57,199 bases of DNA from a virus: the IMG/VR virus record IMGVR_UViG_3300030090_002105, positions 1 to 57,199 of that record; one strand, 5' to 3'. Shown here piece by piece: positions 1 through 57,199 of the stretch. The notes below the pieces were generated by a model that was not told the DNA's origin, made no database searches, and was given only the letters and a program-made list of their open reading frames with translations. Every line of letters starts with the position of its first letter. The first letter of the stretch is position 1. The position numbers and the translations under genes were made by a program.

Positions 1-577
1 CCAGCCAAAAGTGGCTGATCTGTTTTTGCAAATAATTAATTCAGGAGCCTGACTCAAACCATGTGCAACTGTGGCAGATGATCCTCCTGTTGCTGTATAA
101 GAAACTATTGAAAAACCCGCATCACTATTTGTTCTTCTTGTGCAAGCATACGTTGGATTAGTTCCATCTATACTTCCTGCACTTACTGATGTATTAGCGG
201 CGGAGGCTTTCCAGTTCCATGAGGCAAAAGTGGCTGACGTTCCATTGACAACTGTCCCACTTCCTAAAGAAAATCCATCTGAATCAAAGGTTGTAAGTTG
301 CGTTGCGTCAGTTGCCTCTGCATCTGTCGCATCTGAAACTAAATATTTTGTTGCTCCGCGAACAGAGTCGAACAGCATATGCTGATAAGTATTACTTCGG
401 CTTTTGATCCAAGTAAAGTCAGGTTGAAACCCTAGTCCTGAAATAGATCGCGTACCACCTGTTCCGGTATACAGCACCGAGTTGAAGTGCTTAGTAGGGT
501 CAGCAATGCTTGCACTAAGGTTATCGGAACAAACCGCTAAGTAACCAGACGGGACTGCATTGTCAAAATTACCTTTT
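1..577. repeat. terminal homologous block, partner of 56623-57199
   Basis: Colinear with the last 577 bases (offset 56,622). Identical or nearly so over about 1-224 (one to a few changes) and 500-577, diverged between. See the other copy for details. Confidence 0.85.
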
Positions 578-1575
578 CCATTACCGTCAGAGTAACCACC
601 TGTGCCACTTGATCCAAAGTTGTAAGTTCCGCTTGTCAAAGATGGATTAAATGCTCCGCTAACTGAAACGCCAGAACCATCTTTTTCGTAATACCATTGA
701 CCGGATGCTGGTTGCATAGTGACTCTTGCATTACCCGAAGTTACTAAATTGCCATCAGATAGTGTTCCGCTAGTATTAGTGTCAATTGGATTAAGTACGC
801 AGAAATTGTTGCTAGGACTATCAAGTACCTGATCTGTAGCAACTAAATTATTAACAGTAAAATCATTTGTATTACCGCTAGAATCATCTCCTAATGCAGA
901 AGAGTCTTGAAACTTTAGGTAAAATCCATTATCACCGTAACTTCCATCGTACTCAATCGCTTCCCACTGATTAGTATCTGAGTTAGTCTCAGCAAACGAT
1001 GACGGTGTAAGTTGCTGACCATCTATGTAGTAATACTCTGCAAAGTATCCATCATAGTAGTCTCCAATAGACGATGAGAAAAATGCACCAACCTGGTGGT
1101 TTGTTTTAGAAAATAACGGAAGGTCTGTATTTTGAGCAGGATAAGTTGCTGTTCCAAAATCCGTAATCTGAGTTCCGTTGACGTAAATCTTTACTCTGTT
1201 TGAAGCAGATGATTGGGTCACATCTACCGCAATGACAATGTGATACCAAGCGCCGGGATCACGAAAAACTGGAGTCGTTAAGAGTTCTACATTTGCTGAA
1301 CCAGATATTTTTCCAAACATTGTAATCGTATCGGCATCAAACCCAATGTAAGTTCTATTGTTAGCATCGCTGTGGTTGCTAAAAAACGAATTGCCTCCTC
1401 CAAGATTGCCACGTTTTGTCCAAAAAGAAAAAGTGCCAATATCATTAGAGGTTGCTGTTCCTGCTGTTCTATTAAGATAAGCAGAATCATTATCGTTAAA
1501 TCTTAACGACTGGTTAATAGTGTAGCCAGTTGCTTGAGCGGATGCTCCTGCTAGAACATTATTAAATACAGGCAT
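1..1575 (-). CDS. tail fibre / LamG-like adhesin, 3' end cut by window
   Basis: Open frame of 525 codons from ATG at 1575 with no stop before base 1, so the C terminus is missing. Residues about 20-200 look like a concanavalin/LamG-type beta-sandwich (fold inferred from motifs such as GTFSFWTKRG and WYHIVIAVDV). The rest is a Gly/Ser/Thr/Asn-rich region typical of phage fibres, with FDSVRG and WNWKA motifs. The start overlaps the stop of the upstream gene (TAATG), giving translational coupling. Likely a receptor-binding or side-fibre protein on the virion. Its last 577 bases are homologous to the fragment at the other window end, so the two could be one gene across a circular join (about 713 codons) or paralogues. 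Fibre role is confident; receptor unknown. Confidence 0.8.
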   Translation of the reverse strand, partial: MPVFNNVLAGASAQATGYTINQSLRFNDNDSAYLNRTAGTATSNDIGTFSFWTKRGNLGGGNSFFSNHSDANNRTYIGFDADTITMFGKISGSANVELLTTPVFRDPGAWYHIVIAVDVTQSSASNRVKIYVNGTQITDFGTATYPAQNTDLPLFSKTNHQVGAFFSSSIGDYYDGYFAEYYYIDGQQLTPSSFAETNSDTNQWEAIEYDGSYGDNGFYLKFQDSSALGDDSSGNTNDFTVNNLVATDQVLDSPSNNFCVLNPIDTNTSGTLSDGNLVTSGNARVTMQPASGQWYYEKDGSGVSVSGAFNPSLTSGTYNFGSSGTGGYSDGNGKGNFDNAVPSGYLAVCSDNLSASIADPTKHFNSVLYTGTGGTRSISGLGFQPDFTWIKSRSNTYQHMLFDSVRGATKYLVSDATDAEATDATQLTTFDSDGFSLGSGTVVNGTSATFASWNWKASAANTSVSAGSIDGTNPTYACTRRTNSDAGFSIVSYTATGGSSATVAHGLSQAPELIICKNRSATFGW

Positions 1576-2306
1576 TACGAAAGATTGAGCGTTGCTACAG
1601 CGTGGATGTTAGATGCGTCTTTAATAACATAATCTATTCTATCTACAGCGCCAGCTGTAGTAGTTAGTGTTGGTGCAGTGCCTCCTGCAAAGTCCCAGTC
1701 GCTTCCCCAACTGGCCGTTCTCGATCCTGTTCCGTCCTGCGTAATGAAAATGCTCCCGCTTTGTCCTGCTGTGTCATTTGATGGATTAGCAAATGCAGCA
1801 TTATGAGCAAGTGTTACACTAAAGTTATTACTATCAGCCATATCAATAGTAATAGTTGTTGCTGAAGTTAACGCTGTAATTTCTCCACGCTGTCCTGCTG
1901 TCCATGTATTAGCATCAGATACGTCAGGTTTAGCGTCTAACTGAGTCTGAATATTAGATGTTACTCCGTCAGTGTAATTAAGTTCTGCTGTAGTAGCTGT
2001 TACTCCATCTATAATATTTATCTCAGATGTGGTAGCGGTAACCCCATCCATAATATTTAGTTCAGAAGTTGTAGCAGTAACACCGTCCATAATATTTAAT
2101 TCAGACGTACTGGCTGTAACTCCATCTAAAATGTTCATTTCTGCTTCACTAGCAGTGACAGCAGTTGTTCCAGAAAGACCAGAAAACTGAGTCTTTAGAA
2201 CTGATTTGACAAGACGCAAATGGTCATCGCCTTCACTTACAGGGTCTGTCGCCGTTGGATTTGAACTATTTAATTGGCTGATGTAGGAGGCTGATTCCAA
2301 TCCCAT
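1575..2306 (-). CDS. tail fibre protein with 13-residue repeats
   Basis: 243 residues. The N terminus (MGLESASYISQLN...PVSEGDDHLRLVK) matches a start seen in many phage fibre proteins, where it marks the first segment of the fibre. Residues 52-116 hold five 13-residue repeats with consensus TxSELNIxDGVTA, a pattern found in trimeric fibre shafts. The C-terminal 120 residues are Thr/Ser-rich and probably beta-structured (AGQSGSIFITQDG). A short gap from the gene at 2317 and a TAATG overlap with the LamG-like gene place it inside a fibre operon. Virion location is inferred from family resemblance; target unknown. Confidence 0.75.
   Translation of the reverse strand: MGLESASYISQLNSSNPTATDPVSEGDDHLRLVKSVLKTQFSGLSGTTAVTASEAEMNILDGVTASTSELNIMDGVTATTSELNIMDGVTATTSEINIIDGVTATTAELNYTDGVTSNIQTQLDAKPDVSDANTWTAGQRGEITALTSATTITIDMADSNNFSVTLAHNAAFANPSNDTAGQSGSIFITQDGTGSRTASWGSDWDFAGGTAPTLTTTAGAVDRIDYVIKDASNIHAVATLNLS
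1959..2153 (-). repeat. five 39-bp coding repeats in fibre gene
   Basis: Five imperfect tandem 39-bp units encode the 13-residue repeats ending in DGVT. They differ mostly by silent and conservative changes, so the protein repeat is selected rather than freshly copied. Copy number could vary by slippage or recombination. Confidence 0.8.
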
Positions 2307-2316
2307 TATTATTCTC

Positions 2317-2760
2317 CTAGGCTAATTCAAATATTCCAGTCGCGCTAGGAGTAACAGTTAATGTATTATCCTGAGCGAGAGTAAATTGAGAAGTTGTTAA
2401 TTTAGAAAAGCAAACAAGTTTTCCGCCTGCTTGATATATAACGGCATATTTAATATTAGGAATTGTTCCACCAGTAGCAGTCCAAGTGACAGCAGTAGAA
2501 TCAAATCTGTATTTGTTAGTTGCAACTGATGCCCAGGTTCTTGCCGTAACAGATGCTCCACCAGTAGCGTAACCATTTCCGTTAGCAACTTCATTTCCTA
2601 ATGATGCCTGAGTAGATAAAGCAACATTGTTTGCATTTGCGCTTGCCGCGCTTGTGTGCAAAGCCATATAAAAACCAGTGCCAGTGCCGTCTAGGTCAAA
2701 ATTACCGTTTCCTAAATATTCTCTAAAACTATTATAAAAAGTCCATGCTGTAGCCGCCAT
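2317..2760 (-). CDS. small virion structural protein (fibre/tail associated)
   Basis: 147 residues, Ala/Thr/Gly/Asn-rich, beginning MAATAWTFYNSFREYLGNG. It has no signal peptide or membrane segment. Composition and alternating hydrophobic pattern suggest a beta-sandwich. Similar small proteins sit beside fibre genes in many marine phages (recalled family resemblance, not searched). It starts directly at the stop of the DUF115-like gene, within the fibre operon. A role as a fibre-attachment or decoration protein is inferred from position only. Confidence 0.6.
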   Translation of the reverse strand: MAATAWTFYNSFREYLGNGNFDLDGTGTGFYMALHTSAASANANNVALSTQASLGNEVANGNGYATGGASVTARTWASVATNKYRFDSTAVTWTATGGTIPNIKYAVIYQAGGKLVCFSKLTTSQFTLAQDNTLTVTPSATGIFELA

Positions 2761-3603
2761 TTAAGCCGCCTCCTTAAGTATTTCTGGATGTTTAATAATG
2801 TACGATATTAGTCCATCACCGTGAACAGAAAGTTTATAGTGATCTCCAGTTGTACTAACTAATTGTACAAATTCTTTTGCTTGTTGAAAATGGGCTACGG
2901 TACATCTAAATTTTCTATCTCCCAAAACAACTTCTATTTCCTGCTCTTCATCATTTTCTGGCTGTGAATATGCATGATGTTCATCCATGATGCAACTATC
3001 AAAACCAAAAATTTCAAACTTACAAAATCCTAACATTCTAAGTAAATGAATTGCTCTAAATGTAACAGTAGAGCCTCCCATTACGGGGTAGTACTGATCA
3101 TTATACTTTTCTTTTAATAAATGCTCGTTATTTGTATCTCCAGCACAATGCCATATGTAAGTTTCATGGCTAGAAAGTTTGTCAAAAACGCTAGGATGAC
3201 ATTGAGAAGCAATAAAATATTTGCATGTATCTAATGTTGGATTAACAAATCTTTTATTAAACTCTCTGCTGTCCAACATAATCATAGCAGAAGGATTTAA
3301 TCCCCTATCAATACAAAATTTATAAGCACCGTTTAAAGCAACTACAGGGCATCCTTGATTTTTTTTCTTTTTTAAAAGATCAAATGTGTCATTTAAAGAA
3401 GGCCCTCCTGCAACTACACAAACAACTTTATCTGGTTGAGTTTCATGCGGAGTTATTTGAGGAAAATCTTTTTCTATGTTTAATTTTATATTGTTTGTTA
3501 TATTTTCAGGAGTCTCGTTTAAAGAACACTTTATTTCTGAAATAATTTTTTTACTTTTAACTTCAACAACAGGTGGTTCTGAGTATACTCCAACTTGCAA
3601 CAT
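2761..3603 (-). CDS. DUF115/MptE-like Rossmann protein, possible glycan-modifying enzyme
   Basis: 280 residues from ATG at 3603, one base after the upstream stop; a TTG at 3618 would add five residues. Residues about 60-240 show VCVVAGGPSLNDTF (glycine loop after a strand), ALNGAYKFCIDRGLNP, MIMLDSRE and a GGSTVTFRAIHLLRMLGF helix followed by FGFDSC. This order is typical of the DUF115/MptE-like family, which contains flagellin glycosylation (Maf-type) and pterin-linked enzymes. In a fibre operon it may modify virion or host surface glycans (inference). Substrate unknown. Confidence 0.65.
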   Translation of the reverse strand: MLQVGVYSEPPVVEVKSKKIISEIKCSLNETPENITNNIKLNIEKDFPQITPHETQPDKVVCVVAGGPSLNDTFDLLKKKKNQGCPVVALNGAYKFCIDRGLNPSAMIMLDSREFNKRFVNPTLDTCKYFIASQCHPSVFDKLSSHETYIWHCAGDTNNEHLLKEKYNDQYYPVMGGSTVTFRAIHLLRMLGFCKFEIFGFDSCIMDEHHAYSQPENDEEQEIEVVLGDRKFRCTVAHFQQAKEFVQLVSTTGDHYKLSVHGDGLISYIIKHPEILKEAA

Positions 3604-3604
3604 A

Positions 3605-4195
3605 TTAAGCAACACCAAAAATCATTCTAATTTCTAATCCTAAAGTATTTGTTGCAACCGCATCTACATCTACCCTAATAACATCTGCTGTTGTTACTGT
3701 ATTATTTGCTCCAACAACATGAGGTGTTGCGGCAGTAGAAGAATCTTTTTCATTTAAATCTATTGTTATAGGAGTAGATAACATATCTACTGCATCTGTA
3801 AGATTATGCAACTGAACGTTAGTTATTGATCCTCCAGTACCTACTGTATAAACATGCGCTTCGGCAGATTGAAGTTTTTTATTATTTAACGAAGAAGGAA
3901 TAGTTATATGTGCAATACCATTTCCCGAAACAGGAGCAATGCCATCGTTTACGCATTTAACTATTAAAGTTCTTTCAACAAAAGCAGTTATATTGTCAGG
4001 TAAAATTGATTTTGGTTCTGTAGTAGAGTTATCATAAAAAAGAATTTTATCTGCTGAAGAATCTAATGAGGTTGCAACTTCTAGATTAGGTATATTTTCT
4101 TGTTTATTTACGTCTAAACTTTGTAAATTAGAATCCATCTCATTGTATGAAAGAGGGCTTCCTTTTGTTTGTCTTAATGTTAATGTAGTAGCCAT
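3605..4195 (-). CDS. tail fibre-like structural protein
   Basis: 196 residues. It opens MATTLTLRQTKGSPLSYNEMDSN, the recurrent start of phage fibre/spike proteins (TLTLR..KG.PL...EMD.N). The rest is Thr/Val/Asn-rich with likely beta-strands (LIVKCVNDGIAPVSG, VIRVDVDAVATNTLGLEIRM). The stop at 3605 lies one base from the DUF115-like start, and the start overlaps the stop of the membrane-anchored gene (TAATG-type junction at 4195), so it belongs to a coupled late operon. Assignment to the fibre rests on the N-terminal motif. Confidence 0.65.
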   Translation of the reverse strand: MATTLTLRQTKGSPLSYNEMDSNLQSLDVNKQENIPNLEVATSLDSSADKILFYDNSTTEPKSILPDNITAFVERTLIVKCVNDGIAPVSGNGIAHITIPSSLNNKKLQSAEAHVYTVGTGGSITNVQLHNLTDAVDMLSTPITIDLNEKDSSTAATPHVVGANNTVTTADVIRVDVDAVATNTLGLEIRMIFGVA

Positions 4196-5229
4196 TAAAA
4201 TTCTATCCTGTATGTAGCGGCTATTTTATCTTCAGAGTATCTCAAACTATAACCGCCTGAGTTTAATCCTAACTCGTAACCGTTGTCATCAACGTGTAGT
4301 TTTAGTTTCGGCGTTTCTTTTAACATTGCGAAGAGGGTGGCAACTACGATCCCAGAAACGACTATTTCCTTTTCGTGGCTTTGATGCCACTTCTTTCTTT
4401 TTTGACCCCACTCTAGGGTCTGACAAGACGTAGTTCCTCTTCCGTTTCCTGTTCCGACAACTCCGGGATAGGAGCAAGCAATGTCGCCAAACGCTCTCGC
4501 TCTCTCTGACGTTCCTCGTAAGTCATACTCAGATACGACAACTGGTTTTCCAAACCTAAGCGCATTCTCAATTTTTTGTCGGAACTGTTTTTCATTAAGA
4601 TTAAATCCTGTTTGAAGGTATATTATATCTGCATCCTTAACATACTCAGCCTTAACCCCAGGCTTTAGATGCACCCCTATTGGTTTGTCTGTTTTCTTCC
4701 TAAGTTCGCCTATTAGTGTAGATACCTGTGCAGGGCTATAATATTCGTCACACTCAAGACAAACAACATAATGGCTAACAACGTCATCAACCGCAGAAAC
4801 AACTTGACTTTGGTAATCAATTTGATTATCTAAACCTTTTGCATATACATCTGGGCTATCATCGCTTATCATCCATACTACTGGAGAAATACCGTTAGAA
4901 CGCAAGATGCTAATACGATTGCGCCAACTCTCTCTATCAACACCGTTAACTCTTCCAAAGTCGTTTGCCGTGCTTCTAGCCATTATGTCAGCGTGAGTAT
5001 CCCCGCCAATCATGTCTAAAACACGATTTCTCCAATTGTCATCTAAATCGTTTGATAACCAAGACAAAGTAGAATATGGTGATATATACCTACCTTCTGG
5101 CTCTCCAATAAGAAAAGTAGATTTAAAATCTGCTTTGCCTACTGAAACATACATAATGCAAAATAAAATAAATATGTATGCAAATACAATAAAAAAAGAC
5201 TTAACACAGTCTTTCATGTATTCTTTCAT
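4195..5229 (-). CDS. membrane-anchored or exported TIM-barrel-like protein, unknown function
   Basis: 344 residues. Residues 12-31 form one hydrophobic segment, either an uncleaved anchor or a signal peptide, so the bulk lies outside the cytoplasm. The middle shows alternating strands and helices (VVWMISDDS, YVVCLECDEYYSP, KPIGVHLKPG, ADIIYLQTGF, PVVVSEYDLRG) resembling a glycoside-hydrolase TIM barrel, with acidic residues at strand ends (D/E in CLECDE and VSEYD). Catalysis is not proven. The C terminus is strand-rich and hydrophilic. It overlaps the upstream gene by ATGA. Candidate cell-wall or polysaccharide hydrolase; a structural role is also possible. Confidence 0.55.
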   Translation of the reverse strand: MKEYMKDCVKSFFIVFAYIFILFCIMYVSVGKADFKSTFLIGEPEGRYISPYSTLSWLSNDLDDNWRNRVLDMIGGDTHADIMARSTANDFGRVNGVDRESWRNRISILRSNGISPVVWMISDDSPDVYAKGLDNQIDYQSQVVSAVDDVVSHYVVCLECDEYYSPAQVSTLIGELRKKTDKPIGVHLKPGVKAEYVKDADIIYLQTGFNLNEKQFRQKIENALRFGKPVVVSEYDLRGTSERARAFGDIACSYPGVVGTGNGRGTTSCQTLEWGQKRKKWHQSHEKEIVVSGIVVATLFAMLKETPKLKLHVDDNGYELGLNSGGYSLRYSEDKIAATYRIEF

Positions 5230-5672
5230 CTTATGTATGGATTATTATGTTTAGGCTCTCTACCTTTCATTTTTACAGGCCCGGGTAAAAACCATCCCAA
5301 TACCATTGGAATTACAACCACCAAAATAAGCAACCAACCTCCCATTTCTGCAAGAGATCCGAGCAAGCTCCAGAAGTTATCAGGTGCACAATTCATATCA
5401 GTATTCCTCCCACCAACACTCTCCATTGTCGAGGTCGCCACATCTGTCACAAAAGCAGCTCCCATGCTCCCCACTATCGGCGCAACTGCACCCCCGCTCA
5501 GAACAGTACCGGCAGTAGCACCAACTGCTGCTCCTGTCGCTACTACTCCCGCTTTTTTTATTGTCCCACATCCAATAACTCCTAGTGCTATCCCCAAATA
5601 GCAGAGGCTAAGGCAAACACGGCTAAGCCAATTAGAATCCACATCTTTGTTTTGCCTGATAGTGCGTTCCAT
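5226..5672 (-). CDS. multi-pass membrane protein, Gly/Ala-rich (lysis candidate)
   Basis: 148 residues with hydrophobic stretches at about 19-37 (ending in a lipobox-like GVIGC), 40-75 (Gly/Ala/Val-rich) and 110-133 (WLLILVVVIPMVLGWFL). The Gly/Ala segment resembles glycine-zipper membrane proteins. The N-terminal Cys could be lipidated, but the basic leader is long for a lipoprotein signal. It sits beside the exported protein at 4195-5229 and other envelope proteins, so a holin/spanin or envelope role is plausible but unproven. Confidence 0.5.
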   Translation of the reverse strand: MERTIRQNKDVDSNWLSRVCLSLCYLGIALGVIGCGTIKKAGVVATGAAVGATAGTVLSGGAVAPIVGSMGAAFVTDVATSTMESVGGRNTDMNCAPDNFWSLLGSLAEMGGWLLILVVVIPMVLGWFLPGPVKMKGREPKHNNPYIR

Positions 5673-5710
5673 TTTTCTTTCATCCTTATCTCCTAAAAAC
5701 TTTAAAGTTG

Positions 5711-6022
5711 TTACACTTCTGGAAGAGCGATGCTATTACCACATCCGCATCTTGCTGTACCTTCACCTGGGTTAACCACAAACGTTTTAGAAAATCCTGT
5801 ATCCTCGTAGTCAAGGCTACCGCCTTGTAAGTATGTCTGCGACATCTGATCTGCGAATTTGGTAGTGTCGCCAATGCTCAGTTCGGTAATACCTGTCGAG
5901 ATCGTTTTCTCTAAAGTCACAATAAGGCCATTGCATCCACCACCTTTTAATCCTATTTCTAAAACCTCTCCATCCTCTAGCAAGTGGTTTAGTTGATCCT
6001 GCGCTTTTTGAGTTATGACCAA
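5711..6022 (-). CDS. HesB/IscA-like A-type iron-sulfur carrier
   Basis: About 103 residues, the usual length for the family. It has ITQKA...HLL near the N terminus, a GGGCNG motif (first conserved Cys) and a C-terminal CGCG giving the paired cysteines of A-type Fe-S carriers (IscA/ErpA/HesB), which deliver clusters to apoproteins. HesB-like genes are recurrent phage auxiliary genes. There is no ATG in the proper place: the frame opens only with TTG at 6022 (or a non-standard codon), while an ATG 10 bases upstream lies in another frame. This suggests a TTG start, or less likely a sequence error. Late-operon placement suggests use during virion assembly or host Fe-S repair (inference). Confidence 0.8.
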   Translation of the reverse strand: MVITQKAQDQLNHLLEDGEVLEIGLKGGGCNGLIVTLEKTISTGITELSIGDTTKFADQMSQTYLQGGSLDYEDTGFSKTFVVNPGEGTARCGCGNSIALPEV

Positions 6023-6031
6023 TTTCGTTCA

Positions 6032-6211
6032 TTATCCTTCCAACTTGGATTGTATATGATTAATTAGATTAGTAGTTGTTTTAGTTAAAACGCATGGAAC
6101 AAGAGCATGAGCGAAAGCGCACACACTCCCAACCAACATACAGCCAGCAAAATACATTGCTTTTCGTAAGTGTTGCAAATACGTTTCATCTTTTTCTCTT
6201 AAGTGTTTCAT
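6032..6211 (-). CDS. small membrane protein, DUF6356-like
   Basis: 59 residues from ATG at 6211, which forms an ATGA overlap with the upstream stop; a longer reading from 6247 would overlap more and start in a Lys run. MKHLREKDETYLQHLRKAM leads into a hydrophobic helix (YFAGCMLVGSVCAFAHALVPCVL) and an amphipathic tail ending NHIQSKLEG. This order resembles DUF6356 proteins found in marine phages and bacteria (recalled). Function unknown; possibly acts in the inner membrane. Confidence 0.65.
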   Translation of the reverse strand: MKHLREKDETYLQHLRKAMYFAGCMLVGSVCAFAHALVPCVLTKTTTNLINHIQSKLEG

Positions 6212-6441
6212 TTTTTTCTTTTTTTTCCGCTTGCTGTTGTAGACCACTTAACTTTTTTAGGACCTGTTTTTTTCTTAGCTTCTGCTTTAGAAATTTTAGA
6301 TGCTACTTTTTTAGGTCGACAAGCAGGATATGGTCTTTTAGAATTTGATTTAGCTTTTTTTCTGCCACAAGGTTTACCTGTTTTTACATCAACCCATTCT
6401 TCACCAAACCATTTACCAAGACCACCTTTACTACTTGCCAC
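6208..6441 (-). CDS. basic Cys-containing small protein (DUF5872-like)
   Basis: 77 residues, GTG start at 6441. The N-terminal half has KGGLGKWFGEEWVDVKTGKP then CGRKK...RPYPACRP, a short two-Cys motif shared with DUF5872-type proteins of phages and large viruses (recalled). The C-terminal half is Lys/Ala-rich, ending GKKRKK. Strong positive charge suggests nucleic-acid binding, for example DNA condensation in the virion. It overlaps the next upstream gene by 11 bases and is one of a run of very basic late proteins. Confidence 0.65.
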   Translation of the reverse strand: MASSKGGLGKWFGEEWVDVKTGKPCGRKKAKSNSKRPYPACRPKKVASKISKAEAKKKTGPKKVKWSTTASGKKRKK

Positions 6442-6610
6442 GTTTTTTTACTCTATTGTCTTTTCCGCTCCAAGTTCCACCCATTTTTTTATATTCTTTG
6501 CTTGCCCACGCGTTTGCATAAGCGGATGGATAAACTTTAAATTTTCTTTTTGCTTTTGCTTTTGCAGAAGACCATTTAGACGGATCGTTAGGTTTTGGTT
6601 TAGAAGCCAT
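6431..6610 (-). CDS. basic 59-residue protein with KVYPSAYAN motif
   Basis: 59 residues, ATG at 6610 overlapping the previous stop (TAATG). The core FKVYPSAYANAWASKEYKKM followed by GGTW is a pattern repeatedly seen in small phage proteins (recalled, often as DUF5872-like). Lys-rich segments flank the core. Predicted soluble, very basic and probably DNA-binding or virion-packaged (inference). Too short for ordinary ORF length cut-offs, but motif and overlaps on both sides support it. Confidence 0.7.
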   Translation of the reverse strand: MASKPKPNDPSKWSSAKAKAKRKFKVYPSAYANAWASKEYKKMGGTWSGKDNRVKKRGK

Positions 6611-6732
6611 TATTTTCTCTTCTTTTTCTTTTTAGTATCTTTAGCTAATTTTTTTAAAACATTAGATTGTTTTTTATGCATATTAGATGCTTTATTTAAC
6701 TCTTTAGAAACTTTTTTAATTTTCTTTAACAT
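6610..6732 (-). CDS. 40-residue Lys-rich helical peptide
   Basis: 40 residues, MLKKIKKVSKELNKASNMH at the start and KKKKKRK at the end. Over one third of residues are lysine, and the heptad-like spacing of Leu/Ile/Val suggests one amphipathic helix. Its start lies inside the end of the 6726-7019 gene and its stop overlaps the next ATG, so it is translationally coupled. Function unknown; a histone-like or nucleic-acid-coating role fits its charge and company. Confidence 0.55.
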   Translation of the reverse strand: MLKKIKKVSKELNKASNMHKKQSNVLKKLAKDTKKKKKRK

Positions 6733-7019
6733 TTCCACCTACGCCTTGCTTGTCTTATTCTTGAGTTAGGATCGTTACGAGTCTTTGCACTTGATCTTTT
6801 TAACTGCCCTAGTGACCTAGCGCAATAAGACTTTCTTCTTTTAGCGTCTTTTGATCCTTTCTTTGGGTTTCCTGTTACAGCTGTTTTAAGTTTTGAGCCG
6901 GGATTTGCCCTGCGATGAGCGGCAACACCTTTTTTTGTCATTCCTGCGCCAGACTTAGTAGGCCTATAGTTAGCGTTTTTACCTTTGGTTGTTTTAGGTA
7001 TTGCCTTTTGTCTGCTCAT
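6726..7019 (-). CDS. DUF6321-like basic protein
   Basis: 97 residues. The middle and C terminus contain GVAAHRRANPGSKLKTAVTG, KKGSKDAKRRKSYCARS and a terminal RRRWKC. These are the hallmark segments of DUF6321, a small family in phages and large viruses. About 30 percent Lys+Arg. Known members are uncharacterised; the charge and late position suggest packaging with DNA (inference). It overlaps both neighbours by a few bases. Confidence 0.75.
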   Translation of the reverse strand: MSRQKAIPKTTKGKNANYRPTKSGAGMTKKGVAAHRRANPGSKLKTAVTGNPKKGSKDAKRRKSYCARSLGQLKRSSAKTRNDPNSRIRQARRRWKC

Positions 7020-7264
7020 TTAATTGAAGCAACAACTTCGTTGCCCTCCCAGTTAGTTCTAAGCTCTACATCTCGTCTTTCACAGGCGTACCTTGTGCTT
7101 CCATCTAAGTTGTCCTTCCAACCATTGCGTTTAAGAGTACGCTTCATCTGCAAACATCCCGCAATACCCATACGCTCCCATCCTTTACCAGTTTCGTGGT
7201 GACCCATAAACTCAATAACAGAACCATTCAAGTATAACACAAGAACCATCATAGTTATTTGCAT
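7016..7264 (-). CDS. hypothetical protein with Trp/Gly-rich core
   Basis: 82 residues with a short hydrophobic N terminus (MQITMMVLVLYLNGSVIEFM) that may be a signal or anchor, then a soluble part containing WERMGIAGCLQMKRTLKR and two further Cys/Arg-rich segments. Overlaps both neighbours (ATGA upstream of 7019; shared base at 7264). I do not recognise the family. The two cysteines and N-terminal segment would suit a small exported protein next to the membrane proteins at 7264-8248. Confidence 0.5.
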   Translation of the reverse strand: MQITMMVLVLYLNGSVIEFMGHHETGKGWERMGIAGCLQMKRTLKRNGWKDNLDGSTRYACERRDVELRTNWEGNEVVASIK

Positions 7265-7686
7265 TAATGCACTCCATTGCTTGCCTTCATCGTTTTATCT
7301 TTAAGAGTTTCTACATGACGCTCAAGATTCTCGATTCGTTGTTTAAAGAAGTCTAGCGTTAACGCCTGCTGTTGGTCATACGGAGCCTTACCTGTTTCTA
7401 TAATGCTTTGCAACTTGTCAAACTCAGAGGCAAGATGCTCTAACAACATAAACTGTTCAGCATCCGCAGGGAGAGCACCTAACTCACCTCTAGGCCACTT
7501 TATTCTAAAATTTTCATTTTGTTCTACAGATTTCTGCATTAAAATTTGATTAGTCTCAAGTACATTGAGCCGCTCTTGAAGACCAAACCATGCCCAGGTT
7601 CCTACGGCTACAGCACTAGCAAGACCTATCAAGTTTCTTAATGGAAGTCCTACGCTAGTCTTATCAGATACTTCTAGATCACTCAT
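7264..7686 (-). CDS. membrane-anchored coiled-coil protein
   Basis: 140 residues with one hydrophobic segment at about 20-36 (IGLASAVAVGTWAWFGL), then a hydrophilic helical region with heptads at 38-60 and 95-135 (FKQRIENLERHVETLKDK). Overlaps the next gene by ATGA. Adjacent to a second TM-plus-coiled-coil protein; such pairs occur in phage lysis modules as spanin- or holin-associated proteins, but no decisive motif is visible. Confidence 0.55.
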   Translation of the reverse strand: MSDLEVSDKTSVGLPLRNLIGLASAVAVGTWAWFGLQERLNVLETNQILMQKSVEQNENFRIKWPRGELGALPADAEQFMLLEHLASEFDKLQSIIETGKAPYDQQQALTLDFFKQRIENLERHVETLKDKTMKASNGVH

Positions 7687-7895
7687 TTATTTAAGAGTCT
7701 TTGCTCAAGCGTGTCTATACGGTCGAGTATTCTATCTATGTGGGTATCAAGTTCTTGCCTACTAACAGTCTGAGTTGCAAGGTCTGTAACCCTAGCGTGT
7801 AGCCTGTCTATCTGAGAAAATATTCTCTTAACTAACCATCCACCAAGGAACAATATAATTCCTATAAGTGCGTCCACCATAATAGATGGTTCCAT
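7683..7895 (-). CDS. short TM plus coiled-coil protein (holin-like candidate)
   Basis: 70 residues: an N-terminal transmembrane helix (VDALIGIILFLGGWLV, about 7-23) followed by a coiled coil (IDRLHARVTDLATQTVSRQE ... LDRIDTLEQRLLNK). The layout resembles haemolysin-XhlA/holin-accessory proteins. Coupled to neighbours at both ends. A role in host lysis is inferred from topology and the neighbouring envelope proteins. Confidence 0.55.
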   Translation of the reverse strand: MEPSIMVDALIGIILFLGGWLVKRIFSQIDRLHARVTDLATQTVSRQELDTHIDRILDRIDTLEQRLLNK

Positions 7896-8248
7896 TACAT
7901 CTCCACCTTGTCTTCTTTTTCTTCAGATTGATCTACAAGTTCTTTTGGAATTTGTGACAACGAAGTACCACTAGCAAAAAAACAAGCCTCTCCCGGTTTA
8001 GTAATTATAACACTCCAAGAAGGTTTATTAACATCATAATTATAAGTAAGAATTAAAAGTCCCGGCCCCATTTCTGCAACAATCATAGGAACTTCGCCGT
8101 ATTTATCAGACGCAATTTTTGCTAACTCGAACATTCCATTTTCTGCTTTTGTGCAGTGCATTGGAAAAGTTCCATGCCTTAAAAAAATGCTGTCTTGTGC
8201 CATGACTGGTGACACAATCAAAGCCAGTGCTAGTAATAGTTTCTTCAT
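7895..8248 (-). CDS. secreted protein with signal peptide, unknown
   Basis: 117 residues. Residues 1-17 are a classical Sec signal (MKKLLLALALIVSPVMA) with cleavage expected after AxA-like VMA. The mature part has two Cys (FPMHCTKAE and GEACFFASG) that could form a disulphide, and an acidic tail (DQSEEKEDKVEM). Probably periplasmic. It sits upstream of the two membrane proteins, in what may be a lysis or superinfection-exclusion cluster (inference). Family not recognised, although similar sequences with HCT...EACFFASG recur in marine phages (recalled). Confidence 0.65.
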   Translation of the reverse strand: MKKLLLALALIVSPVMAQDSIFLRHGTFPMHCTKAENGMFELAKIASDKYGEVPMIVAEMGPGLLILTYNYDVNKPSWSVIITKPGEACFFASGTSLSQIPKELVDQSEEKEDKVEM

Positions 8249-8418
8249 AGTTCATTCTCGCAATATCCAGCAACCCAATATTCGGGTTGAACATATGGAA
8301 ACTCTCCATAAGGAAATGCTCTTGGTTGTTTTTCGTAGAACTTTTTAGAGTTCGTCATTTGATAAGCTACACGCCTAGACCTGTATGTTTTTCTGCCTAT
8401 TCTTCTAGTTCTTGCCAT
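8245..8418 (-). CDS. 57-residue Arg-rich protein downstream of terminase
   Basis: 57 residues beginning MARTRRIGRKTYRSRRVAY, ending YVQPEYWVAGYCENEL. ATG at 8418 overlaps the terminase stop (TAATG) and its stop overlaps the next ATG (ATGA), so translation is coupled. The N terminus is strongly basic, the C terminus aromatic. Function unknown; a DNA-binding or packaging accessory role would fit its position. Confidence 0.6.
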   Translation of the reverse strand: MARTRRIGRKTYRSRRVAYQMTNSKKFYEKQPRAFPYGEFPYVQPEYWVAGYCENEL

Positions 8419-10082
8419 TAATATGCTGCCTCAGCTTCAGGCTCCAGTTTTCTGTAGACTCTAGAAATTGGAGGCGTAGCATCCATATCATAAATTCTAG
8501 ATAAAGCATCCAAGAAATCTGGATGTATAGTTGGAAAAAGATTATACTCATTATCTCTTACCCACTTAGTAAGATCATATAAGCTTCCATTTTCATCTTT
8601 GCACATAATTTTTTTAGAAATAAGAAAGTCTTGTTTTCTATCCATTACGTCCATCTGCAAAGATGTAAGCATTTTTTTGTCTGTTGGATAAGGCCAGAAA
8701 AACGATCCGTCTTTTAGGTCTGGTTCTAATCTTTGTATTCTGTCCTTTTTAGATTGTGATCCGCCCCCGCCAACCCAATTTAATTCGTATATAGGAAAGT
8801 TGCTTCCCTCTATTCTCATCATTTCATTAAAGTGTTCTATGTCACTTTGTGCGCCGTATCTTTCATAACCAACTTTTACTTCTCTAATTCCAGGTGATCT
8901 TTTCCATTTAGCTCTTAACTTTTTTAAAAAATCCCACCTTTCAGAAAGGGTCATTCTATGACAAACACCATCTAAAAGAAATTTATTATAGTTGGCATCT
9001 ACACCAACTACACACATAGCGGTTCTATTCGACTCTTTCTTTTTTGAGCTAGCAGGGTCAACCATAATGTACACGTTCATTGTGTAAGGCCTAACTTCCC
9101 ACTCTCTCCACCATTCGGACTTAAACGATACGTCACTTCCCGCAATAGGGTTAAGCAGTTGCTGACAAGCTACAGTATAAGTAGATGTAGTCTTTTTTAT
9201 TTCTTCCCAACGATCTTCTTCAAGAAACACTGGTATGCCATCCATCTGCCCATTATGAGTAGCTGTGTGTATTCTGGGCTTTACCGCTGCTCTTTGAAGA
9301 ATGGTTCCGTATGTGTCACCATAAGAATACCTAGTTCCTGCGTATTGATACCTAGGGTTGTGTGTAGAGCCAAGGTTTAATGACAGCTCCCACTGAGTAG
9401 TTGTCTTTGCTATCTGCTCTGGAGTTGATACGCTCTCTTGCACAACAACATCATCATAGATAATCAAACCAAAGTGCCTACCTGTTGGTTGGCCATCTAC
9501 AAGGCCATGCGCCTCTACTGTTTGTTCTTTAGGATTTGATTTTCTTTTAACACAAAGCCCCTCGTTCTCTGCCCATTTAGGAGCGTACTGCTTTGGTTTT
9601 TCGTAAAGTATATCAGGATACAAACTTTTAAGCTTTTCGTTTGACTCAAGCTCTTGCATTATCTGTCTAAGGAATGGCTTAGCCTGTTTTGCAGAATAAG
9701 ATAGTATTCCTATTGTTATATCTGGATTACATAGTATTTCCTGAATACAACCAAGATAAGTTATTATAGAACTTTTATAGTGAAAACGTGCCCATAAATC
9801 GAGTCTTCTATCTTTGTCACTTTCGACTTCACGGCATCTTTCATATATCCAAGGATGCAACATGTCGTGGCGATTGCACAAAAAAACGCCAAGATAATAC
9901 CTATCAAGCTGGCCAAGAGTGCGAATAAAGGTATCGTCAATATTAGGATCATTGTGACAATTAGCGTATGCAGAAACAACTTGATCATAATTAGCATGCC
10001 TAGCCCAATTAGCGAAAGAGTATGCAGCTTCTGAATTTTTGGAATCAATGTAAGCATCCCTAACTATTTCTGGTAAACTCAC
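8418..10082 (-). CDS. terL: terminase large subunit
   Basis: 554 residues, typical length. It packages DNA into the prohead: ATPase motor plus nuclease. Visible features: RFHYKSS near 99-105 as a degenerate Walker A/P-loop, GLIIYDDVV (205-213) as Walker B with catalytic acid, and the RNase-H-like nuclease domain opening at YIMVDPASSKKKESNRTA (about 338-355, Asp342) and closing with HPDFLDALSRIYD near 520. It directly follows the 10082-11128 gene (one shared base). The TerS-like gene is two genes upstream, so the packaging module heads the leftward late operon. Confidence 0.93.
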   Translation of the reverse strand: MSLPEIVRDAYIDSKNSEAAYSFANWARHANYDQVVSAYANCHNDPNIDDTFIRTLGQLDRYYLGVFLCNRHDMLHPWIYERCREVESDKDRRLDLWARFHYKSSIITYLGCIQEILCNPDITIGILSYSAKQAKPFLRQIMQELESNEKLKSLYPDILYEKPKQYAPKWAENEGLCVKRKSNPKEQTVEAHGLVDGQPTGRHFGLIIYDDVVVQESVSTPEQIAKTTTQWELSLNLGSTHNPRYQYAGTRYSYGDTYGTILQRAAVKPRIHTATHNGQMDGIPVFLEEDRWEEIKKTTSTYTVACQQLLNPIAGSDVSFKSEWWREWEVRPYTMNVYIMVDPASSKKKESNRTAMCVVGVDANYNKFLLDGVCHRMTLSERWDFLKKLRAKWKRSPGIREVKVGYERYGAQSDIEHFNEMMRIEGSNFPIYELNWVGGGGSQSKKDRIQRLEPDLKDGSFFWPYPTDKKMLTSLQMDVMDRKQDFLISKKIMCKDENGSLYDLTKWVRDNEYNLFPTIHPDFLDALSRIYDMDATPPISRVYRKLEPEAEAAY

Positions 10083-11128
10083 TAGCTAGTAGGTGTTACT
10101 AATGAAGGACTCATAGGGTTCATTTCATTATAAAGATTACGAACCCATTCTAATTCTGATGGTCTATCAAGATAGTATTTAATTTGTCTTTCATTAAGGC
10201 CTTTCATCCAAGGTTCATCATATGATGAAGCTGGAATATTATTAAGAAAGTTTTCTATAAAAGAATCATTCCGTGATCCTACTGAAGTTCCGCCAGCTCC
10301 TAAAGGTCCTTGTGTTGTTTGTTCGTGAGCTGCTCTAATTGCTTGTCCTATAATGTTAGGATCAACATTAAATCCTGCTTTAGCCAGCCCTGCTTTAATT
10401 GCGTTGCCTATCATATTAAGCTCGCCAATTCCTGGAAGAGCATTCATTCCGTAACCCATGATAGCTCTTAAAGATTTTCCTAAAGGAGTCCTAGCTTCGA
10501 TAGCTGCTTTTTGTAGTTTGCCCAGGATTTCGTAAGCTTTAGCCCTCTGCTCAGGGTTTTCTATATCTTCGATAGGAGCGACACGACCATACATGTCTAC
10601 AGGCTCTCTATTTTGTTCCTGATCTGTAGTGGCTGGTCTTCCAACTCCCATTGGCATACCTATGCGTGTATCCCTAGATGGGTGGGCGCGGACAGTTCGT
10701 ATACCTGGGTCTACGTCTGTTTGGGACGCGGGGCCAGTCATATCCATTCCATCATCAAACATGCCTGCTTTGTCTAGAGCATCTCTTACCGCATCTGTAT
10801 CCATATTATGAGCTTCAAGAGCTGGTGATCCAGGTTGAGCTGGCGCTCCAAATGTAACTTCACGATCTATCTGGCTCATTCCTAAAGCTTTAGCAATAGC
10901 AGATTTAAAATCGGCTATTGACATGTCTGAGCTAGATGCTCCCGGACTTGCCCCTATCATTCCCCCGCTTGGGTCTGTGCCCCCAAAAGCAGGAGCATCT
11001 GGACCTAATGCTGAACCACCTAATGCTGATTCTGCACCTGTTCCTGCGGAGTGACCGCTTATTCCAGAAGGGCCTCCAATTCCATGATCAGGATGTCCGC
11101 CTCCGTGAGCGCCAGCTGGTCCAGCCAT
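10082..11128 (-). CDS. Gly/Pro/Ala-rich protein, probable virion or packaging protein
   Basis: 348 residues. Residues 1-75 are low complexity (Gly/His/Ser/Pro, no long helices). Residues 75-210 are acidic with likely helices (MSIADFKSAIAKALGMSQID). Residues 215-265 are hydrophobic and Gly/Ala-rich (MGYGMNALPGIGELNMIGNA), and could interact with membrane. Immediately upstream of terL. No known domain recognised; position suggests a head or internal protein. Confidence 0.6.
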   Translation of the reverse strand: MAGPAGAHGGGHPDHGIGGPSGISGHSAGTGAESALGGSALGPDAPAFGGTDPSGGMIGASPGASSSDMSIADFKSAIAKALGMSQIDREVTFGAPAQPGSPALEAHNMDTDAVRDALDKAGMFDDGMDMTGPASQTDVDPGIRTVRAHPSRDTRIGMPMGVGRPATTDQEQNREPVDMYGRVAPIEDIENPEQRAKAYEILGKLQKAAIEARTPLGKSLRAIMGYGMNALPGIGELNMIGNAIKAGLAKAGFNVDPNIIGQAIRAAHEQTTQGPLGAGGTSVGSRNDSFIENFLNNIPASSYDEPWMKGLNERQIKYYLDRPSELEWVRNLYNEMNPMSPSLVTPTS

Positions 11129-11129
11129 A

Positions 11130-11246
11130 TCAGTACCCCTTAGAGGGCTTTTTCTTTACTTTTTTTCCGGTTGATTTAGCATAGACTTTAGCTTTTTTCA
11201 TACCAGATTTAGTGTAGGGAAATTTTTTAGTTCCGACTTTAGGCAT
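11130..11246 (-). CDS. 38-residue basic peptide
   Basis: 38 residues, MPKVGTKKFPYTKSGMKKAK then VYAKSTGKKVKKKPSKGY. Both neighbours are one base away, so it sits tightly in the operon. The KVGTKKFPYT..G...AK pattern recurs in very small phage proteins (recalled). Highly basic, probably binding nucleic acid; function unknown. Confidence 0.65.
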   Translation of the reverse strand: MPKVGTKKFPYTKSGMKKAKVYAKSTGKKVKKKPSKGY

Positions 11247-11247
11247 A

Positions 11248-11706
11248 TTAATTTAGAAGCTCAGGCTTCTCCTCCATACTTTCGTTTAGTTTATCAATAA
11301 TAGATTCAACATCTACAGCCTTCTTAACTTCTACTGTAGTCTTTTTGGTTTCAGTTTTATCCACTTCCTGCTTTGAATATGTGGAACGATAGTTAAACTT
11401 GTTGACCATCATAAAGGCATACAGAGAGGTGTTAAAAGACTTGTTTTCTAGATTGTCCCTACCTACCTGAATCCAGTGAGCTTCCGAAGCCTGTATACCT
11501 AGCTCAACAGTACGCTGAAAATCTCCTTTCCTTTCGTCCTTGAGCCACCTGTAGAACGTAGCTTTATGAATGCCCAAGAATCTGCATACCTCAACAACGG
11601 TAGCACCACCGGCAAACATTTCAATAACTTTTTTCTTGTTAGCGGTATTCCATACACTGCTATGTACTACAGAACCACCCCTACGTTTTACAGGATTTAC
11701 TGCCAT
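11248..11706 (-). CDS. terS: terminase small subunit-like HTH protein
   Basis: 152 residues. Residues 22-57 form a helix-turn-helix of the Hin/small-terminase type (NKKKVIEMFAGGATVVEVCR then FLGIHKATFYRWLKDE). A helical body follows (SEAHWIQVGRDNLENKSFN) and the C-terminal tail is charged (DKTETKKTTVEVKKAVDVES). Order and length match small terminase subunits, which recognise the packaging site and load TerL. Position near the start of the late operon agrees. A simple DNA-binding regulator is the alternative. Confidence 0.75.
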   Translation of the reverse strand: MAVNPVKRRGGSVVHSSVWNTANKKKVIEMFAGGATVVEVCRFLGIHKATFYRWLKDERKGDFQRTVELGIQASEAHWIQVGRDNLENKSFNTSLYAFMMVNKFNYRSTYSKQEVDKTETKKTTVEVKKAVDVESIIDKLNESMEEKPELLN

Positions 11707-11717
11707 ATTATTCTTAA

Positions 11718-12062
11718 TTATTTGCTTCCGCCGCCACCACGCTGAGAACGAGCTGAAGCTGCGTTAGCCCTCATTTTTACTTTATCAGCTTTGTATTTTG
11801 CGTAAGATGTAGTTCCATGCTCTCTCATTCTTTGACCTTTGGGCATGCTATTCCAAGTAGACTCACGCATTACAGAAGAGTCCTTCTTTTTGGGACCACC
11901 TGCGCCCCCGCCTCCGGTAATTTTGCCTGCGGTATTTGATCTTGCTCCTCTAGACCTTGTTCCTAGTGATGCTGATCTAGCACCTGCACCACTTCTTGCT
12001 CCTGCTGCTTTGTTTCCACCCCTGTTTCCTGGACTTCCAGGAGGTCCTGATCCATATGCCAT
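11718..12062 (-). CDS. first late gene: Gly/Arg/Ser-rich basic protein
   Basis: 114 residues. Residues 1-55 are low-complexity Gly/Ala/Arg/Ser (GARSGAGARSASLGTRSRGA), then KKKDSSVMRESTWNSMPKGQ and a basic C terminus ending in a Gly run. It is the promoter-proximal gene of the leftward operon. The Arg/Gly-rich part is reminiscent of RNA- or DNA-binding RGG-like tails. Function unknown; the strong charge fits the family of basic late proteins in this genome. Confidence 0.6.
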   Translation of the reverse strand: MAYGSGPPGSPGNRGGNKAAGARSGAGARSASLGTRSRGARSNTAGKITGGGGAGGPKKKDSSVMRESTWNSMPKGQRMREHGTTSYAKYKADKVKMRANAASARSQRGGGGSK

Positions 12063-12086
12063 TTTAATTCTCCATAGTTGTAAAGT

Positions 12087-12153
12087 GGGGCCGTGTCAGC
12101 AGAAAGGGAGAAGAACCCTCTATCGAGGGGAGAGATGTGCCGACACGTGCCCC
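12087..12153 (-). ncRNA. structured 5' leader of the late operon
   Basis: On the minus strand the transcript would begin a few bases before a long stem: GGGGCACGTGTC (12153 to 12142) pairs with GACACGGCCCC (12097 to 12087), 11 pairs with one bulged base. Inside is a hairpin CCCTC-GATA-GAGGG (12129 to 12116) closed by a GNRA-type loop, leaving pyrimidine-rich strands on both sides. It lies 25 bases upstream of the first late start codon and just downstream of a promoter. It may be an mRNA-stabilising leader, cis-regulator or packaging signal; no known class recognised. Confidence 0.6.
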
Positions 12154-12167
12154 GAATATTTACTAAT

Positions 12168-12178
12168 ATTATACCATA
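12168..12178 (-). promoter_or_regulatory. late promoter, extended -10 TATGGTATAAT
   Basis: Minus-strand TATGGTATAAT (TGn extended -10, perfect TATAAT) with a weak -35. The expected start is about 12160, just before the structured leader. The identical 11-mer occurs on the plus strand at 21735 and 25478 ahead of early genes. Confidence 0.6.
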
Positions 12179-12279
12179 TTGGGGGGTTCTCGTGTCGCAC
12201 TTTTTAAATAGATCAATCATTTAGCATATATTTTAGCATTCTTACACAATATTTTGCTAAATGGAACCAGGTATAGGTA

Positions 12280-12447
12280 CAGGTATAGATAAATATATAT
12301 TAATATTATATATATATTATATATTATATAGAAGTATTAATATATATATTATAATAAGGGACCACCTTACCTGTGGATAACTTTCCAATTCTCCTTTATA
12401 ATCATAGATTTAACCTAATATTTACCTGTGGATAAGTATGTGGATAA
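12280..12447. other. putative replication origin: AT-rich element and three DnaA boxes
   Basis: A nearly pure A/T stretch (about 12283-12357) is followed by three perfect DnaA-box sequences TGTGGATAA (reverse complement of TTATCCACA) at 12372-12380, 12427-12435 and 12439-12447, all in one orientation. The first two lie in a 14-bp direct repeat TTACCTGTGGATAA (12367 and 12422). The layout of an unwinding element beside DnaA boxes matches bacterial and plasmid origins. It lies at the divergence of early and late operons. The genome encodes a primase-helicase but no visible DNA polymerase or initiator, so host DnaA could recruit the host replisome (inference). Confidence 0.65.
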
Positions 12448-12480
12448 CTTGTGTATAAAAATATACCCCCCAAAAAATTT

Positions 12481-12512
12481 TGGGACCCCTATTTTCTGAA
12501 TGGGACCCCTAT
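12481..12512. repeat. direct repeat TGGGACCCCTAT x2, 20-bp period
   Basis: Two exact 12-bp copies at 12481-12492 and 12501-12512, two helical turns apart, next to the DnaA boxes. The spacing suits paired binding of one protein on the same DNA face (iteron or operator). Confidence 0.6.
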
Positions 12513-12890
12513 ATTTCGCCGCTAAGCCAACGGCTATTCCATTCCACATATACCAAAACACCCTATACAGAGATACACATACCATATACCACGTATACAG
12601 ATACCAAACTCTTAGTAAAACGCTAATGTGTTGTTAGTGTCGTTTTTTTATTTATATATATGCGGGTGCGGATCAGGATTCCCAGTCCTGGATCGCCCCG
12701 GTCGGCCCCTCGGAGTACCTTCGAATATTAGAATATTCTAATTTTCTACACCCTTCTCGCCCAGTATAAGTATATTAGTGGTTTCTTATTGAGCAGAAAA
12801 GTTGGGAGGACTTGCATTTTCTGGTGGTTGTGCTAAAGTGTAGTCACTGGCTGAGGCGACGGGCTGAAGCCACAATAAGGAGTCGCGCTT
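12513..12890 (+). promoter_or_regulatory. non-coding early control region
   Basis: No credible gene. It contains a possible promoter TTGTTA (about 12632) and TATATA (about 12656), repeated ATACC/GTATAC motifs (12548-12607), an imperfect hairpin around GGATTCCCAGTCC (12670-12693), a GAATATT-rich inverted motif near 12723-12742 and a second possible -10 (TATAAG, about 12767). The TGGCT/AGCCA pair and AAGGAG before 12891 would lie in the first early leader. Promoter calls are weak. Confidence 0.4.
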
Positions 12891-13163
12891 ATGTTTATTA
12901 CCATGAGCGACGGGACTCGCTACGAAGTACCGGCAGAATGTCAGGTCTTTCGGAGTGCTGACGGCGGTAAGATCGGCACCCCAGCGATTCGACAGATTGC
13001 AGGGACTAAGGCAGAGAAGCAGGTATGCAAGGCGAAACGCGACACGCGAAAGCCTAGCCACAGACTGCCTCGCCTTCAAGAAAGCGAGATGAACCGTCGA
13101 ATTAGGATTTGGCAGAAAACGGGTCGCAAAAAAGGCGACGGGTACGCCAGGAAGACTGGTTGA
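12891..13163 (+). CDS. first early gene, small basic protein
   Basis: 90 residues. AAGGAG lies 9 bases ahead of the ATG, a strong site. N terminus MFITMSDGTRYEVPAECQVF is probably a small beta-hairpin; the C-terminal half is basic (KAKRDTRKPSHR, RRIRIWQKTGRKKGDG). No domain recognised. As the first gene after the control region it could be a host-takeover or regulatory protein (inference). Its DNA is visibly more GC-rich than the later early genes, like the structured regions following it. Confidence 0.6.
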   Translation: MFITMSDGTRYEVPAECQVFRSADGGKIGTPAIRQIAGTKAEKQVCKAKRDTRKPSHRLPRLQESEMNRRIRIWQKTGRKKGDGYARKTG

Positions 13164-13166
13164 CAG

Positions 13167-13717
13167 TAGAGGGTGCTGTATGACCCTCTAGTCTCAAAGA
13201 GTCTAGTCCGGCCTAGCGGACGCTAAAGAATGTCTAGGAGTCAATTTGTACCGTAAACCGATGTGTATCGGTTATGGAATGGTACGCCTTAGCGGGAGAC
13301 TGTGGGCTCGCCCTTAAAGCCAGTCAGTATGATGAGTGATCCGTTGCCGGGTCTAACGCAGTCGCGAGGATTTAGAAGTACCTCATAACGAAGTCTAGGC
13401 GATGGCATACCGTGAAGTAACCGAGCGAGGAATCGTTGCATTGTGTGTCGATAGGTCATAGCCTGTTGGGAATATTCAGCCCTAGCGCGTTGCGATGGGG
13501 GGTTGATGACGACTTCGGGAAGCGGGGTGGTGAGCCCTGCGATGTCAGAAGGTCTATTGGTGGGTGAGGGAAAAGCGAGCAAATGCCCGTGAACCATTCT
13601 TAGGACACCAGCATATCATGGCGGGTCAGCGACTTTGGGCGGGGAATCCTGGTCATGTAGAGCGCGATAGGGGAGACTGTTTGAGGGATTACATCCGTAG
13701 TCCGCAATCTCAAACAG
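13167..13717 (+). ncRNA. gene-free structured region 1 (candidate large RNA or long 5' leader)
   Basis: Some 550 bases without a credible gene but with many strong hairpins: TAGAGGGT/ACCCTCTA around an 8-base loop GCTGTATG (13167-13190), GTCCG/CGGAC (13206-13221), GTACC/GGTAC (13248-13285) enclosing AACCGAT-GTGT-ATCGGTT (13256-13273), and a 9-bp CTGTTTGAG/CTCAAACAG stem (13677-13717) just ahead of the next ribosome site. GC-rich compared with surroundings. It could be a stand-alone RNA or the leader of the 13731 gene. GOLLD and ROOL are phage RNAs of this size; membership untested. Confidence 0.55.
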
Positions 13718-13730
13718 AGGAACTGTAACG

Positions 13731-14291
13731 ATGGAAATCATCAAAGATGGCAAGACTCTCGCTACGGCGATCAAACGTGCTGTAAAAGCGATCATGACTA
13801 TGCAGGATCGTGTGCATGAGTTAGCAGTTAGCGCGATGTATCACTACTGGCTTCACGGCGATAGCACGTATCTGACCAATCTTGGGTCTGGTATCACCAA
13901 ATGCAATGGTGTAAACAAGCAGAAGTTTATCGGGTATGTTTCCGAGACTTGTGGCCTTAACTGGGACGTTAAGAACAATCGCTTCAAGAAGGCGAAGAAT
14001 TCTACGTTCACTAAGGATAGCGGTCAGGAGATTTTTCCGCTTCCAAGACTTGAGGCTCAGCGTTGGTATGAGTTTGAGTTAGACACTGAGATGCCTTCAT
14101 GGATGCTCAAGAGGGCGCTTAGGCAGTTGAATACTCAGATAGCCAGTCATAGCGATGAGGCTAAGAGTCAGATTGAGGATGCCTATGACGAGTTTGTAGC
14201 ACTAGAATCCACCATGAAAGAGGTGGGTCTTGGTGTAAGTCAGGAATCTTTCTCTGACGATACTCCAGAGTGGTTGCACCGAGCAGCCTAA
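13731..14291 (+). CDS. hypothetical protein between two structured RNA regions
   Basis: 186 residues. Site GAGGAACTGTAA at 13717-13728 precedes the ATG. The N-terminal 45 residues are helical (TAIKRAVKAIMTMQDRVHEL). The middle has a basic segment (WDVKNNRFKKAKNSTF) and FPLPRLEAQRWYEF; the C terminus is acidic and helical. No domain recognised, no membrane segment. Flanked on both sides by several hundred bases of foldable, gene-free sequence, so it may bind or act with that RNA (inference from position only). Confidence 0.65.
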   Translation: MEIIKDGKTLATAIKRAVKAIMTMQDRVHELAVSAMYHYWLHGDSTYLTNLGSGITKCNGVNKQKFIGYVSETCGLNWDVKNNRFKKAKNSTFTKDSGQEIFPLPRLEAQRWYEFELDTEMPSWMLKRALRQLNTQIASHSDEAKSQIEDAYDEFVALESTMKEVGLGVSQESFSDDTPEWLHRAA

Positions 14292-14296
14292 GTTGC

Positions 14297-15004
14297 GGGT
14301 TACCCTAGCGATAGGGTAATCCCTCAAGCAGTCAACTACAAGTGATACCTCTGAGACCTTCCGGAGGGCCAGTAGATAGGGCATCTAATGCCGGGTATCA
14401 CCAGTCCTGGGCATGACTGTGATGGGGTATACCATCTAAAAAGGCCCACTAATTTCGTCCTGAGTATGACTAGAGTTAAACTGCTCCGCCTAGGTACGGC
14501 GATAAACTGCCAACTACCCAGATGCTTGTAGAACCGTGGGTGAAGGGTCGATTTACCCGTCAGATGTGCAACGGTTCACCGAATTCCTAAGTCCTGAGTA
14601 TGACTTCATCCTGGTAAACTGCTCACTCAGTGCGTACCAGTAAACACTATGCCAGGGGTATTGGGTAGTAGATTCCCCCACTTCTGGTGACCGTCGAGCC
14701 TGTAATCGTCGGGGTTCTATAATCCGAGGGATAAAAACTGAGGTAGGCCGAATGGACACGCGCTAAACTGTCCTGAGTATGACAGGCATTTAGATCGGGG
14801 TTGCAGATGGTACATATCGCTGGCACTACGGTCGGCAACATAATGACAGGCCATCCCTAGTCGACGGCTCACGATAAATGCAAAACTGCTCACCTGGGGT
14901 ATTGCGGGGAGGGCTGGGTGAGTGAGTAACCTAGCCTACCTAGTAGGGTGGTATAGGGTCATGTCTTAACGGCTCTCAGAGAGGCTTACAGAGCGTCTCA
15001 GGGG
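14297..15004 (+). ncRNA. candidate novel large structured RNA with repeated CTGAGTAT hairpins
   Basis: About 700 gene-free bases. Four hairpins share an 8-base loop (CTGAGTAT at 14460, 14594 and 14773; CTGGGCAT at 14407) while their stems differ and still pair: CAGTC/GACTG, GTC/GAC, AAGTC/GACTT, CTGTC/GACAG. AAACTGCTC recurs at 14478, 14616 and 14883, and GGGGTATTG at 14655 and 14896. Other stems: TTACCCTA-GCGA-TAGGGTAA with a GNRA loop (about 14300-14319), GTGATACC/GGTATCAC (14342/14394) enclosing GGCAT-CTA-ATGCC, GATGG/CCATC (14421-14436), GAACCGT/ACGGTTC (14531/14571) enclosing GGGT/ACCC, and CTGGTA/TACCAG (14611/14635). Compensating stem changes strongly favour an RNA. Class unknown. Confidence 0.7.
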
Positions 15005-15025
15005 CATAAAATCAGGAGGAACAGT

Positions 15026-15118
15026 ATGTTTGTAGATATTGTGTTGTTCTTGGCCTACTTTGTGGGCTTTGGTGCATTGGTCTTTGGTCAGTATAAACTT
15101 ATGAAACTGTGGAGATAA
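15026..15118 (+). CDS. 30-residue membrane peptide
   Basis: MFVDIVLFLAYFVGFGALVF followed by a short basic tail ending KLMKLWR: one transmembrane helix with a cytoplasmic positive end. AGGAGGAAC at 15014-15022 is a strong ribosome site four bases from the ATG. It directly follows the structured RNA and overlaps the next gene's first possible ATG. Single-helix phage peptides often modulate host membrane proteins; function here unknown. Confidence 0.6.
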   Translation: MFVDIVLFLAYFVGFGALVFGQYKLMKLWR

Positions 15119-15120
15119 TG

Positions 15121-15249
15121 ATGACTACTGAGCGTAAAATTGGCTCTTATGTTGTGCCAGAAGGATGGAATATGTATAAACCAGTAAGAAAAACATGGAG
15201 AATTGTAAGGTACTTTCCATCACCCCCAAAGAAAAAAGAGGAAAAGTAA
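15121..15249 (+). CDS. 42-residue basic protein
   Basis: MTTERKIGSYVVPEGWNMYK, then PVRKTWRIVRYFPSPPKKKE and a basic end. An adjacent ATG at 15118 could add one Met and overlaps the previous stop. No domain recognised. Tight spacing (one base to the next gene) supports translation. Probably a small early accessory protein. Confidence 0.5.
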   Translation: MTTERKIGSYVVPEGWNMYKPVRKTWRIVRYFPSPPKKKEEK

Positions 15250-15250
15250 T

Positions 15251-15487
15251 ATGGAACTAGCCCTTAATGCTAAAGTTGAGATCAGGTATGGAGAGGGTTG
15301 GTACAAGGGTAGGTACATGATAGTTCGTATTGATCCTGATGGTTCTGAGCGTGAGATGGTCCATTGCGCTGACAAAAAGAATGCATTGTGCTATAAGAAT
15401 TATTTATTGAGTAAGATGCAGTCTGATTTGTATTGGTATCTTGCCCACAACATGGGTAAGGGAGTTAAGTCATTCAACAGGAGATAG
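15251..15487 (+). CDS. hypothetical protein, 78 residues
   Basis: Begins MELALNAKVEIRYGEGWYKG with a likely beta-barrel-like N terminus (VEIRYGEGWYKGRYMIVRID) and a helical C terminus rich in Tyr/Lys. One base after the previous stop. No family recognised, no signal or TM segment. The small SH3-like pattern would suit a nucleic-acid or protein binder, unproven. Confidence 0.55.
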   Translation: MELALNAKVEIRYGEGWYKGRYMIVRIDPDGSEREMVHCADKKNALCYKNYLLSKMQSDLYWYLAHNMGKGVKSFNRR

Positions 15488-15489
15488 TT

Positions 15490-15795
15490 ATGTTTACGTC
15501 TACACACAACAAGGGATTTCATATGAAACTCGCTAATGGAGTACACGTTTCTGTTCAGTGGGGGCCAGGATACTATTGCACAAGACGCGATGAGTCTAAT
15601 GTTTTTGATCCTATTAAAAACAGGACTTGGACTTCTAAAACTGCTGAAGTTATGGCATGGACTGATAAGCATCAAATGGGAATTCGTGTTGATGGTGTTG
15701 AATATGACTCGGATGATGTTGTGATAGGTCACTTGGATGTGACTGAAGTGATTGATTTTATTAACAAAGCATCGGAGATGTTTAATGGAGAGTAA
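15490..15795 (+). CDS. hypothetical protein, 101 residues
   Basis: CAGGAG lies eight bases ahead of ATG 15490; an in-frame ATG at 15523 is an alternative. Residues MKLANGVHVSVQWGPGYYC and VMAWTDKHQMGIRVDGVEY suggest small beta-strand units. The C terminus (HLDVTEVIDFINKASEMF) is a helix. Family not recognised. The gene overlaps the next start by 11 bases. Confidence 0.6.
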   Translation: MFTSTHNKGFHMKLANGVHVSVQWGPGYYCTRRDESNVFDPIKNRTWTSKTAEVMAWTDKHQMGIRVDGVEYDSDDVVIGHLDVTEVIDFINKASEMFNGE

Positions 15796-15997
15796 AAAAG
15801 TTGGGTTCAAGTCGGTGTATTATGATGTGATGTTTGTGATTGGAGATCATGCATATCAGCATTTTGAATCTATCCCTTGCGTAGATGATGAACTAACATG
15901 GAAGCATGATTTTTGGTGGAAGGTATACCAGTTCTGTATTGTTAGGGGTATGCCAGATAACTGTGATATGTACTATACTTCTATACCTAATGAATAG
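15785..15997 (+). CDS. hypothetical acidic protein, 70 residues
   Basis: Start ATG 15785 lies within the end of the previous gene; an earlier in-frame start at 15752 would force a longer overlap. Sequence MESKKVGFKSVYYDVMFVIG, then an acidic and aromatic-rich part (DDELTWKHDFWWKVYQF) and CDMYYTSIPNE. No known domain. Confidence 0.5.
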   Translation: MESKKVGFKSVYYDVMFVIGDHAYQHFESIPCVDDELTWKHDFWWKVYQFCIVRGMPDNCDMYYTSIPNE

Positions 15998-16007
15998 GTA
16001 GATATAG

Positions 16008-16505
16008 ATGAATATTTTTTTCTTACATACTGACCCTGCTGTATCTGCTGTGTGCCAAGTCAACAAGCACATAGTCAAGATGCCGTTGGAAACTGCACAG
16101 ATATTGTGCACAGCACACAGGCACCTGGACGGTGACGGCTACGCAGATCAGCACGATTTGTACAAGGTTGCACACCTAAATCACCCCTCTACAGTGTGGG
16201 CACGGTCCTCAAAATCACACTATGAGTGGTTAATTTCCCATTTTGAGGCGCTACTTGCTGAGAAATTGCGCCGATATCCCCACAGACCACCGCATAAATC
16301 AGGTGAATTGCTTGATGCACTGCGTAAAGTGCCAGATAATATGCCTGATGACGGCTTTATCCCGCCTCCTCAATGTATGCCTGACGAGTACAAGCACAGT
16401 GATACAGTGCAAGCGTACAGAAATTACTACTGTGGTGGCAAAGCACACATTGCATCTTGGAAGTGGCCTGCAACCAGGCCTGACTGGTTCAAGGTGCAGA
16501 TATAG
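16008..16505 (+). CDS. conserved phage protein, possible DNA-repair glycosylase-like
   Basis: 165 residues. It matches a family common in aquatic phages: MNIFFLHTDP...VCQVNKHIVKMPLETAQ, LCTAHR, LNHPSTVWARSSKSHYEWL, FIPPPQCMPDEYK, AYRNYYCGGKAHIASWKW. Conserved His/Lys/Glu (NKHIVKMPLE) and Arg/Glu residues look catalytic. Such proteins are sometimes annotated as pyrimidine-dimer DNA glycosylase-like (recalled, remote). Length and the KM..E motif are compatible, but I see no decisive T4 DenV signature. DNA repair is tentative. Confidence 0.6.
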   Translation: MNIFFLHTDPAVSAVCQVNKHIVKMPLETAQILCTAHRHLDGDGYADQHDLYKVAHLNHPSTVWARSSKSHYEWLISHFEALLAEKLRRYPHRPPHKSGELLDALRKVPDNMPDDGFIPPPQCMPDEYKHSDTVQAYRNYYCGGKAHIASWKWPATRPDWFKVQI

Positions 16506-16527
16506 AATTTAGCAGAGGAACGCAAGA

Positions 16528-16872
16528 ATGTATCGTAAATATCCTAAACGTGAATACAAACCATTTGAATCTCACAGTTGTAAACTTAATGAAGATCAAA
16601 TTGAAGAGATATATATTGAACTAAGAGAAGGAACTATGTTTGATGATATAGCAAAAATGTTTAATGTATCCAGGCAGACTATAACAAATGTAAACTTTGG
16701 AAAGAGTTATAGAATTGATGGCATGAGATATCCTATTGTAGTTAGAAAAGGATATTCACATGGTAAAAAATTGAAGGCTTTCAAAGATCCTCCTTTGTAC
16801 AGTGAGTTCTGGGATACTTATGAACCAGAGCCTGAGTTATATTGGCCTAAACAAAAGATATTCACATGGTAA
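16528..16872 (+). CDS. helix-turn-helix protein
   Basis: 114 residues. LNEDQIEEIYIELREG then TMFDDIAKMFNVSRQTITNV (about 19-54) is a classic HTH: helix, AKMFNVS turn, recognition helix. The N terminus is basic (YRKYPKREYKPF) and the C terminus contains Pro/Tyr/Glu-rich segments. GAGGAAC (16515-16521) is the ribosome site. It could be an early transcription regulator or an HTH part derived from a homing endonuclease; no HNH residues are visible. Confidence 0.6.
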   Translation: MYRKYPKREYKPFESHSCKLNEDQIEEIYIELREGTMFDDIAKMFNVSRQTITNVNFGKSYRIDGMRYPIVVRKGYSHGKKLKAFKDPPLYSEFWDTYEPEPELYWPKQKIFTW

Positions 16873-16893
16873 AAATTGACAGGAGAGTAATGC

Positions 16894-17127
16894 ATGACCA
16901 GATCAGTAAGAAAAACATTTATAATTGCGTCAACCAAAAGCCAATCTGAAAAGAAGGACAAGGTATCCAACCATAAACGAGAAAGACGAGCGGTAAAACA
17001 GGCTATTGATCGCGGTGATGATTTGATGCCTCACTATAAAGAGGTATCTAATCCCTGGAATATGAGTAAAGATGGAAGGTTTTACTTTGGTAATACTCCA
17101 GAGTTTCATCACTTCAAAAGAAAGTAA
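16894..17127 (+). CDS. basic hypothetical protein, 77 residues
   Basis: N-terminal segment MTRSVRKTFIIASTKSQSEK followed by KRERRAVKQAIDRG and a DDLMPHYKEVSNPWNMSKDG motif. Rich in Lys/Arg, with no hydrophobic core of note. Ribosome site CAGGAGAG precedes the ATG. I recognise no family; a nucleic-acid-binding role is possible from charge. Confidence 0.5.
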   Translation: MTRSVRKTFIIASTKSQSEKKDKVSNHKRERRAVKQAIDRGDDLMPHYKEVSNPWNMSKDGRFYFGNTPEFHHFKRK

Positions 17128-17136
17128 GGTTTAAAT

Positions 17137-17195
17137 TCCGTGACACTCACGGAGTGGTAACGCACCTACCTTATGGTGCAAACGAGGAACTGTAA
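17137..17195 (+). promoter_or_regulatory. double-hairpin leader before the 17196 gene
   Basis: Two perfect hairpins lie side by side: TCCGTGA-CAC-TCACGGA (17137-17153) and GCACC-TACCTTAT-GGTGC (17162-17179), followed by GAGGAACTGTAA (17184-17195) abutting ATG 17196. The last string is identical to that before the 13731 gene. No U-run follows, so this is unlikely to be a terminator; translational control is more likely. Confidence 0.55.
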
Positions 17196-17417
17196 ATGGT
17201 ATTTACTTTTCAAAACAAGGTGTTTCATGGGCACAATGCCGAGGTAATCAAGAAGTTTGCCGGGGTAGTGCAGGAAATGGATAGAAAGGATGCTATCAAA
17301 GCCAAGTACACCGGTAAAAGAGAGGTTTTAATGACGCATGAGCAGTTAGAAGAGCAGGCGCAGTATCTTGTAGATGCAAACAAAACCTGGGAGGACATCA
17401 AAAATGAGTGTGTATGA
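17196..17417 (+). CDS. hypothetical protein, 73 residues
   Basis: MVFTFQNKVFHGHNAEVIKK start, then a long helix-rich body (EMDRKDAIKAKYTGKREVL, LEEQAQYLVDANKTWEDIK). Translated from GAGGAACTGTAA directly before the ATG after two hairpins. Ends overlapping the next gene. No known domain; it precedes the MoxR/VWA cassette and could be co-regulated with it. Confidence 0.55.
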   Translation: MVFTFQNKVFHGHNAEVIKKFAGVVQEMDRKDAIKAKYTGKREVLMTHEQLEEQAQYLVDANKTWEDIKNECV

Positions 17418-17619
17418 TGATGAAGATATTGTTATCTCATTTGATGACCTTATAAGTAGTGCTATGCCAGTGAAAGAGACGCATGATGGGAAAGAGGTTA
17501 CAGTCTATCGACTAGGCCCTGATGATCGTAGCCCCCACATATCATGCAACGTAGCGAAGGATAAGTGCGCTTCATTGCTTGTCATCGCATCCTATGGGCC
17601 TTCATTTTCAATACACTGA
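17404..17619 (+). CDS. hypothetical protein, 71 residues
   Basis: ATG 17404 lies within the previous gene's end (14-base overlap). Sequence MSVYDDEDIVISFDDLISSA with an acidic N terminus, then beta-rich HDGKEVTVYRLGPDDRSPHI and a hydrophobic end (CASLLVIASYGPSFSIH). Ten bases before the MoxR-like ATPase. Unknown; may belong to the same complex. Confidence 0.5.
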   Translation: MSVYDDEDIVISFDDLISSAMPVKETHDGKEVTVYRLGPDDRSPHISCNVAKDKCASLLVIASYGPSFSIH

Positions 17620-17628
17620 GGATATATT

Positions 17629-18642
17629 ATGTCTGAAGTTACTATTACACCTAGTCAGATACCAGAAATACTGGATGTTGCCACTGGTCTTGGTATATCA
17701 TGCTTGTTCTCTGGTGAGTCAGGAATTGGCAAGACTGAGGCTGTCACCAAGTATGGTATGGAGAAGTACGGCGCGGTGAAAGATGTGCGATTATCTCAAC
17801 TTGATCCAGTAGACTTGAGTGGTGTGCCTACTGTTCGCGATGGGTTCACTGAGTTTGCCATACCATCTATGTTGCCTAACGTAGATCGTGATGGTGAACA
17901 GGGTCTATTCATTCTTGATGAGTTTGGTGATGGGTCGCAAGCAACTATCACTGCATCTCAACAGTTGATTCTTGAGAAGAGGGTTGGGAGTTACGTATTC
18001 CCAGAGGGTTGGCACATCGTAGCCATGATGAATAAGAAGGAACACGGTGGAGTTAATCGTGGACTTTCTTATGCTCTGCAAAACAGGTTCATGCACTACA
18101 TGGTTACGCTCGATGTTTCTGAATTGCTCAGTCACTTCACAGCCAAAGGTGTTGACCCAATGGTTACATCGTTCCTTAAAACTCACGCTCACCTGGCTCA
18201 TAAGCGCCCTGATAAGGGTGGATCATGGGCATGGTGCTCGCCTAGACAGTGGGAAAAGTTATCTCAAGTCAGAGGCACTAGCCCATCTAGTTCTATCAAG
18301 TTCCAACTGTACTCTGGATTGGTAGGCGAGGGTGCTGCTGCTGAGTTCGTTAGCCATGAGGAGGTAGCAGATCAGGTTCCTGATCCAGAACAGGTAATCA
18401 AAGAGCCTAAGAAAGCAATGGTTCCTGAGAATCCTAGTGCTCAATATGCTATCGCTTACTCTCTTGCTTACTGGATGAAGCCTGATAACATGAAGAACAT
18501 CATGGCTTATCTTGATAGGTTGCCTGCTGAGTATGCTGTAACAAGTATAACTGAGGCCAGGAAGATTACTCCTGAGATTGCAGAGACAGAGGAGTTTACT
18601 GATTGGGCTAACCATAATATGGATGTATTACTTGGCGGATAA
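17629..18642 (+). CDS. MoxR-type AAA+ ATPase
   Basis: 337 residues. Walker A GESGIGKT at 29-36, Walker B GLFILDEFGDGS at about 92-103, sensor-1 region IVAMMNKKEH (130-139) and arginine finger GVNRGLSYALQNRF (141-154). MoxR ATPases work as chaperones, usually with a VWA-domain partner that they remodel, to mature or activate protein complexes. Here the partner candidate (HETMH metallopeptidase + VWA) is two genes downstream. The preceding RBS is GAGG.ATAT-like. The cassette is early and plus strand, beside replication genes. A specific target is unknown. Confidence 0.85.
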   Translation: MSEVTITPSQIPEILDVATGLGISCLFSGESGIGKTEAVTKYGMEKYGAVKDVRLSQLDPVDLSGVPTVRDGFTEFAIPSMLPNVDRDGEQGLFILDEFGDGSQATITASQQLILEKRVGSYVFPEGWHIVAMMNKKEHGGVNRGLSYALQNRFMHYMVTLDVSELLSHFTAKGVDPMVTSFLKTHAHLAHKRPDKGGSWAWCSPRQWEKLSQVRGTSPSSSIKFQLYSGLVGEGAAAEFVSHEEVADQVPDPEQVIKEPKKAMVPENPSAQYAIAYSLAYWMKPDNMKNIMAYLDRLPAEYAVTSITEARKITPEIAETEEFTDWANHNMDVLLGG

Positions 18643-18654
18643 ATAGGAGGCACA

Positions 18655-19584
18655 ATGCCATTATCTAAGAAAGGTATGCTGTTAAGTGTATCGTTGTCTA
18701 TCCCTTCCGGACGTAAGGTAGACAGAGATATATCGGAGAAAGTTGCCAGTGATTACAATGTGAAGGGAGGTAGTCGTGACTCTGGTAACTTTAACAAGAT
18801 TACAATCTCATCTAAGTATCTTCAGCCATTTAGGAATATCAAATCCAAGATGGTTGAAGCACCAAACTCAACAATTAAAACCATGACGTTACCGTGGTTG
18901 CATGAGAGTGGTGGTGTATTTATCTTACCGAACAAGAAAATCCTGGATTTTGCAAAGGTTTGGCGCAATCAGAAATCTTTGTGGGATTCTGAGGTACAAG
19001 CCTTAAAGAATGGCAAGTATCAGGAGGCTCTTGATGAGGCAGAGATCAGACTCAACAAGAAGGGTGGTATGTTTGATGCATCAGACTATCCAACAGTTGA
19101 GGAGTTCACTGATAGATTCAAGATGGAGCAGTACCTCAGACCTATTCCAGAGGAACACAACATGGATTTGAGGGCTTCAGTTGGTGAACTTGAGGCTGAA
19201 CGGATACGCAAAGAGGTGCATGATAGCGTAGCCAAGAGCATGGAAAAGATGAAGGAACTACTCACTCATAGGATTGAGAGTGAGATGCATGGCCTCAAAA
19301 ATATACTATCATCTGACAGGGTGACAGTGTATGATACCAGGATGGAATCACTTAGGAATCTAATCGACTCAATTAGTGGATTGAATTTTACTGATGACAC
19401 TTTTTTGACAGATTTAGAAACCTATATGAAAGAGAATCTGTATCTCTATGCTCATGACTTGAGAGGTAATGAGACAAAACAGAAGGAGGCTTATCGACAT
19501 ATCAATAAGGTGATAGGTTATATTTGTAGCGAAGAAACCTTTGATCAAACGATGTCTAAACTGGACGGAACATATGGATATTGA
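18655..19584 (+). CDS. coiled-coil protein of MoxR/VWA cassette (possibly DUF3150-like)
   Basis: 309 residues starting MPLSKKGMLLSVSLSIPSGR, preceded by GGAGG. Residues 120-290 are helical with coiled-coil character (RIRKEVHDSVAKSMEKMKEL, ETYMKENLYLYAHDLRG). DUF3150 proteins occupy the same slot between MoxR and VWA genes in some phages and bacteria, but I cannot confirm membership. It overlaps the metallopeptidase start by 11 bases, showing coupling. Likely an adaptor or substrate of the ATPase/VWA pair (inference). Confidence 0.6.
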   Translation: MPLSKKGMLLSVSLSIPSGRKVDRDISEKVASDYNVKGGSRDSGNFNKITISSKYLQPFRNIKSKMVEAPNSTIKTMTLPWLHESGGVFILPNKKILDFAKVWRNQKSLWDSEVQALKNGKYQEALDEAEIRLNKKGGMFDASDYPTVEEFTDRFKMEQYLRPIPEEHNMDLRASVGELEAERIRKEVHDSVAKSMEKMKELLTHRIESEMHGLKNILSSDRVTVYDTRMESLRNLIDSISGLNFTDDTFLTDLETYMKENLYLYAHDLRGNETKQKEAYRHINKVIGYICSEETFDQTMSKLDGTYGY

Positions 19585-20698
19585 ACGTAAGTTACAGATA
19601 GCAAGAGCGCAATGCTTGATGGACTTCCCATTCTTTGGGCATTTGCTTTTGTCTATGCCAATCAAAGAGGACAATAGTATTTCTACGTTTGCTGTTGATG
19701 GTAAGTTTATCTACTATAATGGTGAGTTTATCCAGACTTTAGGAATGGATGACCTCAAGTTTGTTTTAATGCATGAGACTATGCATCCTGCTTTCTTTCA
19801 TCTAACAAGACGGGGCGCTCGTGACCATACCATATGGAATATGGCAGGTGATTATGTTATCAATCGGTTGCTTGTTGATGAGGGAATGAAACCTCCTGCT
19901 GATGTTCTTCTTGATAAGAAGTATGATAAGACTTGGAATACTGACATGGTGTATGATGATCTTATTAAGAACGCAAAGCGGATCACTATTAAAGGTCTTG
20001 GTGATATGCCATGCACTGGGTATTTTCAAGATGGTGAAAGTCAGAGCGAGGCAGACAAGTCAGAGACTGAGAACAAGTGGAAGACTAAAATTATTGCAGC
20101 AGCAAATGCTTGCAGTAAGAAAAGAGGTACTATCCCAGGTCACTTCAAAGAACTAATCAATGAGATACGCAATCCAAAGGTAGACTGGAGAGATAAGTTA
20201 TATGCTCTTGCTACTGAACCAATGAGGGATGAACATTCATGGAGACGCCCCAATCGTAGGTTCATAGGCAAGGATTTATATCTTCCATCCATAACAAAGA
20301 TTGATGGACTGCGGAAAATTATCTTTGCGGTTGACACAAGTGGATCAATGAATACTGATCTATTGATTGAGGCTTGGTCTGAGATAGTATCAGTAGTGGA
20401 GGACTGTGATGTCGATGAGCTTATCATTATGGATGTGGATACTGACGTTAATCATATACGAAGGTTCTCAAAGGATGATCTACCTGATGCACTAGAGGTA
20501 GTTGGTAGAGGTGGTACAGCCTTTGAGCCTGCGTTTGATTGGGTCATTGAGAACGATGAGGACCCAGCCGTGCTAATATATTTCACAGATTTGTATGGTT
20601 CGTTTCCTCAGTATGAACCAGATTACCCAGTGATATGGGTAAACTATGGTATGAAGGATACTCTGTGTCCTTTCGGTGAAGTAATAACTATTGAATAG
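19574..20698 (+). CDS. VWA-domain zinc metallopeptidase-like protein (DUF2201 type)
   Basis: 374 residues from ATG 19574 (inside the previous stop); the frame opens 11 codons earlier but that ATG gives a longer overlap. Residues 63-75 contain the zinc-protease motif LMHETMH (H67-E68-H71). The C-terminal VWA-like domain shows FAVDTSGSMNTD (Asp254, Ser256, Ser258) as a MIDAS metal site. This two-part order is that of DUF2201/VWA-like (PF13203 + PF09967) proteins, usually encoded beside MoxR ATPases. The protease may process a phage or host protein when activated by the ATPase (inference). Confidence 0.82.
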   Translation: MDIERKLQIARAQCLMDFPFFGHLLLSMPIKEDNSISTFAVDGKFIYYNGEFIQTLGMDDLKFVLMHETMHPAFFHLTRRGARDHTIWNMAGDYVINRLLVDEGMKPPADVLLDKKYDKTWNTDMVYDDLIKNAKRITIKGLGDMPCTGYFQDGESQSEADKSETENKWKTKIIAAANACSKKRGTIPGHFKELINEIRNPKVDWRDKLYALATEPMRDEHSWRRPNRRFIGKDLYLPSITKIDGLRKIIFAVDTSGSMNTDLLIEAWSEIVSVVEDCDVDELIIMDVDTDVNHIRRFSKDDLPDALEVVGRGGTAFEPAFDWVIENDEDPAVLIYFTDLYGSFPQYEPDYPVIWVNYGMKDTLCPFGEVITIE

Positions 20699-20707
20699 GG
20701 GAATAAT

Positions 20708-21586
20708 ATGTCTTTAATGCATGATGATTATAGGTATTCTACTTTTAGCACTGGCCTGGATGGTGTCAAAAAACACTACGATTATGAGATTCAGATAGCA
20801 AGACTTGAGCATGAGAACTTCTTTATTATTAGAGAGGATGATGGGTATGCTTTCAAGGCTGATATGCAGAGCAGGAATTATCATGACAATGCTCCGGAAG
20901 AAGATGATCCAAGATCAGCGCAGACTCAGATAAAATACTATGATGATGGGGATATTGAGGTAGATTTTTCTATGTCCAGAGGCGGAAGGCATTGGGTATA
21001 TAACCTACACAAACAGATTCTATCTGTGCTGCCACCTAATATTCACTATTATGATTGTCGAGATAAAAGATATTTTATCTATGATAAGGATGAGTCTGAT
21101 GTTAGGCGCACTAATTATGAAGTGAGTAAAGTGTTTGAAAAGAAAGATGATATCATCAGGTTCTGTAAGAATGGTGATGTTAAGGGTGCTAAAGAGATAA
21201 AGCGAGGCGATAAAAAGTTCGCTGAAGATAAGCCGATTAAGGATCAGTTGGAATCAAAGCACGTTAAAGAGATGACTAAAGCCAGACTGGATAGTGATTT
21301 TCTTATTGAGTATAACCAACTGTATGCTACCTTTAGGGGTATAAAAACAGGGCTTTACCATATGGCTTTAGAGATGTTTAGACCATCTGAGTTGCAGGCT
21401 TATGGTGCTGCTCCAAACTCTGGCATGATTCGTAGACTGCACGTTGCCAGGTTTATTAGAAGCCCGGAAGAATTGGTTAAATCAGAGAAGTTAGCACTAA
21501 GTATTGTTGGTGATATTCCAGCCAGTTGTTTTGGGCCTAACCTAGCAAGGATGAAAGAGAGACATGACACAAACGCAAATGTTTGA
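20708..21586 (+). CDS. hypothetical protein downstream of MoxR/VWA cassette
   Basis: 292 residues, acidic and Tyr-rich with repeated DDG patterns. Features: beta-rich N-terminal half (DVEVDFSMSRGGRHWVYNLH-like run), basic helical segment (EIKRGDKKFAEDKPIKDQLE) and a helical C-terminal region with MALEMFRPSELQAYGAAPNS. No known domain. GGGGAAT precedes the ATG and the C terminus overlaps the next gene by 23 bases. May be a fourth component of the cassette. Confidence 0.55.
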   Translation: MSLMHDDYRYSTFSTGLDGVKKHYDYEIQIARLEHENFFIIREDDGYAFKADMQSRNYHDNAPEEDDPRSAQTQIKYYDDGDIEVDFSMSRGGRHWVYNLHKQILSVLPPNIHYYDCRDKRYFIYDKDESDVRRTNYEVSKVFEKKDDIIRFCKNGDVKGAKEIKRGDKKFAEDKPIKDQLESKHVKEMTKARLDSDFLIEYNQLYATFRGIKTGLYHMALEMFRPSELQAYGAAPNSGMIRRLHVARFIRSPEELVKSEKLALSIVGDIPASCFGPNLARMKERHDTNANV

Positions 21587-21785
21587 TAACTCAGTACAAC
21601 TTACTGATGAGGATCATGATATACTTATGTTCTTACTGGATGAAACATCATGTAGTATTGATGATGGTAAAGATGATACGATTATGAATGATATGACCCG
21701 CCTAAGAATGAGAGGGTTCGATGTTATTCAGTCGTATGGTATAATGGAAAAAACAGATAACAATCCTTTTGGAGGTTCAATATGA
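21564..21785 (+). CDS. acidic hypothetical protein, 73 residues
   Basis: MTQTQMFDNSVQLTDEDHDI, very acidic, then DRSMNDMTRLRMRGF-like helix and DNNPFGGSI C terminus. Overlaps neighbours at both ends (start inside the 292-residue gene; ATGA with next). Extended -10 TATGGTATAAT lies within its last third. No domain recognised. Confidence 0.5.
   Translation: MTQTQMFDNSVQLTDEDHDILMFLLDETSCSIDDGKDDTIMNDMTRLRMRGFDVIQSYGIMEKTDNNPFGGSI
21735..21745 (+). promoter_or_regulatory. extended -10 promoter TATGGTATAAT
   Basis: Exact 11-mer as at 25478 (plus) and 12178-12168 (minus). It would start a transcript about 30 bases before ATG 21782. The -35 is poor (TTCGAT, 17-bp spacing). Confidence 0.4.
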
Positions 21786-21973
21786 GTAACGCTAATTTAG
21801 ATGGGTACAATTATGCTTGGAGAAAATCAACTCTTAAGTCTGATATAGACAAAAGATTAGATAATCTACAAGATAATCTTGATGAACTAACAGACCAAGT
21901 TAATGTTCTTGATGATCAATTATCTTATCTAATTAAAAGTGTAGAAGATATTGTTGCTATGACAAGCCATTGA
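21782..21973 (+). CDS. small coiled-coil protein
   Basis: 63 residues; residues 17-55 have clear heptads (KSDIDKRLDNLQDNLDELTD then QVNVLDDQLSYLIKSVEDI) and would form a dimeric or trimeric coiled coil. ATGA overlap with the upstream gene. No other domain. Function unknown. Confidence 0.6.
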   Translation: MSNANLDGYNYAWRKSTLKSDIDKRLDNLQDNLDELTDQVNVLDDQLSYLIKSVEDIVAMTSH

Positions 21974-21974
21974 G

Positions 21975-21985
21975 TATGTTATAAT
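21975..21985 (+). promoter_or_regulatory. extended -10 promoter variant TATGTTATAAT
   Basis: Perfect TATAAT (21980-21985) with TGn-like extension, in the 30-base gap before the 22004 gene. A strong AGGAG site follows at 21992-21996. Confidence 0.4.
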
Positions 21986-22003
21986 ATATATAGGAGAAAT
22001 TAA

Positions 22004-22255
22004 ATGTCTTTAGATTTAGAGTACATTGATAAACATGATTTGTATAAAGGTTTATTGTTGAGTGTTGAGCATGATGAAAATTCTTGTATTCTTTTATCGC
22101 AAGATAAGGCTGAAATATATCTTACTTGGGAAGAAGCCAATGCATTGGTATCTGTTATAATTGCTCATAGAGAAATGATGGATGCTAAGGAAAGGTTAGG
22201 AAGAATTCCTGCGATGACACCACCTGGGGTAGAGCGTCCAGAAGATGTTCATTAA
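22004..22255 (+). CDS. hypothetical protein, 83 residues
   Basis: MSLDLEYIDKHDLYKGLLLS, then a strand-rich middle (CILLSQDKAEIYLTWEEANA) and a C-terminal helix (LVSVIIAHREMMDAKERLG) with a Pro-rich end. Preceded by AGGAG and a TATAAT box. It overlaps the next gene by 11 bases. No known domain. Confidence 0.55.
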   Translation: MSLDLEYIDKHDLYKGLLLSVEHDENSCILLSQDKAEIYLTWEEANALVSVIIAHREMMDAKERLGRIPAMTPPGVERPEDVH

Positions 22256-22466
22256 ATGGGGAAAGGGATCAGCCTTTATGTTTGGTAGAATAGAAGGGGA
22301 TGACACTCATAGAGTGGAGAGAAACCGTACCGCTGATGGTAAGAGATGGAAGTTCATGGTATCAGACAGCATCACATATAGATATGTAGATGATAGAGAA
22401 TTTCATACCAAAGAAGAACTTGAATCAGCAGTATGTGAATGGATAAGAAACAGGAAAAAGAAATGA
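22245..22466 (+). CDS. hypothetical protein, 73 residues
   Basis: Frame from ATG 22245 (MFIKWGKGSAFMFGRIEGDD); an internal ATG at 22278 is possible. The middle is strand-rich and basic (RVERNRTADGKRWKFMVSDS, ITYRYVDDREFHTKEELESA) ending in KK. Overlaps the primase-helicase start by ATGA. Family not recognised; position suggests a replication accessory protein. Confidence 0.5.
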   Translation: MFIKWGKGSAFMFGRIEGDDTHRVERNRTADGKRWKFMVSDSITYRYVDDREFHTKEELESAVCEWIRNRKKK

Positions 22467-24226
22467 AAACATTTAGTGATTTTGGTATAAAGATACCGGC
22501 TCGTAGCACAGCTGGCCAGGTAAATACACAATGTCCAGAATGTTCTTCTCAACGTAGGAAGAAGAAAGCACCTTGCTTGTCTGTAAATGTAGATGAAGGT
22601 GTGTGGTTATGCCATCACTGTGGTTGGTCAGGAACGCTTAGCAATGGAACCAATGGTAACAATGTATCACTGCATTGGAGGAAGCCTAAGTTCACTAAGC
22701 CTGATCCACTACCTATTACTGCGCTTAGCCCTGAAGTTGTTAAATGGTTTTCAGATAGAGGAATAAGTGAAACAACTCTAGAAGAAACCAAGATCAATGA
22801 GCGTAAAGTTTATATGCCACAGATAGAGGCGTTGTCTAACTCTATTGCTTTTCCATATTACAAGAATGGTGAGTTAATAAACGTAAAGTATAGAGATGCA
22901 AAGAAGAACTTTCGTTTAGAGGCGGGAGCACAGCGTGGATTCTATGGCATTGATGACATTGAAGGTAATGATATACATTGTGTTATTGTTGAGGGGGAGA
23001 TAGATAAGTTGTCATTATGGGAGGCAGGGATTAGAACTTGTGTTAGTGTGCCAGATGGAGCACCACCTGTTAACAGTTCTGATTACTCCTCTAAGTTTGA
23101 TTACTTAAATGATCCGTGGCTACACTCAGAGAAGTTTAATAATGTTTCAAGGTTTGTTATTGCTGTTGATAACGATGAGCCAGGAGCAAAACTAGAGAAT
23201 GAATTATCCCGCAGACTAGGCAAGGATAAATGTTATAGAGTAGTGTGGCCTGAAGGATGCAAAGATGCTAACGATGTGTTGGTTAAGTATGGTAAGACTG
23301 TATTGTCTGAATGCATTGAGCATGCTAAGCCATATCCAATCATGGGAACTTACGATGCTACTCATATGTCAGACTCTATTGATAGGCTTTATGAGGGAGA
23401 CATTGAGAAGGGTGTAAGCACAGGTTGGAAGACTGTTGACCCATACTATTTAGTTAGACCAGGTGCATTCACAGTAGTAACAGGTATACCCAGTAGTGGT
23501 AAATCAAATTGGTTAGATGCAATGATGGTAAATGTAGCAAAGAATCAGGGCTGGAACTTCGCTATCTTTTCTCCAGAGAATCAACCACTTGAGGATCATA
23601 TGGCTAGGGTGCTAGAGAAATATGTTGGTCATCCTTTCTTCGATGGGCCTACACCATGCATGACTAAGGAAGAACTGGAAGATGGCAAGCAGTGGCTGAC
23701 CAAACACTTCACTTGGATTCTACCTGACGATGATAAGGAGTGGTCTATTGATGTTATTTTAGATGCTGCAAAAAGGTTGGTGCTTACAAAGGGTATCCGT
23801 GGTCTTGTTATTGACCCGTGGAATGAGCTTGAACACTTGCGTAGAGATGGCCAGTCTGAGACAGAATATATTTCTGTAGCACTAAAGAGGGTACGTCAAT
23901 TTGCTAGAAAGTATGGTATACATTTGTGGATTGTTGCCCATCCTGCCAAGTTATATCGTGATAAGAATGGAAAGATTCCTATCCCAACTCCATATGATAT
24001 CAGTGGCTCTGCTAGATGGAGGGATAAGTCTGATAACTGTATCACCGTATGGAGGGACCTATCTGCTGAAGGAGGTAGCATCATTGAGATTCATGTCCAA
24101 AAGGTTAGGTTCAAGCAGGATGGTAAAATAGGTGTTGGGGAATTAACTTACAACTGGAGAACTGGAACATATCACTTGCCATATAATGCTGCAAGAGAAG
24201 TTCCACCAATAGTATTAAATGGATAA
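22463..24226 (+). CDS. primase-helicase (T7 gp4 / Twinkle type)
   Basis: 587 residues from ATG 22463 (ATGA overlap; a start at 22439 would add eight residues). N-terminal zinc ribbon Cys24-Cys27...Cys50-Cys53 (CPEC, CHHC), TOPRIM primase core with VIVEGEIDK (174-182) and AVDNDEPG (234-241), then a DnaB-like helicase with Walker A TGIPSSGKS (340-348). The catalytic order resembles T7 gp4: it primes lagging-strand synthesis and unwinds DNA. No phage DNA polymerase is visible, so it presumably works with the host polymerase, consistent with DnaA boxes at 12.4 kb. Confidence 0.9.
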   Translation: MKTFSDFGIKIPARSTAGQVNTQCPECSSQRRKKKAPCLSVNVDEGVWLCHHCGWSGTLSNGTNGNNVSLHWRKPKFTKPDPLPITALSPEVVKWFSDRGISETTLEETKINERKVYMPQIEALSNSIAFPYYKNGELINVKYRDAKKNFRLEAGAQRGFYGIDDIEGNDIHCVIVEGEIDKLSLWEAGIRTCVSVPDGAPPVNSSDYSSKFDYLNDPWLHSEKFNNVSRFVIAVDNDEPGAKLENELSRRLGKDKCYRVVWPEGCKDANDVLVKYGKTVLSECIEHAKPYPIMGTYDATHMSDSIDRLYEGDIEKGVSTGWKTVDPYYLVRPGAFTVVTGIPSSGKSNWLDAMMVNVAKNQGWNFAIFSPENQPLEDHMARVLEKYVGHPFFDGPTPCMTKEELEDGKQWLTKHFTWILPDDDKEWSIDVILDAAKRLVLTKGIRGLVIDPWNELEHLRRDGQSETEYISVALKRVRQFARKYGIHLWIVAHPAKLYRDKNGKIPIPTPYDISGSARWRDKSDNCITVWRDLSAEGGSIIEIHVQKVRFKQDGKIGVGELTYNWRTGTYHLPYNAAREVPPIVLNG

Positions 24227-24530
24227 GACATGGAAAAAGTTTGAGCGTTGGGTAGGTGAATTCCTTACTGAGTTAGGGGATAAATCTAATAGGGTTCCAA
24301 TCACAGGTAGGTCAAGAGGTAGTGCGCCAGATGTTACAAGTGATCGTCTATCTATTGAATGCAAGTATCGCAAGTCAATACCTGGATGGATCAAGGAAGC
24401 AATGGAGCAAGCGGTAGCATCATCCAGGGATGGTAAAGTTCCTGTAGTTTTTATAAAGGAAAATGGTGCGCCGTTTGATGATACACTTATAGTCTTTAGG
24501 GCTAAGGATTTTAGGGAGAAATTAAAATGA
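24219..24530 (+). CDS. PD-(D/E)XK nuclease, Holliday-junction/VRR-like
   Basis: 103 residues: VGEFLTELGDKSNRVPITGR, then SAPDVTSDRLSIECKYRKS with the PD...ExK active site (PDV, ECK) at about 44-57, and a C-terminal helix plus strand (VVFIKENGAP). Size and order fit small archaeal/phage resolvase-like or VRR-NUC enzymes that cut recombination intermediates. It overlaps the primase-helicase by 8 bases and precedes the recombination genes. Confidence 0.75.
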   Translation: MDKTWKKFERWVGEFLTELGDKSNRVPITGRSRGSAPDVTSDRLSIECKYRKSIPGWIKEAMEQAVASSRDGKVPVVFIKENGAPFDDTLIVFRAKDFREKLK

Positions 24531-24736
24531 AACGTGAATACTTTAATCTGGCAAGAGCGATAGCAAGTGAGGACCCTCCCTGTATTCCTTGTGTTGAATA
24601 CAAAAGGTGTGCAGAGAACAAACTTGCATGCGAATCATATGAAAACTATTACGAAACTGGAGAAATAATGGGTAGTAGGAAACCAAACAAAGTAATCTAT
24701 AGGGATATATTTGATGTCTGGTTTGGAAGCACTTAA
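24527..24736 (+). CDS. Cys-rich small protein, 69 residues
   Basis: DPPCIPCVEYKRCAENKLAC places four Cys (C..C...C...C) in a short zinc- or Fe-binding pattern, followed by an ESYENYYETG motif. Similar small Cys proteins recur in phage early regions (recalled). The last 20 codons overlap the next gene's start. Function unknown. Confidence 0.6.
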   Translation: MKREYFNLARAIASEDPPCIPCVEYKRCAENKLACESYENYYETGEIMGSRKPNKVIYRDIFDVWFGST

Positions 24737-25244
24737 ATATTTAACAATTAAATCTAGCTCTGTTCTTGAGTCTAGAGGTGGTCCACCTTGGGAGGATATC
24801 GCGGCTACTCTAGCAAGAGCAAGCGACATAGCAGCATCTTATGGTAGGTACAAGTATTGTCTTGAAAAGAAATGGCGCAACAAATTATTAAGGCCGTTGT
24901 TTGATGAAGCAATGAAACTTAAATGGAATAAAACAATAACGCCAGAAGATATATTTAATACAGTAAGTTTAGCATTAGATGAGATGACTAACCCGTCCAT
25001 ATGTCCTAAGTGTAACGGAAGAAAAGAAGTTATAATAATGGACAAACTATATAAGTGTGACTTATGTTTCGGCTTAGGAAGAAAGGCTATGTCTGACAGA
25101 ACAAGAGGTATTTATATAAAGAATGAAAGAAGTATATTTTATAGACATATTAAATATAATTATTTTAATAATATAATACCTATAATAGAAGAATGGGAGT
25201 TAGAACTACAAAGAGTATTTAATCCATACCGGAGAGTAAAGTGA
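24714..25244 (+). CDS. zinc-ribbon protein (DnaJ-like CxxC motifs), possibly antiterminator-like
   Basis: 176 residues from ATG 24714 (a TTG at 24711 is the only alternative). Two CxxC pairs, CPKCNG and CDLCFGLG (about 97-121), form a DnaJ-type zinc centre; a basic C terminus (KNERSIFYRHIKYNYFN) follows. The N terminus is helical. Some phage antitermination (Q-like) proteins share such CxxC motifs, but similarity is too weak to assign. Overlaps the previous gene by 23 bases. Confidence 0.5.
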   Translation: MSGLEALKYLTIKSSSVLESRGGPPWEDIAATLARASDIAASYGRYKYCLEKKWRNKLLRPLFDEAMKLKWNKTITPEDIFNTVSLALDEMTNPSICPKCNGRKEVIIMDKLYKCDLCFGLGRKAMSDRTRGIYIKNERSIFYRHIKYNYFNNIIPIIEEWELELQRVFNPYRRVK

Positions 25245-25507
25245 AGAACAAGAAGTACCTTCAGTGGGTAGCGGAACAACCATGTATATACTGCGGACAA
25301 GATTCACAGGCTCACCATCTTAGAGTCCAGGCTCTTGGTGCAGGAATGGGGAAGAAAGTTCCAGACTATTTCACATTACCGGTATGTTATAATTGCCATG
25401 CTGATTGTCACAATGGTACGATTGATAAAGAAACTCAGATGAGATGGTGCTTACAGACAATAGGCAGGGCATTTGAGTATGGTATAATAGAATGGAGGGA
25501 TAAATGA
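25241..25507 (+). CDS. DUF968/HNH-like nuclease of recombination module
   Basis: 88 residues, GTG start with GGAG eight bases ahead. CIYCGQDSQAHHLRVQALGA then LPVCYNCHADCHNG gives paired CxxC zinc ligands and a histidine-rich HH...H core like treble-clef/HNH nucleases of the DUF968 group. It sits between the zinc-ribbon gene and NinB, in the order seen in lambdoid nin-type regions. It probably cuts or binds junction DNA. Confidence 0.75.
   Translation: MKNKKYLQWVAEQPCIYCGQDSQAHHLRVQALGAGMGKKVPDYFTLPVCYNCHADCHNGTIDKETQMRWCLQTIGRAFEYGIIEWRDK
25478..25488 (+). promoter_or_regulatory. extended -10 promoter TATGGTATAAT
   Basis: Exact copy of the 21735 and 12178 motif, located inside the end of the DUF968-like gene and 16 bases before ATG 25504. 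It may start a NinB/Rad52/SSB transcript. No good -35. Confidence 0.4.
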
Positions 25508-25914
25508 AAACACAACGGTTCAAGTTATATGATATACATCAGAAGAATAGATGTGTTGATTACATAAAAGAACTAAAGAATAGTTCCAAAGAACCTTATG
25601 AAGTTCTGATAAGACCATATAACAAAAAGAACCAGAGGTCTATTGACCAGAACAATAGGTACTGGCACATTATTAGAGAGGCTGCAAATGAAATCGGGTA
25701 CACCGCTAACGAGTTGCACTCCATCATGTGTGTTCAAATCCTGGGGACTAACACAATAACAAACCTAGAAGGAGAGGCAGTAGAGGTAGCAGTACAAACA
25801 TCAGGGCTTAGCGTCGAGAAGTTTGCTGAGTATATGGAAAGAGTTGAATCTGTTTTGATTGAGGCTGGATTCTATAACCCAACAACCATGAGCAGGGAGG
25901 TCAATCAGTTATGA
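25504..25914 (+). CDS. ninB: NinB/Orf-like recombination mediator
   Basis: 136 residues. The core RPYNKKNQRSIDQNNRYWHI then IREAANEIGYTANELHSIM matches NinB (lambda Orf) with the hallmark RS.DQN..YW motif. Lambda Orf binds single-stranded DNA with SSB and helps load the annealing protein. The Rad52-like protein and SSB lie directly downstream, so the function fits. The last bases overlap a 46-residue acidic gene (ATGA). Confidence 0.83.
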   Translation: MKTQRFKLYDIHQKNRCVDYIKELKNSSKEPYEVLIRPYNKKNQRSIDQNNRYWHIIREAANEIGYTANELHSIMCVQILGTNTITNLEGEAVEVAVQTSGLSVEKFAEYMERVESVLIEAGFYNPTTMSREVNQL

Positions 25915-26051
25915 GTTGGAGACAGCAGCAAGTAACAGAAGAAGAACAATTCAAGGAAGAATATGAAGAGTGGTTAGATAAGATGCAAAAGGAAGATGAA
26001 GAAGATCATTACCATGAGTATCTAGATTCTTTAAAGAAGGAAAGGAAATGA
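25911..26051 (+). CDS. 46-residue acidic helical protein
   Basis: MSWRQQQVTEEEQFKEEYEE then WLDKMQKEDEEDHYHEYLDS: almost entirely acidic helix with a Lys-rich end. ATGA overlaps at both ends couple it to NinB and the Rad52-like gene. The charge resembles a DNA mimic or an SSB-like partner tail (inference); function unknown. Confidence 0.55.
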   Translation: MSWRQQQVTEEEQFKEEYEEWLDKMQKEDEEDHYHEYLDSLKKERK

Positions 26052-26479
26052 ATAAGATAGAGATGGCATTAAAGAGACCGTTCCCTGAGTCAAAGATTCG
26101 TTGGCGTAAGGGTGGAGGTGGCGCTGAGTTAGCGTACATCACAGCTCGAGATGTAATGGATAGGTTTGATGATACTGTTGGGGTTGCTAACTGGCAGACC
26201 AAGTACCAGTGGATTGGTGATCGTATGATCTGTGAGTTATCAGTTAAGATTGATGGTGAATGGATTACTAAATCAGATGGTGCCGATGATTCTAATATAG
26301 AAGGTGCAAAAGGAGGTATCTCAGACGCCCTCAAACGAGCAGCAGTTCTCTTTGGAATTGGAAGATATCTGTATCACCCCAATGCTTTTGATCGCAATAA
26401 GAAGGCTGCTGTGTGGGCTACACCGGAAGGTTTCGATGAACTAATGGAGAAGAGAAATGGGACTGGAGCGAAGGTATAG
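26048..26479 (+). CDS. Rad52-like single-strand annealing protein
   Basis: 143 residues. Motifs VMDRFDDTVGVANWQTKY, GGISDALKRAAVLFGIGRYL and a terminal basic part match Rad52/22-type phage annealing proteins (PF04098), which anneal complementary single strands in recombination-dependent replication and repair. Shorter than eukaryotic Rad52, typical of phages. Its exonuclease partner (26508-27269) and SSB (27256-27690) follow. Confidence 0.88.
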   Translation: MNKIEMALKRPFPESKIRWRKGGGGAELAYITARDVMDRFDDTVGVANWQTKYQWIGDRMICELSVKIDGEWITKSDGADDSNIEGAKGGISDALKRAAVLFGIGRYLYHPNAFDRNKKAAVWATPEGFDELMEKRNGTGAKV

Positions 26480-26507
26480 TTGGAGATTTTAGATATAGGA
26501 GTATCTA

Positions 26508-27269
26508 ATGCATTGGTACAACAGAGAAGGTGAGCCTTGTCATTTCGTTAAAGGAAAGAACGGAAAGACTAGAGCAACAACGCTGAGAGATGCTAGGAAA
26601 CATGGATGGATGCCGTCTGTTACATCTGTCCTAGATATTTTAGCAAAGCCAGGGCTTGACAATTGGAAGATCAACAAAACTATTGAGGCTGCTGCTACAG
26701 TAGATAGAAGTTTTGCTGATGTTGACGTATGGAAAGCCAAGGTTATTGAAGAAAGCAAGCGAGAAACTGTAGAAGCATCTGAAAGAGGTAGTAGGATACA
26801 TGATATGTTAGAGTCCTGCTTTAAGAAAGAATTAGAGCCTTCCGGTGCAGATGCTGAAATCTTTAATGCGGTAGATGCACTATTAAAAATAAACTGTGGC
26901 GATCAAAAGTGGAGATCAGAAGAGGTAGTATGTAATCTTCAGAAAGGTTATGGAGGTATGATAGACTTGGTATCAGATGAATGGGTCATTGACTTCAAGA
27001 CCAAAGAATTCAATACTGGTAGCAAACAATTGGCATACGAATCAATGGCTTACCAATTGATCGCTTATGAAAGAGCATTGCCTGCACCTCCTAAAAGAAT
27101 TGCTAATGTATTTATTAGTGCAAACAATCCTGGAGTAGTAGTATTTCATGAGTGGAATAATGATGACTTAAATAGATACTGGACTATATTTGAATCATCT
27201 TTAATCGTTTGGAAAAATGTAAAGAAGTATTGGCCAGAAAGACACGGAGAAAACAATGAAAGGAATTAA
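26508..27269 (+). CDS. RecB-like PD-(D/E)XK exonuclease
   Basis: 253 residues. N-terminal MPSVTSVLDILAKPGLDNWK, then RGSRIHDMLESC, and the nuclease core GGMIDLVSDEWVIDFKTKEF (Asp...Asp-x-Lys), with a C-terminal helical part. This is the layout of phage RecB-family exonucleases paired with annealing proteins (as with Red alpha/lambda-like pairs). Likely resects double-stranded ends to 3' tails for the Rad52-like protein. Confidence 0.85.
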   Translation: MHWYNREGEPCHFVKGKNGKTRATTLRDARKHGWMPSVTSVLDILAKPGLDNWKINKTIEAAATVDRSFADVDVWKAKVIEESKRETVEASERGSRIHDMLESCFKKELEPSGADAEIFNAVDALLKINCGDQKWRSEEVVCNLQKGYGGMIDLVSDEWVIDFKTKEFNTGSKQLAYESMAYQLIAYERALPAPPKRIANVFISANNPGVVVFHEWNNDDLNRYWTIFESSLIVWKNVKKYWPERHGENNERN

Positions 27270-27690
27270 CAAAGCAATCATCCTTGGCAATGTCTGGAAA
27301 GACCCAGTCATTCGTACCACTAAGAACGATAGCAAAATTGCTCAGGTTTCTATGGTAACTGAATCAGGATACGGAGAATACAAAAAAGCCGACTGGCACA
27401 ATGTAGTCTTCTTTGGTAAACAGGCCGAGGTAGTAGATAACTACGTAACCAAAGGTACAAATCTGTACGTTGAAGGATCAATTGATTATCGTAAGTATAC
27501 TGATAAGAGCGGTGTAGAAAAATACACAACTGACATTAAGGGTTATCAGTTGCAGATGATTAACAGTCCTGATGCATACAAGGAAGTAGAGGGGTCAGCA
27601 CCGGAAGGTAAGCGAGAGGTTCCAGCATCTGCTAAAGCAGAGATGGCGTCTATTAGCAGCCAGGTAGCTGCCGATGACATACCGTTCTAA
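27256..27690 (+). CDS. ssb: single-stranded DNA-binding protein
   Basis: 144 residues. OB-fold start MKGINKAIILGNVWKDPVIR, central WHNVVFFGKQAEVV, and acidic tip DDIPF at the extreme C terminus, which in bacterial SSBs recruits replication and recombination partners. Overlaps the exonuclease end by 14 bases and the next gene's start by 17. Functions in replication with the primase-helicase and in annealing. Confidence 0.93.
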   Translation: MKGINKAIILGNVWKDPVIRTTKNDSKIAQVSMVTESGYGEYKKADWHNVVFFGKQAEVVDNYVTKGTNLYVEGSIDYRKYTDKSGVEKYTTDIKGYQLQMINSPDAYKEVEGSAPEGKREVPASAKAEMASISSQVAADDIPF

Positions 27691-27889
27691 GGGTGAGCCT
27701 AGAGATGAGATCATCTATTTCCTTGCAAGACATATCTATGCTAATCCAAGAGAACCGATTTCTAAATTTAGTTCTTGGGCAGAATGTTTTAAACACCATT
27801 CTGGATGCACTTTGCAAGAGTACATGGAATATGCAAAAGAAAATAACCTAAAGGAAAAGTATATAAATGAGCGAAAAAATAGAAGTTGA
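27674..27889 (+). CDS. hypothetical protein, 71 residues
   Basis: MTYRSKGEPRDEIIYFLARH, then FSSWAECFKHHSGCTLQEYM and KENNLKEKYINERKNR. Helical, with two Cys flanking His pairs that could bind metal. Overlaps SSB and the dUTPase gene. No family recognised. Confidence 0.5.
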   Translation: MTYRSKGEPRDEIIYFLARHIYANPREPISKFSSWAECFKHHSGCTLQEYMEYAKENNLKEKYINERKNRS

Positions 27890-28331
27890 CTTGATGGACA
27901 TTGCTTACTCTGCGCCGGAAAGAGCAACCGAGTTCTCTGTTGGGTATGATATTTACTCAGCAGAGGACCAATGCATTAGACCGTTGGATAGAAAACTTAT
28001 CCGTACAGGATTTAAGTTACACCTTCCAGTAGGAATTGAAGCACAGATAAGAACCCGTAGTGGATTAGCAAACAAACATGGTGTATTTGTTTTAAACTCT
28101 CCAGGAACTATTGATCCTGACTATAAAGGAGAGGTAAAGGTATTGTTGTTTAACTCAGGTCCTACTCCATTTGATATTGAAAGAGGAGACAGGATTGCTC
28201 AAATGGTATTTTCTTATTACCTATCACCAGTTATTAAGGAGGGAGCTGCAGTAAGTTACATAAGAGGTGAAGGAGGTTTTGGTAGCACAGGTATTAATGA
28301 TATTAAATTGGATAAAGTGAATGAAATTTAA
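27867..28331 (+). CDS. dut: dUTPase (dUTP pyrophosphatase)
   Basis: 154 residues, normal trimeric length. Motifs RTRSGLANKHGVFVLNSPGT (motif 2/3 region), IDPDYKGEVKVLLFN (motif 3) and the C-terminal RGEGGFGSTG (motif 5, P-loop-like). Hydrolyses dUTP to dUMP + PPi, limiting uracil in phage DNA and providing dUMP for dTTP. Coupled to ribonucleotide reductase, which overlaps its end. Confidence 0.95.
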   Translation: MSEKIEVDLMDIAYSAPERATEFSVGYDIYSAEDQCIRPLDRKLIRTGFKLHLPVGIEAQIRTRSGLANKHGVFVLNSPGTIDPDYKGEVKVLLFNSGPTPFDIERGDRIAQMVFSYYLSPVIKEGAAVSYIRGEGGFGSTGINDIKLDKVNEI

Positions 28332-29958
28332 AACACAACTTGGTGAAGATATATTTAAAAATAAATATGCATCTACTGAATATGAGACATGGAGTGATAA
28401 AGCTCATGCCGTAGTCAACAGTGTATGCGGTGACTTCAATGGAGCCAAGAACAATCTTATGGAAAAGACTGAAAGGGATCAGCTTGCTCAGTACATTGCT
28501 GAGTTTAAGTTTATTCCTGGAGGTCGCTATCTATGGTATGCAGGAAGAGATGCTAGATTCTACAACAACTGCTACCTTCTAAGACTTGAGGAGGATTCAA
28601 GAGAAGAATGGGCTGGAGTTACGCAACGAGCAATGTCATGTCTTATGACAGGAGGAGGGATAGGTGTAGATATATCCAAAGCAAGGCCATCCGGACGGAG
28701 ACTAAAAAGAACAGGTGGTGTAGCATCTGGGCCTATTCCTCTGCTGTACACTTTAAACGAAGTTGGTAGGAATGTAATGCAGGGTGGTAGCCGTCGTTCT
28801 GCACTATACGGTAGCATGAACTGGCAGCATGAAGATGCAACACAATTACTCAAAGCAAAGAACTGGCATGATCAAATTGTTGGTGATACAACGCTAGCTA
28901 ACTTAAAAAAAGCAGACTTTAACTTTCCTGCTCCATTAGATATGATGAACATCTCTCTTAACTATGATGATGCGTGGTTAAAAGACCAAATGAATCCTGT
29001 GTTCATTGAGAATGTTAAGCAGGCTATGATGACTGGAGAACCTGGATTCTCATTTAACTTTGGAGATAAACAAAATGAAACGCTTAGGAATGCTTGCACA
29101 GAAATTACAAGTGAAGATGATAGTGATGTCTGCAACCTTGGCTCTGTTAATCTGGCGAACATTGAAACAATCGAAGAGTTTAGCGATGTGGTTAACCTCG
29201 CTAGTAAGTTCTTGGTATGCGGACTTATCAGAGCGCAACTACCGTATGAAAAAATAGCCAAGGTAAGGAGAGATAACAGCCGTATTGGCCTTGGTCTTAT
29301 GGGAATGCATGAGTGGTTACTTAAACGTAACTCTAGATATGAAATGACTGATGAACTAAAACAATGGATGAAAGTATATGAACGAGAAAGCAAACGATCC
29401 GCTGACCAGCATTGCGACAGACTTTTTCTCAAACGTCCTAAAGGCTACAGAGCAATTGCTCCGACAGGGACTATTAGCATCCTCGCCGGAACGACCTCTG
29501 GTGTGGAACCAATCTACGCCGTGGCATACCGCAGACGCTACCTTACAGATGGAACAAGATGGAAGCATCAATTTGTCGTTGACGGTACGGCCCAAGCCTT
29601 AATTGACGGAGGTATTAATCCAGATAAGATTGAGTCTGCTGTTGACTTGGCATCTGATCCAGAGCGTAGAATTAAATTTCAATATGAGCTACAAAAATAT
29701 GTGGATCACGCTATTAGCAGCACCATTAACCTGCCAGCATGGGGAACAGAACTAAATGGAGAACATACTGTAGATAAATATGCTACTACTATTGCTAAGT
29801 ATGCTAGTGGACTACGCGGTCTGACTGTGTACCCTGATGGAGCTAGAGGTGGTCAACCAATTACATCAGTGCCTTACGAGGAAGCCCATGCTAAGCGTGG
29901 TGTTATCTATGAAGACAACAGTGAAGAGCAATGCCTTAGTGGAGTATGCGGCATATAA
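28321..29958 (+). CDS. nrdJ: class II (adenosylcobalamin-dependent) ribonucleotide reductase
   Basis: 545 residues, short as in phages. Visible residues: N-terminal redox Cys84 (YNNCYLL), active-site triad N257-C259-E261 (NACTEI), Cys271 (DVCNLGS) and a redox pair C538/C543 at the end (CLSGVC). GIGVDISKARPSGRRLKRT and the GSRRSALYG segment are typical of the B12-dependent class. It converts ribonucleotides to deoxynucleotides without oxygen or a radical-generating small subunit. The host must supply cobalamin, a possible host constraint (inference). No nrdB or nrdD/G seen. Confidence 0.9.
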   Translation: MKFKTQLGEDIFKNKYASTEYETWSDKAHAVVNSVCGDFNGAKNNLMEKTERDQLAQYIAEFKFIPGGRYLWYAGRDARFYNNCYLLRLEEDSREEWAGVTQRAMSCLMTGGGIGVDISKARPSGRRLKRTGGVASGPIPLLYTLNEVGRNVMQGGSRRSALYGSMNWQHEDATQLLKAKNWHDQIVGDTTLANLKKADFNFPAPLDMMNISLNYDDAWLKDQMNPVFIENVKQAMMTGEPGFSFNFGDKQNETLRNACTEITSEDDSDVCNLGSVNLANIETIEEFSDVVNLASKFLVCGLIRAQLPYEKIAKVRRDNSRIGLGLMGMHEWLLKRNSRYEMTDELKQWMKVYERESKRSADQHCDRLFLKRPKGYRAIAPTGTISILAGTTSGVEPIYAVAYRRRYLTDGTRWKHQFVVDGTAQALIDGGINPDKIESAVDLASDPERRIKFQYELQKYVDHAISSTINLPAWGTELNGEHTVDKYATTIAKYASGLRGLTVYPDGARGGQPITSVPYEEAHAKRGVIYEDNSEEQCLSGVCGI

Positions 29959-29976
29959 ATATAATGGAGAAATAGA

Positions 29977-30771
29977 GTGAAAGGGAAGAAAAATCTATTA
30001 GTAATACCAGATTGTCACGCAGCACCTGAGTATGACAACGATAGGTTCACAGCATTAGGTAAGTTCATAGTAAATAAGCAGCCAGATATTATTGTATGCT
30101 TAGGAGACTTTGGCGATATGCCTAGCCTCTCATCATACGATAAAGGAACTAAAGGGTTTGAAGGTAGGAGATACAAGAAGGACGTAGACTCTATACTAGA
30201 TGCCCAGGATAAACTGTTTGCTCCTATTAAGAAGTTCAATGAGAACAAAAGAAAAAGAAAAGAGAAACAATACAAACCTAAAATGCATATGTGTCTAGGA
30301 AATCATGAGGATAGAATAGACAGAGCAATTAACTCTGCTCCTGAACTTGAGGGCGCTATTTCAATGAAAGACCTACACTATGAAAAGAATGGGTGGAAGA
30401 TAACTCCATTTAAGGGATGCTTATCCCTGGAGGGAATAAACTTCTCCCATTACTTTACATCTGGTGTAGCAGGCAGACCTATTAGTTCAGCACACATTGG
30501 ACATCAATTAGTTTCTAAGCTGCACTGCTCAGCGGTGCAAGGACATTCTCACTTGTATAATCACGCAGAACAAACACGACCAGACGGTCAAAAGATATTC
30601 GGGCTAAGCGCAGGATGCTTCTCACATCCACACTACTCAGAAAGTTGGTGTAGAGATACTGAATACAATTGGTGGAGGGGAGTTGTTACTTTAAACGGAC
30701 TAGATGGGGAGGGATATTACGATGACATTCACGCTGTAACTCAGCGCAAACTACTGAGGGATTACACATGA
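29977..30771 (+). CDS. metallophosphoesterase
   Basis: 264 residues, GTG start with GGAG ahead. Metal motifs in order: PDCHAAP (D12-x-H14), CLGDFGD (about 41-47), LGNHEDR (about 106-112) and QGHSHL (about 194) with GINFSHYF. This is the calcineurin-like metallophosphoesterase set (D-x-H, GD, GNHE, GHxH). Phage members act on nucleotides, cyclic dinucleotides or nucleic-acid ends; the substrate cannot be read here. Placed last in the nucleotide/recombination operon. Confidence 0.82.
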   Translation: MKGKKNLLVIPDCHAAPEYDNDRFTALGKFIVNKQPDIIVCLGDFGDMPSLSSYDKGTKGFEGRRYKKDVDSILDAQDKLFAPIKKFNENKRKRKEKQYKPKMHMCLGNHEDRIDRAINSAPELEGAISMKDLHYEKNGWKITPFKGCLSLEGINFSHYFTSGVAGRPISSAHIGHQLVSKLHCSAVQGHSHLYNHAEQTRPDGQKIFGLSAGCFSHPHYSESWCRDTEYNWWRGVVTLNGLDGEGYYDDIHAVTQRKLLRDYT

Positions 30772-30914
30772 AGCCTTGTCCTTTCTGTGGTGCAAAGCCA
30801 TCAATAGGCAAGTTCTTGCTAGGGTGTGCAAAATGTTCTGTATTCTTTAGCTTTCATCCCAAGGTAGAATCTCAAAAAGAATCCGCCATTAAGAAGTGGA
30901 ATAACAGATGTTAA
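30768..30914 (+). CDS. Lar-like restriction-alleviation zinc protein
   Basis: 48 residues. MKPCPFCGAKPSIGKFLLGC, then AKCSVFFSF and ESAIKKWNNRC, giving CPxCG...CxxC and the A..xxWNxR ending of Lar family proteins (rac Lar relieves type I restriction by promoting modification). ATGA overlap with the phosphoesterase. Too short for standard cut-offs but a characteristic signature. Anti-restriction role is inferred from the family. Confidence 0.75.
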   Translation: MKPCPFCGAKPSIGKFLLGCAKCSVFFSFHPKVESQKESAIKKWNNRC

Positions 30915-30974
30915 AAGATACTATATACTTAATACTATGGTACGCAAGTTATATATTTTTCTCATCATGTCTTG

Positions 30975-31235
30975 TTATGTTGTTTCTTTAAAATCTTTTA
31001 TTAGCCCCCCTGTAACAAGGGGGGTTATTTTTTTTACACAACCATTCGGTATTACAGTAATACCAAACCACTCATTATCCTCATCCTTTGTTGTTGCTAT
31101 ACGCACCTCTTCATCATCATGATTAATAAGGTATCCGTATGACCAAAACACTGGCATCTTAGTTTCCTCTGACTTTTCCCACCCAGCCGTAGAAATAATA
31201 TCCAACCACTCTACTTCTACATACTTATAAGACAT
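30975..31235 (-). CDS. hypothetical protein, 86 residues, last leftward gene
   Basis: MSYKYVEVEWLDIISTAGWE start, then VFWSYGYLINHDDEEVRIAT and GITVIPNGCVKKITPLVTGG. Beta-rich, resembling small phage proteins with W..I.SxxGW openings (recalled). It overlaps the end of the giant gene by 11 bases. Its C-terminal codons form the convergent operon's terminator hairpin, so one DNA segment serves both purposes. Function unknown. Confidence 0.6.
   Translation of the reverse strand: MSYKYVEVEWLDIISTAGWEKSEETKMPVFWSYGYLINHDDEEVRIATTKDEDNEWFGITVIPNGCVKKITPLVTGGLIKDFKETT
31003..31035 (+). terminator. intrinsic terminator of the early operon
   Basis: Stem CCCCCC/GGGGGG with loop TGTAACAA (31005-31024), extended by A-T/G-T pairs, then a run of T's to 31035 on the plus strand. 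It is oriented to stop rightward early transcription about 90 bases after the last early gene. The minus-strand reading lacks a long T run. It lies inside the 3' coding end of the minus-strand gene 30975-31235. Confidence 0.85.
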
Positions 31236-34200
31236 CTTTTACCTTTGCATAAGCATTCTGCATCTCTTGTAATTCTGTCTGAATCCTAAGAGCGTTAGCT
31301 GTATATTCAGATATTAATCTTTGTCTTTGTTCTTCGCTTATGTTAGGGTCTTTTAAAAGCTTTTTAAGTCTTGAAAAAGTTTTATTAACTTCTAAACTTT
31401 TAAAGTAAATTTTTCTTTGAGCAGTTTCGTCACTGAGCTTAGAAAAGTTAAATCCAGCCCAAGATATTAACGACTCTGGTACACTATATTTAGGAAGTCC
31501 ATCAGCATCAACATTACCATCCATAAAATCAACAGCCATCATGGTTTTAATTAACTGCCCGCCATTGCCAATAACATCACCAGATTTATTTCTAGGCATA
31601 AACATAGGAGGCATCATATAACTAAGAAGGAATGCAGTCATATCTTGGTACTGCTGCATTGGAGGGTCAGCATCATTTGTAATTTCTTGTTTAGTAAATG
31701 GATCGACATTAGTTAACATACCTATCGGAGCCCCCATCCACCCTCCAAAAAATCCTGGAGCAGCAGCAGCCTCTCCAAACTCGCCTTGATAAAGATTCTT
31801 CATCATGTTTATATGAGCTCCCCACGGCAAGAAGTATCCCATATCAAACACCCTAATCCTACCATCTTGATCTTTCCAAGGAAGTATAAGTGACGTTGCA
31901 TTCTTCTCCATGTAATCAGCAACAAGTTTTTTCATCTCTGGAATGTCATCCTCTTCAAGCTCGGAATTATTTTCAAGCAGCATTTGAGCAACTACATATG
32001 GAATAGCGGCATACTTAGCAACAGCAATAGGATGATTCTTCATATTTCTAACCATCTGAGAGGCTGCTTTAAGATTAAAAGTAATAAATGGAGAACCCAA
32101 AGGCATTGTTCTTATAACCCTTACGGCTTGAGATACATTACTATAATCAAGAAGAGCTTCGTTAGCTAGTCTTGCCGCTTCAGATTCAGACTTTCCATGA
32201 TTCTCCATAAAGTCAATCATCTTAGCTACCTTAAACATAACCTCTGTCTTCTGGTAAGTCCTACCAAATACATCCACATAATCATTAAAGAAAACTTTTG
32301 ATCTTGCCCACATACCGCTCCAGCTATCCTCTTTAGCTTTTATCTTATTAAATTGAGCATCAATATTAACAAGCTCTTCAGAGGTAAATGTGGTGCTTTC
32401 AATTCCATACTTCCTAGCAAGCTGAGCATACTTTCCATCGCTTGCGATGTCTGCAATAGCTCTACTTATTAATCCAGGTATCTTTAAAAAGTTTGTGCCA
32501 GATACATCCATCAAAACTATATTTGATATAATATTTCTTGCCTGCGTAGGAATGTTCATTGGAACTTTTGTATATTTAAATACCTTCTGCGCCTTTGCAG
32601 AATAAGCCAATGCACCGTTAAGAAATTCATTATTAGTATAAAGCTGTTCTGATCCAATCACATCATTAATAATTTCTTTTCTAACATACAGCCCACGCAT
32701 AGCTCCATAACGAGGATTGTTAGGAACTTGTTTATACTTTTTAGAATCAGCTACAATTTTATTAGCAGTTACCTTATCAATTTCTTTTTGGATTTCATTA
32801 GCAATTTTTTCGTATGAAATAGCTTTTTCGTTATTGTTTAGTCCTCTCTCCTTTGCTGCATTCCTCATTATTGCACTAACTTTTTCATTCCAAAACCCAA
32901 CAGTTCCTTCTATATTATCGTATTTAACTATTTGATTTGGAAGAACCCAGCCATTATTACCTGTATCAGCAGCCAAAAAAGAAAGGTAATTGATAGTAGC
33001 TAAATCAGCTCCCGCCATAGATACGTATCTTCCCGCCAAGAAAGCAGGGTCTTCTATTCTACCATCAACAACATCCTTTAAAAAGTTTTCATGAGCAGAC
33101 CTAACCTTTGTGTAATTCATTTGGCTAGTTCCAATACCCATAGGTATCCTGTCACCTTTCTCAAGATATTCAAAGTATACGCGAGGAAGATACTTACCCC
33201 TCCACTGAGAATACTGGTCTTGTGTAATAAGGCCAGCAGCAACTAAATCAGAACCAAGTTTTTCAATTTGTTTCTTAGCCTCAACAACTGAATCCCTAAT
33301 AGATTTTTCTTCTGATAACCTTCCTGTCCCCTTGGTTCCGCTAAGAACGGTAGGAAGTTTAGCTACATTAACTTTTCTATTTGGGAGTTTATCTGGAGAT
33401 GCATCCCTTGTTTCAAAGTATTTTATTATCTCCTTCTTTTCTTGAGGAGTAGCTTGAAATATAACATCAAATATAACTCTGCCTTGATTATGCCATTTGC
33501 CTATCTCACCTTTGGTAAGCATTCTTTGAGTCTCTAATTCATCGTATCCTTCAAGAGTCATCAAAGGTTCAACAGCTCTTTGCAAAGTTTTTATTGCTTG
33601 TGTTATTTTTCCTTGCGCTTTTCTTGTGTTAAATCCCTGCTCCTTAGATGCATCATTAATCTTCTTCATTATTGGAAGATTTTTAGATGGACTTTCTGAT
33701 GCAATCCTAGCATCCTTTATAGCATTTACACCAGAAGTAAATGTAAATGAACTAGAAGCTTTAAACTGATCTTCAGACAAAAGAATGTAACTTAAATTTC
33801 CAGGGTCTTCAGATTTATTTACATATTGTATTGAATCATAACCTAAAGATTTTAACGCATCCCTATACTCTGAAGAAAACTTAACAAATCCGTCATAAAT
33901 TTCTCTTGAACCTGTAAATGGTTCAAGCTTTTGAGTCCATTCATTTGCTACAGAAAACAATACTTTATAATCTTTATCAGAGATATTGCCATCTCTCATC
34001 ATTTTGTTTAGTTCGTTTCTCCAAGCTTTCGGACCAGCCCAATGCCCAATGTCATCAACTCCTGTAAATGGATTAGTTACTTTAATGTATCCTTCTGTAA
34101 GCTTTTCTGATTTACCATCTACTATTTTAAGAGCTGCCTTCATTGTTCCAACATGAAGCCCCATCTCTGTAAACTCTAATATGGGTGCTGACCAGTTTTT

Positions 34201-37200
34201 TTCTGATCCATGATAAACTGTACCCTTAACCAATGAATCCTCAATGAATTCATTCCTTGCTTTTGTTTGAGCATCTGCAAGATATCCATCAGCTGCTGAT
34301 AAGTATTGCTTCGGCTCTATATATTTTTCGACAACGTCATCTATGGCTTTTTCTCTTGAGGCATCAAACATCTTCGCCCTTTGAATTAAAGTAGGCATTC
34401 TTTCAATGACTACACCAGCCATAGTATTAAAGATATCATCAACAGTTACGTCTGGTATACTATCAACATCATAGGCTTTAAATATTCTTATAAAGAATTT
34501 TTTAAATGCATCTTTAACCCTCTTCATAAGAGAGGCTCTTTGAAGGTCTAGCTCTTGGCCCTTATACTCAAGCATATGAGCAAGAACTTCTTCCCAAAAT
34601 ATATTATCTTCCCCAATAACTTCTATCGGATTCTTTCCATCCTTTGTTCTAAAACCATAAATAATTTTTCCATAGCCCATAAGGTCAGCAGATACAGGCT
34701 TAGCAAAATCTTTGTATATATCTTTGTAGTTGCTAGCTACTGCATCAAAAGCAGAAAGAACATACATATCTCCCTGTTTATGAAGTCTGCGAACCTCTTT
34801 TATAATTGCAGAAAATTCATTTGAAGACAGCATACTTCTGCCAACGTGGGCCCCAATCTCATGCCATATAAGCCCTCTTATCATATCAGGCGTAACATTA
34901 TCTTTAACTATATTTTCAGGAATAAAAGTAACTGAAGCATTATGAACAAAAGCAGCTGTATCTTTAAACTCTCGTTTTGATTTATTATGTTCTGCGGCAG
35001 CTTGTTTACGACTTAATATCTTAACAAATCCTGTGCTAAACATTTCATTTGTAGCACGAACACCAAATATTTTTTTAAGCTCTTGCCTTATAGATGATGC
35101 AACCTCATCTTTAGAGAACAAAACTTCACCAGATAGGAAAGGTTCCTGTTCTACTGAATCGGAGTCTATTCGTGACTCTTTATACTCTGTAGATATAATA
35201 CCAGTGTCATCATCAACTGTGTCTATATAGGGAGAGTTGTCTTCTACTGGTTCGACATCCTTAATTATGTAGGATTTAATTGCAGCTTCAATTTCTTTTC
35301 TTGTGCCTTTTTTGTTGTAAACAAATGATGGATCGGCTTTAAGTATATTATCAGCAATCGTTCGTAACTCGCTGATTTCAAACCCACCTTGGCTTTTAGT
35401 CTTTGATATATCTTTAAGGGCCGTGTTGGTGTCCAACATTTCTGTCCAGTATTCTGGAGTTAGTTTAACAGCCCTGTTTTCTGCTGTTCTCCTAGCAGTT
35501 TCTTCAGCCTCAGCTGCTGCTTCCGCCCTGATTTCCGCATCACCATCATCCCAGGTCAGCTCTATTAAAGCACTGGGATCGTCTGTTTCAGCAAACTCCT
35601 GCTTTGCTTCACTAGCTGCAATAATAGCATCAGCCTCTTCATCGCTAGAATATTCATCAATAGGTTCTGGATATGCTCTATTAATCTTATTACCAAATAT
35701 ACCATAGTCTGATGCTACAATTCTTTCTGCTTCTTCCTGTACTTCTCCAGCAACATCTACTGGCTCAACCAATTCTGTAGGAGCAGCCTCTTCTTTGGGC
35801 GCTATGTACTTAGCATAAAGAGCATCATACAAATCCTCTTCAGTAGTATTTTCATCATATGGGATATCGTTATTCTCAGCTATCTTTTGTTTATTTTTAT
35901 CTAGAGATAGTCTAAATGAATCACCCTTTTTCCCCGTGCCTGCCAACAAAGCTCTTGTCCCTCTTCCCAAACCCTTAAGGAATTCTCCAGTATAAGTCTT
36001 TCCTTCCGGCCTTGGAACAAAGGCATTACGAGCTTTCTTTTTCTCCCTATTAGCTACAAATTCAGACATCTTATCAGCATAAAGAACAGCATCTTGCTTG
36101 TTAGGTTCTCTCCTTATAACAGTACCTTCAGACTCAACTATAAAACTGTCAGGATTTTCTGGGTCTTCATAAACTATAGCCTCAACCCCTTGAGGATTGG
36201 GAACGCTTGACTCATACTTATCAAGCTCAATACGGGTAGTTGTTGCTTTTGGAATAACAGTTTCAAAAGTATCTTCATCAGAAACAACAGCATCATCTAC
36301 CAGTTCAGCCTGTGTCATGTCTGGGGTAACAGTAGTAGTATCAACTACTGGTGTATCAACACCCTGATCAACATCTTCTACAGTAGGACCAGTGTCATCT
36401 GTTCCTGCTTGGAATTCAGCATCAGCTTCTTGATCTGCTGTTTCCCTAGCTACAGTTGCTTGCTCTCTGGCTATCATATCAGCAATCTGTTGATCCTGAG
36501 TTTGATCTTCGTCAACATCTGTTACTGCTATGTCAGGTGGGGTGGTAGCTTTATCTCTTGGTTTATTAGCACTGCCAGACTGATCTTTATTATAATTGAC
36601 CCTTCTAAGAGGAATGATTACTTCTTCTGATCCAGTTCTAGCATCAGAAATAATAGAATCTTTACCTTTCGATTTATCAAAATCCTTAACCCTATCTCCC
36701 TTTTTGAAAAATACATCTACCTCTATTTCTCCGGTAGTTCCTAACTCTTTAGCAACCAAAGCTCTACCACGCCCCTCATGCCCAACTACCTTTAATCCAT
36801 TATCTGTAATTTCTACATCTATAAATGGAGGGGCAAAAGTTCCACCCTCTTCTGCCAAGTTACGCAAAAAATCTAAACTATCTGAACCTTCAGGCTTAGC
36901 ATCTCTAGATGGATTTAAACTAATAAACTCATCAAGCGTCATTGTAACCACAATGCCTTTAGATTCTTCATAAACTGGATAATTTCTATCAGTAGAATCT
37001 CTTTGATTTGGTACTAATCCTGCTGGTTCTTCTTTATTTTTTTCTACATCCCTTGTAAATACTACCTCACCCTGTGGGGTGGTAGCGGGTGCAGCTTCCG
37101 CGCCTTTAGCGGCGTCTGGAACTACTGTTTCTTGTGCTGCTGCAAATGATTCCTCGTCATAAGGTAATCCCTGCTCTTGCAACTCAACAGGACTAAACCC

Positions 37201-40200
37201 TAGCTCACCCATGTCTTCCATGTATGCATCGAAGTCAGGGTATATTGTTAAGTCTAGTGTACCCGGTATTTTTCCAGTTTCTGTTGCGTCTGGTGCAGTC
37301 TCAGTGGGAGTATCTGGTACGGGAGGGGTAGCATCTGCTTGTGTAGGAGTCTTGTTACCGTATGGATTCATGGTGGTTCCAGGAACTGTAACCGGATCAA
37401 CACCTGCCTCAAGAGCTTCAATATTTTTCTTAGCTTGGTCTCTTTTTCTTATCCATCCAGGCAAAGGATTACGTGGGTTTGAATCATCATATATTCTTCT
37501 CGATTCTAAATCAATTCCCCTCTCCCTTAGACCTCTCTCCATCTGATTTATTCTTAGCTCCATCTCCTCTAGCAAAAGCTTTTCATGCTCAAGATTTTTT
37601 CCCTCAATCAATTCTGATAGTTCTGGAGAGTCAGTCTCTAAAGCATCATCAATTGCCTCTCGCTTTTTTTCAAGCTCTTTGATACGTTTATTCTCTTCAA
37701 GAATAATAGGGTCTGGGTCTTTGATTACTACATTTGAAATATCAGGAACTTTTGCTTGTGTAGTGGGTGCTTCTTCAGGGGCGGGAGGAGTAGCGTCTGC
37801 TTGGTTAGGATCAGGCGCTGCTTCAGGTGGAGCGTCAGGGGTAGTGGCAGCTTTATCAGGAGCAGCATCCTTTTGAGTAGTCTGATCCCCTTCAGGTTTA
37901 AGGGTAGGTAGGCCTCTTTCTTTAAGAATAGCATTAGCCTTTTCAAGTGGGACCGCTTTCCTATAAGCGTTGGCAGCAGCTGTGCCTCCTATGCGAGAAT
38001 TTTTTATTCGTGCTATTTCACTCTGCCTTCTAGAAGCAAATTCTTGAGCGCTTATTTGCCCATAGAAAAATGCATCATATGTTTCGCCAGCCATCTCTAT
38101 AGCTTGTTCTTTAAGCTCAGCAGCCTGTTCTTTTTCAAGCTTCTTACGCTCATCAATCCTTCTTTGAGCCTCAAAGTTTAATCTAGCTTCTCTATCCTGT
38201 CTTTGTTTTGCTGCCTCCCTCTGAGCCTGTAATCTAGCTGCTCGTGAAGAGTATACCCTTCTCCTTGTTGCCCCACCTTCCCTGAGAACCCTTGTCCTAG
38301 CTTCTTCACCAGCTATAGAGGCTTGACCATGATCACCACCAGTCTCTAAAACAACTTCATTGTATGCTTCGTTATAAGCTGTTGATGCCTCATCTTCTAA
38401 CTCTCTACTTGCCTTAGCAAACTTAGCTTCTTCAATATCTGCGGCAGTAATAAGAACATCACCATCAACCAAAACATTCTCGCCATCACCAATAACTGTA
38501 TTGATAACAGGTCTGTTCATTACTTGAGGGCCTTTATCTCTAGCCTTTATTTCTTCTCTTAGCGCAGCAAAACTTCTACGAGGCCTACCCTGTGGGCCAG
38601 CACCGGTTTGATCTGGCGCTGAATCTAATACAACAGAGGGGTCTGCAAAAACTTCTGGTTTAATTGTATCCTGAATAACGGAAGGGTCTTGAGATGGAGA
38701 TCCAAATATTGGAACATCAATATCAGCAGGACCTCCAGTTACAGGAGTAATCACCCTTCCTGCAGAATCTCTTTGTCCTTCGCCTGATTGAGTTCCTCGG
38801 TCTGCTCTATCTTTTATTATAGGCAAGGAGCCTGATTGAGTACCGGAACCAGGAAAGCCTGGTTCTTCTCTAGGGTTAAGAACAGGGCCTCCACCTCGCT
38901 GTACATTAGGATCAACTGTTGTTGGAAGAGTTGGTTCTACTCTTCCTTGTGTTCCTATCGGCGCAACTGGAGTGTCAGGCATTACATCAGCCTGTGTTGG
39001 GCCTGACGGTTCTTGAGCTAGTCGAGCCTCAATCTGTTCTTGAGTTGCAGATGGACCCCTTTGTGTTCCTACTGGAAGAACTTCATCTGGTTGCTGTTGT
39101 CGCTCAGCTTCTGCTGTGCGTGGGTCTTCAGCCATTATCTGGGCTAAAGTTTTTTCTTCTTCTGGTACGGCTTCTGCTTCTGCTTCAGCTTCTTGTTCTT
39201 TTATAGGAACAATTTTATTTATAGCTGCTTCAGAATCAGCTCCCCATATCTTAGCTTTCTTTTTATTTGCTTCTACTCTTAGCTCAGATATTTCTTTTCT
39301 AATATCATTAGATCTTTTTTGAATTTTAAAATCTCTTGGTTGCTCAGCAAGACTTGTTCTTTCTGCCTCAAGTTCTGCAATTTTTAATTCAAGTTCAGAA
39401 TCAACTTGAGCAACAGCCTCTTCCTTTCGGCCAATAATTTTACGAGCAGAGCTTCTGCCGAATCCTGATGTTGATGCGCCAGCGCCAAATCCTAAGAATC
39501 CACCAGCCCAAGCAGCTTCTTGAAATTGAGCAATTTGTTCTTCTGAAAAATCAAACGGGTCTTTACCTTCTTGAGCATTAATAGTAGCAGCCTGAAGAAC
39601 TTCTTGCATACCTTCAGTTCCGGCTTCAGTGAAACTGCTCTGAAGACCAACTTTTACCGCTCTACTCCACCACTTATTTTTTGCTAAGTTCTTTGCTGCT
39701 GCTGCTTTAACTTTTTCCCTTATTGATCTATTTACAAATGCTCCACCAATCTTTCCTGGAACAGCTGCGTCAAGCCCTGCCATAAGAAGAGAGGCTCCAA
39801 GAACAAGACCTTTGTCTACATTTTCCTTGCCTACTGCGTCAACAGATTCTGCAAATGTATCTCCTGCATTCAAAGCAAATGATGCAATACCAGCTCCAGA
39901 TAAAGCTGCTAGAGTTCCGCCACCGGTTAAGGCTGTTGCTCCAGCAGCAGCAAGCGCTGATGTAATCAAAGTTGCGCCATCAATAACCAACAAATCTAGA
40001 AAATATTTAGATAAATCATTCCCTTTCTCACGAGCTTTTTCAAATGTTAATCTATCATACTGCTCTAACTGTGCTTTGTTCTTAGCTCTTACAGCTCCCC
40101 AATAAGCTGAAAGATTATCAAAGCCTGCCCCTTCAGATAAAAACTCTAAAGAAGCTCCAAGAAGGTACTGCATTTGATCAGCCGAAGCACCAAATCTACC

Positions 40201-40326
40201 AGGCTCTTCTTCTACTGGTTGATCTACACTTTGATTAGATATAAACGCCGAACCAAATGGTCCTGACCGAGCTCTACCAATAAGGCCTTGTGTATTATTA
40301 TTTACAACATCTGAATTTGATGCCAT
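31225..40326 (-). CDS. giant polyvalent virion/ejection protein (3,033 residues)
   Basis: 3,033 residues. Residues ~110-160 form a Gly/Ala-rich hydrophobic segment; 280-1,100 are low-complexity, charged and coiled-coil (Lys/Glu/Gln-rich). Near 1,181 GHEGRGRA recalls a ParB/sulfiredoxin-like core; HEIGAH (1822-1827) is an HExxH zinc-protease motif; YHG (2038-2040) in VYHGSEKNW fits an ADP-ribosyltransferase-like fold; the last ~800 residues contain LLDYSNVSQAVRVIRTM and PFITFNLKAASQMVR of the LPD38 large-polyvalent-protein domain type. Such proteins are injected with DNA and act on the host. Placed at the end of the head/internal protein operon. Multidomain reading is by motif; only HExxH and LPD38-type regions are reasonably firm. 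Confidence 0.75.
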   Translation of the reverse strand: MASNSDVVNNNTQGLIGRARSGPFGSAFISNQSVDQPVEEEPGRFGASADQMQYLLGASLEFLSEGAGFDNLSAYWGAVRAKNKAQLEQYDRLTFEKAREKGNDLSKYFLDLLVIDGATLITSALAAAGATALTGGGTLAALSGAGIASFALNAGDTFAESVDAVGKENVDKGLVLGASLLMAGLDAAVPGKIGGAFVNRSIREKVKAAAAKNLAKNKWWSRAVKVGLQSSFTEAGTEGMQEVLQAATINAQEGKDPFDFSEEQIAQFQEAAWAGGFLGFGAGASTSGFGRSSARKIIGRKEEAVAQVDSELELKIAELEAERTSLAEQPRDFKIQKRSNDIRKEISELRVEANKKKAKIWGADSEAAINKIVPIKEQEAEAEAEAVPEEEKTLAQIMAEDPRTAEAERQQQPDEVLPVGTQRGPSATQEQIEARLAQEPSGPTQADVMPDTPVAPIGTQGRVEPTLPTTVDPNVQRGGGPVLNPREEPGFPGSGTQSGSLPIIKDRADRGTQSGEGQRDSAGRVITPVTGGPADIDVPIFGSPSQDPSVIQDTIKPEVFADPSVVLDSAPDQTGAGPQGRPRRSFAALREEIKARDKGPQVMNRPVINTVIGDGENVLVDGDVLITAADIEEAKFAKASRELEDEASTAYNEAYNEVVLETGGDHGQASIAGEEARTRVLREGGATRRRVYSSRAARLQAQREAAKQRQDREARLNFEAQRRIDERKKLEKEQAAELKEQAIEMAGETYDAFFYGQISAQEFASRRQSEIARIKNSRIGGTAAANAYRKAVPLEKANAILKERGLPTLKPEGDQTTQKDAAPDKAATTPDAPPEAAPDPNQADATPPAPEEAPTTQAKVPDISNVVIKDPDPIILEENKRIKELEKKREAIDDALETDSPELSELIEGKNLEHEKLLLEEMELRINQMERGLRERGIDLESRRIYDDSNPRNPLPGWIRKRDQAKKNIEALEAGVDPVTVPGTTMNPYGNKTPTQADATPPVPDTPTETAPDATETGKIPGTLDLTIYPDFDAYMEDMGELGFSPVELQEQGLPYDEESFAAAQETVVPDAAKGAEAAPATTPQGEVVFTRDVEKNKEEPAGLVPNQRDSTDRNYPVYEESKGIVVTMTLDEFISLNPSRDAKPEGSDSLDFLRNLAEEGGTFAPPFIDVEITDNGLKVVGHEGRGRALVAKELGTTGEIEVDVFFKKGDRVKDFDKSKGKDSIISDARTGSEEVIIPLRRVNYNKDQSGSANKPRDKATTPPDIAVTDVDEDQTQDQQIADMIAREQATVARETADQEADAEFQAGTDDTGPTVEDVDQGVDTPVVDTTTVTPDMTQAELVDDAVVSDEDTFETVIPKATTTRIELDKYESSVPNPQGVEAIVYEDPENPDSFIVESEGTVIRREPNKQDAVLYADKMSEFVANREKKKARNAFVPRPEGKTYTGEFLKGLGRGTRALLAGTGKKGDSFRLSLDKNKQKIAENNDIPYDENTTEEDLYDALYAKYIAPKEEAAPTELVEPVDVAGEVQEEAERIVASDYGIFGNKINRAYPEPIDEYSSDEEADAIIAASEAKQEFAETDDPSALIELTWDDGDAEIRAEAAAEAEETARRTAENRAVKLTPEYWTEMLDTNTALKDISKTKSQGGFEISELRTIADNILKADPSFVYNKKGTRKEIEAAIKSYIIKDVEPVEDNSPYIDTVDDDTGIISTEYKESRIDSDSVEQEPFLSGEVLFSKDEVASSIRQELKKIFGVRATNEMFSTGFVKILSRKQAAAEHNKSKREFKDTAAFVHNASVTFIPENIVKDNVTPDMIRGLIWHEIGAHVGRSMLSSNEFSAIIKEVRRLHKQGDMYVLSAFDAVASNYKDIYKDFAKPVSADLMGYGKIIYGFRTKDGKNPIEVIGEDNIFWEEVLAHMLEYKGQELDLQRASLMKRVKDAFKKFFIRIFKAYDVDSIPDVTVDDIFNTMAGVVIERMPTLIQRAKMFDASREKAIDDVVEKYIEPKQYLSAADGYLADAQTKARNEFIEDSLVKGTVYHGSEKNWSAPILEFTEMGLHVGTMKAALKIVDGKSEKLTEGYIKVTNPFTGVDDIGHWAGPKAWRNELNKMMRDGNISDKDYKVLFSVANEWTQKLEPFTGSREIYDGFVKFSSEYRDALKSLGYDSIQYVNKSEDPGNLSYILLSEDQFKASSSFTFTSGVNAIKDARIASESPSKNLPIMKKINDASKEQGFNTRKAQGKITQAIKTLQRAVEPLMTLEGYDELETQRMLTKGEIGKWHNQGRVIFDVIFQATPQEKKEIIKYFETRDASPDKLPNRKVNVAKLPTVLSGTKGTGRLSEEKSIRDSVVEAKKQIEKLGSDLVAAGLITQDQYSQWRGKYLPRVYFEYLEKGDRIPMGIGTSQMNYTKVRSAHENFLKDVVDGRIEDPAFLAGRYVSMAGADLATINYLSFLAADTGNNGWVLPNQIVKYDNIEGTVGFWNEKVSAIMRNAAKERGLNNNEKAISYEKIANEIQKEIDKVTANKIVADSKKYKQVPNNPRYGAMRGLYVRKEIINDVIGSEQLYTNNEFLNGALAYSAKAQKVFKYTKVPMNIPTQARNIISNIVLMDVSGTNFLKIPGLISRAIADIASDGKYAQLARKYGIESTTFTSEELVNIDAQFNKIKAKEDSWSGMWARSKVFFNDYVDVFGRTYQKTEVMFKVAKMIDFMENHGKSESEAARLANEALLDYSNVSQAVRVIRTMPLGSPFITFNLKAASQMVRNMKNHPIAVAKYAAIPYVVAQMLLENNSELEEDDIPEMKKLVADYMEKNATSLILPWKDQDGRIRVFDMGYFLPWGAHINMMKNLYQGEFGEAAAAPGFFGGWMGAPIGMLTNVDPFTKQEITNDADPPMQQYQDMTAFLLSYMMPPMFMPRNKSGDVIGNGGQLIKTMMAVDFMDGNVDADGLPKYSVPESLISWAGFNFSKLSDETAQRKIYFKSLEVNKTFSRLKKLLKDPNISEEQRQRLISEYTANALRIQTELQEMQNAYAKVKDVL

Positions 40327-40327
40327 A

Positions 40328-41803
40328 CTATTGACCCATTATTCCCTGTAATGATTCTGTTCCTTCCTGAATTAAACCTTTTGTCATTGTGTTAAATTGT
40401 AACAATAAAGAACGGAACTCTTCTCCTGACATTCTAGCCTTGTTTTCAAACTCATCAACAATATCTCCTTCTTTTGTTTCTCTAGTTGGTGGCAATCCTC
40501 TCCAAATGTTTGCAAGTCTTTTTTGAAATACATCTACACTAATCTTATCATCAACAAACTGTTGTAAACCTGCATCATATATTCCTGCAATAAGTAAAGC
40601 ATCTTGAAATTGCGGTGTAAACATCTGTTCTTTAAGCTGATCCTCAGTCATGCCAAACCATTTTTCTGCGGTAGGCTTCATAAATTCTTTATATTTAAAC
40701 TGGCCAACACCAACAGCTGTGTTACCATGTTTATCAAGCACTTCTTTAACAGTGGATGTAGTAAGACCTCTGTCTCCATCTGTAGTATCCGCTACGGCGT
40801 TGTAACCCATAACATTAGATTCGACACCTTTAATAGCTGAAAATACATTAGATAGAATTGTAGATTTTCTTTCCTCAATCTCTGGAGAAGATACCTCAAT
40901 TTCTACTTTTGGTTTGCCTATTACAAAATCTCTAACTGTAGTCTTTCCTGCTGGCTCTCCAATTGGACCACCAACATCTTCAAAAAGAGACCTTCTGGTA
41001 GCTTCCGATCCAATACCAGTTTGTGGAATACCATTAACAGTTTCTGATCCTAATGGGGGCTCTGGATCAATGCCTCCTCCAAGAGTTTCTTCATCAGTGT
41101 CTTCTTTATCGTAACGCACTTCTGTATTAAGAGCACCTTTTCTTTTTTCTTCAGCGTCCTTAACAGTATTAACTCGTGCTTCCATTTCTGCATTAGTACG
41201 CCCTACATCTCCTTTCTTTAAACTTTTATACCAATCTATAATACCCTGAATTTTTTCTTCAGCATTGCCTAAAGCCTTTTCCAGTTCATCAGGGCTTCCT
41301 TTATATACTGCTCCGCGAGGGGTCGACTGAAAATCTTCATTACTTACATTAGACTTTAACCATTTCTGCAATTTCTTTGCAGCTTCCGATAAGTCATCTG
41401 TAGTAGCGCTAAAAAGTTCACCCACCGCATTAAAAAATCCACCTTCACTAGCTTCTTTTTCGCCAGCAGTCTCTTCCGCTTCAGCTCCAGATAACTTTAA
41501 TATAGAATTCCATGAATCAATAGGCAAAGCTTTGCCTTCCAAAATCGCCTGAACAAGAACAGCCTTACCCATTTGAAGTTCACTATCTAACTTAGAATCA
41601 ATAATTGCTCCGCTAAGCTTATCTCTATTATTTGTTATTGATGTATCTATGGTATCAAGTACAGTTTTGTACCTATCCATAAGAGATGTTTGTGCAGCAG
41701 TATCTTTTGCTTCAGCCATGTATTCTTCTTTAAGAAGAACAGCTGAATAATCTTTAAATGATCCTCCAGCAGAAATTAAACCTGCGCTTAAGTTAATTGC
41801 CAT
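40328..41803 (-). CDS. virion-associated lytic transglycosylase (lambda-R/GH104-like) with extended N terminus
   Basis: 491 residues. Residues 1-310 are helical and charged. Residues ~315-450 resemble lambda endolysin R: AIKGVESNVMGYN with catalytic Glu328, AVGVGQFKYKEFMKPTAEKW and FQDALLIAGIYDAGL, closing LANIWRGLPP (compare NIWASLPG in R). This family cuts peptidoglycan glycan strands. Location directly upstream of the ejection protein, not beside the holin-like genes, suggests a virion enzyme for cell entry. Overlaps the upstream gene by 11 bases. Confidence 0.8.
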   Translation of the reverse strand: MAINLSAGLISAGGSFKDYSAVLLKEEYMAEAKDTAAQTSLMDRYKTVLDTIDTSITNNRDKLSGAIIDSKLDSELQMGKAVLVQAILEGKALPIDSWNSILKLSGAEAEETAGEKEASEGGFFNAVGELFSATTDDLSEAAKKLQKWLKSNVSNEDFQSTPRGAVYKGSPDELEKALGNAEEKIQGIIDWYKSLKKGDVGRTNAEMEARVNTVKDAEEKRKGALNTEVRYDKEDTDEETLGGGIDPEPPLGSETVNGIPQTGIGSEATRRSLFEDVGGPIGEPAGKTTVRDFVIGKPKVEIEVSSPEIEERKSTILSNVFSAIKGVESNVMGYNAVADTTDGDRGLTTSTVKEVLDKHGNTAVGVGQFKYKEFMKPTAEKWFGMTEDQLKEQMFTPQFQDALLIAGIYDAGLQQFVDDKISVDVFQKRLANIWRGLPPTRETKEGDIVDEFENKARMSGEEFRSLLLQFNTMTKGLIQEGTESLQGIMGQ

Positions 41804-42356
41804 ATGGCACCTCCTGGGGAGCTAAGACTCCAGTTGGCTGCTCTCCCTGTTGAGGGCTTGAGTTTACTAAGTTAGTAAACATCTGCATTATAGATTCGCC
41901 AGTAAACTGTGGATCATCAGACTCTATTGCAGCGGCAATTGCATAAGTGAGAGCTTCACCCATAAACATCTGTTCACTTTTTTCATCTGGTAAATCTACT
42001 ATATTTTCATACATAAGCAAATCTGTTAGCTCATGAACAACCTCTTCCATGATAGCTACTTCCATATCCCTAGATACTTCTTTACCATCTTCTTCTTCAA
42101 GAGCTATCTCATTAGTTACTAGGTTTCCAGCTATCTCTCCAAGCATCTGAGGGCTACCATTGCCAGCACGTTCTAAAATATCTGGAGCTCCATCAGAATA
42201 AATATATCTTACAATATTTTCTACAATGCCTTTAGACTGAGCAACTTCTTCTTCTGATAAATTTTCTATACCTAAATTAGCCATCTCCTGCTGCTCTTCA
42301 GGCATTGTTGATTTTCCACTTGGTATAGGCATTGGCCTTGCTTGTTCTTTCATCAT
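41793..42356 (-). CDS. acidic internal virion protein candidate
   Basis: 187 residues, strongly acidic, N terminus Pro/Met-rich (MKEQARPMPIPSGKSTMPEE), then long helices with many Glu (EEEDGKEVSRDMEVAIMEEV). No signal peptide. Tightly packed in the internal-protein gene run (overlap with the transglycosylase). Function unknown; could be a scaffold/partner of the neighbouring large proteins. Confidence 0.55.
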   Translation of the reverse strand: MMKEQARPMPIPSGKSTMPEEQQEMANLGIENLSEEEVAQSKGIVENIVRYIYSDGAPDILERAGNGSPQMLGEIAGNLVTNEIALEEEDGKEVSRDMEVAIMEEVVHELTDLLMYENIVDLPDEKSEQMFMGEALTYAIAAAIESDDPQFTGESIMQMFTNLVNSSPQQGEQPTGVLAPQEVPYGN

Positions 42357-42367
42357 AATAATTTACC

Positions 42368-43069
42368 TTAAGATAGCAATCCTCCAGTAGGTCGTTTAGG
42401 CATAAATCCTGGTCCAGTTGATGGGACACCAGCAGCTCCAGAAGTAATAGGATTTGAAAAACCCATAAATGTTCCTGACTGAGCAGCTACTCTATTCTTC
42501 ATTTGTAAATCAGCTTCTGCTGCACCTGCTTCTGCCTCAAGAGCTGCATAATTATAATCCATTTGGTCTTCATGCTTAGCTATATTAAAAGCTAATTGAT
42601 CTGCTGCACTTGTGTCAGTAGCTGCCCCAATAGCCTCAAGTATAGAGCCAATGGTAAATGCTGTTCCAGAACTCATATTAGTAACGGAATCAAATATACC
42701 GCTTAATCCAGTACCTCCTAGAAAAGAGCCTGTCGTTTCGGAAGAAGAGGAAAGAATTTTATCCTTTGTTAGGTCTAAATTTGGATACCCGCTTGATCCA
42801 GTAACTACATCTGTTGCGGTGTTAGCAGCCTTTTGACCAATACCAAAAAAATTGCCAAGGCCTGTTGTAACTTTGCCCACTCCTTTGCTTAGTCCTTGCA
42901 TAAATGTTGTTCCGGTTCCTCCTCCAAATCCACCAAAAGCAGACAATCCAGCAGCACCTAAAGCAGCAACAGCAACCGCTTTAAAAATTCCTTTGCTTTT
43001 GCTTTTTTTCTTTTGGGTTACTGCAAGACCTTCTGTACTTAATGCAGATGTTTTATATTTTCTAGTCAT
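42368..43069 (-). CDS. Gly/Ala-rich internal virion protein candidate
   Basis: 233 residues. The basic start (MTRKYKTSALSTEGLAVTQK then KKSKSKGIFKAVAVAALGAA) runs into a Gly/Ala hydrophobic segment (ALGAAGLSAFGGFGGG), a helical middle with Ala/Glu repeats (AALEAEAGAAEADLQMKNRV), and a Gly/Pro C terminus. A membrane-active segment suits an ejected channel-forming protein as in T7 gp14-like proteins (inference). Confidence 0.55.
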   Translation of the reverse strand: MTRKYKTSALSTEGLAVTQKKKSKSKGIFKAVAVAALGAAGLSAFGGFGGGTGTTFMQGLSKGVGKVTTGLGNFFGIGQKAANTATDVVTGSSGYPNLDLTKDKILSSSSETTGSFLGGTGLSGIFDSVTNMSSGTAFTIGSILEAIGAATDTSAADQLAFNIAKHEDQMDYNYAALEAEAGAAEADLQMKNRVAAQSGTFMGFSNPITSGAAGVPSTGPGFMPKRPTGGLLS

Positions 43070-43085
43070 TTTATATTATTCAATC

Positions 43086-44186
43086 CTATGTATTATCTGT
43101 AAACCAATTAGGAGTTACTGCTGCCATAGCAGCCTCAGCTGCATCTGCACCCATTCCTTCAGTAGTAACGATATTGCTACGAGCAGCAAGAACGGCTCTC
43201 CAGTTTGCTGCATTTTCCATAAGCTGCCTCATTGCTATGTCCATGCTCTGCTGTAGTTTCATAATAAATGACTGATAGTATGCTTGATTCTGTTGCTCCC
43301 TAAACTCATTGCTATAAGCTTGGTTTTGCATCCTCTGGTTCATGTATGCGCTTGCATCCCTTTCTGCAATAGGCATAGCCACGGAAAGAATAGCGTTCAT
43401 TACAGCTTCTTCAGCAATGGAACTATTTACCAAGCCGCGAGCAGCCATTGCTTGCATGGTCTTGGTTGTAGCAGCTTTAAATAAAGGACTATTTTTATTA
43501 ATAAGATTTGCAAGTCGAGTTTCTAAAAGTTCAGAATTAACCCCATCTGCTACAATTTCGTCAAGCATAGGTTTCTGTAGTTGAGAGCGATCAATTGTAA
43601 CAGAATCTGATGAAGTGCTTGATGCTTTTGAAACAGCTGGAGCGGGATCTGGAGGAGGGTCTGAAGCTGGGGCTGGGGTAGAAGAAGATGTTGATAACCC
43701 GCCACCTCCACTGCTAGATGTTGGCGCTAACGTTGGTGCTGGAGTTGGTGTAGGTGTTGGTGTAGGTGTAGGTCTTGGTGTAGTAGATGATAACATTCCC
43801 CCCATTGATGGAAATCTTCTAATCTCATCAGGTCCGGAACCGTATTTTATAGGAGTTCTAGGAGCTCCCACATAACCAGCGCTAAGACCTTTTCCTATAT
43901 GAACATATTTTTCAGCACCACCTGCTCCTTCGCCTCCCCCTACTGTAAGAGCTTTAGTAAAACCAGCAGCCTTAAGAGCGTCTTCTTTAGCTCGTAATTC
44001 TTTTGCTCTACGCATATCATCACGATAGTCGCCGCCACCGCCGCCGTCAGGATCAAGCCTAGGAATTCCATAAGTCATCTTTTTATTAGGCGATCCTTTT
44101 ACAGCATCCCTTCGTCTAAGAAGCTTACGCTCTTCATCTGTTACATATGCAAGGCTTGTCTTGCCACTTTGTACTGGGATTTTCAT
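43086..44186 (-). CDS. internal virion protein with Pro-Thr repeat linker
   Basis: 366 residues. Basic N terminus (YVTDEERKLLRRRDAVKG), Gly-rich stretch, PTPTPTPTP-type linker near 139-156, Ser/Pro segment, then a long helical C-terminal half rich in Met/Gln/Ala (VMNAILSVAMPIAERDASAY). The last part resembles coiled-coil internal proteins. Function inferred from position between the nozzle-like and transglycosylase genes. Confidence 0.55.
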   Translation of the reverse strand: MKIPVQSGKTSLAYVTDEERKLLRRRDAVKGSPNKKMTYGIPRLDPDGGGGGDYRDDMRRAKELRAKEDALKAAGFTKALTVGGGEGAGGAEKYVHIGKGLSAGYVGAPRTPIKYGSGPDEIRRFPSMGGMLSSTTPRPTPTPTPTPTPAPTLAPTSSSGGGGLSTSSSTPAPASDPPPDPAPAVSKASSTSSDSVTIDRSQLQKPMLDEIVADGVNSELLETRLANLINKNSPLFKAATTKTMQAMAARGLVNSSIAEEAVMNAILSVAMPIAERDASAYMNQRMQNQAYSNEFREQQNQAYYQSFIMKLQQSMDIAMRQLMENAANWRAVLAARSNIVTTEGMGADAAEAAMAAVTPNWFTDNT

Positions 44187-46126
44187 CGTCTAATACCTCT
44201 TAGGGAATAGTTCACAACCGCTCCTTGAAGAGTAATTGGTTTATCATAAATAGATTCGTTCTTAATAATAAGACCCATGTTAGTTCCTATGCCGTTTATT
44301 TTAACTCTTTCTGAAGCAACAACAGTAACACCAGTAGTATCACTAGATATATCATCTTCATTCCACTGATCTGCTGTAACATTAATAGTATATGATGAAG
44401 CGGCAGGAGAACTGCGAGGGCTATAAGTCCCTCCATAATCAAAGCTTGGCTGTATTGTTAACGTTGTTGCTGTGTCAGCATTAACCTCTAGATTAATATC
44501 TCTAAATCTTTTCTTTGATTGAGGAGAGCCATAGTTATAGTAAGAGGTTCTTATAAAAGATGGAACTGATAGCCCATCAAAACTTGTTCCAGAATCAATC
44601 TTTCTTACATACCCATCATCAAACCCACCATATATAACTTCAAATCCATTAGAATCTTCAGCTGAACATACAGAATATATCTGATGTTTAAGTGTAAATG
44701 GCATAATCCCTTGGTTCTGCCTATTTATGTAAGTCATAGTAATACCTGTTTTATCGTTAAAAAATAAACGGTATTGATTCTTAGCTCTAATTTTTACAGA
44801 AAGTATAGCCTTCTCTTTTTTCTTCTGCATATATGGATCAATAGAATCAGAAGCAACAGCAGACTGAAAATCACCAAACGCTTGTACAGTAAAGATAGAT
44901 GTAATCCCTCTATCATCCAAGAAGAATGTTTGATCCATCTTTTGAAGAGTGTACGGTATTGCTCCTGTTCCTTGATGGAATCTTTTAAGTGCCCAATCTG
45001 CAGCTGAAGACCCATACAACATAAACGTTTGATTTCTAGTAAATATAGACATTACATCGTTTATTTCAGTAGAGAATCCTGAAACTACGTCTCCAACCGA
45101 AAGTTCAGCAGCTCCAGTTATCGCGCTCCATTTATTTGGAGCTCCAATACTTGAATGCTGTATTGATCCATTCGGGTAAGAATAAAACAAATGTTTTGTG
45201 TGAGCTATAATATGCTCTGGAGTATCTGTGCTTGTACCAGTTTTAATTTTAATAAAAGTGGTGCCATCCCAAGAGAACCCATTATCTACAGTATTAACTC
45301 CATACATAGTAATACCTGTAGCATCTCCACGGAAGTTATAATTTATAAACTCATACTTGCCGTTTGGTGCAAGAGTTTGTTCATATGTAGTTCCGTCTGC
45401 AACAGCAACAGTAACAGATGTTGGTTCAGCCGCTCCATTTACTAAAGCCTTACTTGATCCAGATACATTTATATTCTCGTTATTTGTCCATGTTCCAGTA
45501 TTATTTTTTACTGAAATATATCCAGCTGCATCTGAACCAGCATACGATCCAGATGTAATAGTAACGCTAGTAACCTCTGCTGTATTGCCAGATAAAGCAC
45601 CTGTTATAGTATCTCCAACACTAATCTCTGATGTCCCTGCATCAAAAGCAAGTAACGGCATTTGAATATTTTCATCATCTTGGAATGTTCCTGTTATATT
45701 TCCCAAGACCATTGATCCAGCGGCGCCAGTTTCCCATAAACCATAATAAGATATACCTAGCAAATCAGCTTGAGCTCCGCTAGTAGCTCCTGTTAAAGTT
45801 GTTGGTGTTCCAGTTGATCCTGGAGTAGGCTCTCCATTTGTAGTGGTTCCATCAAAATTTAAAGCAGTACCAAGACTTACTTCAGACCATCCCGCGCTGG
45901 ATGACTTATACATTCCAGCAGAAGCTCCGCCAACTTTATTTCTAAAAGCATAAATATATCCATTGTAGACCCAAACACCAAGCACTGAGCCTTCTCCCGG
46001 AACAACTGTAATTATGCTTCTTTGGTCCTCTATAGCTGATCTAAGCTCAGTTACTAGAGATGCATCAGCATCAGCATCTCTTAAGACTGGTGGACCATAA
46101 GCAACTGATGTTGCATAAAGACCCAT
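44183..46126 (-). CDS. C-terminal part of nozzle/stabilisation-like tail protein
   Basis: 647 residues. LVTELRSAIEDQRSIITVVP, GSVLGVWVYNGYIYAFRNKV and the SGxxAxV/ITGALSGNTAEV repeats match the downstream half of a large phage tail protein that normally starts FPFTGG...GYERFDG and continues without a break (recalled family). That N-terminal half is encoded separately at 46746-47279. Later part: beta-propeller-like strands (FQDDENIQ, GTSFDGLSVPSFIRT). Likely the tail tube/nozzle of a short-tailed phage. Confidence 0.7.
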   Translation of the reverse strand: MGLYATSVAYGPPVLRDADADASLVTELRSAIEDQRSIITVVPGEGSVLGVWVYNGYIYAFRNKVGGASAGMYKSSSAGWSEVSLGTALNFDGTTTNGEPTPGSTGTPTTLTGATSGAQADLLGISYYGLWETGAAGSMVLGNITGTFQDDENIQMPLLAFDAGTSEISVGDTITGALSGNTAEVTSVTITSGSYAGSDAAGYISVKNNTGTWTNNENINVSGSSKALVNGAAEPTSVTVAVADGTTYEQTLAPNGKYEFINYNFRGDATGITMYGVNTVDNGFSWDGTTFIKIKTGTSTDTPEHIIAHTKHLFYSYPNGSIQHSSIGAPNKWSAITGAAELSVGDVVSGFSTEINDVMSIFTRNQTFMLYGSSAADWALKRFHQGTGAIPYTLQKMDQTFFLDDRGITSIFTVQAFGDFQSAVASDSIDPYMQKKKEKAILSVKIRAKNQYRLFFNDKTGITMTYINRQNQGIMPFTLKHQIYSVCSAEDSNGFEVIYGGFDDGYVRKIDSGTSFDGLSVPSFIRTSYYNYGSPQSKKRFRDINLEVNADTATTLTIQPSFDYGGTYSPRSSPAASSYTINVTADQWNEDDISSDTTGVTVVASERVKINGIGTNMGLIIKNESIYDKPITLQGAVVNYSLRGIRR

Positions 46127-46746
46127 TAGCCAATCCTAAGAGCAGATAATTGACCGTAGTTTAGATATATGTTCTGACTACTGCCGTTGTTGTGCTTTAT
46201 TCTTGCATAAACATCAGTATATGTAGTGTGTCCAGTGCAGTCTATAATACCACTCATGTTAAAGTTAGCTACATCATTAGCATTAGTAATGTATTCAATT
46301 CCTTTTAATGCAGGAGAATCTGTTGTGCTTCCCCCGGTATTGTCAGTAGAAACCATTGCAGTCCAAATAATATTGGCTGTTGCGGCTTGCTTTATGCACA
46401 AGTTACATGAAACAAAATAAAATCCTTTGTCATATATTCTTATTTGATCATTTGCAAAATCAGCATCAGCTCCAACAGTTGTAGAAGAAACAGTTCCGGT
46501 ATCTTGCGCTACATCTGATCCAGAAGATCCTAATGAAAAGTCAACGGTTACTGTAGTACCATTTGCAATTGCTTGTACAGCGGGAGTGCCATCGCCTGCA
46601 GCATTATTTATACAGGCATATCCTCCCATATCTGACTCTACATATTGGCGTAACATCTGTGCTGTAATTGCGCCTGTAGTATTGTCAGCAAAACTCGTGC
46701 CTGTTAAAACTGCTCTAGTTTTTCTTAAGGCTGTAGGTGTTCCCAT
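46126..46746 (-). CDS. C1q/TNF-like jelly-roll protein inserted between nozzle halves
   Basis: 206 residues. N terminus ITAQMLRQYVESDMGGYA recalls fibre attachment segments; the rest is a beta-sandwich with FANDQIRIYDKGFYFVSCNL and YLNYGQLSALRIG endings typical of C1q/TNF-like head/tail fibre domains. TAATG junctions link it to both flanking nozzle-like pieces. Likely a trimeric receptor-binding or decoration protein. Confidence 0.6.
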   Translation of the reverse strand: MGTPTALRKTRAVLTGTSFADNTTGAITAQMLRQYVESDMGGYACINNAAGDGTPAVQAIANGTTVTVDFSLGSSGSDVAQDTGTVSSTTVGADADFANDQIRIYDKGFYFVSCNLCIKQAATANIIWTAMVSTDNTGGSTTDSPALKGIEYITNANDVANFNMSGIIDCTGHTTYTDVYARIKHNNGSSQNIYLNYGQLSALRIG

Positions 46747-47279
46747 TATTTATACTCCACATTAAATGCGCTACCAAAAGCGCTGTCTTTATTTAAAAAT
46801 AGCAAGGTTTCTCCATCTTGCAGTGTTCCGCTTGTTACTATAAAATAAACATATCCTTCGCCATTTGACCCAGAAAAAGAACCTGCGGCAGAATCTCCAG
46901 TAACATCTTCAATGCTAACTTGAAGTATTGACCCTAAAGCTCCGCTTGTTTCTCCCTTTATCATGTCTCCTGTAGATGGAATTTGAAGATCAAAAGCCGT
47001 GCCATAAGCGCTGCTAAAAACAGAATCTTTAGATGTTCCAAGAGTAAAAGGAATTCTATAATATACAACCTCAGATGGAAGTGTCTGCCCGTCAGCCCTT
47101 TCATAACCATCTAATCTTTGATACCTTCCCCTTATGTCTACTTCAAAGTTATCCGCAGATACACACTCTCCAGGAGTAATAGTTAACGCCGGATCAACTA
47201 AGTTTATTCCTCCAGTAAATGGAAAATAACTAGACCTTATACTTGAAGGCGTAAGAGCTCTATTACGTAACTTTGTCAT
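46746..47279 (-). CDS. N-terminal part of nozzle/stabilisation-like tail protein
   Basis: 177 residues. SSYFPFTGGINLVDPALTIT then ECVSADNFEVDIRGRYQRLDG and YERADGQTLPSEVVYY are the signature opening of the large phage tail protein whose remainder lies at 44183-46126. The C terminus ends in the SGxLxDGETL repeat type. Overlaps the adaptor gene by ATGA. A split gene or natural two-part design. Confidence 0.7.
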   Translation of the reverse strand: MTKLRNRALTPSSIRSSYFPFTGGINLVDPALTITPGECVSADNFEVDIRGRYQRLDGYERADGQTLPSEVVYYRIPFTLGTSKDSVFSSAYGTAFDLQIPSTGDMIKGETSGALGSILQVSIEDVTGDSAAGSFSGSNGEGYVYFIVTSGTLQDGETLLFLNKDSAFGSAFNVEYK

Positions 47280-47971
47280 TCTGGTCTAACTGTATAGTTA
47301 AATAAATCTTGAACCTTAGAAAACCTTCTATTCTTTTGGCCAGGAAGCTGATCAGACTCTAACTTATCCATTAAATCCTCAAAAGATGCTAATGCTCCAT
47401 TAAGTATTTCAGGGGCATCTTCATTCTCTCCGTAATATATCTTAGCTCTAGCAATAATAATATTATGAAATCTAGCTGGTATAGGAGAAGTATCTGAATC
47501 TGCTGAAAGCTCAGTAGGAGTCTTCCAATACTCTACAGAAATAGCTGTAGTTGTATCAGGAGTTGGATACACATCTAGAACATTGTCAGGTTTTACAGCA
47601 AATACTTCAGGCGTACCTGAGTCTATAACCCCAAGTTTATATTCAAGCTTGTATTCGTCCCAATCCATATAGTCAAGCTCTTGATAATCGTTGGTAGCTT
47701 TAGACCAAACAATAGCATCAAGATTCCAGTTTCCTAAGTCAGCTGGAGATGACAAAGTTGATGTGCCAGCTGATGGTGTAATAGTGGCTTCAGTCCACAA
47801 AAAATTCCAGTTAAACCATCGCCTTTGAATATCTAAATCAGCTTGTTTAACATAGCGAACAACAGCAGTCTCCTCTTCTGAAAGATCAGAAGCAGTAACG
47901 CTTGAAGGGCCAGTGCCTGGTATCCCTATATCTCTAGCCATATCTTGGCATAAAACTAAATAAGTGCTCAT
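47276..47971 (-). CDS. head-tail adaptor
   Basis: 231 residues. MSTYLVLCQDMARDIGIPGT start, VRYVKQADLDIQRRWFNWNF helix-Trp motif, DIWWSKATNDYQELDYMDWD-like region (VWSKATNDYQELDYMDWD), and ARFHNIIIARAKIYYGENED. This order is typical of phage connector/tail-adaptor proteins preceding the nozzle gene. Sits between GT9 and the nozzle pieces with ATGA overlaps. Confidence 0.72.
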   Translation of the reverse strand: MSTYLVLCQDMARDIGIPGTGPSSVTASDLSEEETAVVRYVKQADLDIQRRWFNWNFLWTEATITPSAGTSTLSSPADLGNWNLDAIVWSKATNDYQELDYMDWDEYKLEYKLGVIDSGTPEVFAVKPDNVLDVYPTPDTTTAISVEYWKTPTELSADSDTSPIPARFHNIIIARAKIYYGENEDAPEILNGALASFEDLMDKLESDQLPGQKNRRFSKVQDLFNYTVRPE

Positions 47972-49050
47972 TTTAAGTTCTTCGCTATATCCATATAAAC
48001 TTTACCTACAGGTATTTTTGATGCACACAAAGCACCCCCAGTTTCTTCATCCCTATTACAAGTATCAAATCCATGATGCATTTTGTGGCACGGATAACAC
48101 TCTGCCTCAAACGGTTCAAAAGATGTAGTATTATTCCAATGTTTGCTTAAATTTTCTTTAGAAGAGTGAGATAAAAATAAAGACTTATGAACATTATTAT
48201 TAGATGATACTGAATTTAATACTCCAGTTTCAGGCCCAACAACTACATTACATAACTTAACTAAAGTTAGTACATCTCTAATAGGCCAATCTCCAGATGT
48301 AGTTATAACCCTGCTTTCTTTTTCCCAACCTTGTTCAAGAATTTTACAAGCATAATCGCCAACAGTAATAAATGTAACGTCTTTACGATTATCAAGAAAC
48401 TTGGCCATTAACTGATCATTTCCTGGCCATACCTTATGAACAGAAGAACCAGACAAAACATTCATAACAAGGTATTTAGTCTTTACTTTTTTCTTCTTCC
48501 AATCTTTTATTCTAGACTCTTCTTTTTTTGTTGGGTAAAAAGAAGTATCAAATTCATAATCTACTTCAGCAATATCATGCATTCTTTCCATGTAATTAAC
48601 ATTACACTCAGAATGAATGTCTTCTTTACTCCATTTAAACTTTTTATCTCCAGCAATTAAAACTGGACCATGTTCTAATTGAACGGTCCTGTCCCCAACA
48701 ATTAATAAACTTCCTTCTACAGATTCTGAAAATTGTATTACTTTATCGAAAAGTCCATCAAAATTTGCCCAATAATCATCTAGTTTATCTGGGTATATTT
48801 GATTAGTTTTTTGAACCAAAATCTCATCAACATAAGGATTAGACCTTAATATGTCTTTTCCTGTTTCATTGGTGTTAACACAAACTCTGTATCCCTGCTC
48901 TTTCAACAAAGGTAATACTGAACTTGTTTGCAGTATATCTCCGAAAGCTCCATATCTAATTACACAAACTGTTTTTTCTTTCCTTATCCCACCAAAATCT
49001 TGTGGGGTAAAGTCCTTTATTTCCTTTTCAGGAACTGTTATTATTTTCAC
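47968..49050 (-). CDS. GT9 heptosyltransferase-like glycosyltransferase
   Basis: 360 residues. N-terminal VCVIRYGAFGDILQTSSVLP (R-GA-GD loop of GT9 heptosyltransferases), middle VMNVLSGSSVHKVWPGND, C-terminal VVGPETGVLNSVSSNN and a Cys-rich tail (CYPCHKMHHGFDTC). GT9 enzymes add heptose to LPS. Position between adaptor and small capsid-proximal genes is unusual. It could modify host LPS to prevent adsorption of other phages, or decorate virions; acceptor unknown. The tail Cys pattern resembles a zinc site rarely seen in GT9. Confidence 0.75.
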   Translation of the reverse strand: MKIITVPEKEIKDFTPQDFGGIRKEKTVCVIRYGAFGDILQTSSVLPLLKEQGYRVCVNTNETGKDILRSNPYVDEILVQKTNQIYPDKLDDYWANFDGLFDKVIQFSESVEGSLLIVGDRTVQLEHGPVLIAGDKKFKWSKEDIHSECNVNYMERMHDIAEVDYEFDTSFYPTKKEESRIKDWKKKKVKTKYLVMNVLSGSSVHKVWPGNDQLMAKFLDNRKDVTFITVGDYACKILEQGWEKESRVITTSGDWPIRDVLTLVKLCNVVVGPETGVLNSVSSNNNVHKSLFLSHSSKENLSKHWNNTTSFEPFEAECYPCHKMHHGFDTCNRDEETGGALCASKIPVGKVYMDIAKNLK

Positions 49051-49057
49051 TTACTGG

Positions 49058-49282
49058 TTAGTAACTCCATCCTGCAACAGACATTCCAGAACGAACCATA
49101 CGGCCATTAACCCTAGCTTCGTTGTTAGACCTTGGCTGTTCAGCTTTGTACATTTCACAACGCTCATCAAATAACTGGCTTCCGCTAGTGTATCCTTTTT
49201 GTTTTGGTTCTGTAGAACCATATCCTTCTAAAGGAGTTTCAACCTTATCGCCAATATAAGCAGTAATTAAGTTAATATTCAT
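49058..49282 (-). CDS. small hypothetical virion-region protein, 74 residues
   Basis: MNINLITAYIGDKVETPLEG, then SQLFDERCEMYKAEQPRSNN. Soluble, acidic/polar. RBS revcomp AGGAGAAC before the ATG at 49282. Tightly set between GT9 and the 57-residue gene. Family not recognised; capsid-proximal location suggests a structural or accessory head protein. Confidence 0.5.
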   Translation of the reverse strand: MNINLITAYIGDKVETPLEGYGSTEPKQKGYTSGSQLFDERCEMYKAEQPRSNNEARVNGRMVRSGMSVAGWSY

Positions 49283-49331
49283 TTTGTTCTCCTAAATGAA
49301 TTGGGGGAGAGTTGCCCCTCCCCCGCTTCAA

Positions 49332-49505
49332 TTACGCAGTTTCAAACTTCCCGTGAGAAGTATTGACGCTACCTTTTACAACACCGATAGGCTTCTGGTC
49401 AGGACCTTTGCTATCCATCCCCATAGAAGCTGGAGATTCGTTAGCAAAAGATTTCTTTTCAGAAAGTCCGTTATCGGGCATTTTACCACTTGCGCTGTCT
49501 TTCAT
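49332..49505 (-). CDS. 57-residue hydrophilic protein
   Basis: ATG 49505 with AGGAGG ahead (a GTG/ATG farther upstream at 49523 gives weaker spacing). MKDSASGKMPDNGLSEKKSF then ASMGMDSKGPDQKPIGVVKG; unstructured and polar. Directly after the 126-residue capsid-region gene. Possibly a capsid-associated peptide; function unknown. Confidence 0.5.
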   Translation of the reverse strand: MKDSASGKMPDNGLSEKKSFANESPASMGMDSKGPDQKPIGVVKGSVNTSHGKFETA

Positions 49506-49513
49506 AGTGCCTC

Positions 49514-49894
49514 CTAGTACCACTCAATCATCATATGAACATGCGCTTTACCAGCAGGAGTTCCGCCAGTAGGAGCATTAAACGTGATGTGAATATCGGT
49601 ATCAGCAGGAAGAGCATCAAGAACAAGGTCAGCTGCAGTGTCAGTTAGACGCTGCTGATCTCCATCAGCAAGGGTTCCAAGACCCATGTTGACATACTCA
49701 GCAGTTCCCGCAGAAGAACCAAGCTCAATAATAGCTTCCGTAGTCGTATTCGTAAAAGTTTCGATAGCTTCAACTTCAATCTCTTTGATGCTACCTTGTT
49801 TTCCCGAAGGACCACGCATAACCATCGCTTCACCCCCCGCACCAAAATCATGGTAATAGCTATATGCATAAGGACGTGGATCGCTGTAACTCAT
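49514..49894 (-). CDS. capsid decoration/stabilisation candidate
   Basis: 126 residues, rich in Gly/Thr/Ala and beta-strands: QGSIKEIEVEAIETFTNTTT, LGTLADGDQQRLTDTAADLV, IHITFNAPTGGTPAGKAHVH. It follows the major capsid gene by a 12-base gap (downstream in transcription). Size, composition and order fit a head decoration protein, but no specific motif proves this. Confidence 0.6.
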   Translation of the reverse strand: MSYSDPRPYAYSYYHDFGAGGEAMVMRGPSGKQGSIKEIEVEAIETFTNTTTEAIIELGSSAGTAEYVNMGLGTLADGDQQRLTDTAADLVLDALPADTDIHITFNAPTGGTPAGKAHVHMMIEWY

Positions 49895-49906
49895 AACAAT
49901 TTCTCC

Positions 49907-50872
49907 TTATGATTGGCTATCCCAAATCACAACGCGTGACTGGGCAGCTTGAGTGTGAACGAGGCCAAAGCCTCCCAAATAATACCACGCAATACCACGG
50001 TCCCTTCCGAAGTCGCCAGGAATTTTCCCACGAATTTCTTCAGGAACAGCGATAGCTTCAGCAACAGTATCTTCACCAAAGAACAGGCACCAATCGGACT
50101 TGCCGTTGGACCATGCACTAGATGAAGTACCAAGAGCTGCGGCACCCTTGTGAGTCTGCTCAACAAAACGCACACCTTCATAACGGCCAATTTCGCCATT
50201 CATGATCATCTGGAAACCAGCATCAATGTACTGCTTGATTCCTTCCAAATCATTTTTAAGAGTGCGGTACGTTGAAGGACGAGAGATAGAGTAATAATCA
50301 TCATCAGCATAAGCCGGGATGTTACGCTCTTTCATTACGTCCACAATTAACTTAACATGCTCTTTACCAAGAGCAACATTGTTAACTGTTGCAGATGCAC
50401 CGTTTTCAGTAACTACCAAAGAAGTCGTACTCGTTCCTGCGGTAGGAGTGACACGCACTTTCGCGGCGTCAAACTGTGCAGCAGCAAGATTATCGAATCC
50501 TTTAGTAGCATCGTTTTTCAGCACTTTCCTGATAACTTCGGCCACAGGCTGCTCAGAGAGATCATCTAACTTACCAGTATACGGCACACTGTTACCAGCT
50601 TCCGTAATGGTCATGGTTCCCTGAGAAATAGTGAACGAGGTTTCTGGGATCGTACTTGTTTCAGTCAGCGTGGTGCCCTGAGTGGCAACATCGCTGTACA
50701 CGTTCCAGTGGAATGTATCACCTCGGTGAAGACCCTGATGCGCTGCGTCTTTAACATCGCAGAACTGACGGAACTTTACCATCGGCTGAACTGCCATGCG
50801 AAGCAGGCGGCTCAGATTGTCAGCATACATATAACCACCAGAGGTGTTAACTGACCATACTTGTCCAGCCAT
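49907..50872 (-). CDS. major capsid protein
   Basis: 321 residues. Resembles the N4-gp56/HK97-fold capsid group: N-terminal MYADNLSRLLRMAVQPMVKF then FRQFCDVKDAAHQGLHRGDTF, TMTITEAGNSVPYTGKLDDL, DYYSISRPSTYRTLKNDLEG and the C-terminal WYYLGGFGLVHTQAAQSRVV. It lies directly after the scaffold-like gene and the portal, in standard head-gene order. Main shell protein of the virion. Confidence 0.87.
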   Translation of the reverse strand: MAGQVWSVNTSGGYMYADNLSRLLRMAVQPMVKFRQFCDVKDAAHQGLHRGDTFHWNVYSDVATQGTTLTETSTIPETSFTISQGTMTITEAGNSVPYTGKLDDLSEQPVAEVIRKVLKNDATKGFDNLAAAQFDAAKVRVTPTAGTSTTSLVVTENGASATVNNVALGKEHVKLIVDVMKERNIPAYADDDYYSISRPSTYRTLKNDLEGIKQYIDAGFQMIMNGEIGRYEGVRFVEQTHKGAAALGTSSSAWSNGKSDWCLFFGEDTVAEAIAVPEEIRGKIPGDFGRDRGIAWYYLGGFGLVHTQAAQSRVVIWDSQS

Positions 50873-50890
50873 AATTAACCTCCAAAAGAG

Positions 50891-51883
50891 TTATATAGTT
50901 TGGCCTCTAGCTTTACGCATTTCTGCAACAATCTCAGAAGGTGTCAAAGGAACACTTTCTTTTGAACTGTTAGCTGAAGCTCTAACTGATTTAGGTTGTC
51001 TCACAATTTTTTTCTTGCGATTAAACCTTCCATTTGATTCAAGACTAATTCCAACCCACTCACGAGTATACTCAGCAGCTGCATTAATAATCTGCGACGG
51101 TGTCCAATCAGGATTCTCCTGCGTCAGGGTAATCGTCTTCCTATCTGCAATCGCTCTAAGCTCTTCAGACTCAGCAATATCAGGATAGTCTTCATTAAAA
51201 GATTTAACTGCATCTTCTAATTCAGCCTGATAAGCTGCTCTCTGAATATGCTCTTGCTCTGCTTTTTTTCTTGCTTCATGAGATACAATAGCTTGATTTA
51301 CAACCTCTTGTATGTTCTGGGTAGCGTTTCCGCGCCCACTACTTGCCAAGGTTCTGAGTAATTTAGCAGCCTCCACTGCGTCATCTTGGAATAATGCTTC
51401 ATGATATTTTTCGACAATATCGTCAACATCACTAACTTCTTCCTCTTTCTCAACGTCCTGACCAGATGGTTGAGATTTTAATTTTTCAAATTGTTCTTGT
51501 AACTGCTGCTCTCTATACAAAAGCTCGCGCTCTTTTACTGCAGCAGCTTGAAATTTTTCTTGAGAAGCTTTATCTTTTTGATGAGAAGACTTTAAAGAAT
51601 CAAACGAAACATCTACTTCTTCGCCATTAACCTTTATTTTTGTAAGCCATTTTTCTCCATCATGCCAAACCGGGGCTTCTGGAGTATCTTCTAAAACTTC
51701 TTGAACATCTTCAACACCTTCTTCTTCCCTTCTCCTGTTGTAGATTTCTTCTAAAGCTTTTTCTCTAGCAGAAAGAGGGTTGACTGGGGTGGTTATATCT
51801 TCTTCGGTTTGCGTTTCCGTTACTTCTTCTGTTACTACAACATCTTCTGATTCTAACGCATCCTCTTGGGTAGCGTTTTCCAT
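50891..51883 (-). CDS. scaffold protein
   Basis: 330 residues, strongly acidic N terminus (EVTETQTEEDITTP), long coiled-coil middle (KDKASQEKFQAAAVKERELL; EEEVSDVDDIVEKYHEALFQ), basic C terminus (NRKKKIVRQPKSVRAS). Low hydrophobicity. Scaffold proteins assemble the prohead and are removed before packaging. Gene order portal-small gene-scaffold-capsid supports the call. Confidence 0.78.
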   Translation of the reverse strand: MENATQEDALESEDVVVTEEVTETQTEEDITTPVNPLSAREKALEEIYNRRREEEGVEDVQEVLEDTPEAPVWHDGEKWLTKIKVNGEEVDVSFDSLKSSHQKDKASQEKFQAAAVKERELLYREQQLQEQFEKLKSQPSGQDVEKEEEVSDVDDIVEKYHEALFQDDAVEAAKLLRTLASSGRGNATQNIQEVVNQAIVSHEARKKAEQEHIQRAAYQAELEDAVKSFNEDYPDIAESEELRAIADRKTITLTQENPDWTPSQIINAAAEYTREWVGISLESNGRFNRKKKIVRQPKSVRASANSSKESVPLTPSEIVAEMRKARGQTI

Positions 51884-51895
51884 ATTAGTATCTCC

Positions 51896-52231
51896 TTATG
51901 GTTCTAAATCACCAGAAGATTTATATTTCGCAATCTTATCAGCATTGTCCCCTTCTTGTATAACGCTATCAAACCACTTAAGCGATTTTAAAGGTGTTGA
52001 GAGATCAGAAATAATCTTCCGGTACTCTTTTAACTCCTCTTCTTGGGAGCCGTTAAATCCATTGAGCCCAATCTTTTCTAAATTATCTATGCCTTGTCTA
52101 TACTGAACTAAAGCCTTTTTTAGTATTGTTTGCCCAACAGAAGTATTTAAAAAATCTCTAGTAGCGTGTCCTATTCTAATTCGTTTTACTAGATCATCAA
52201 TCCCGATTTCACGGGGATCATAATATTCCAT
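51896..52231 (-). CDS. small head-region protein, 111 residues
   Basis: MEYYDPREIGIDDLVKRIRI, then helical segments (TILKKALVQYRQGIDNLEKI, EELKEYRKIISDLSTPLKSL). Two bases from the portal stop, upstream of the scaffold. No family recognised; small helical proteins in this slot are often scaffold or head-completion partners. Inferred. Confidence 0.55.
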   Translation of the reverse strand: MEYYDPREIGIDDLVKRIRIGHATRDFLNTSVGQTILKKALVQYRQGIDNLEKIGLNGFNGSQEEELKEYRKIISDLSTPLKSLKWFDSVIQEGDNADKIAKYKSSGDLEP

Positions 52232-52232
52232 A

Positions 52233-54416
52233 TTATCCTACTGCATAAGGTATTTGATTGTAATCATTTCTAGCCATAACACCAACATCACCCTCGGCAA
52301 CCATTTCTTCTTGCCTAGATATTTCAGCGTCAGCTATTTGATTAATCAAAGCCTCTCGTTGTAACATTAATTCCGCCCTTCTTGTAGCTACATCTTCTTG
52401 TTTAAGTTGAAGATCAAGATTCTTAATCTGACCTTCCATCTCTTTCATTCTAATTTGAGCACCATACTTCATATTAGCCGTTTCAAGGTTGCCTTGCTGT
52501 TTCATTTCTTCTATACGAACCCTGTTATCAAGCTTTCCTTGTTCGCCTTGTATGTAAGATTGCATCTCCTGCATCTGAGCCATAAGCTCTGCAACTTGTG
52601 GGTCCTCTTCCATCTTAACAAATCTTTCACCATCTTTGTATCCAAGCTGCCCAAACACTTCTTTAACAACTTCTGGAACATTTAAACTTTGAGCAAAGCC
52701 AGGAAGTTCTCCAAGCATCTGGATACCAGACACAAGATTTTGAACTCTTCTTAATGGGTCTGTTGCGCTAATGCCTACATTAACTTTAAGAAGAACTTCA
52801 TACTTTAGAAGATCATCTACAGAGCCTTGGTATTTTTCGTTAACTTGAGCAGCTGCATCTCCAGCCAGCTCAAGAATAACTGCATCAGTTTCATAATACT
52901 GTTCAAGCCGCATCAGCTGCTTAAGTACACGCTCCACCCATGTCTCTGAAAAGGTCCTTAAAACATATTCAGTAACTGTTCCACTATTACTTGCCATGAG
53001 AGACATACCACCAACGGTCTCGTTGAGTGATCGCGCACCCTGTACCGTCGAGGTTGAGAAGTTGCCTTGCAACTCATCAAAGTCCATGTTGATTCTGTCT
53101 TGCTCAGCATATGCAGAACCAGTTACATCTCTTGTATCTATAACCCTTACATCAGCATCTGGATCATCCATCTCAACCGCGCCGCCAGGTACAGAACGAA
53201 ACAAAGCGTCAAGATCAATGTTTCTATCTCTTCTTATATGGTATCTTTTGTTCATTGCAAGACGAACATTATCAAACCTCTGATTCCATATATCATTAGC
53301 AGCGGCCTGAAGCTCTTGCGTTAACTCTACAGTACCTGCTGGATAAATTCTATGAGACTCTACATTAGTATATCCCATAACATAAGGGCGCTCTCCATTC
53401 CTAAGCCACGGGTATACTTCTTGCAATGGCGTGGGAGTTGAAAGCATTGCATCAGTACCAACTGTAAAATAACACCAATCTATGCCTTCTTTTTTAATAA
53501 TATTTTTATGTATAAATACAATTTTATAAGAGTCTGTTTCTCCATACCCAGCTTCATTATCAAGCCTATCTTCTCTTGGCTCGTCTCTAACTAATCTAGT
53601 AGAGTTGTCTTTATCGTCTGAATCAGCAGCTAAAAGCTCTCCAATAGGAACATCAAACCATTCACCTTCTTTAATTTTTTGTTGTACATCTTGAATATAC
53701 ATTGGAATAATGTGTATTATATAAGGACTACTTTCAATAGGATCATGCCAATCAGCCGCTGGATCAATTCTAATATTTTCTGGAGAAATAAGATCAATAA
53801 CCGGTTTATCTTTTATAGATGTTTTTTGAGTAGATAAAATAGGATTGCCTTCTTCATCCATTATAGCTTTATTTTTGCTATCTACACTAATGTAAGATTC
53901 TTCCTGCTCTTCGTAATCCCAATATTGATGACTTACACAGACACCCTGAACAGCAGCGTCTTGAAGAGCTGCAGACATTGTTTGAAACCAAGGAACTGTA
54001 TTAGTTAATCTATATTGCATTATAGATTGTGATACAGAAGCTGCTGCAACCTGCTCCATATCATTAGGATTTCTTGGCTGAACACTTACAACATCTTCAT
54101 TTGTAAAGAAAGCAACAGCCATTGCTGACTGTAAATTTCTTACTGCTGTTCTAGTTTTTGGCCTAAAAAATCTTGATCTTTTTTCGTAAGCTCCCGTATT
54201 ATACTTAGAGCCAGGAGGATGCTGGCTATTAAATAAAGATATACTTTTTTCCCACTGCTCTCTAAGATTTGAGTCAACCCAGTCACTAGACTCATCATAA
54301 GCTTCACGAGCAATACGCAGCCAAAAATTTTCTCCTATAACAGAGTTATTATCCATTTGTTCAATAGATTCATTTTCTGAACCTTCTGTTGGCGGCTGCG
54401 GTTTAATTCTGCTCAT
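52233..54416 (-). CDS. portal protein
   Basis: 727 residues. N-terminal REAYDESSDWVDSNLREQWE, KRSRFFRPKTRTAVRNLQSA, VVSVQPRNPNDMEQVAAASV; middle LISPENIRIDPAADWHDPIE and ELQAAANDIWNQRFDNVRLA; C-terminal long coiled coil (KLDNRVRIEEMKQQGNLETA). These are the portal signatures of large podovirus-type portals: a 12-mer ring at the vertex for DNA passage. First of the head genes, followed by scaffold and capsid. Coil tail may form a barrel. Confidence 0.9.
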   Translation of the reverse strand: MSRIKPQPPTEGSENESIEQMDNNSVIGENFWLRIAREAYDESSDWVDSNLREQWEKSISLFNSQHPPGSKYNTGAYEKRSRFFRPKTRTAVRNLQSAMAVAFFTNEDVVSVQPRNPNDMEQVAAASVSQSIMQYRLTNTVPWFQTMSAALQDAAVQGVCVSHQYWDYEEQEESYISVDSKNKAIMDEEGNPILSTQKTSIKDKPVIDLISPENIRIDPAADWHDPIESSPYIIHIIPMYIQDVQQKIKEGEWFDVPIGELLAADSDDKDNSTRLVRDEPREDRLDNEAGYGETDSYKIVFIHKNIIKKEGIDWCYFTVGTDAMLSTPTPLQEVYPWLRNGERPYVMGYTNVESHRIYPAGTVELTQELQAAANDIWNQRFDNVRLAMNKRYHIRRDRNIDLDALFRSVPGGAVEMDDPDADVRVIDTRDVTGSAYAEQDRINMDFDELQGNFSTSTVQGARSLNETVGGMSLMASNSGTVTEYVLRTFSETWVERVLKQLMRLEQYYETDAVILELAGDAAAQVNEKYQGSVDDLLKYEVLLKVNVGISATDPLRRVQNLVSGIQMLGELPGFAQSLNVPEVVKEVFGQLGYKDGERFVKMEEDPQVAELMAQMQEMQSYIQGEQGKLDNRVRIEEMKQQGNLETANMKYGAQIRMKEMEGQIKNLDLQLKQEDVATRRAELMLQREALINQIADAEISRQEEMVAEGDVGVMARNDYNQIPYAVG

Positions 54417-54748
54417 TAACTATATTCTCCGTTTAACTTTCCTTTGTGATCCATTTTTAAATCACTATACAAAGTATCATTAAACTCCCCTCTTTTTTGT
54501 CTAAATCTTTCTAGTATTTCTCCTCCAGCCATAACAACCATTTTGTAATCATTATCTATTTTATCAGAATGAAGAACAAATCCCCAATTACCTGAAAGTC
54601 TCATAGACTTAACAGCAACAATTCCATCCATTACATTAACTGCCCAAAGCCATCCTGGATATTTTTCTTCTAATTTTTCTGCAACATTTTTTGCCAAAGT
54701 ATGATCAGTTGCTTTAAATATACTAGATTTTTCAACATCAAAATGCAT
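54416..54748 (-). CDS. hypothetical protein, 110 residues
   Basis: MHFDVEKSSIFKATDHTLAK, NVAEKLEEKYPGWLWAVNVM, GNWGFVLHSDKIDNDYKMVV and AGGEILERFRQKRGEFNDT. Shares the stop/start base with portal (TAATG-type). Compact alpha/beta protein of a type seen next to portal genes in aquatic phages (recalled). Function unknown. Confidence 0.6.
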   Translation of the reverse strand: MHFDVEKSSIFKATDHTLAKNVAEKLEEKYPGWLWAVNVMDGIVAVKSMRLSGNWGFVLHSDKIDNDYKMVVMAGGEILERFRQKRGEFNDTLYSDLKMDHKGKLNGEYS

Positions 54749-54900
54749 TACTTTTTTCCCTTAACTTTTCTTTCTTGAGAATAAAAAACTCTATTTCCAT
54801 TATTAAATATATACATTGGCTTTGGAGCATTAAGAGATGGATCAACTTTATAACACTCTTCAGACCAGCTAATTTTTTTTTCTTTATTACTGTTATTCAT
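54748..54900 (-). CDS. 50-residue hypothetical protein
   Basis: MNNSNKEKKISWSEECYKVD then PSLNAPKPMYIFNNGNRVFY and a Lys-rich end. TAATG overlap with the 110-residue gene start and shared base with the upstream stop, so translationally coupled. Hydrophilic, with no TM or signal. Too short for usual cut-offs. Confidence 0.6.
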   Translation of the reverse strand: MNNSNKEKKISWSEECYKVDPSLNAPKPMYIFNNGNRVFYSQERKVKGKK

Positions 54901-55403
54901 TATATCAAAGTTATAGTTGCTATAAATTTAGGATCACGTTCTATTGGATACTCTGGATCATATGGGGTCAAAACTAAGTTGTTAGCAGAATCAATCGTAA
55001 ACGTATATGTAACTCCTGCTGTTGGGCTTGATGTTCCTGCATCCCAATTGCCGGAATAAGCGGCCCAAGTTGCGCTTGTTTCGTACCAAGCCGATCCAAC
55101 ACTAAGCCCAGTCAACGATCCAACTGCGGGAGTTATAATATGACCAGTAGTTGCTGTTAAATCTTTTCCGGTAAGGGTAAGGCTTGCGCTTGGAACTGGA
55201 GTTAAAACAAGCCTAATTAAATCAGGAGCAGTTGTTGTAAAAGTTAAAGTTCCATTATCTGGTGATATCATTACTCCTGTAGTTGATATAGGAGTTTTTC
55301 CAGATAGGGTTAATGACGCTACACTAGGGTAAAAAAATTCGTCACCCCAATTGTAACTAACAGTATTCCAATTACCTGTTTCACTAGCCCAAGTGAGTGC
55401 CAT
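54900..55403 (-). CDS. beta-rich structural protein, 167 residues
   Basis: MALTWASETGNWNTVSYNWG, then two similar repeats: SVASLTLSGKTPISTTGVMI and SASLTLTGKDLTATTGHIIT (each LTLxGKxxxxTTGxxIxP). Internal duplication of a beta-sheet unit, as in fibre-associated proteins. The middle Trp/Tyr-rich SAWYETSATWAAYSGNW is unusual. Placed between the fibre-like 217-residue gene and portal-side genes. Confidence 0.6.
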   Translation of the reverse strand: MALTWASETGNWNTVSYNWGDEFFYPSVASLTLSGKTPISTTGVMISPDNGTLTFTTTAPDLIRLVLTPVPSASLTLTGKDLTATTGHIITPAVGSLTGLSVGSAWYETSATWAAYSGNWDAGTSSPTAGVTYTFTIDSANNLVLTPYDPEYPIERDPKFIATITLI

Positions 55404-56056
55404 TACAAGTATCTAACGTGATATGGGTCTGCAACTGCGTCTGGTGCGGCAGGCCAATTCCAGTATGTTTTATCTACAATTCGATCTACTATGTGAGTAT
55501 CGGGTCCAATTGTTTCAACGCCTTCATCGTCGTATGTAGACAAATATCGCTCTTCCTGTACTTCGTGGTTCTGGAAATTTTTCACAGCCTGCACAGAAGC
55601 AAAGGCCTCAACGCCATTTTCAAGACTGTTGCCATGAGCGCGAACCTCGCTACGATACGTTGTCCATGCTTCTGGCATAGCAGTGCCACCGTCAGTAGCC
55701 CTAATTACCATCCAATCAGAAGGAGCAATTAATACGCCAACATTTGCTTTTATCTTTAAAATAAGGTCAGACTTAAGATCTTCTACATTCTTTTCTGTAG
55801 TGTCGTAAGTTAGTTCGTAGTAGTCAGGTCCTCCTGAAAAGGTTCCATCAGAATTTCTGCGGCTTTTCTTTTCAAAGTTTTCTGCGCCAGTATCGTAATA
55901 CCTAGAGTCTGGAGTAACAATCTCAAGAGAGTAAATTCCAATTGCCTCTAACTCTTCTGCTGTCCATGCTCTAAAAATATTAGATGGGTGTTTAATGCCA
56001 TCAACCGTTAAGGCGCGAGGCGTTTTTATTGTTCCGAGTGTTTCGCTATACCACAT
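55403..56056 (-). CDS. tail-fibre-associated protein, 217 residues
   Basis: MWYSETLGTIKTPRALTVDG, HPSNIFRAWTAEELEAIGIY, TYDTTEKNVEDLKSDLILKI and VIRATDGGTAMPEAWTTYRS. The pattern of an N-terminal fibre anchor, then LK..I...V...L.PSDW.VIR resembles a phage tail protein (DUF4376-like group, recalled). Two-base gap from the fibre fragment at 56059. Likely attached to the fibre or a chaperone for it. Confidence 0.6.
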   Translation of the reverse strand: MWYSETLGTIKTPRALTVDGIKHPSNIFRAWTAEELEAIGIYSLEIVTPDSRYYDTGAENFEKKSRRNSDGTFSGGPDYYELTYDTTEKNVEDLKSDLILKIKANVGVLIAPSDWMVIRATDGGTAMPEAWTTYRSEVRAHGNSLENGVEAFASVQAVKNFQNHEVQEERYLSTYDDEGVETIGPDTHIVDRIVDKTYWNWPAAPDAVADPYHVRYL

Positions 56057-56058
56057 AA

Positions 56059-57199
56059 TTACCTCGCGTTAGATGTCTTGAATGGTGATTCGGCAAAGGC
56101 CAAATAAAGGTACGTGTTTCCACTAGCATTGTAATCGCTACTGTTTCCTCTGAATTTAAAACCGTTGGAAAGAAGGTCAATGCCCGTGCCTTTTGCAGAG
56201 GTTCCGTTTCCTTCAGCGGCAGTTGAATCGGGCCATAAATACTTGTTTGATCCGTTGTCCGTGGAGGTGTCAAAACTGTTGTAACCAATTCGTTTATTAT
56301 CTACGATATATGAGTTACTACCGGCAGAAGAAATTCGTTTTATAAAAATAAAAGCAGGACGAAAACCTGTATACACAAAACTTCCATCTGCTGAACTATT
56401 TCCGGTGTAACTGCCTATCTTGCTGTAGCCTTCAACAGAGTGCCAACAATAAGCAATCATGCTATCTGTATTGCTTGGTCTTCCATTTGCAGCTGAAGAC
56501 GCACCTAAATTAAATATAGTAGATGATGGAGCATCTGGAAATGTATTTGAATCACTAGCAACTGCGGCAGTTGTATTTAAAAATAAAGTAAAATCAGCGC
56601 CACTAACTGCGTTATAAGTAGCCCAACCAAAAGTGGCTGATCTGTTTTTGCAAATAATTAATTCAGGAGCCTGACTCAAACCATGTGCAACTGTGGCAGA
56701 TGATCCTCCTGTTGCTGTATAAGAAACTATTGAAAAACCCGCATCACTATTTGTTCTTCTTGTGCAAGCATAAGTTGGATTAGTTCCATCTATACTTCCT
56801 GCACTTACTGATGTATTAGATGCGGCGGCTTTCCAGTTCCATGAAACCATATTACTGCTAGATGGATTTACGCCATCATCAGTACCAAGAGTAAATCCGT
56901 CACTGTCAAACGATTTTAAAGATTGTGCCTCCGTACCTTCTGCGCCAGTAGTATTTGGAAAAAGTTCTTTTGTTACTCCACGAACCGAGTCAAACACTCT
57001 ATGGTTGTATGTTAATTGTCTTGTCTTTATCCAAGTAAAGTCTGGCGAAAAATTTAAGCCGGTAACTGCGAGTTCCGAACCTGTTCCAGTGTAGAGTTTG
57101 GTATCAAAGTGCGCCGTGGGATCAGCAATGCTTGCACTAAGGTTATCGGAACAAACCGCTAAGTAACCAGACGGGACTGCATTGTCAAAATTACCTTTT
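56059..57199 (-). CDS. tail fibre, 5' end cut by window (paralogue or other end of the 1-1575 gene)
   Basis: Open frame runs from beyond base 57199 to stop at 56059 (no start in view). Shares KGNFDNAVPSGYLAVCSDNL and FDSVRG with the gene at 1-1575; aligned offset is exactly 56,622 over 577 bases. The unmatched C-terminal 188 residues contain SGADFTLFLNTTAAVASDSN, CWHSVEGYSKIGSYTGNSSA and a final TYLYLAFAESPFKTSNAR, giving the fibre end. Most likely the receptor-binding tip. Confidence 0.75.
   Translation of the reverse strand, partial: KGNFDNAVPSGYLAVCSDNLSASIADPTAHFDTKLYTGTGSELAVTGLNFSPDFTWIKTRQLTYNHRVFDSVRGVTKELFPNTTGAEGTEAQSLKSFDSDGFTLGTDDGVNPSSSNMVSWNWKAAASNTSVSAGSIDGTNPTYACTRRTNSDAGFSIVSYTATGGSSATVAHGLSQAPELIICKNRSATFGWATYNAVSGADFTLFLNTTAAVASDSNTFPDAPSSTIFNLGASSAANGRPSNTDSMIAYCWHSVEGYSKIGSYTGNSSADGSFVYTGFRPAFIFIKRISSAGSNSYIVDNKRIGYNSFDTSTDNGSNKYLWPDSTAAEGNGTSAKGTGIDLLSNGFKFRGNSSDYNASGNTYLYLAFAESPFKTSNAR
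56623..57199. repeat. terminal homologous block, partner of 1-577
   Basis: Bases 56,623-57,199 match 1-577 without net length change. The first ~220 bases and last ~78 are nearly or fully identical, the central ~280 are diverged (about half the residues differ). Both copies are in fibre coding sequence. Marks a circular join with a variable cassette or two recombining paralogues. Confidence 0.85.

What the first reader, a model, noticed from the sequence alone, without database searches (positions are those of the whole stretch)
14297..15004. Candidate undescribed large structured RNA built from repeated CTGAGTAT hairpins
Over 700 bases with no gene carry four hairpins with the same 8-base loop (three CTGAGTAT, one CTGGGCAT) on different, still-paired stems: CAGTC/GACTG, GTC/GAC, AAGTC/GACTT, CTGTC/GACAG. 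That is internal compensating change, a hallmark of RNA structure. AAACTGCTC recurs three times, twice a few bases after the loop hairpin, and GGGGTATTG twice. At least five further strong stems surround them, two with GNRA-type or short loops. The region is more GC-rich than its neighbours. Large ornate phage RNAs (GOLLD, ROOL) are the only close analogues in size; the repeated-loop design looks different, and may suit symmetrical assembly or repeated protein binding (inference).
Basis: partly seen in the sequence, partly recalled or inferred. Interest (0 to 1): 0.92.

Follow-up and report, generated by a model that had tools for sequence, protein, structure and literature searches.

The report
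Phage-wide stop-codon-hugging RNA pseudoknot
The repeated CTGAGTAT "hairpins" are copies of a 27-letter RNA knot that hundreds of unrelated bacterial viruses place a few letters after their stop codons; I found it in no RNA-family database and in none of the papers I could search, and this phage packs four copies into one gene-free leader RNA.

Summary
The repeats are real, but they are not simple hairpins. Each CTGAGTAT loop pairs with the downstream AAACTGCTC copy, forming an H-type pseudoknot: NNNC-CU-GNNYA-U-GNNN-(linker)-UUAAAC-UNNNC. Covariation is decisive: with one strand left free, 111 of 112 sites carry the complementary partner (shuffled mean 55.5, maximum 70); over 131 distinct 27-mers, 96.7% of cells pair, with 189 double changes (45 in shuffles).

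The element is widespread in phages of Cyanobacteria, Proteobacteria, Firmicutes, Actinobacteria and Bacteroidetes. It lies on the coding strand between co-directional genes (266/284), typically 5-8 nt after a stop codon. Rare bacterial copies sit 5-7 nt after a stop, sometimes with no gene behind them. Rfam 15 has no match and I found no publication.

The window holds three strict copies and one diverged copy in a non-coding RNA conserved in two relatives. So "large structured RNA" is partly supported; the GOLLD/ROOL analogy is not. Just upstream, the first gene is enclosed by a conserved 18-23 bp long-range helix.

Function is inferred, not shown. The likeliest role is a mechanically resistant roadblock marking cistron ends (mRNA stabilisation or insulation). 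Rivals: action on the terminating ribosome, a protein-binding site, a small ribozyme.

The parts
14402..14447 (+). Pseudoknot 1 (diverged): S1 CAGTC 14402-14406/GACTG 14415-14419; L1 CT; S2 GGGC 14409-14412/GCCC 14444-14447; inserted hairpin GATGG 14421-14425/CCATC 14432-14436; tail TAAAAAG instead of TTAAAC
   Evidence: Sequence; same variant (loop AAGCA, tail TAAAAAG, partner GCTT) in relatives L427/L428. Weaker than copies 2-4.
14457..14486 (+). Pseudoknot 2: S1 GTC/GAC, L1 CT, S2 GAGTA 14462-14466/TGCTC 14482-14486, L2 T, linker then TTAAAC
   Evidence: L128 has GAGTA/TACTC, a wobble replaced by a Watson-Crick pair
14589..14624 (+). Pseudoknot 3: S1 AAGTC/GACTT, S2 GAGTA 14596-14600/TGCTC 14620-14624, 9-nt linker before AAAC
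   Evidence: kept in L128, L428 (TAAC tail) and L142
14768..14891 (+). Pseudoknot 4: S1 CTGTC/GACAG, S2 GAGTA 14775-14779/TGCTC 14887-14891, linker holds a domain closed by helix GCATTTA 14786-14792/TAAATGC 14875-14881
   Evidence: L128 has CCGTC/GACGG and ACATTTA/TGAATGT (double changes), insert 98 -> 65 nt; L428 agrees
14660..14767 (+). Block between pseudoknots 3 and 4, almost invariant in relatives, non-coding
   Evidence: window, L128, L428
14892..15010 (+). 3' part of the non-coding RNA, up to the ribosome-binding site of the next gene
   Evidence: 86-93% identical in L160 and L126, in which no strict pseudoknot was found
14297..14323 (+). Local hairpin GGGTTACCCTA-GCGA-TAGGGTAATCCC starting 5 nt after the stop codon of ORF 13731-14291; its 3' half overlaps the 3' arm of the long-range helix
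   Evidence: z = -4.5; equivalent hairpin in L428, L427, L429, L435, L151, L160
14316..14333 (+). 3' arm of long-range helix around ORF 13731-14291 (GTAATCCCTCAAGCAGTC)
13675..13692 (+). 5' arm of the same helix (GACTGTTTGAGGGATTAC); can also pair locally with 13709-13717, next to the ORF's ribosome-binding site
   Evidence: helix in all 13 relatives plus L151 and L160, with at least four unrelated arm sequences
13731..14291 (+). 186-aa ORF, PHROG 1448-like, function unknown, enclosed by that helix
   Evidence: E = 6e-14

Best explanation
Shown: 14297-15004 is a non-coding leader RNA carrying three strict copies and one diverged copy of a compact H-type RNA pseudoknot (4-bp S1 closed by C-G; L1 = CU; 5-bp S2 closed by A-U; L2 = U; linker; L3 = UUAAAC). 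The same pseudoknot is a phage-wide cis-acting mRNA element placed on the coding strand, a fixed short distance (mostly 5-8 nt) after a stop codon. Inferred: it works as a mechanically resistant roadblock at the end of a cistron. It stays folded while ribosomes terminate next to it, and stops processive machinery (3'-to-5' exonucleases, perhaps also sliding post-termination ribosomes), so that each cistron of a polycistronic phage mRNA is stabilised or insulated. In this phage four copies, two or three with extra helices grown in the linker, stud the early-leader RNA and would protect it in the same way.
For: Pseudoknot: blind S2 test 111/112 against shuffled mean 55.5, maximum 70; S1-free test with GTC/GAC, GAC/GTC, ATC/GAT, CAC/GTG, CTC/GAG, AAC/GTT and more; formal count 96.7% of cells paired, 189 against 45 double-change cells, every slid register far lower. 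U-G in 55 of 131 sequences at one S2 pair speaks for RNA rather than DNA. Loop lengths and letters are near-invariant. Context: 266/284 sites lie between co-directional genes, one site had its downstream start within 15 nt; 1 of 289 sites lies inside a sense ORF. Non-redundant stop-to-knot spacing: 5 nt in 52 and 6 nt in 19 of 208. Bacterial copies sit 5-7 nt (one 6 or 11) after the stop of a small ORF, four with the next long ORF on the opposite strand within about 34 nt; others stand directly before a terminator. So the upstream stop, not a downstream gene, is the constant partner. Window copies.
Against: No expression, decay or ribosome data were available. The strict loop conservation could equally mean protein or ligand recognition or catalysis. 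In some bacteria the knot stands just before an intrinsic terminator, where extra 3' protection seems redundant, and there the UGA stop of a ~20-codon ORF lies inside the knot. In T4-like contigs a late promoter ends close upstream, putting the knot near a transcript's 5' end, which fits 5'-end protection as well. The window copies follow no recognised ORF.
Confidence: 0.4

Rival explanations
1. The pseudoknot acts on the terminating ribosome itself: sitting at the mRNA entry site when the stop codon is in the A site, it modulates pausing, release, recycling or re-initiation at the next cistron.
For: Exact spacing peak at 5 nt, close to the spacing of frameshift-stimulating pseudoknots (own knowledge); lower limit at about 4-5 nt; bacterial copies with strong SD, ~20-aa ORF and stop inside the knot.
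Against: No selection for readthrough: next in-frame stop typically 9-30 codons on. A frameshift route is unlikely, since one frame meets UGA inside the knot. About half of the sites lie more than 15 nt from a recognised stop.
Confidence: 0.2
2. It is a binding site for a conserved host or phage protein (translational operator or decoy), as the T4 gene 32 pseudoknot is for gp32 or ToxI is for ToxN.
For: Invariant L1 CU, L2 U and AAAC; multiple copies per genome; multiplied in the window leader.
Against: No flanking gene family is shared across hosts: 84 downstream PHROG families over 87 proteins, top family 7 members. Rfam's families, ToxI among them to my knowledge, give no match.
Confidence: 0.2
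3. It is a minimal self-cleaving ribozyme that cuts polycistronic phage mRNAs next to stop codons.
For: Small pseudoknotted fold with invariant loop letters; found mainly in phages, and pistol ribozymes too are often near phage genes (PMC4604425); the P1-loop pseudoknot resembles pistol.
Against: 27 nt is smaller than known natural self-cleaving RNAs (own knowledge); no conserved nucleotide outside the knot to serve as cleavage site except A28 (70%); placement directly behind promoters and before terminators gives a cut little purpose.
Confidence: 0.1
4. The whole 14297-15004 stretch is one large ornate RNA machine whose function comes from its global fold, the pseudoknots being its joints.
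For: Conserved 81-98% in L128 and partly 88% in L428 with double changes; invariant ~100-nt block.
Against: The knots occur alone elsewhere; L128 carries a ~295-nt insertion and a replaced segment; L160 and L126 keep only the 3' domain; nested fold not unusually stable.
Confidence: 0.2

Closest known systems
T4/T2 gene 32 mRNA pseudoknot
   Same: H-type pseudoknot in phage mRNA upstream of a gene, UUAA(A) sequence 3' of it, acts in cis (PMC3014915)
   Different: Other stem and loop lengths and sequence (own knowledge); lies 67 nt upstream of one gene and binds gp32; that review calls it perhaps the only viral pseudoknot used in translational autoregulation, whereas ours sits at stop codons of unrelated genes
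Luteovirus-type frameshift pseudoknots (BWYV, ScYLV)
   Same: 2-nt L1 starting with C, 1-nt L2, A-rich L3, about 27 nt, 5-8 nt spacing to the ribosome (own knowledge)
   Different: Eukaryotic plant viruses; ours follows stop codons, has a longer S2 and shows no sign of recoding
Pistol ribozyme (P1 + pseudoknot)
   Same: Stem whose loop pairs with a downstream strand, a UUAAA stretch between (own knowledge); common near phage genes (PMC4604425)
   Different: No P3 or cleavage-site region; no Rfam match
GOLLD / ROOL / OLE
   Same: Long non-coding, often phage-associated RNAs with pseudoknots
   Different: No covariance-model match; no tRNA genes in the window; modular repeats instead
ToxI-type (type III) antitoxin pseudoknots and phage mimics
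   Same: Small repeated pseudoknots, one known phage mimic (PMC3475682)
   Different: No tandem array of identical repeats, no toxin gene seen, no Rfam match

Membership tests
GOLLD, ROOL, OLE (Rfam) | Covariance-model match | tested here: not met
   cmscan gathering on the whole window: 0 hits; E<=5 on 12780-15060: only chance-level snoRNA matches
GOLLD, ROOL, OLE (Rfam) | Homo-oligomeric RNA-only complex | not testable with these tools
   Needs cryo-EM or native gel; known from PMC12286853
Pistol self-cleaving ribozyme | Rfam model match | tested here: not met
Pistol self-cleaving ribozyme | Three stems plus pseudoknot and a cleavage site | tested here: not met
   281 of 356 sites have only a 2-nt linker and end at S2
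Self-cleaving ribozyme (any) | Self-cleavage | not testable with these tools
   Needs in vitro assay
T4 gene 32-type translational operator | Linked to the phage single-strand-binding gene | tested here: not met
   Single-strand-binding families in only 2/87 downstream and 4/81 upstream neighbours
Type III antitoxin RNA (ToxI) | Rfam match | tested here: not met
Recoding (readthrough/frameshift) pseudoknot | Open frame continuing past the stop | tested here: not met
   Spacer-5 cases: median about 18 codons to next in-frame stop
H-type pseudoknot (architecture only) | Loop of hairpin S1 pairs with 3' strand; both stems covary | tested here: met
Any Rfam 15 family | Score at or above gathering | tested here: not met
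   Window; 12 bacterial loci carrying the element gave only tRNAs away from it; L056 at E<=2 gave no credible hit

The most novel reading that the evidence does not exclude
A 27-nt pseudoknot used by tailed phages across many bacterial phyla, and by a few bacteria, is a previously unrecognised functional RNA that acts directly on terminating ribosomes or is catalytic; this phage has amplified it into a multi-knot leader RNA.
Probability: 0.25. Interest if true: 0.95.

Novelty: new variant of a known kind. Interest (0 to 1): 0.8.

Why it matters
Short pseudoknots are hard for standard RNA-discovery pipelines to see, because each stem alone is only 4-5 bp. Yet this one occurs in phages of at least five host phyla, including cultured ones (S-EIVl, S-RIM4, S-SM2, Lactobacillus phig1e and KC5a, Mycobacterium phage Labelle, Lentibacter ICBM1, thermophile phage D6E) and crAss-like cr7_1, with up to eight copies per genome. 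It gives a concrete, testable handle on how phage polycistronic mRNAs are stabilised, insulated or terminated, and a compact RNA element whose letters and spacing are defined here.

Tried and rejected
Rfam search, gathering and permissive: nothing at the element. Nested MFE folding of the 734-nt stretch: z = -0.8, not informative. Stop-codon readthrough: rejected. Frameshifting: unlikely (UGA in one frame, no slippery context seen). Intrinsic terminator: no consistent U-run after the knot. Riboswitch for one pathway: neighbours too diverse. Close DNA relatives among cultured phages: none for 12200-15100. Group I/II intron reading of the ORF enclosed in a helix: no Rfam match, so set aside. AUG inside the knot as a start codon: 31/250 long frames is about the chance rate. 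Literature: exact sequence strings and topical searches found no description of this element; supplements and subscription journals could not be searched.

Full report
Observation. The window is a 57-kb phage contig (large terminase, T7-like primase/helicase, B12-type ribonucleotide reductase). Between ORF 13731-14291 and the next genes lies a GC-rich stretch with no long frame. The four repeated loops, their stems and the AAACTGCTC repeats are all there.

What the repeat really is. Scanning IMG/VR for GTCCTGAGTATGAC returned at least 120 contigs (capped), and most of the listed ones continue, after a short linker, with AAACT[GA]CTC. I tested this blind. With S1 and part of the 5' strand of S2 constrained and the 3' strand free, 111 of 112 distinct sites have the matching 3' strand; shuffling gives mean 55.5 and maximum 70. 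With S1 free, S1 appears as GTC/GAC, GAC/GTC, ATC/GAT, CAC/GTG, CTC/GAG, AAC/GTT and others. With sites chosen by nine fixed letters only, 303 of 410 show 4/4 and 5/5 pairs. The formal count on 131 distinct 27-mers gives 96.7% of cells paired (shuffled 80.4), 189 double-change cells (shuffled 45), covariation score 0.53 (shuffled 0.22), and every slid register collapses. Loop 1 is CU and exactly 2 nt long, loop 2 is one U, and the A-rich loop ends AAAC. The first nine bases after the knot are nearly free of G.

Where it occurs. Among 284 sites with codon-based gene calls, 266 lie between two genes on the same strand as the knot. In 208 non-redundant cases with an upstream gene on the same strand the commonest spacing from stop codon to knot is 5 nt (52), then 6 (19), with almost nothing closer. 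Sites without a recognised upstream gene nearby still show an excess of stops at 5-6 nt. The next start is usually 20-30 nt downstream; one site had it within 15 nt. Thus the knot fits just outside both the terminating and the initiating ribosome (inference). Named carriers include Synechococcus phages S-EIVl, S-RIM4, S-SM2 and S-H35, Mycobacterium phage Labelle, Lactobacillus phig1e and KC5a (before a minor-capsid gene), thermophile phage D6E (portal | knot | scaffold), Lentibacter ICBM1 (ribonucleotide reductase | knot | glutaredoxin), Paracoccus ParKuw1 and crAss-like cr7_1. One phage genome can hold eight copies, all on one strand. In a small subset of contigs a T4-like late promoter ends close upstream.

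In cellular genomes the element is rare: the GTC form hits 20 contigs among about 85,000 species, nearly all labelled MAG. Some are truly chromosomal. Thirteen of 295 genomes of one Saccharibacteria order carry one copy each; those examined sit 5-7 nt (one 6 or 11) after the stop of a small ORF, four of them with the next long ORF facing them. In one other order 5 of 17 genomes have one copy, and the five examined share a mini-gene: strong Shine-Dalgarno, about 20 codons (such as MRWMFPHATHCSTCGSIRWS), UGA inside the knot, then an intrinsic terminator. So the constant partner is the upstream stop codon, not a downstream gene.

The window copies. Copies 2, 3 and 4 meet the strict definition; copy 1 is a diverged form (S2 GGGC/GCCC, tail UAAAAAG) shared as a variant with L427 and L428. 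Copy 4 carries an inserted domain closed by GCATTTA/TAAATGC. Between the window and L128 both its S1 and this helix change on both sides, while the insert shrinks from 98 to 65 nt; L428 agrees. Between copies 3 and 4 runs a block of about 100 nt that is almost invariant. The stretch is therefore a real, conserved non-coding RNA, but a modular one: L128 has a 295-nt insertion, and L160 and L126 keep only the 3' end.

A neighbouring structure. ORF 13731-14291 is enclosed by a long-range helix (13675-13692 with 14316-14333). All the IMG/VR relatives tested have it, with at least four different arm sequences, 18-23 bp, always 33-38 nt before the start and 22-24 nt after the stop; scores are 42.5-51.5 against a shuffled maximum of about 33. 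Two highly diverged ORFs in phage relatives (L151, L160) have it too. The 3' arm doubles as the 3' half of a local GNRA-type hairpin just after the stop, and in the window and L428 the 5' arm can pair locally beside the ribosome-binding site. Local and long-range forms therefore exclude each other at least partly. It resembles a pre-rRNA-type processing stem (inference).

Mechanism. The evidence fixes the fold and the place. The function is inferred. I favour a roadblock at cistron ends (0.40). The shape matches compact, mechanically strong frameshift pseudoknots (own knowledge), it sits where a ribosome at the stop leaves it folded, and the bacterial copies show it does not need a downstream gene. 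Action on the terminating ribosome, protein binding and self-cleavage remain open, with the tests listed.

Novelty. No Rfam 15 family matches the window, and no paper found in the open library describes the element. The architecture is known; the family, its spread and its stop-codon spacing appear new. Unpublished or subscription-only descriptions cannot be excluded.

Noticed in passing
window 13675-13692 with 14316-14333: Long-range 18-bp helix enclosing ORF 13731-14291; conserved in the IMG/VR relatives plus L151 and L160 with different sequences, at near-fixed distances from start and stop; competes with local hairpins.
   Followed up: partly
L409, L410, L417, L420, L448: Stand-alone mini-gene in one bacterial order: promoter-like sequence, SD AAGGAGGTGAGG, ~20-aa peptide like MRWMFPHATHCSTCGSIRWS, stop inside the pseudoknot, terminator. 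Similar peptides in L408 and L413 (MPRFTIPRVAHCDKGCLS, VKRFMIPRIAHCDEGCRILS).
   Followed up: partly
L449-L459: Small proteins (about 86-129 aa) of Saccharibacteria, several of one family ending ..W[LV]E[IV]I.., each followed 5-7 nt later (one 6 or 11) by the pseudoknot; probably a mobile or phage-derived gene.
   Followed up: no
L404 and L187: Related Cys-rich small proteins (..CKQSFRC.EV.CP.Y.RR) whose stop lies 6 nt before the pseudoknot, one in a bacterial MAG and one in a viral contig.
   Followed up: no
window 13164-13674: Second GC-rich non-coding stretch upstream of the ORF, diverged in L128, partly conserved in L136; no pseudoknot found, probably also structured RNA.
   Followed up: no
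window 12060-12780: AT-rich divergent intergenic region with overlapping palindromes and TTACCTGTGGATAA repeats; likely early promoters or origin.
   Followed up: no
window 31225-40326: Single ORF of 3033 aa on the minus strand, not analysed.
   Followed up: no
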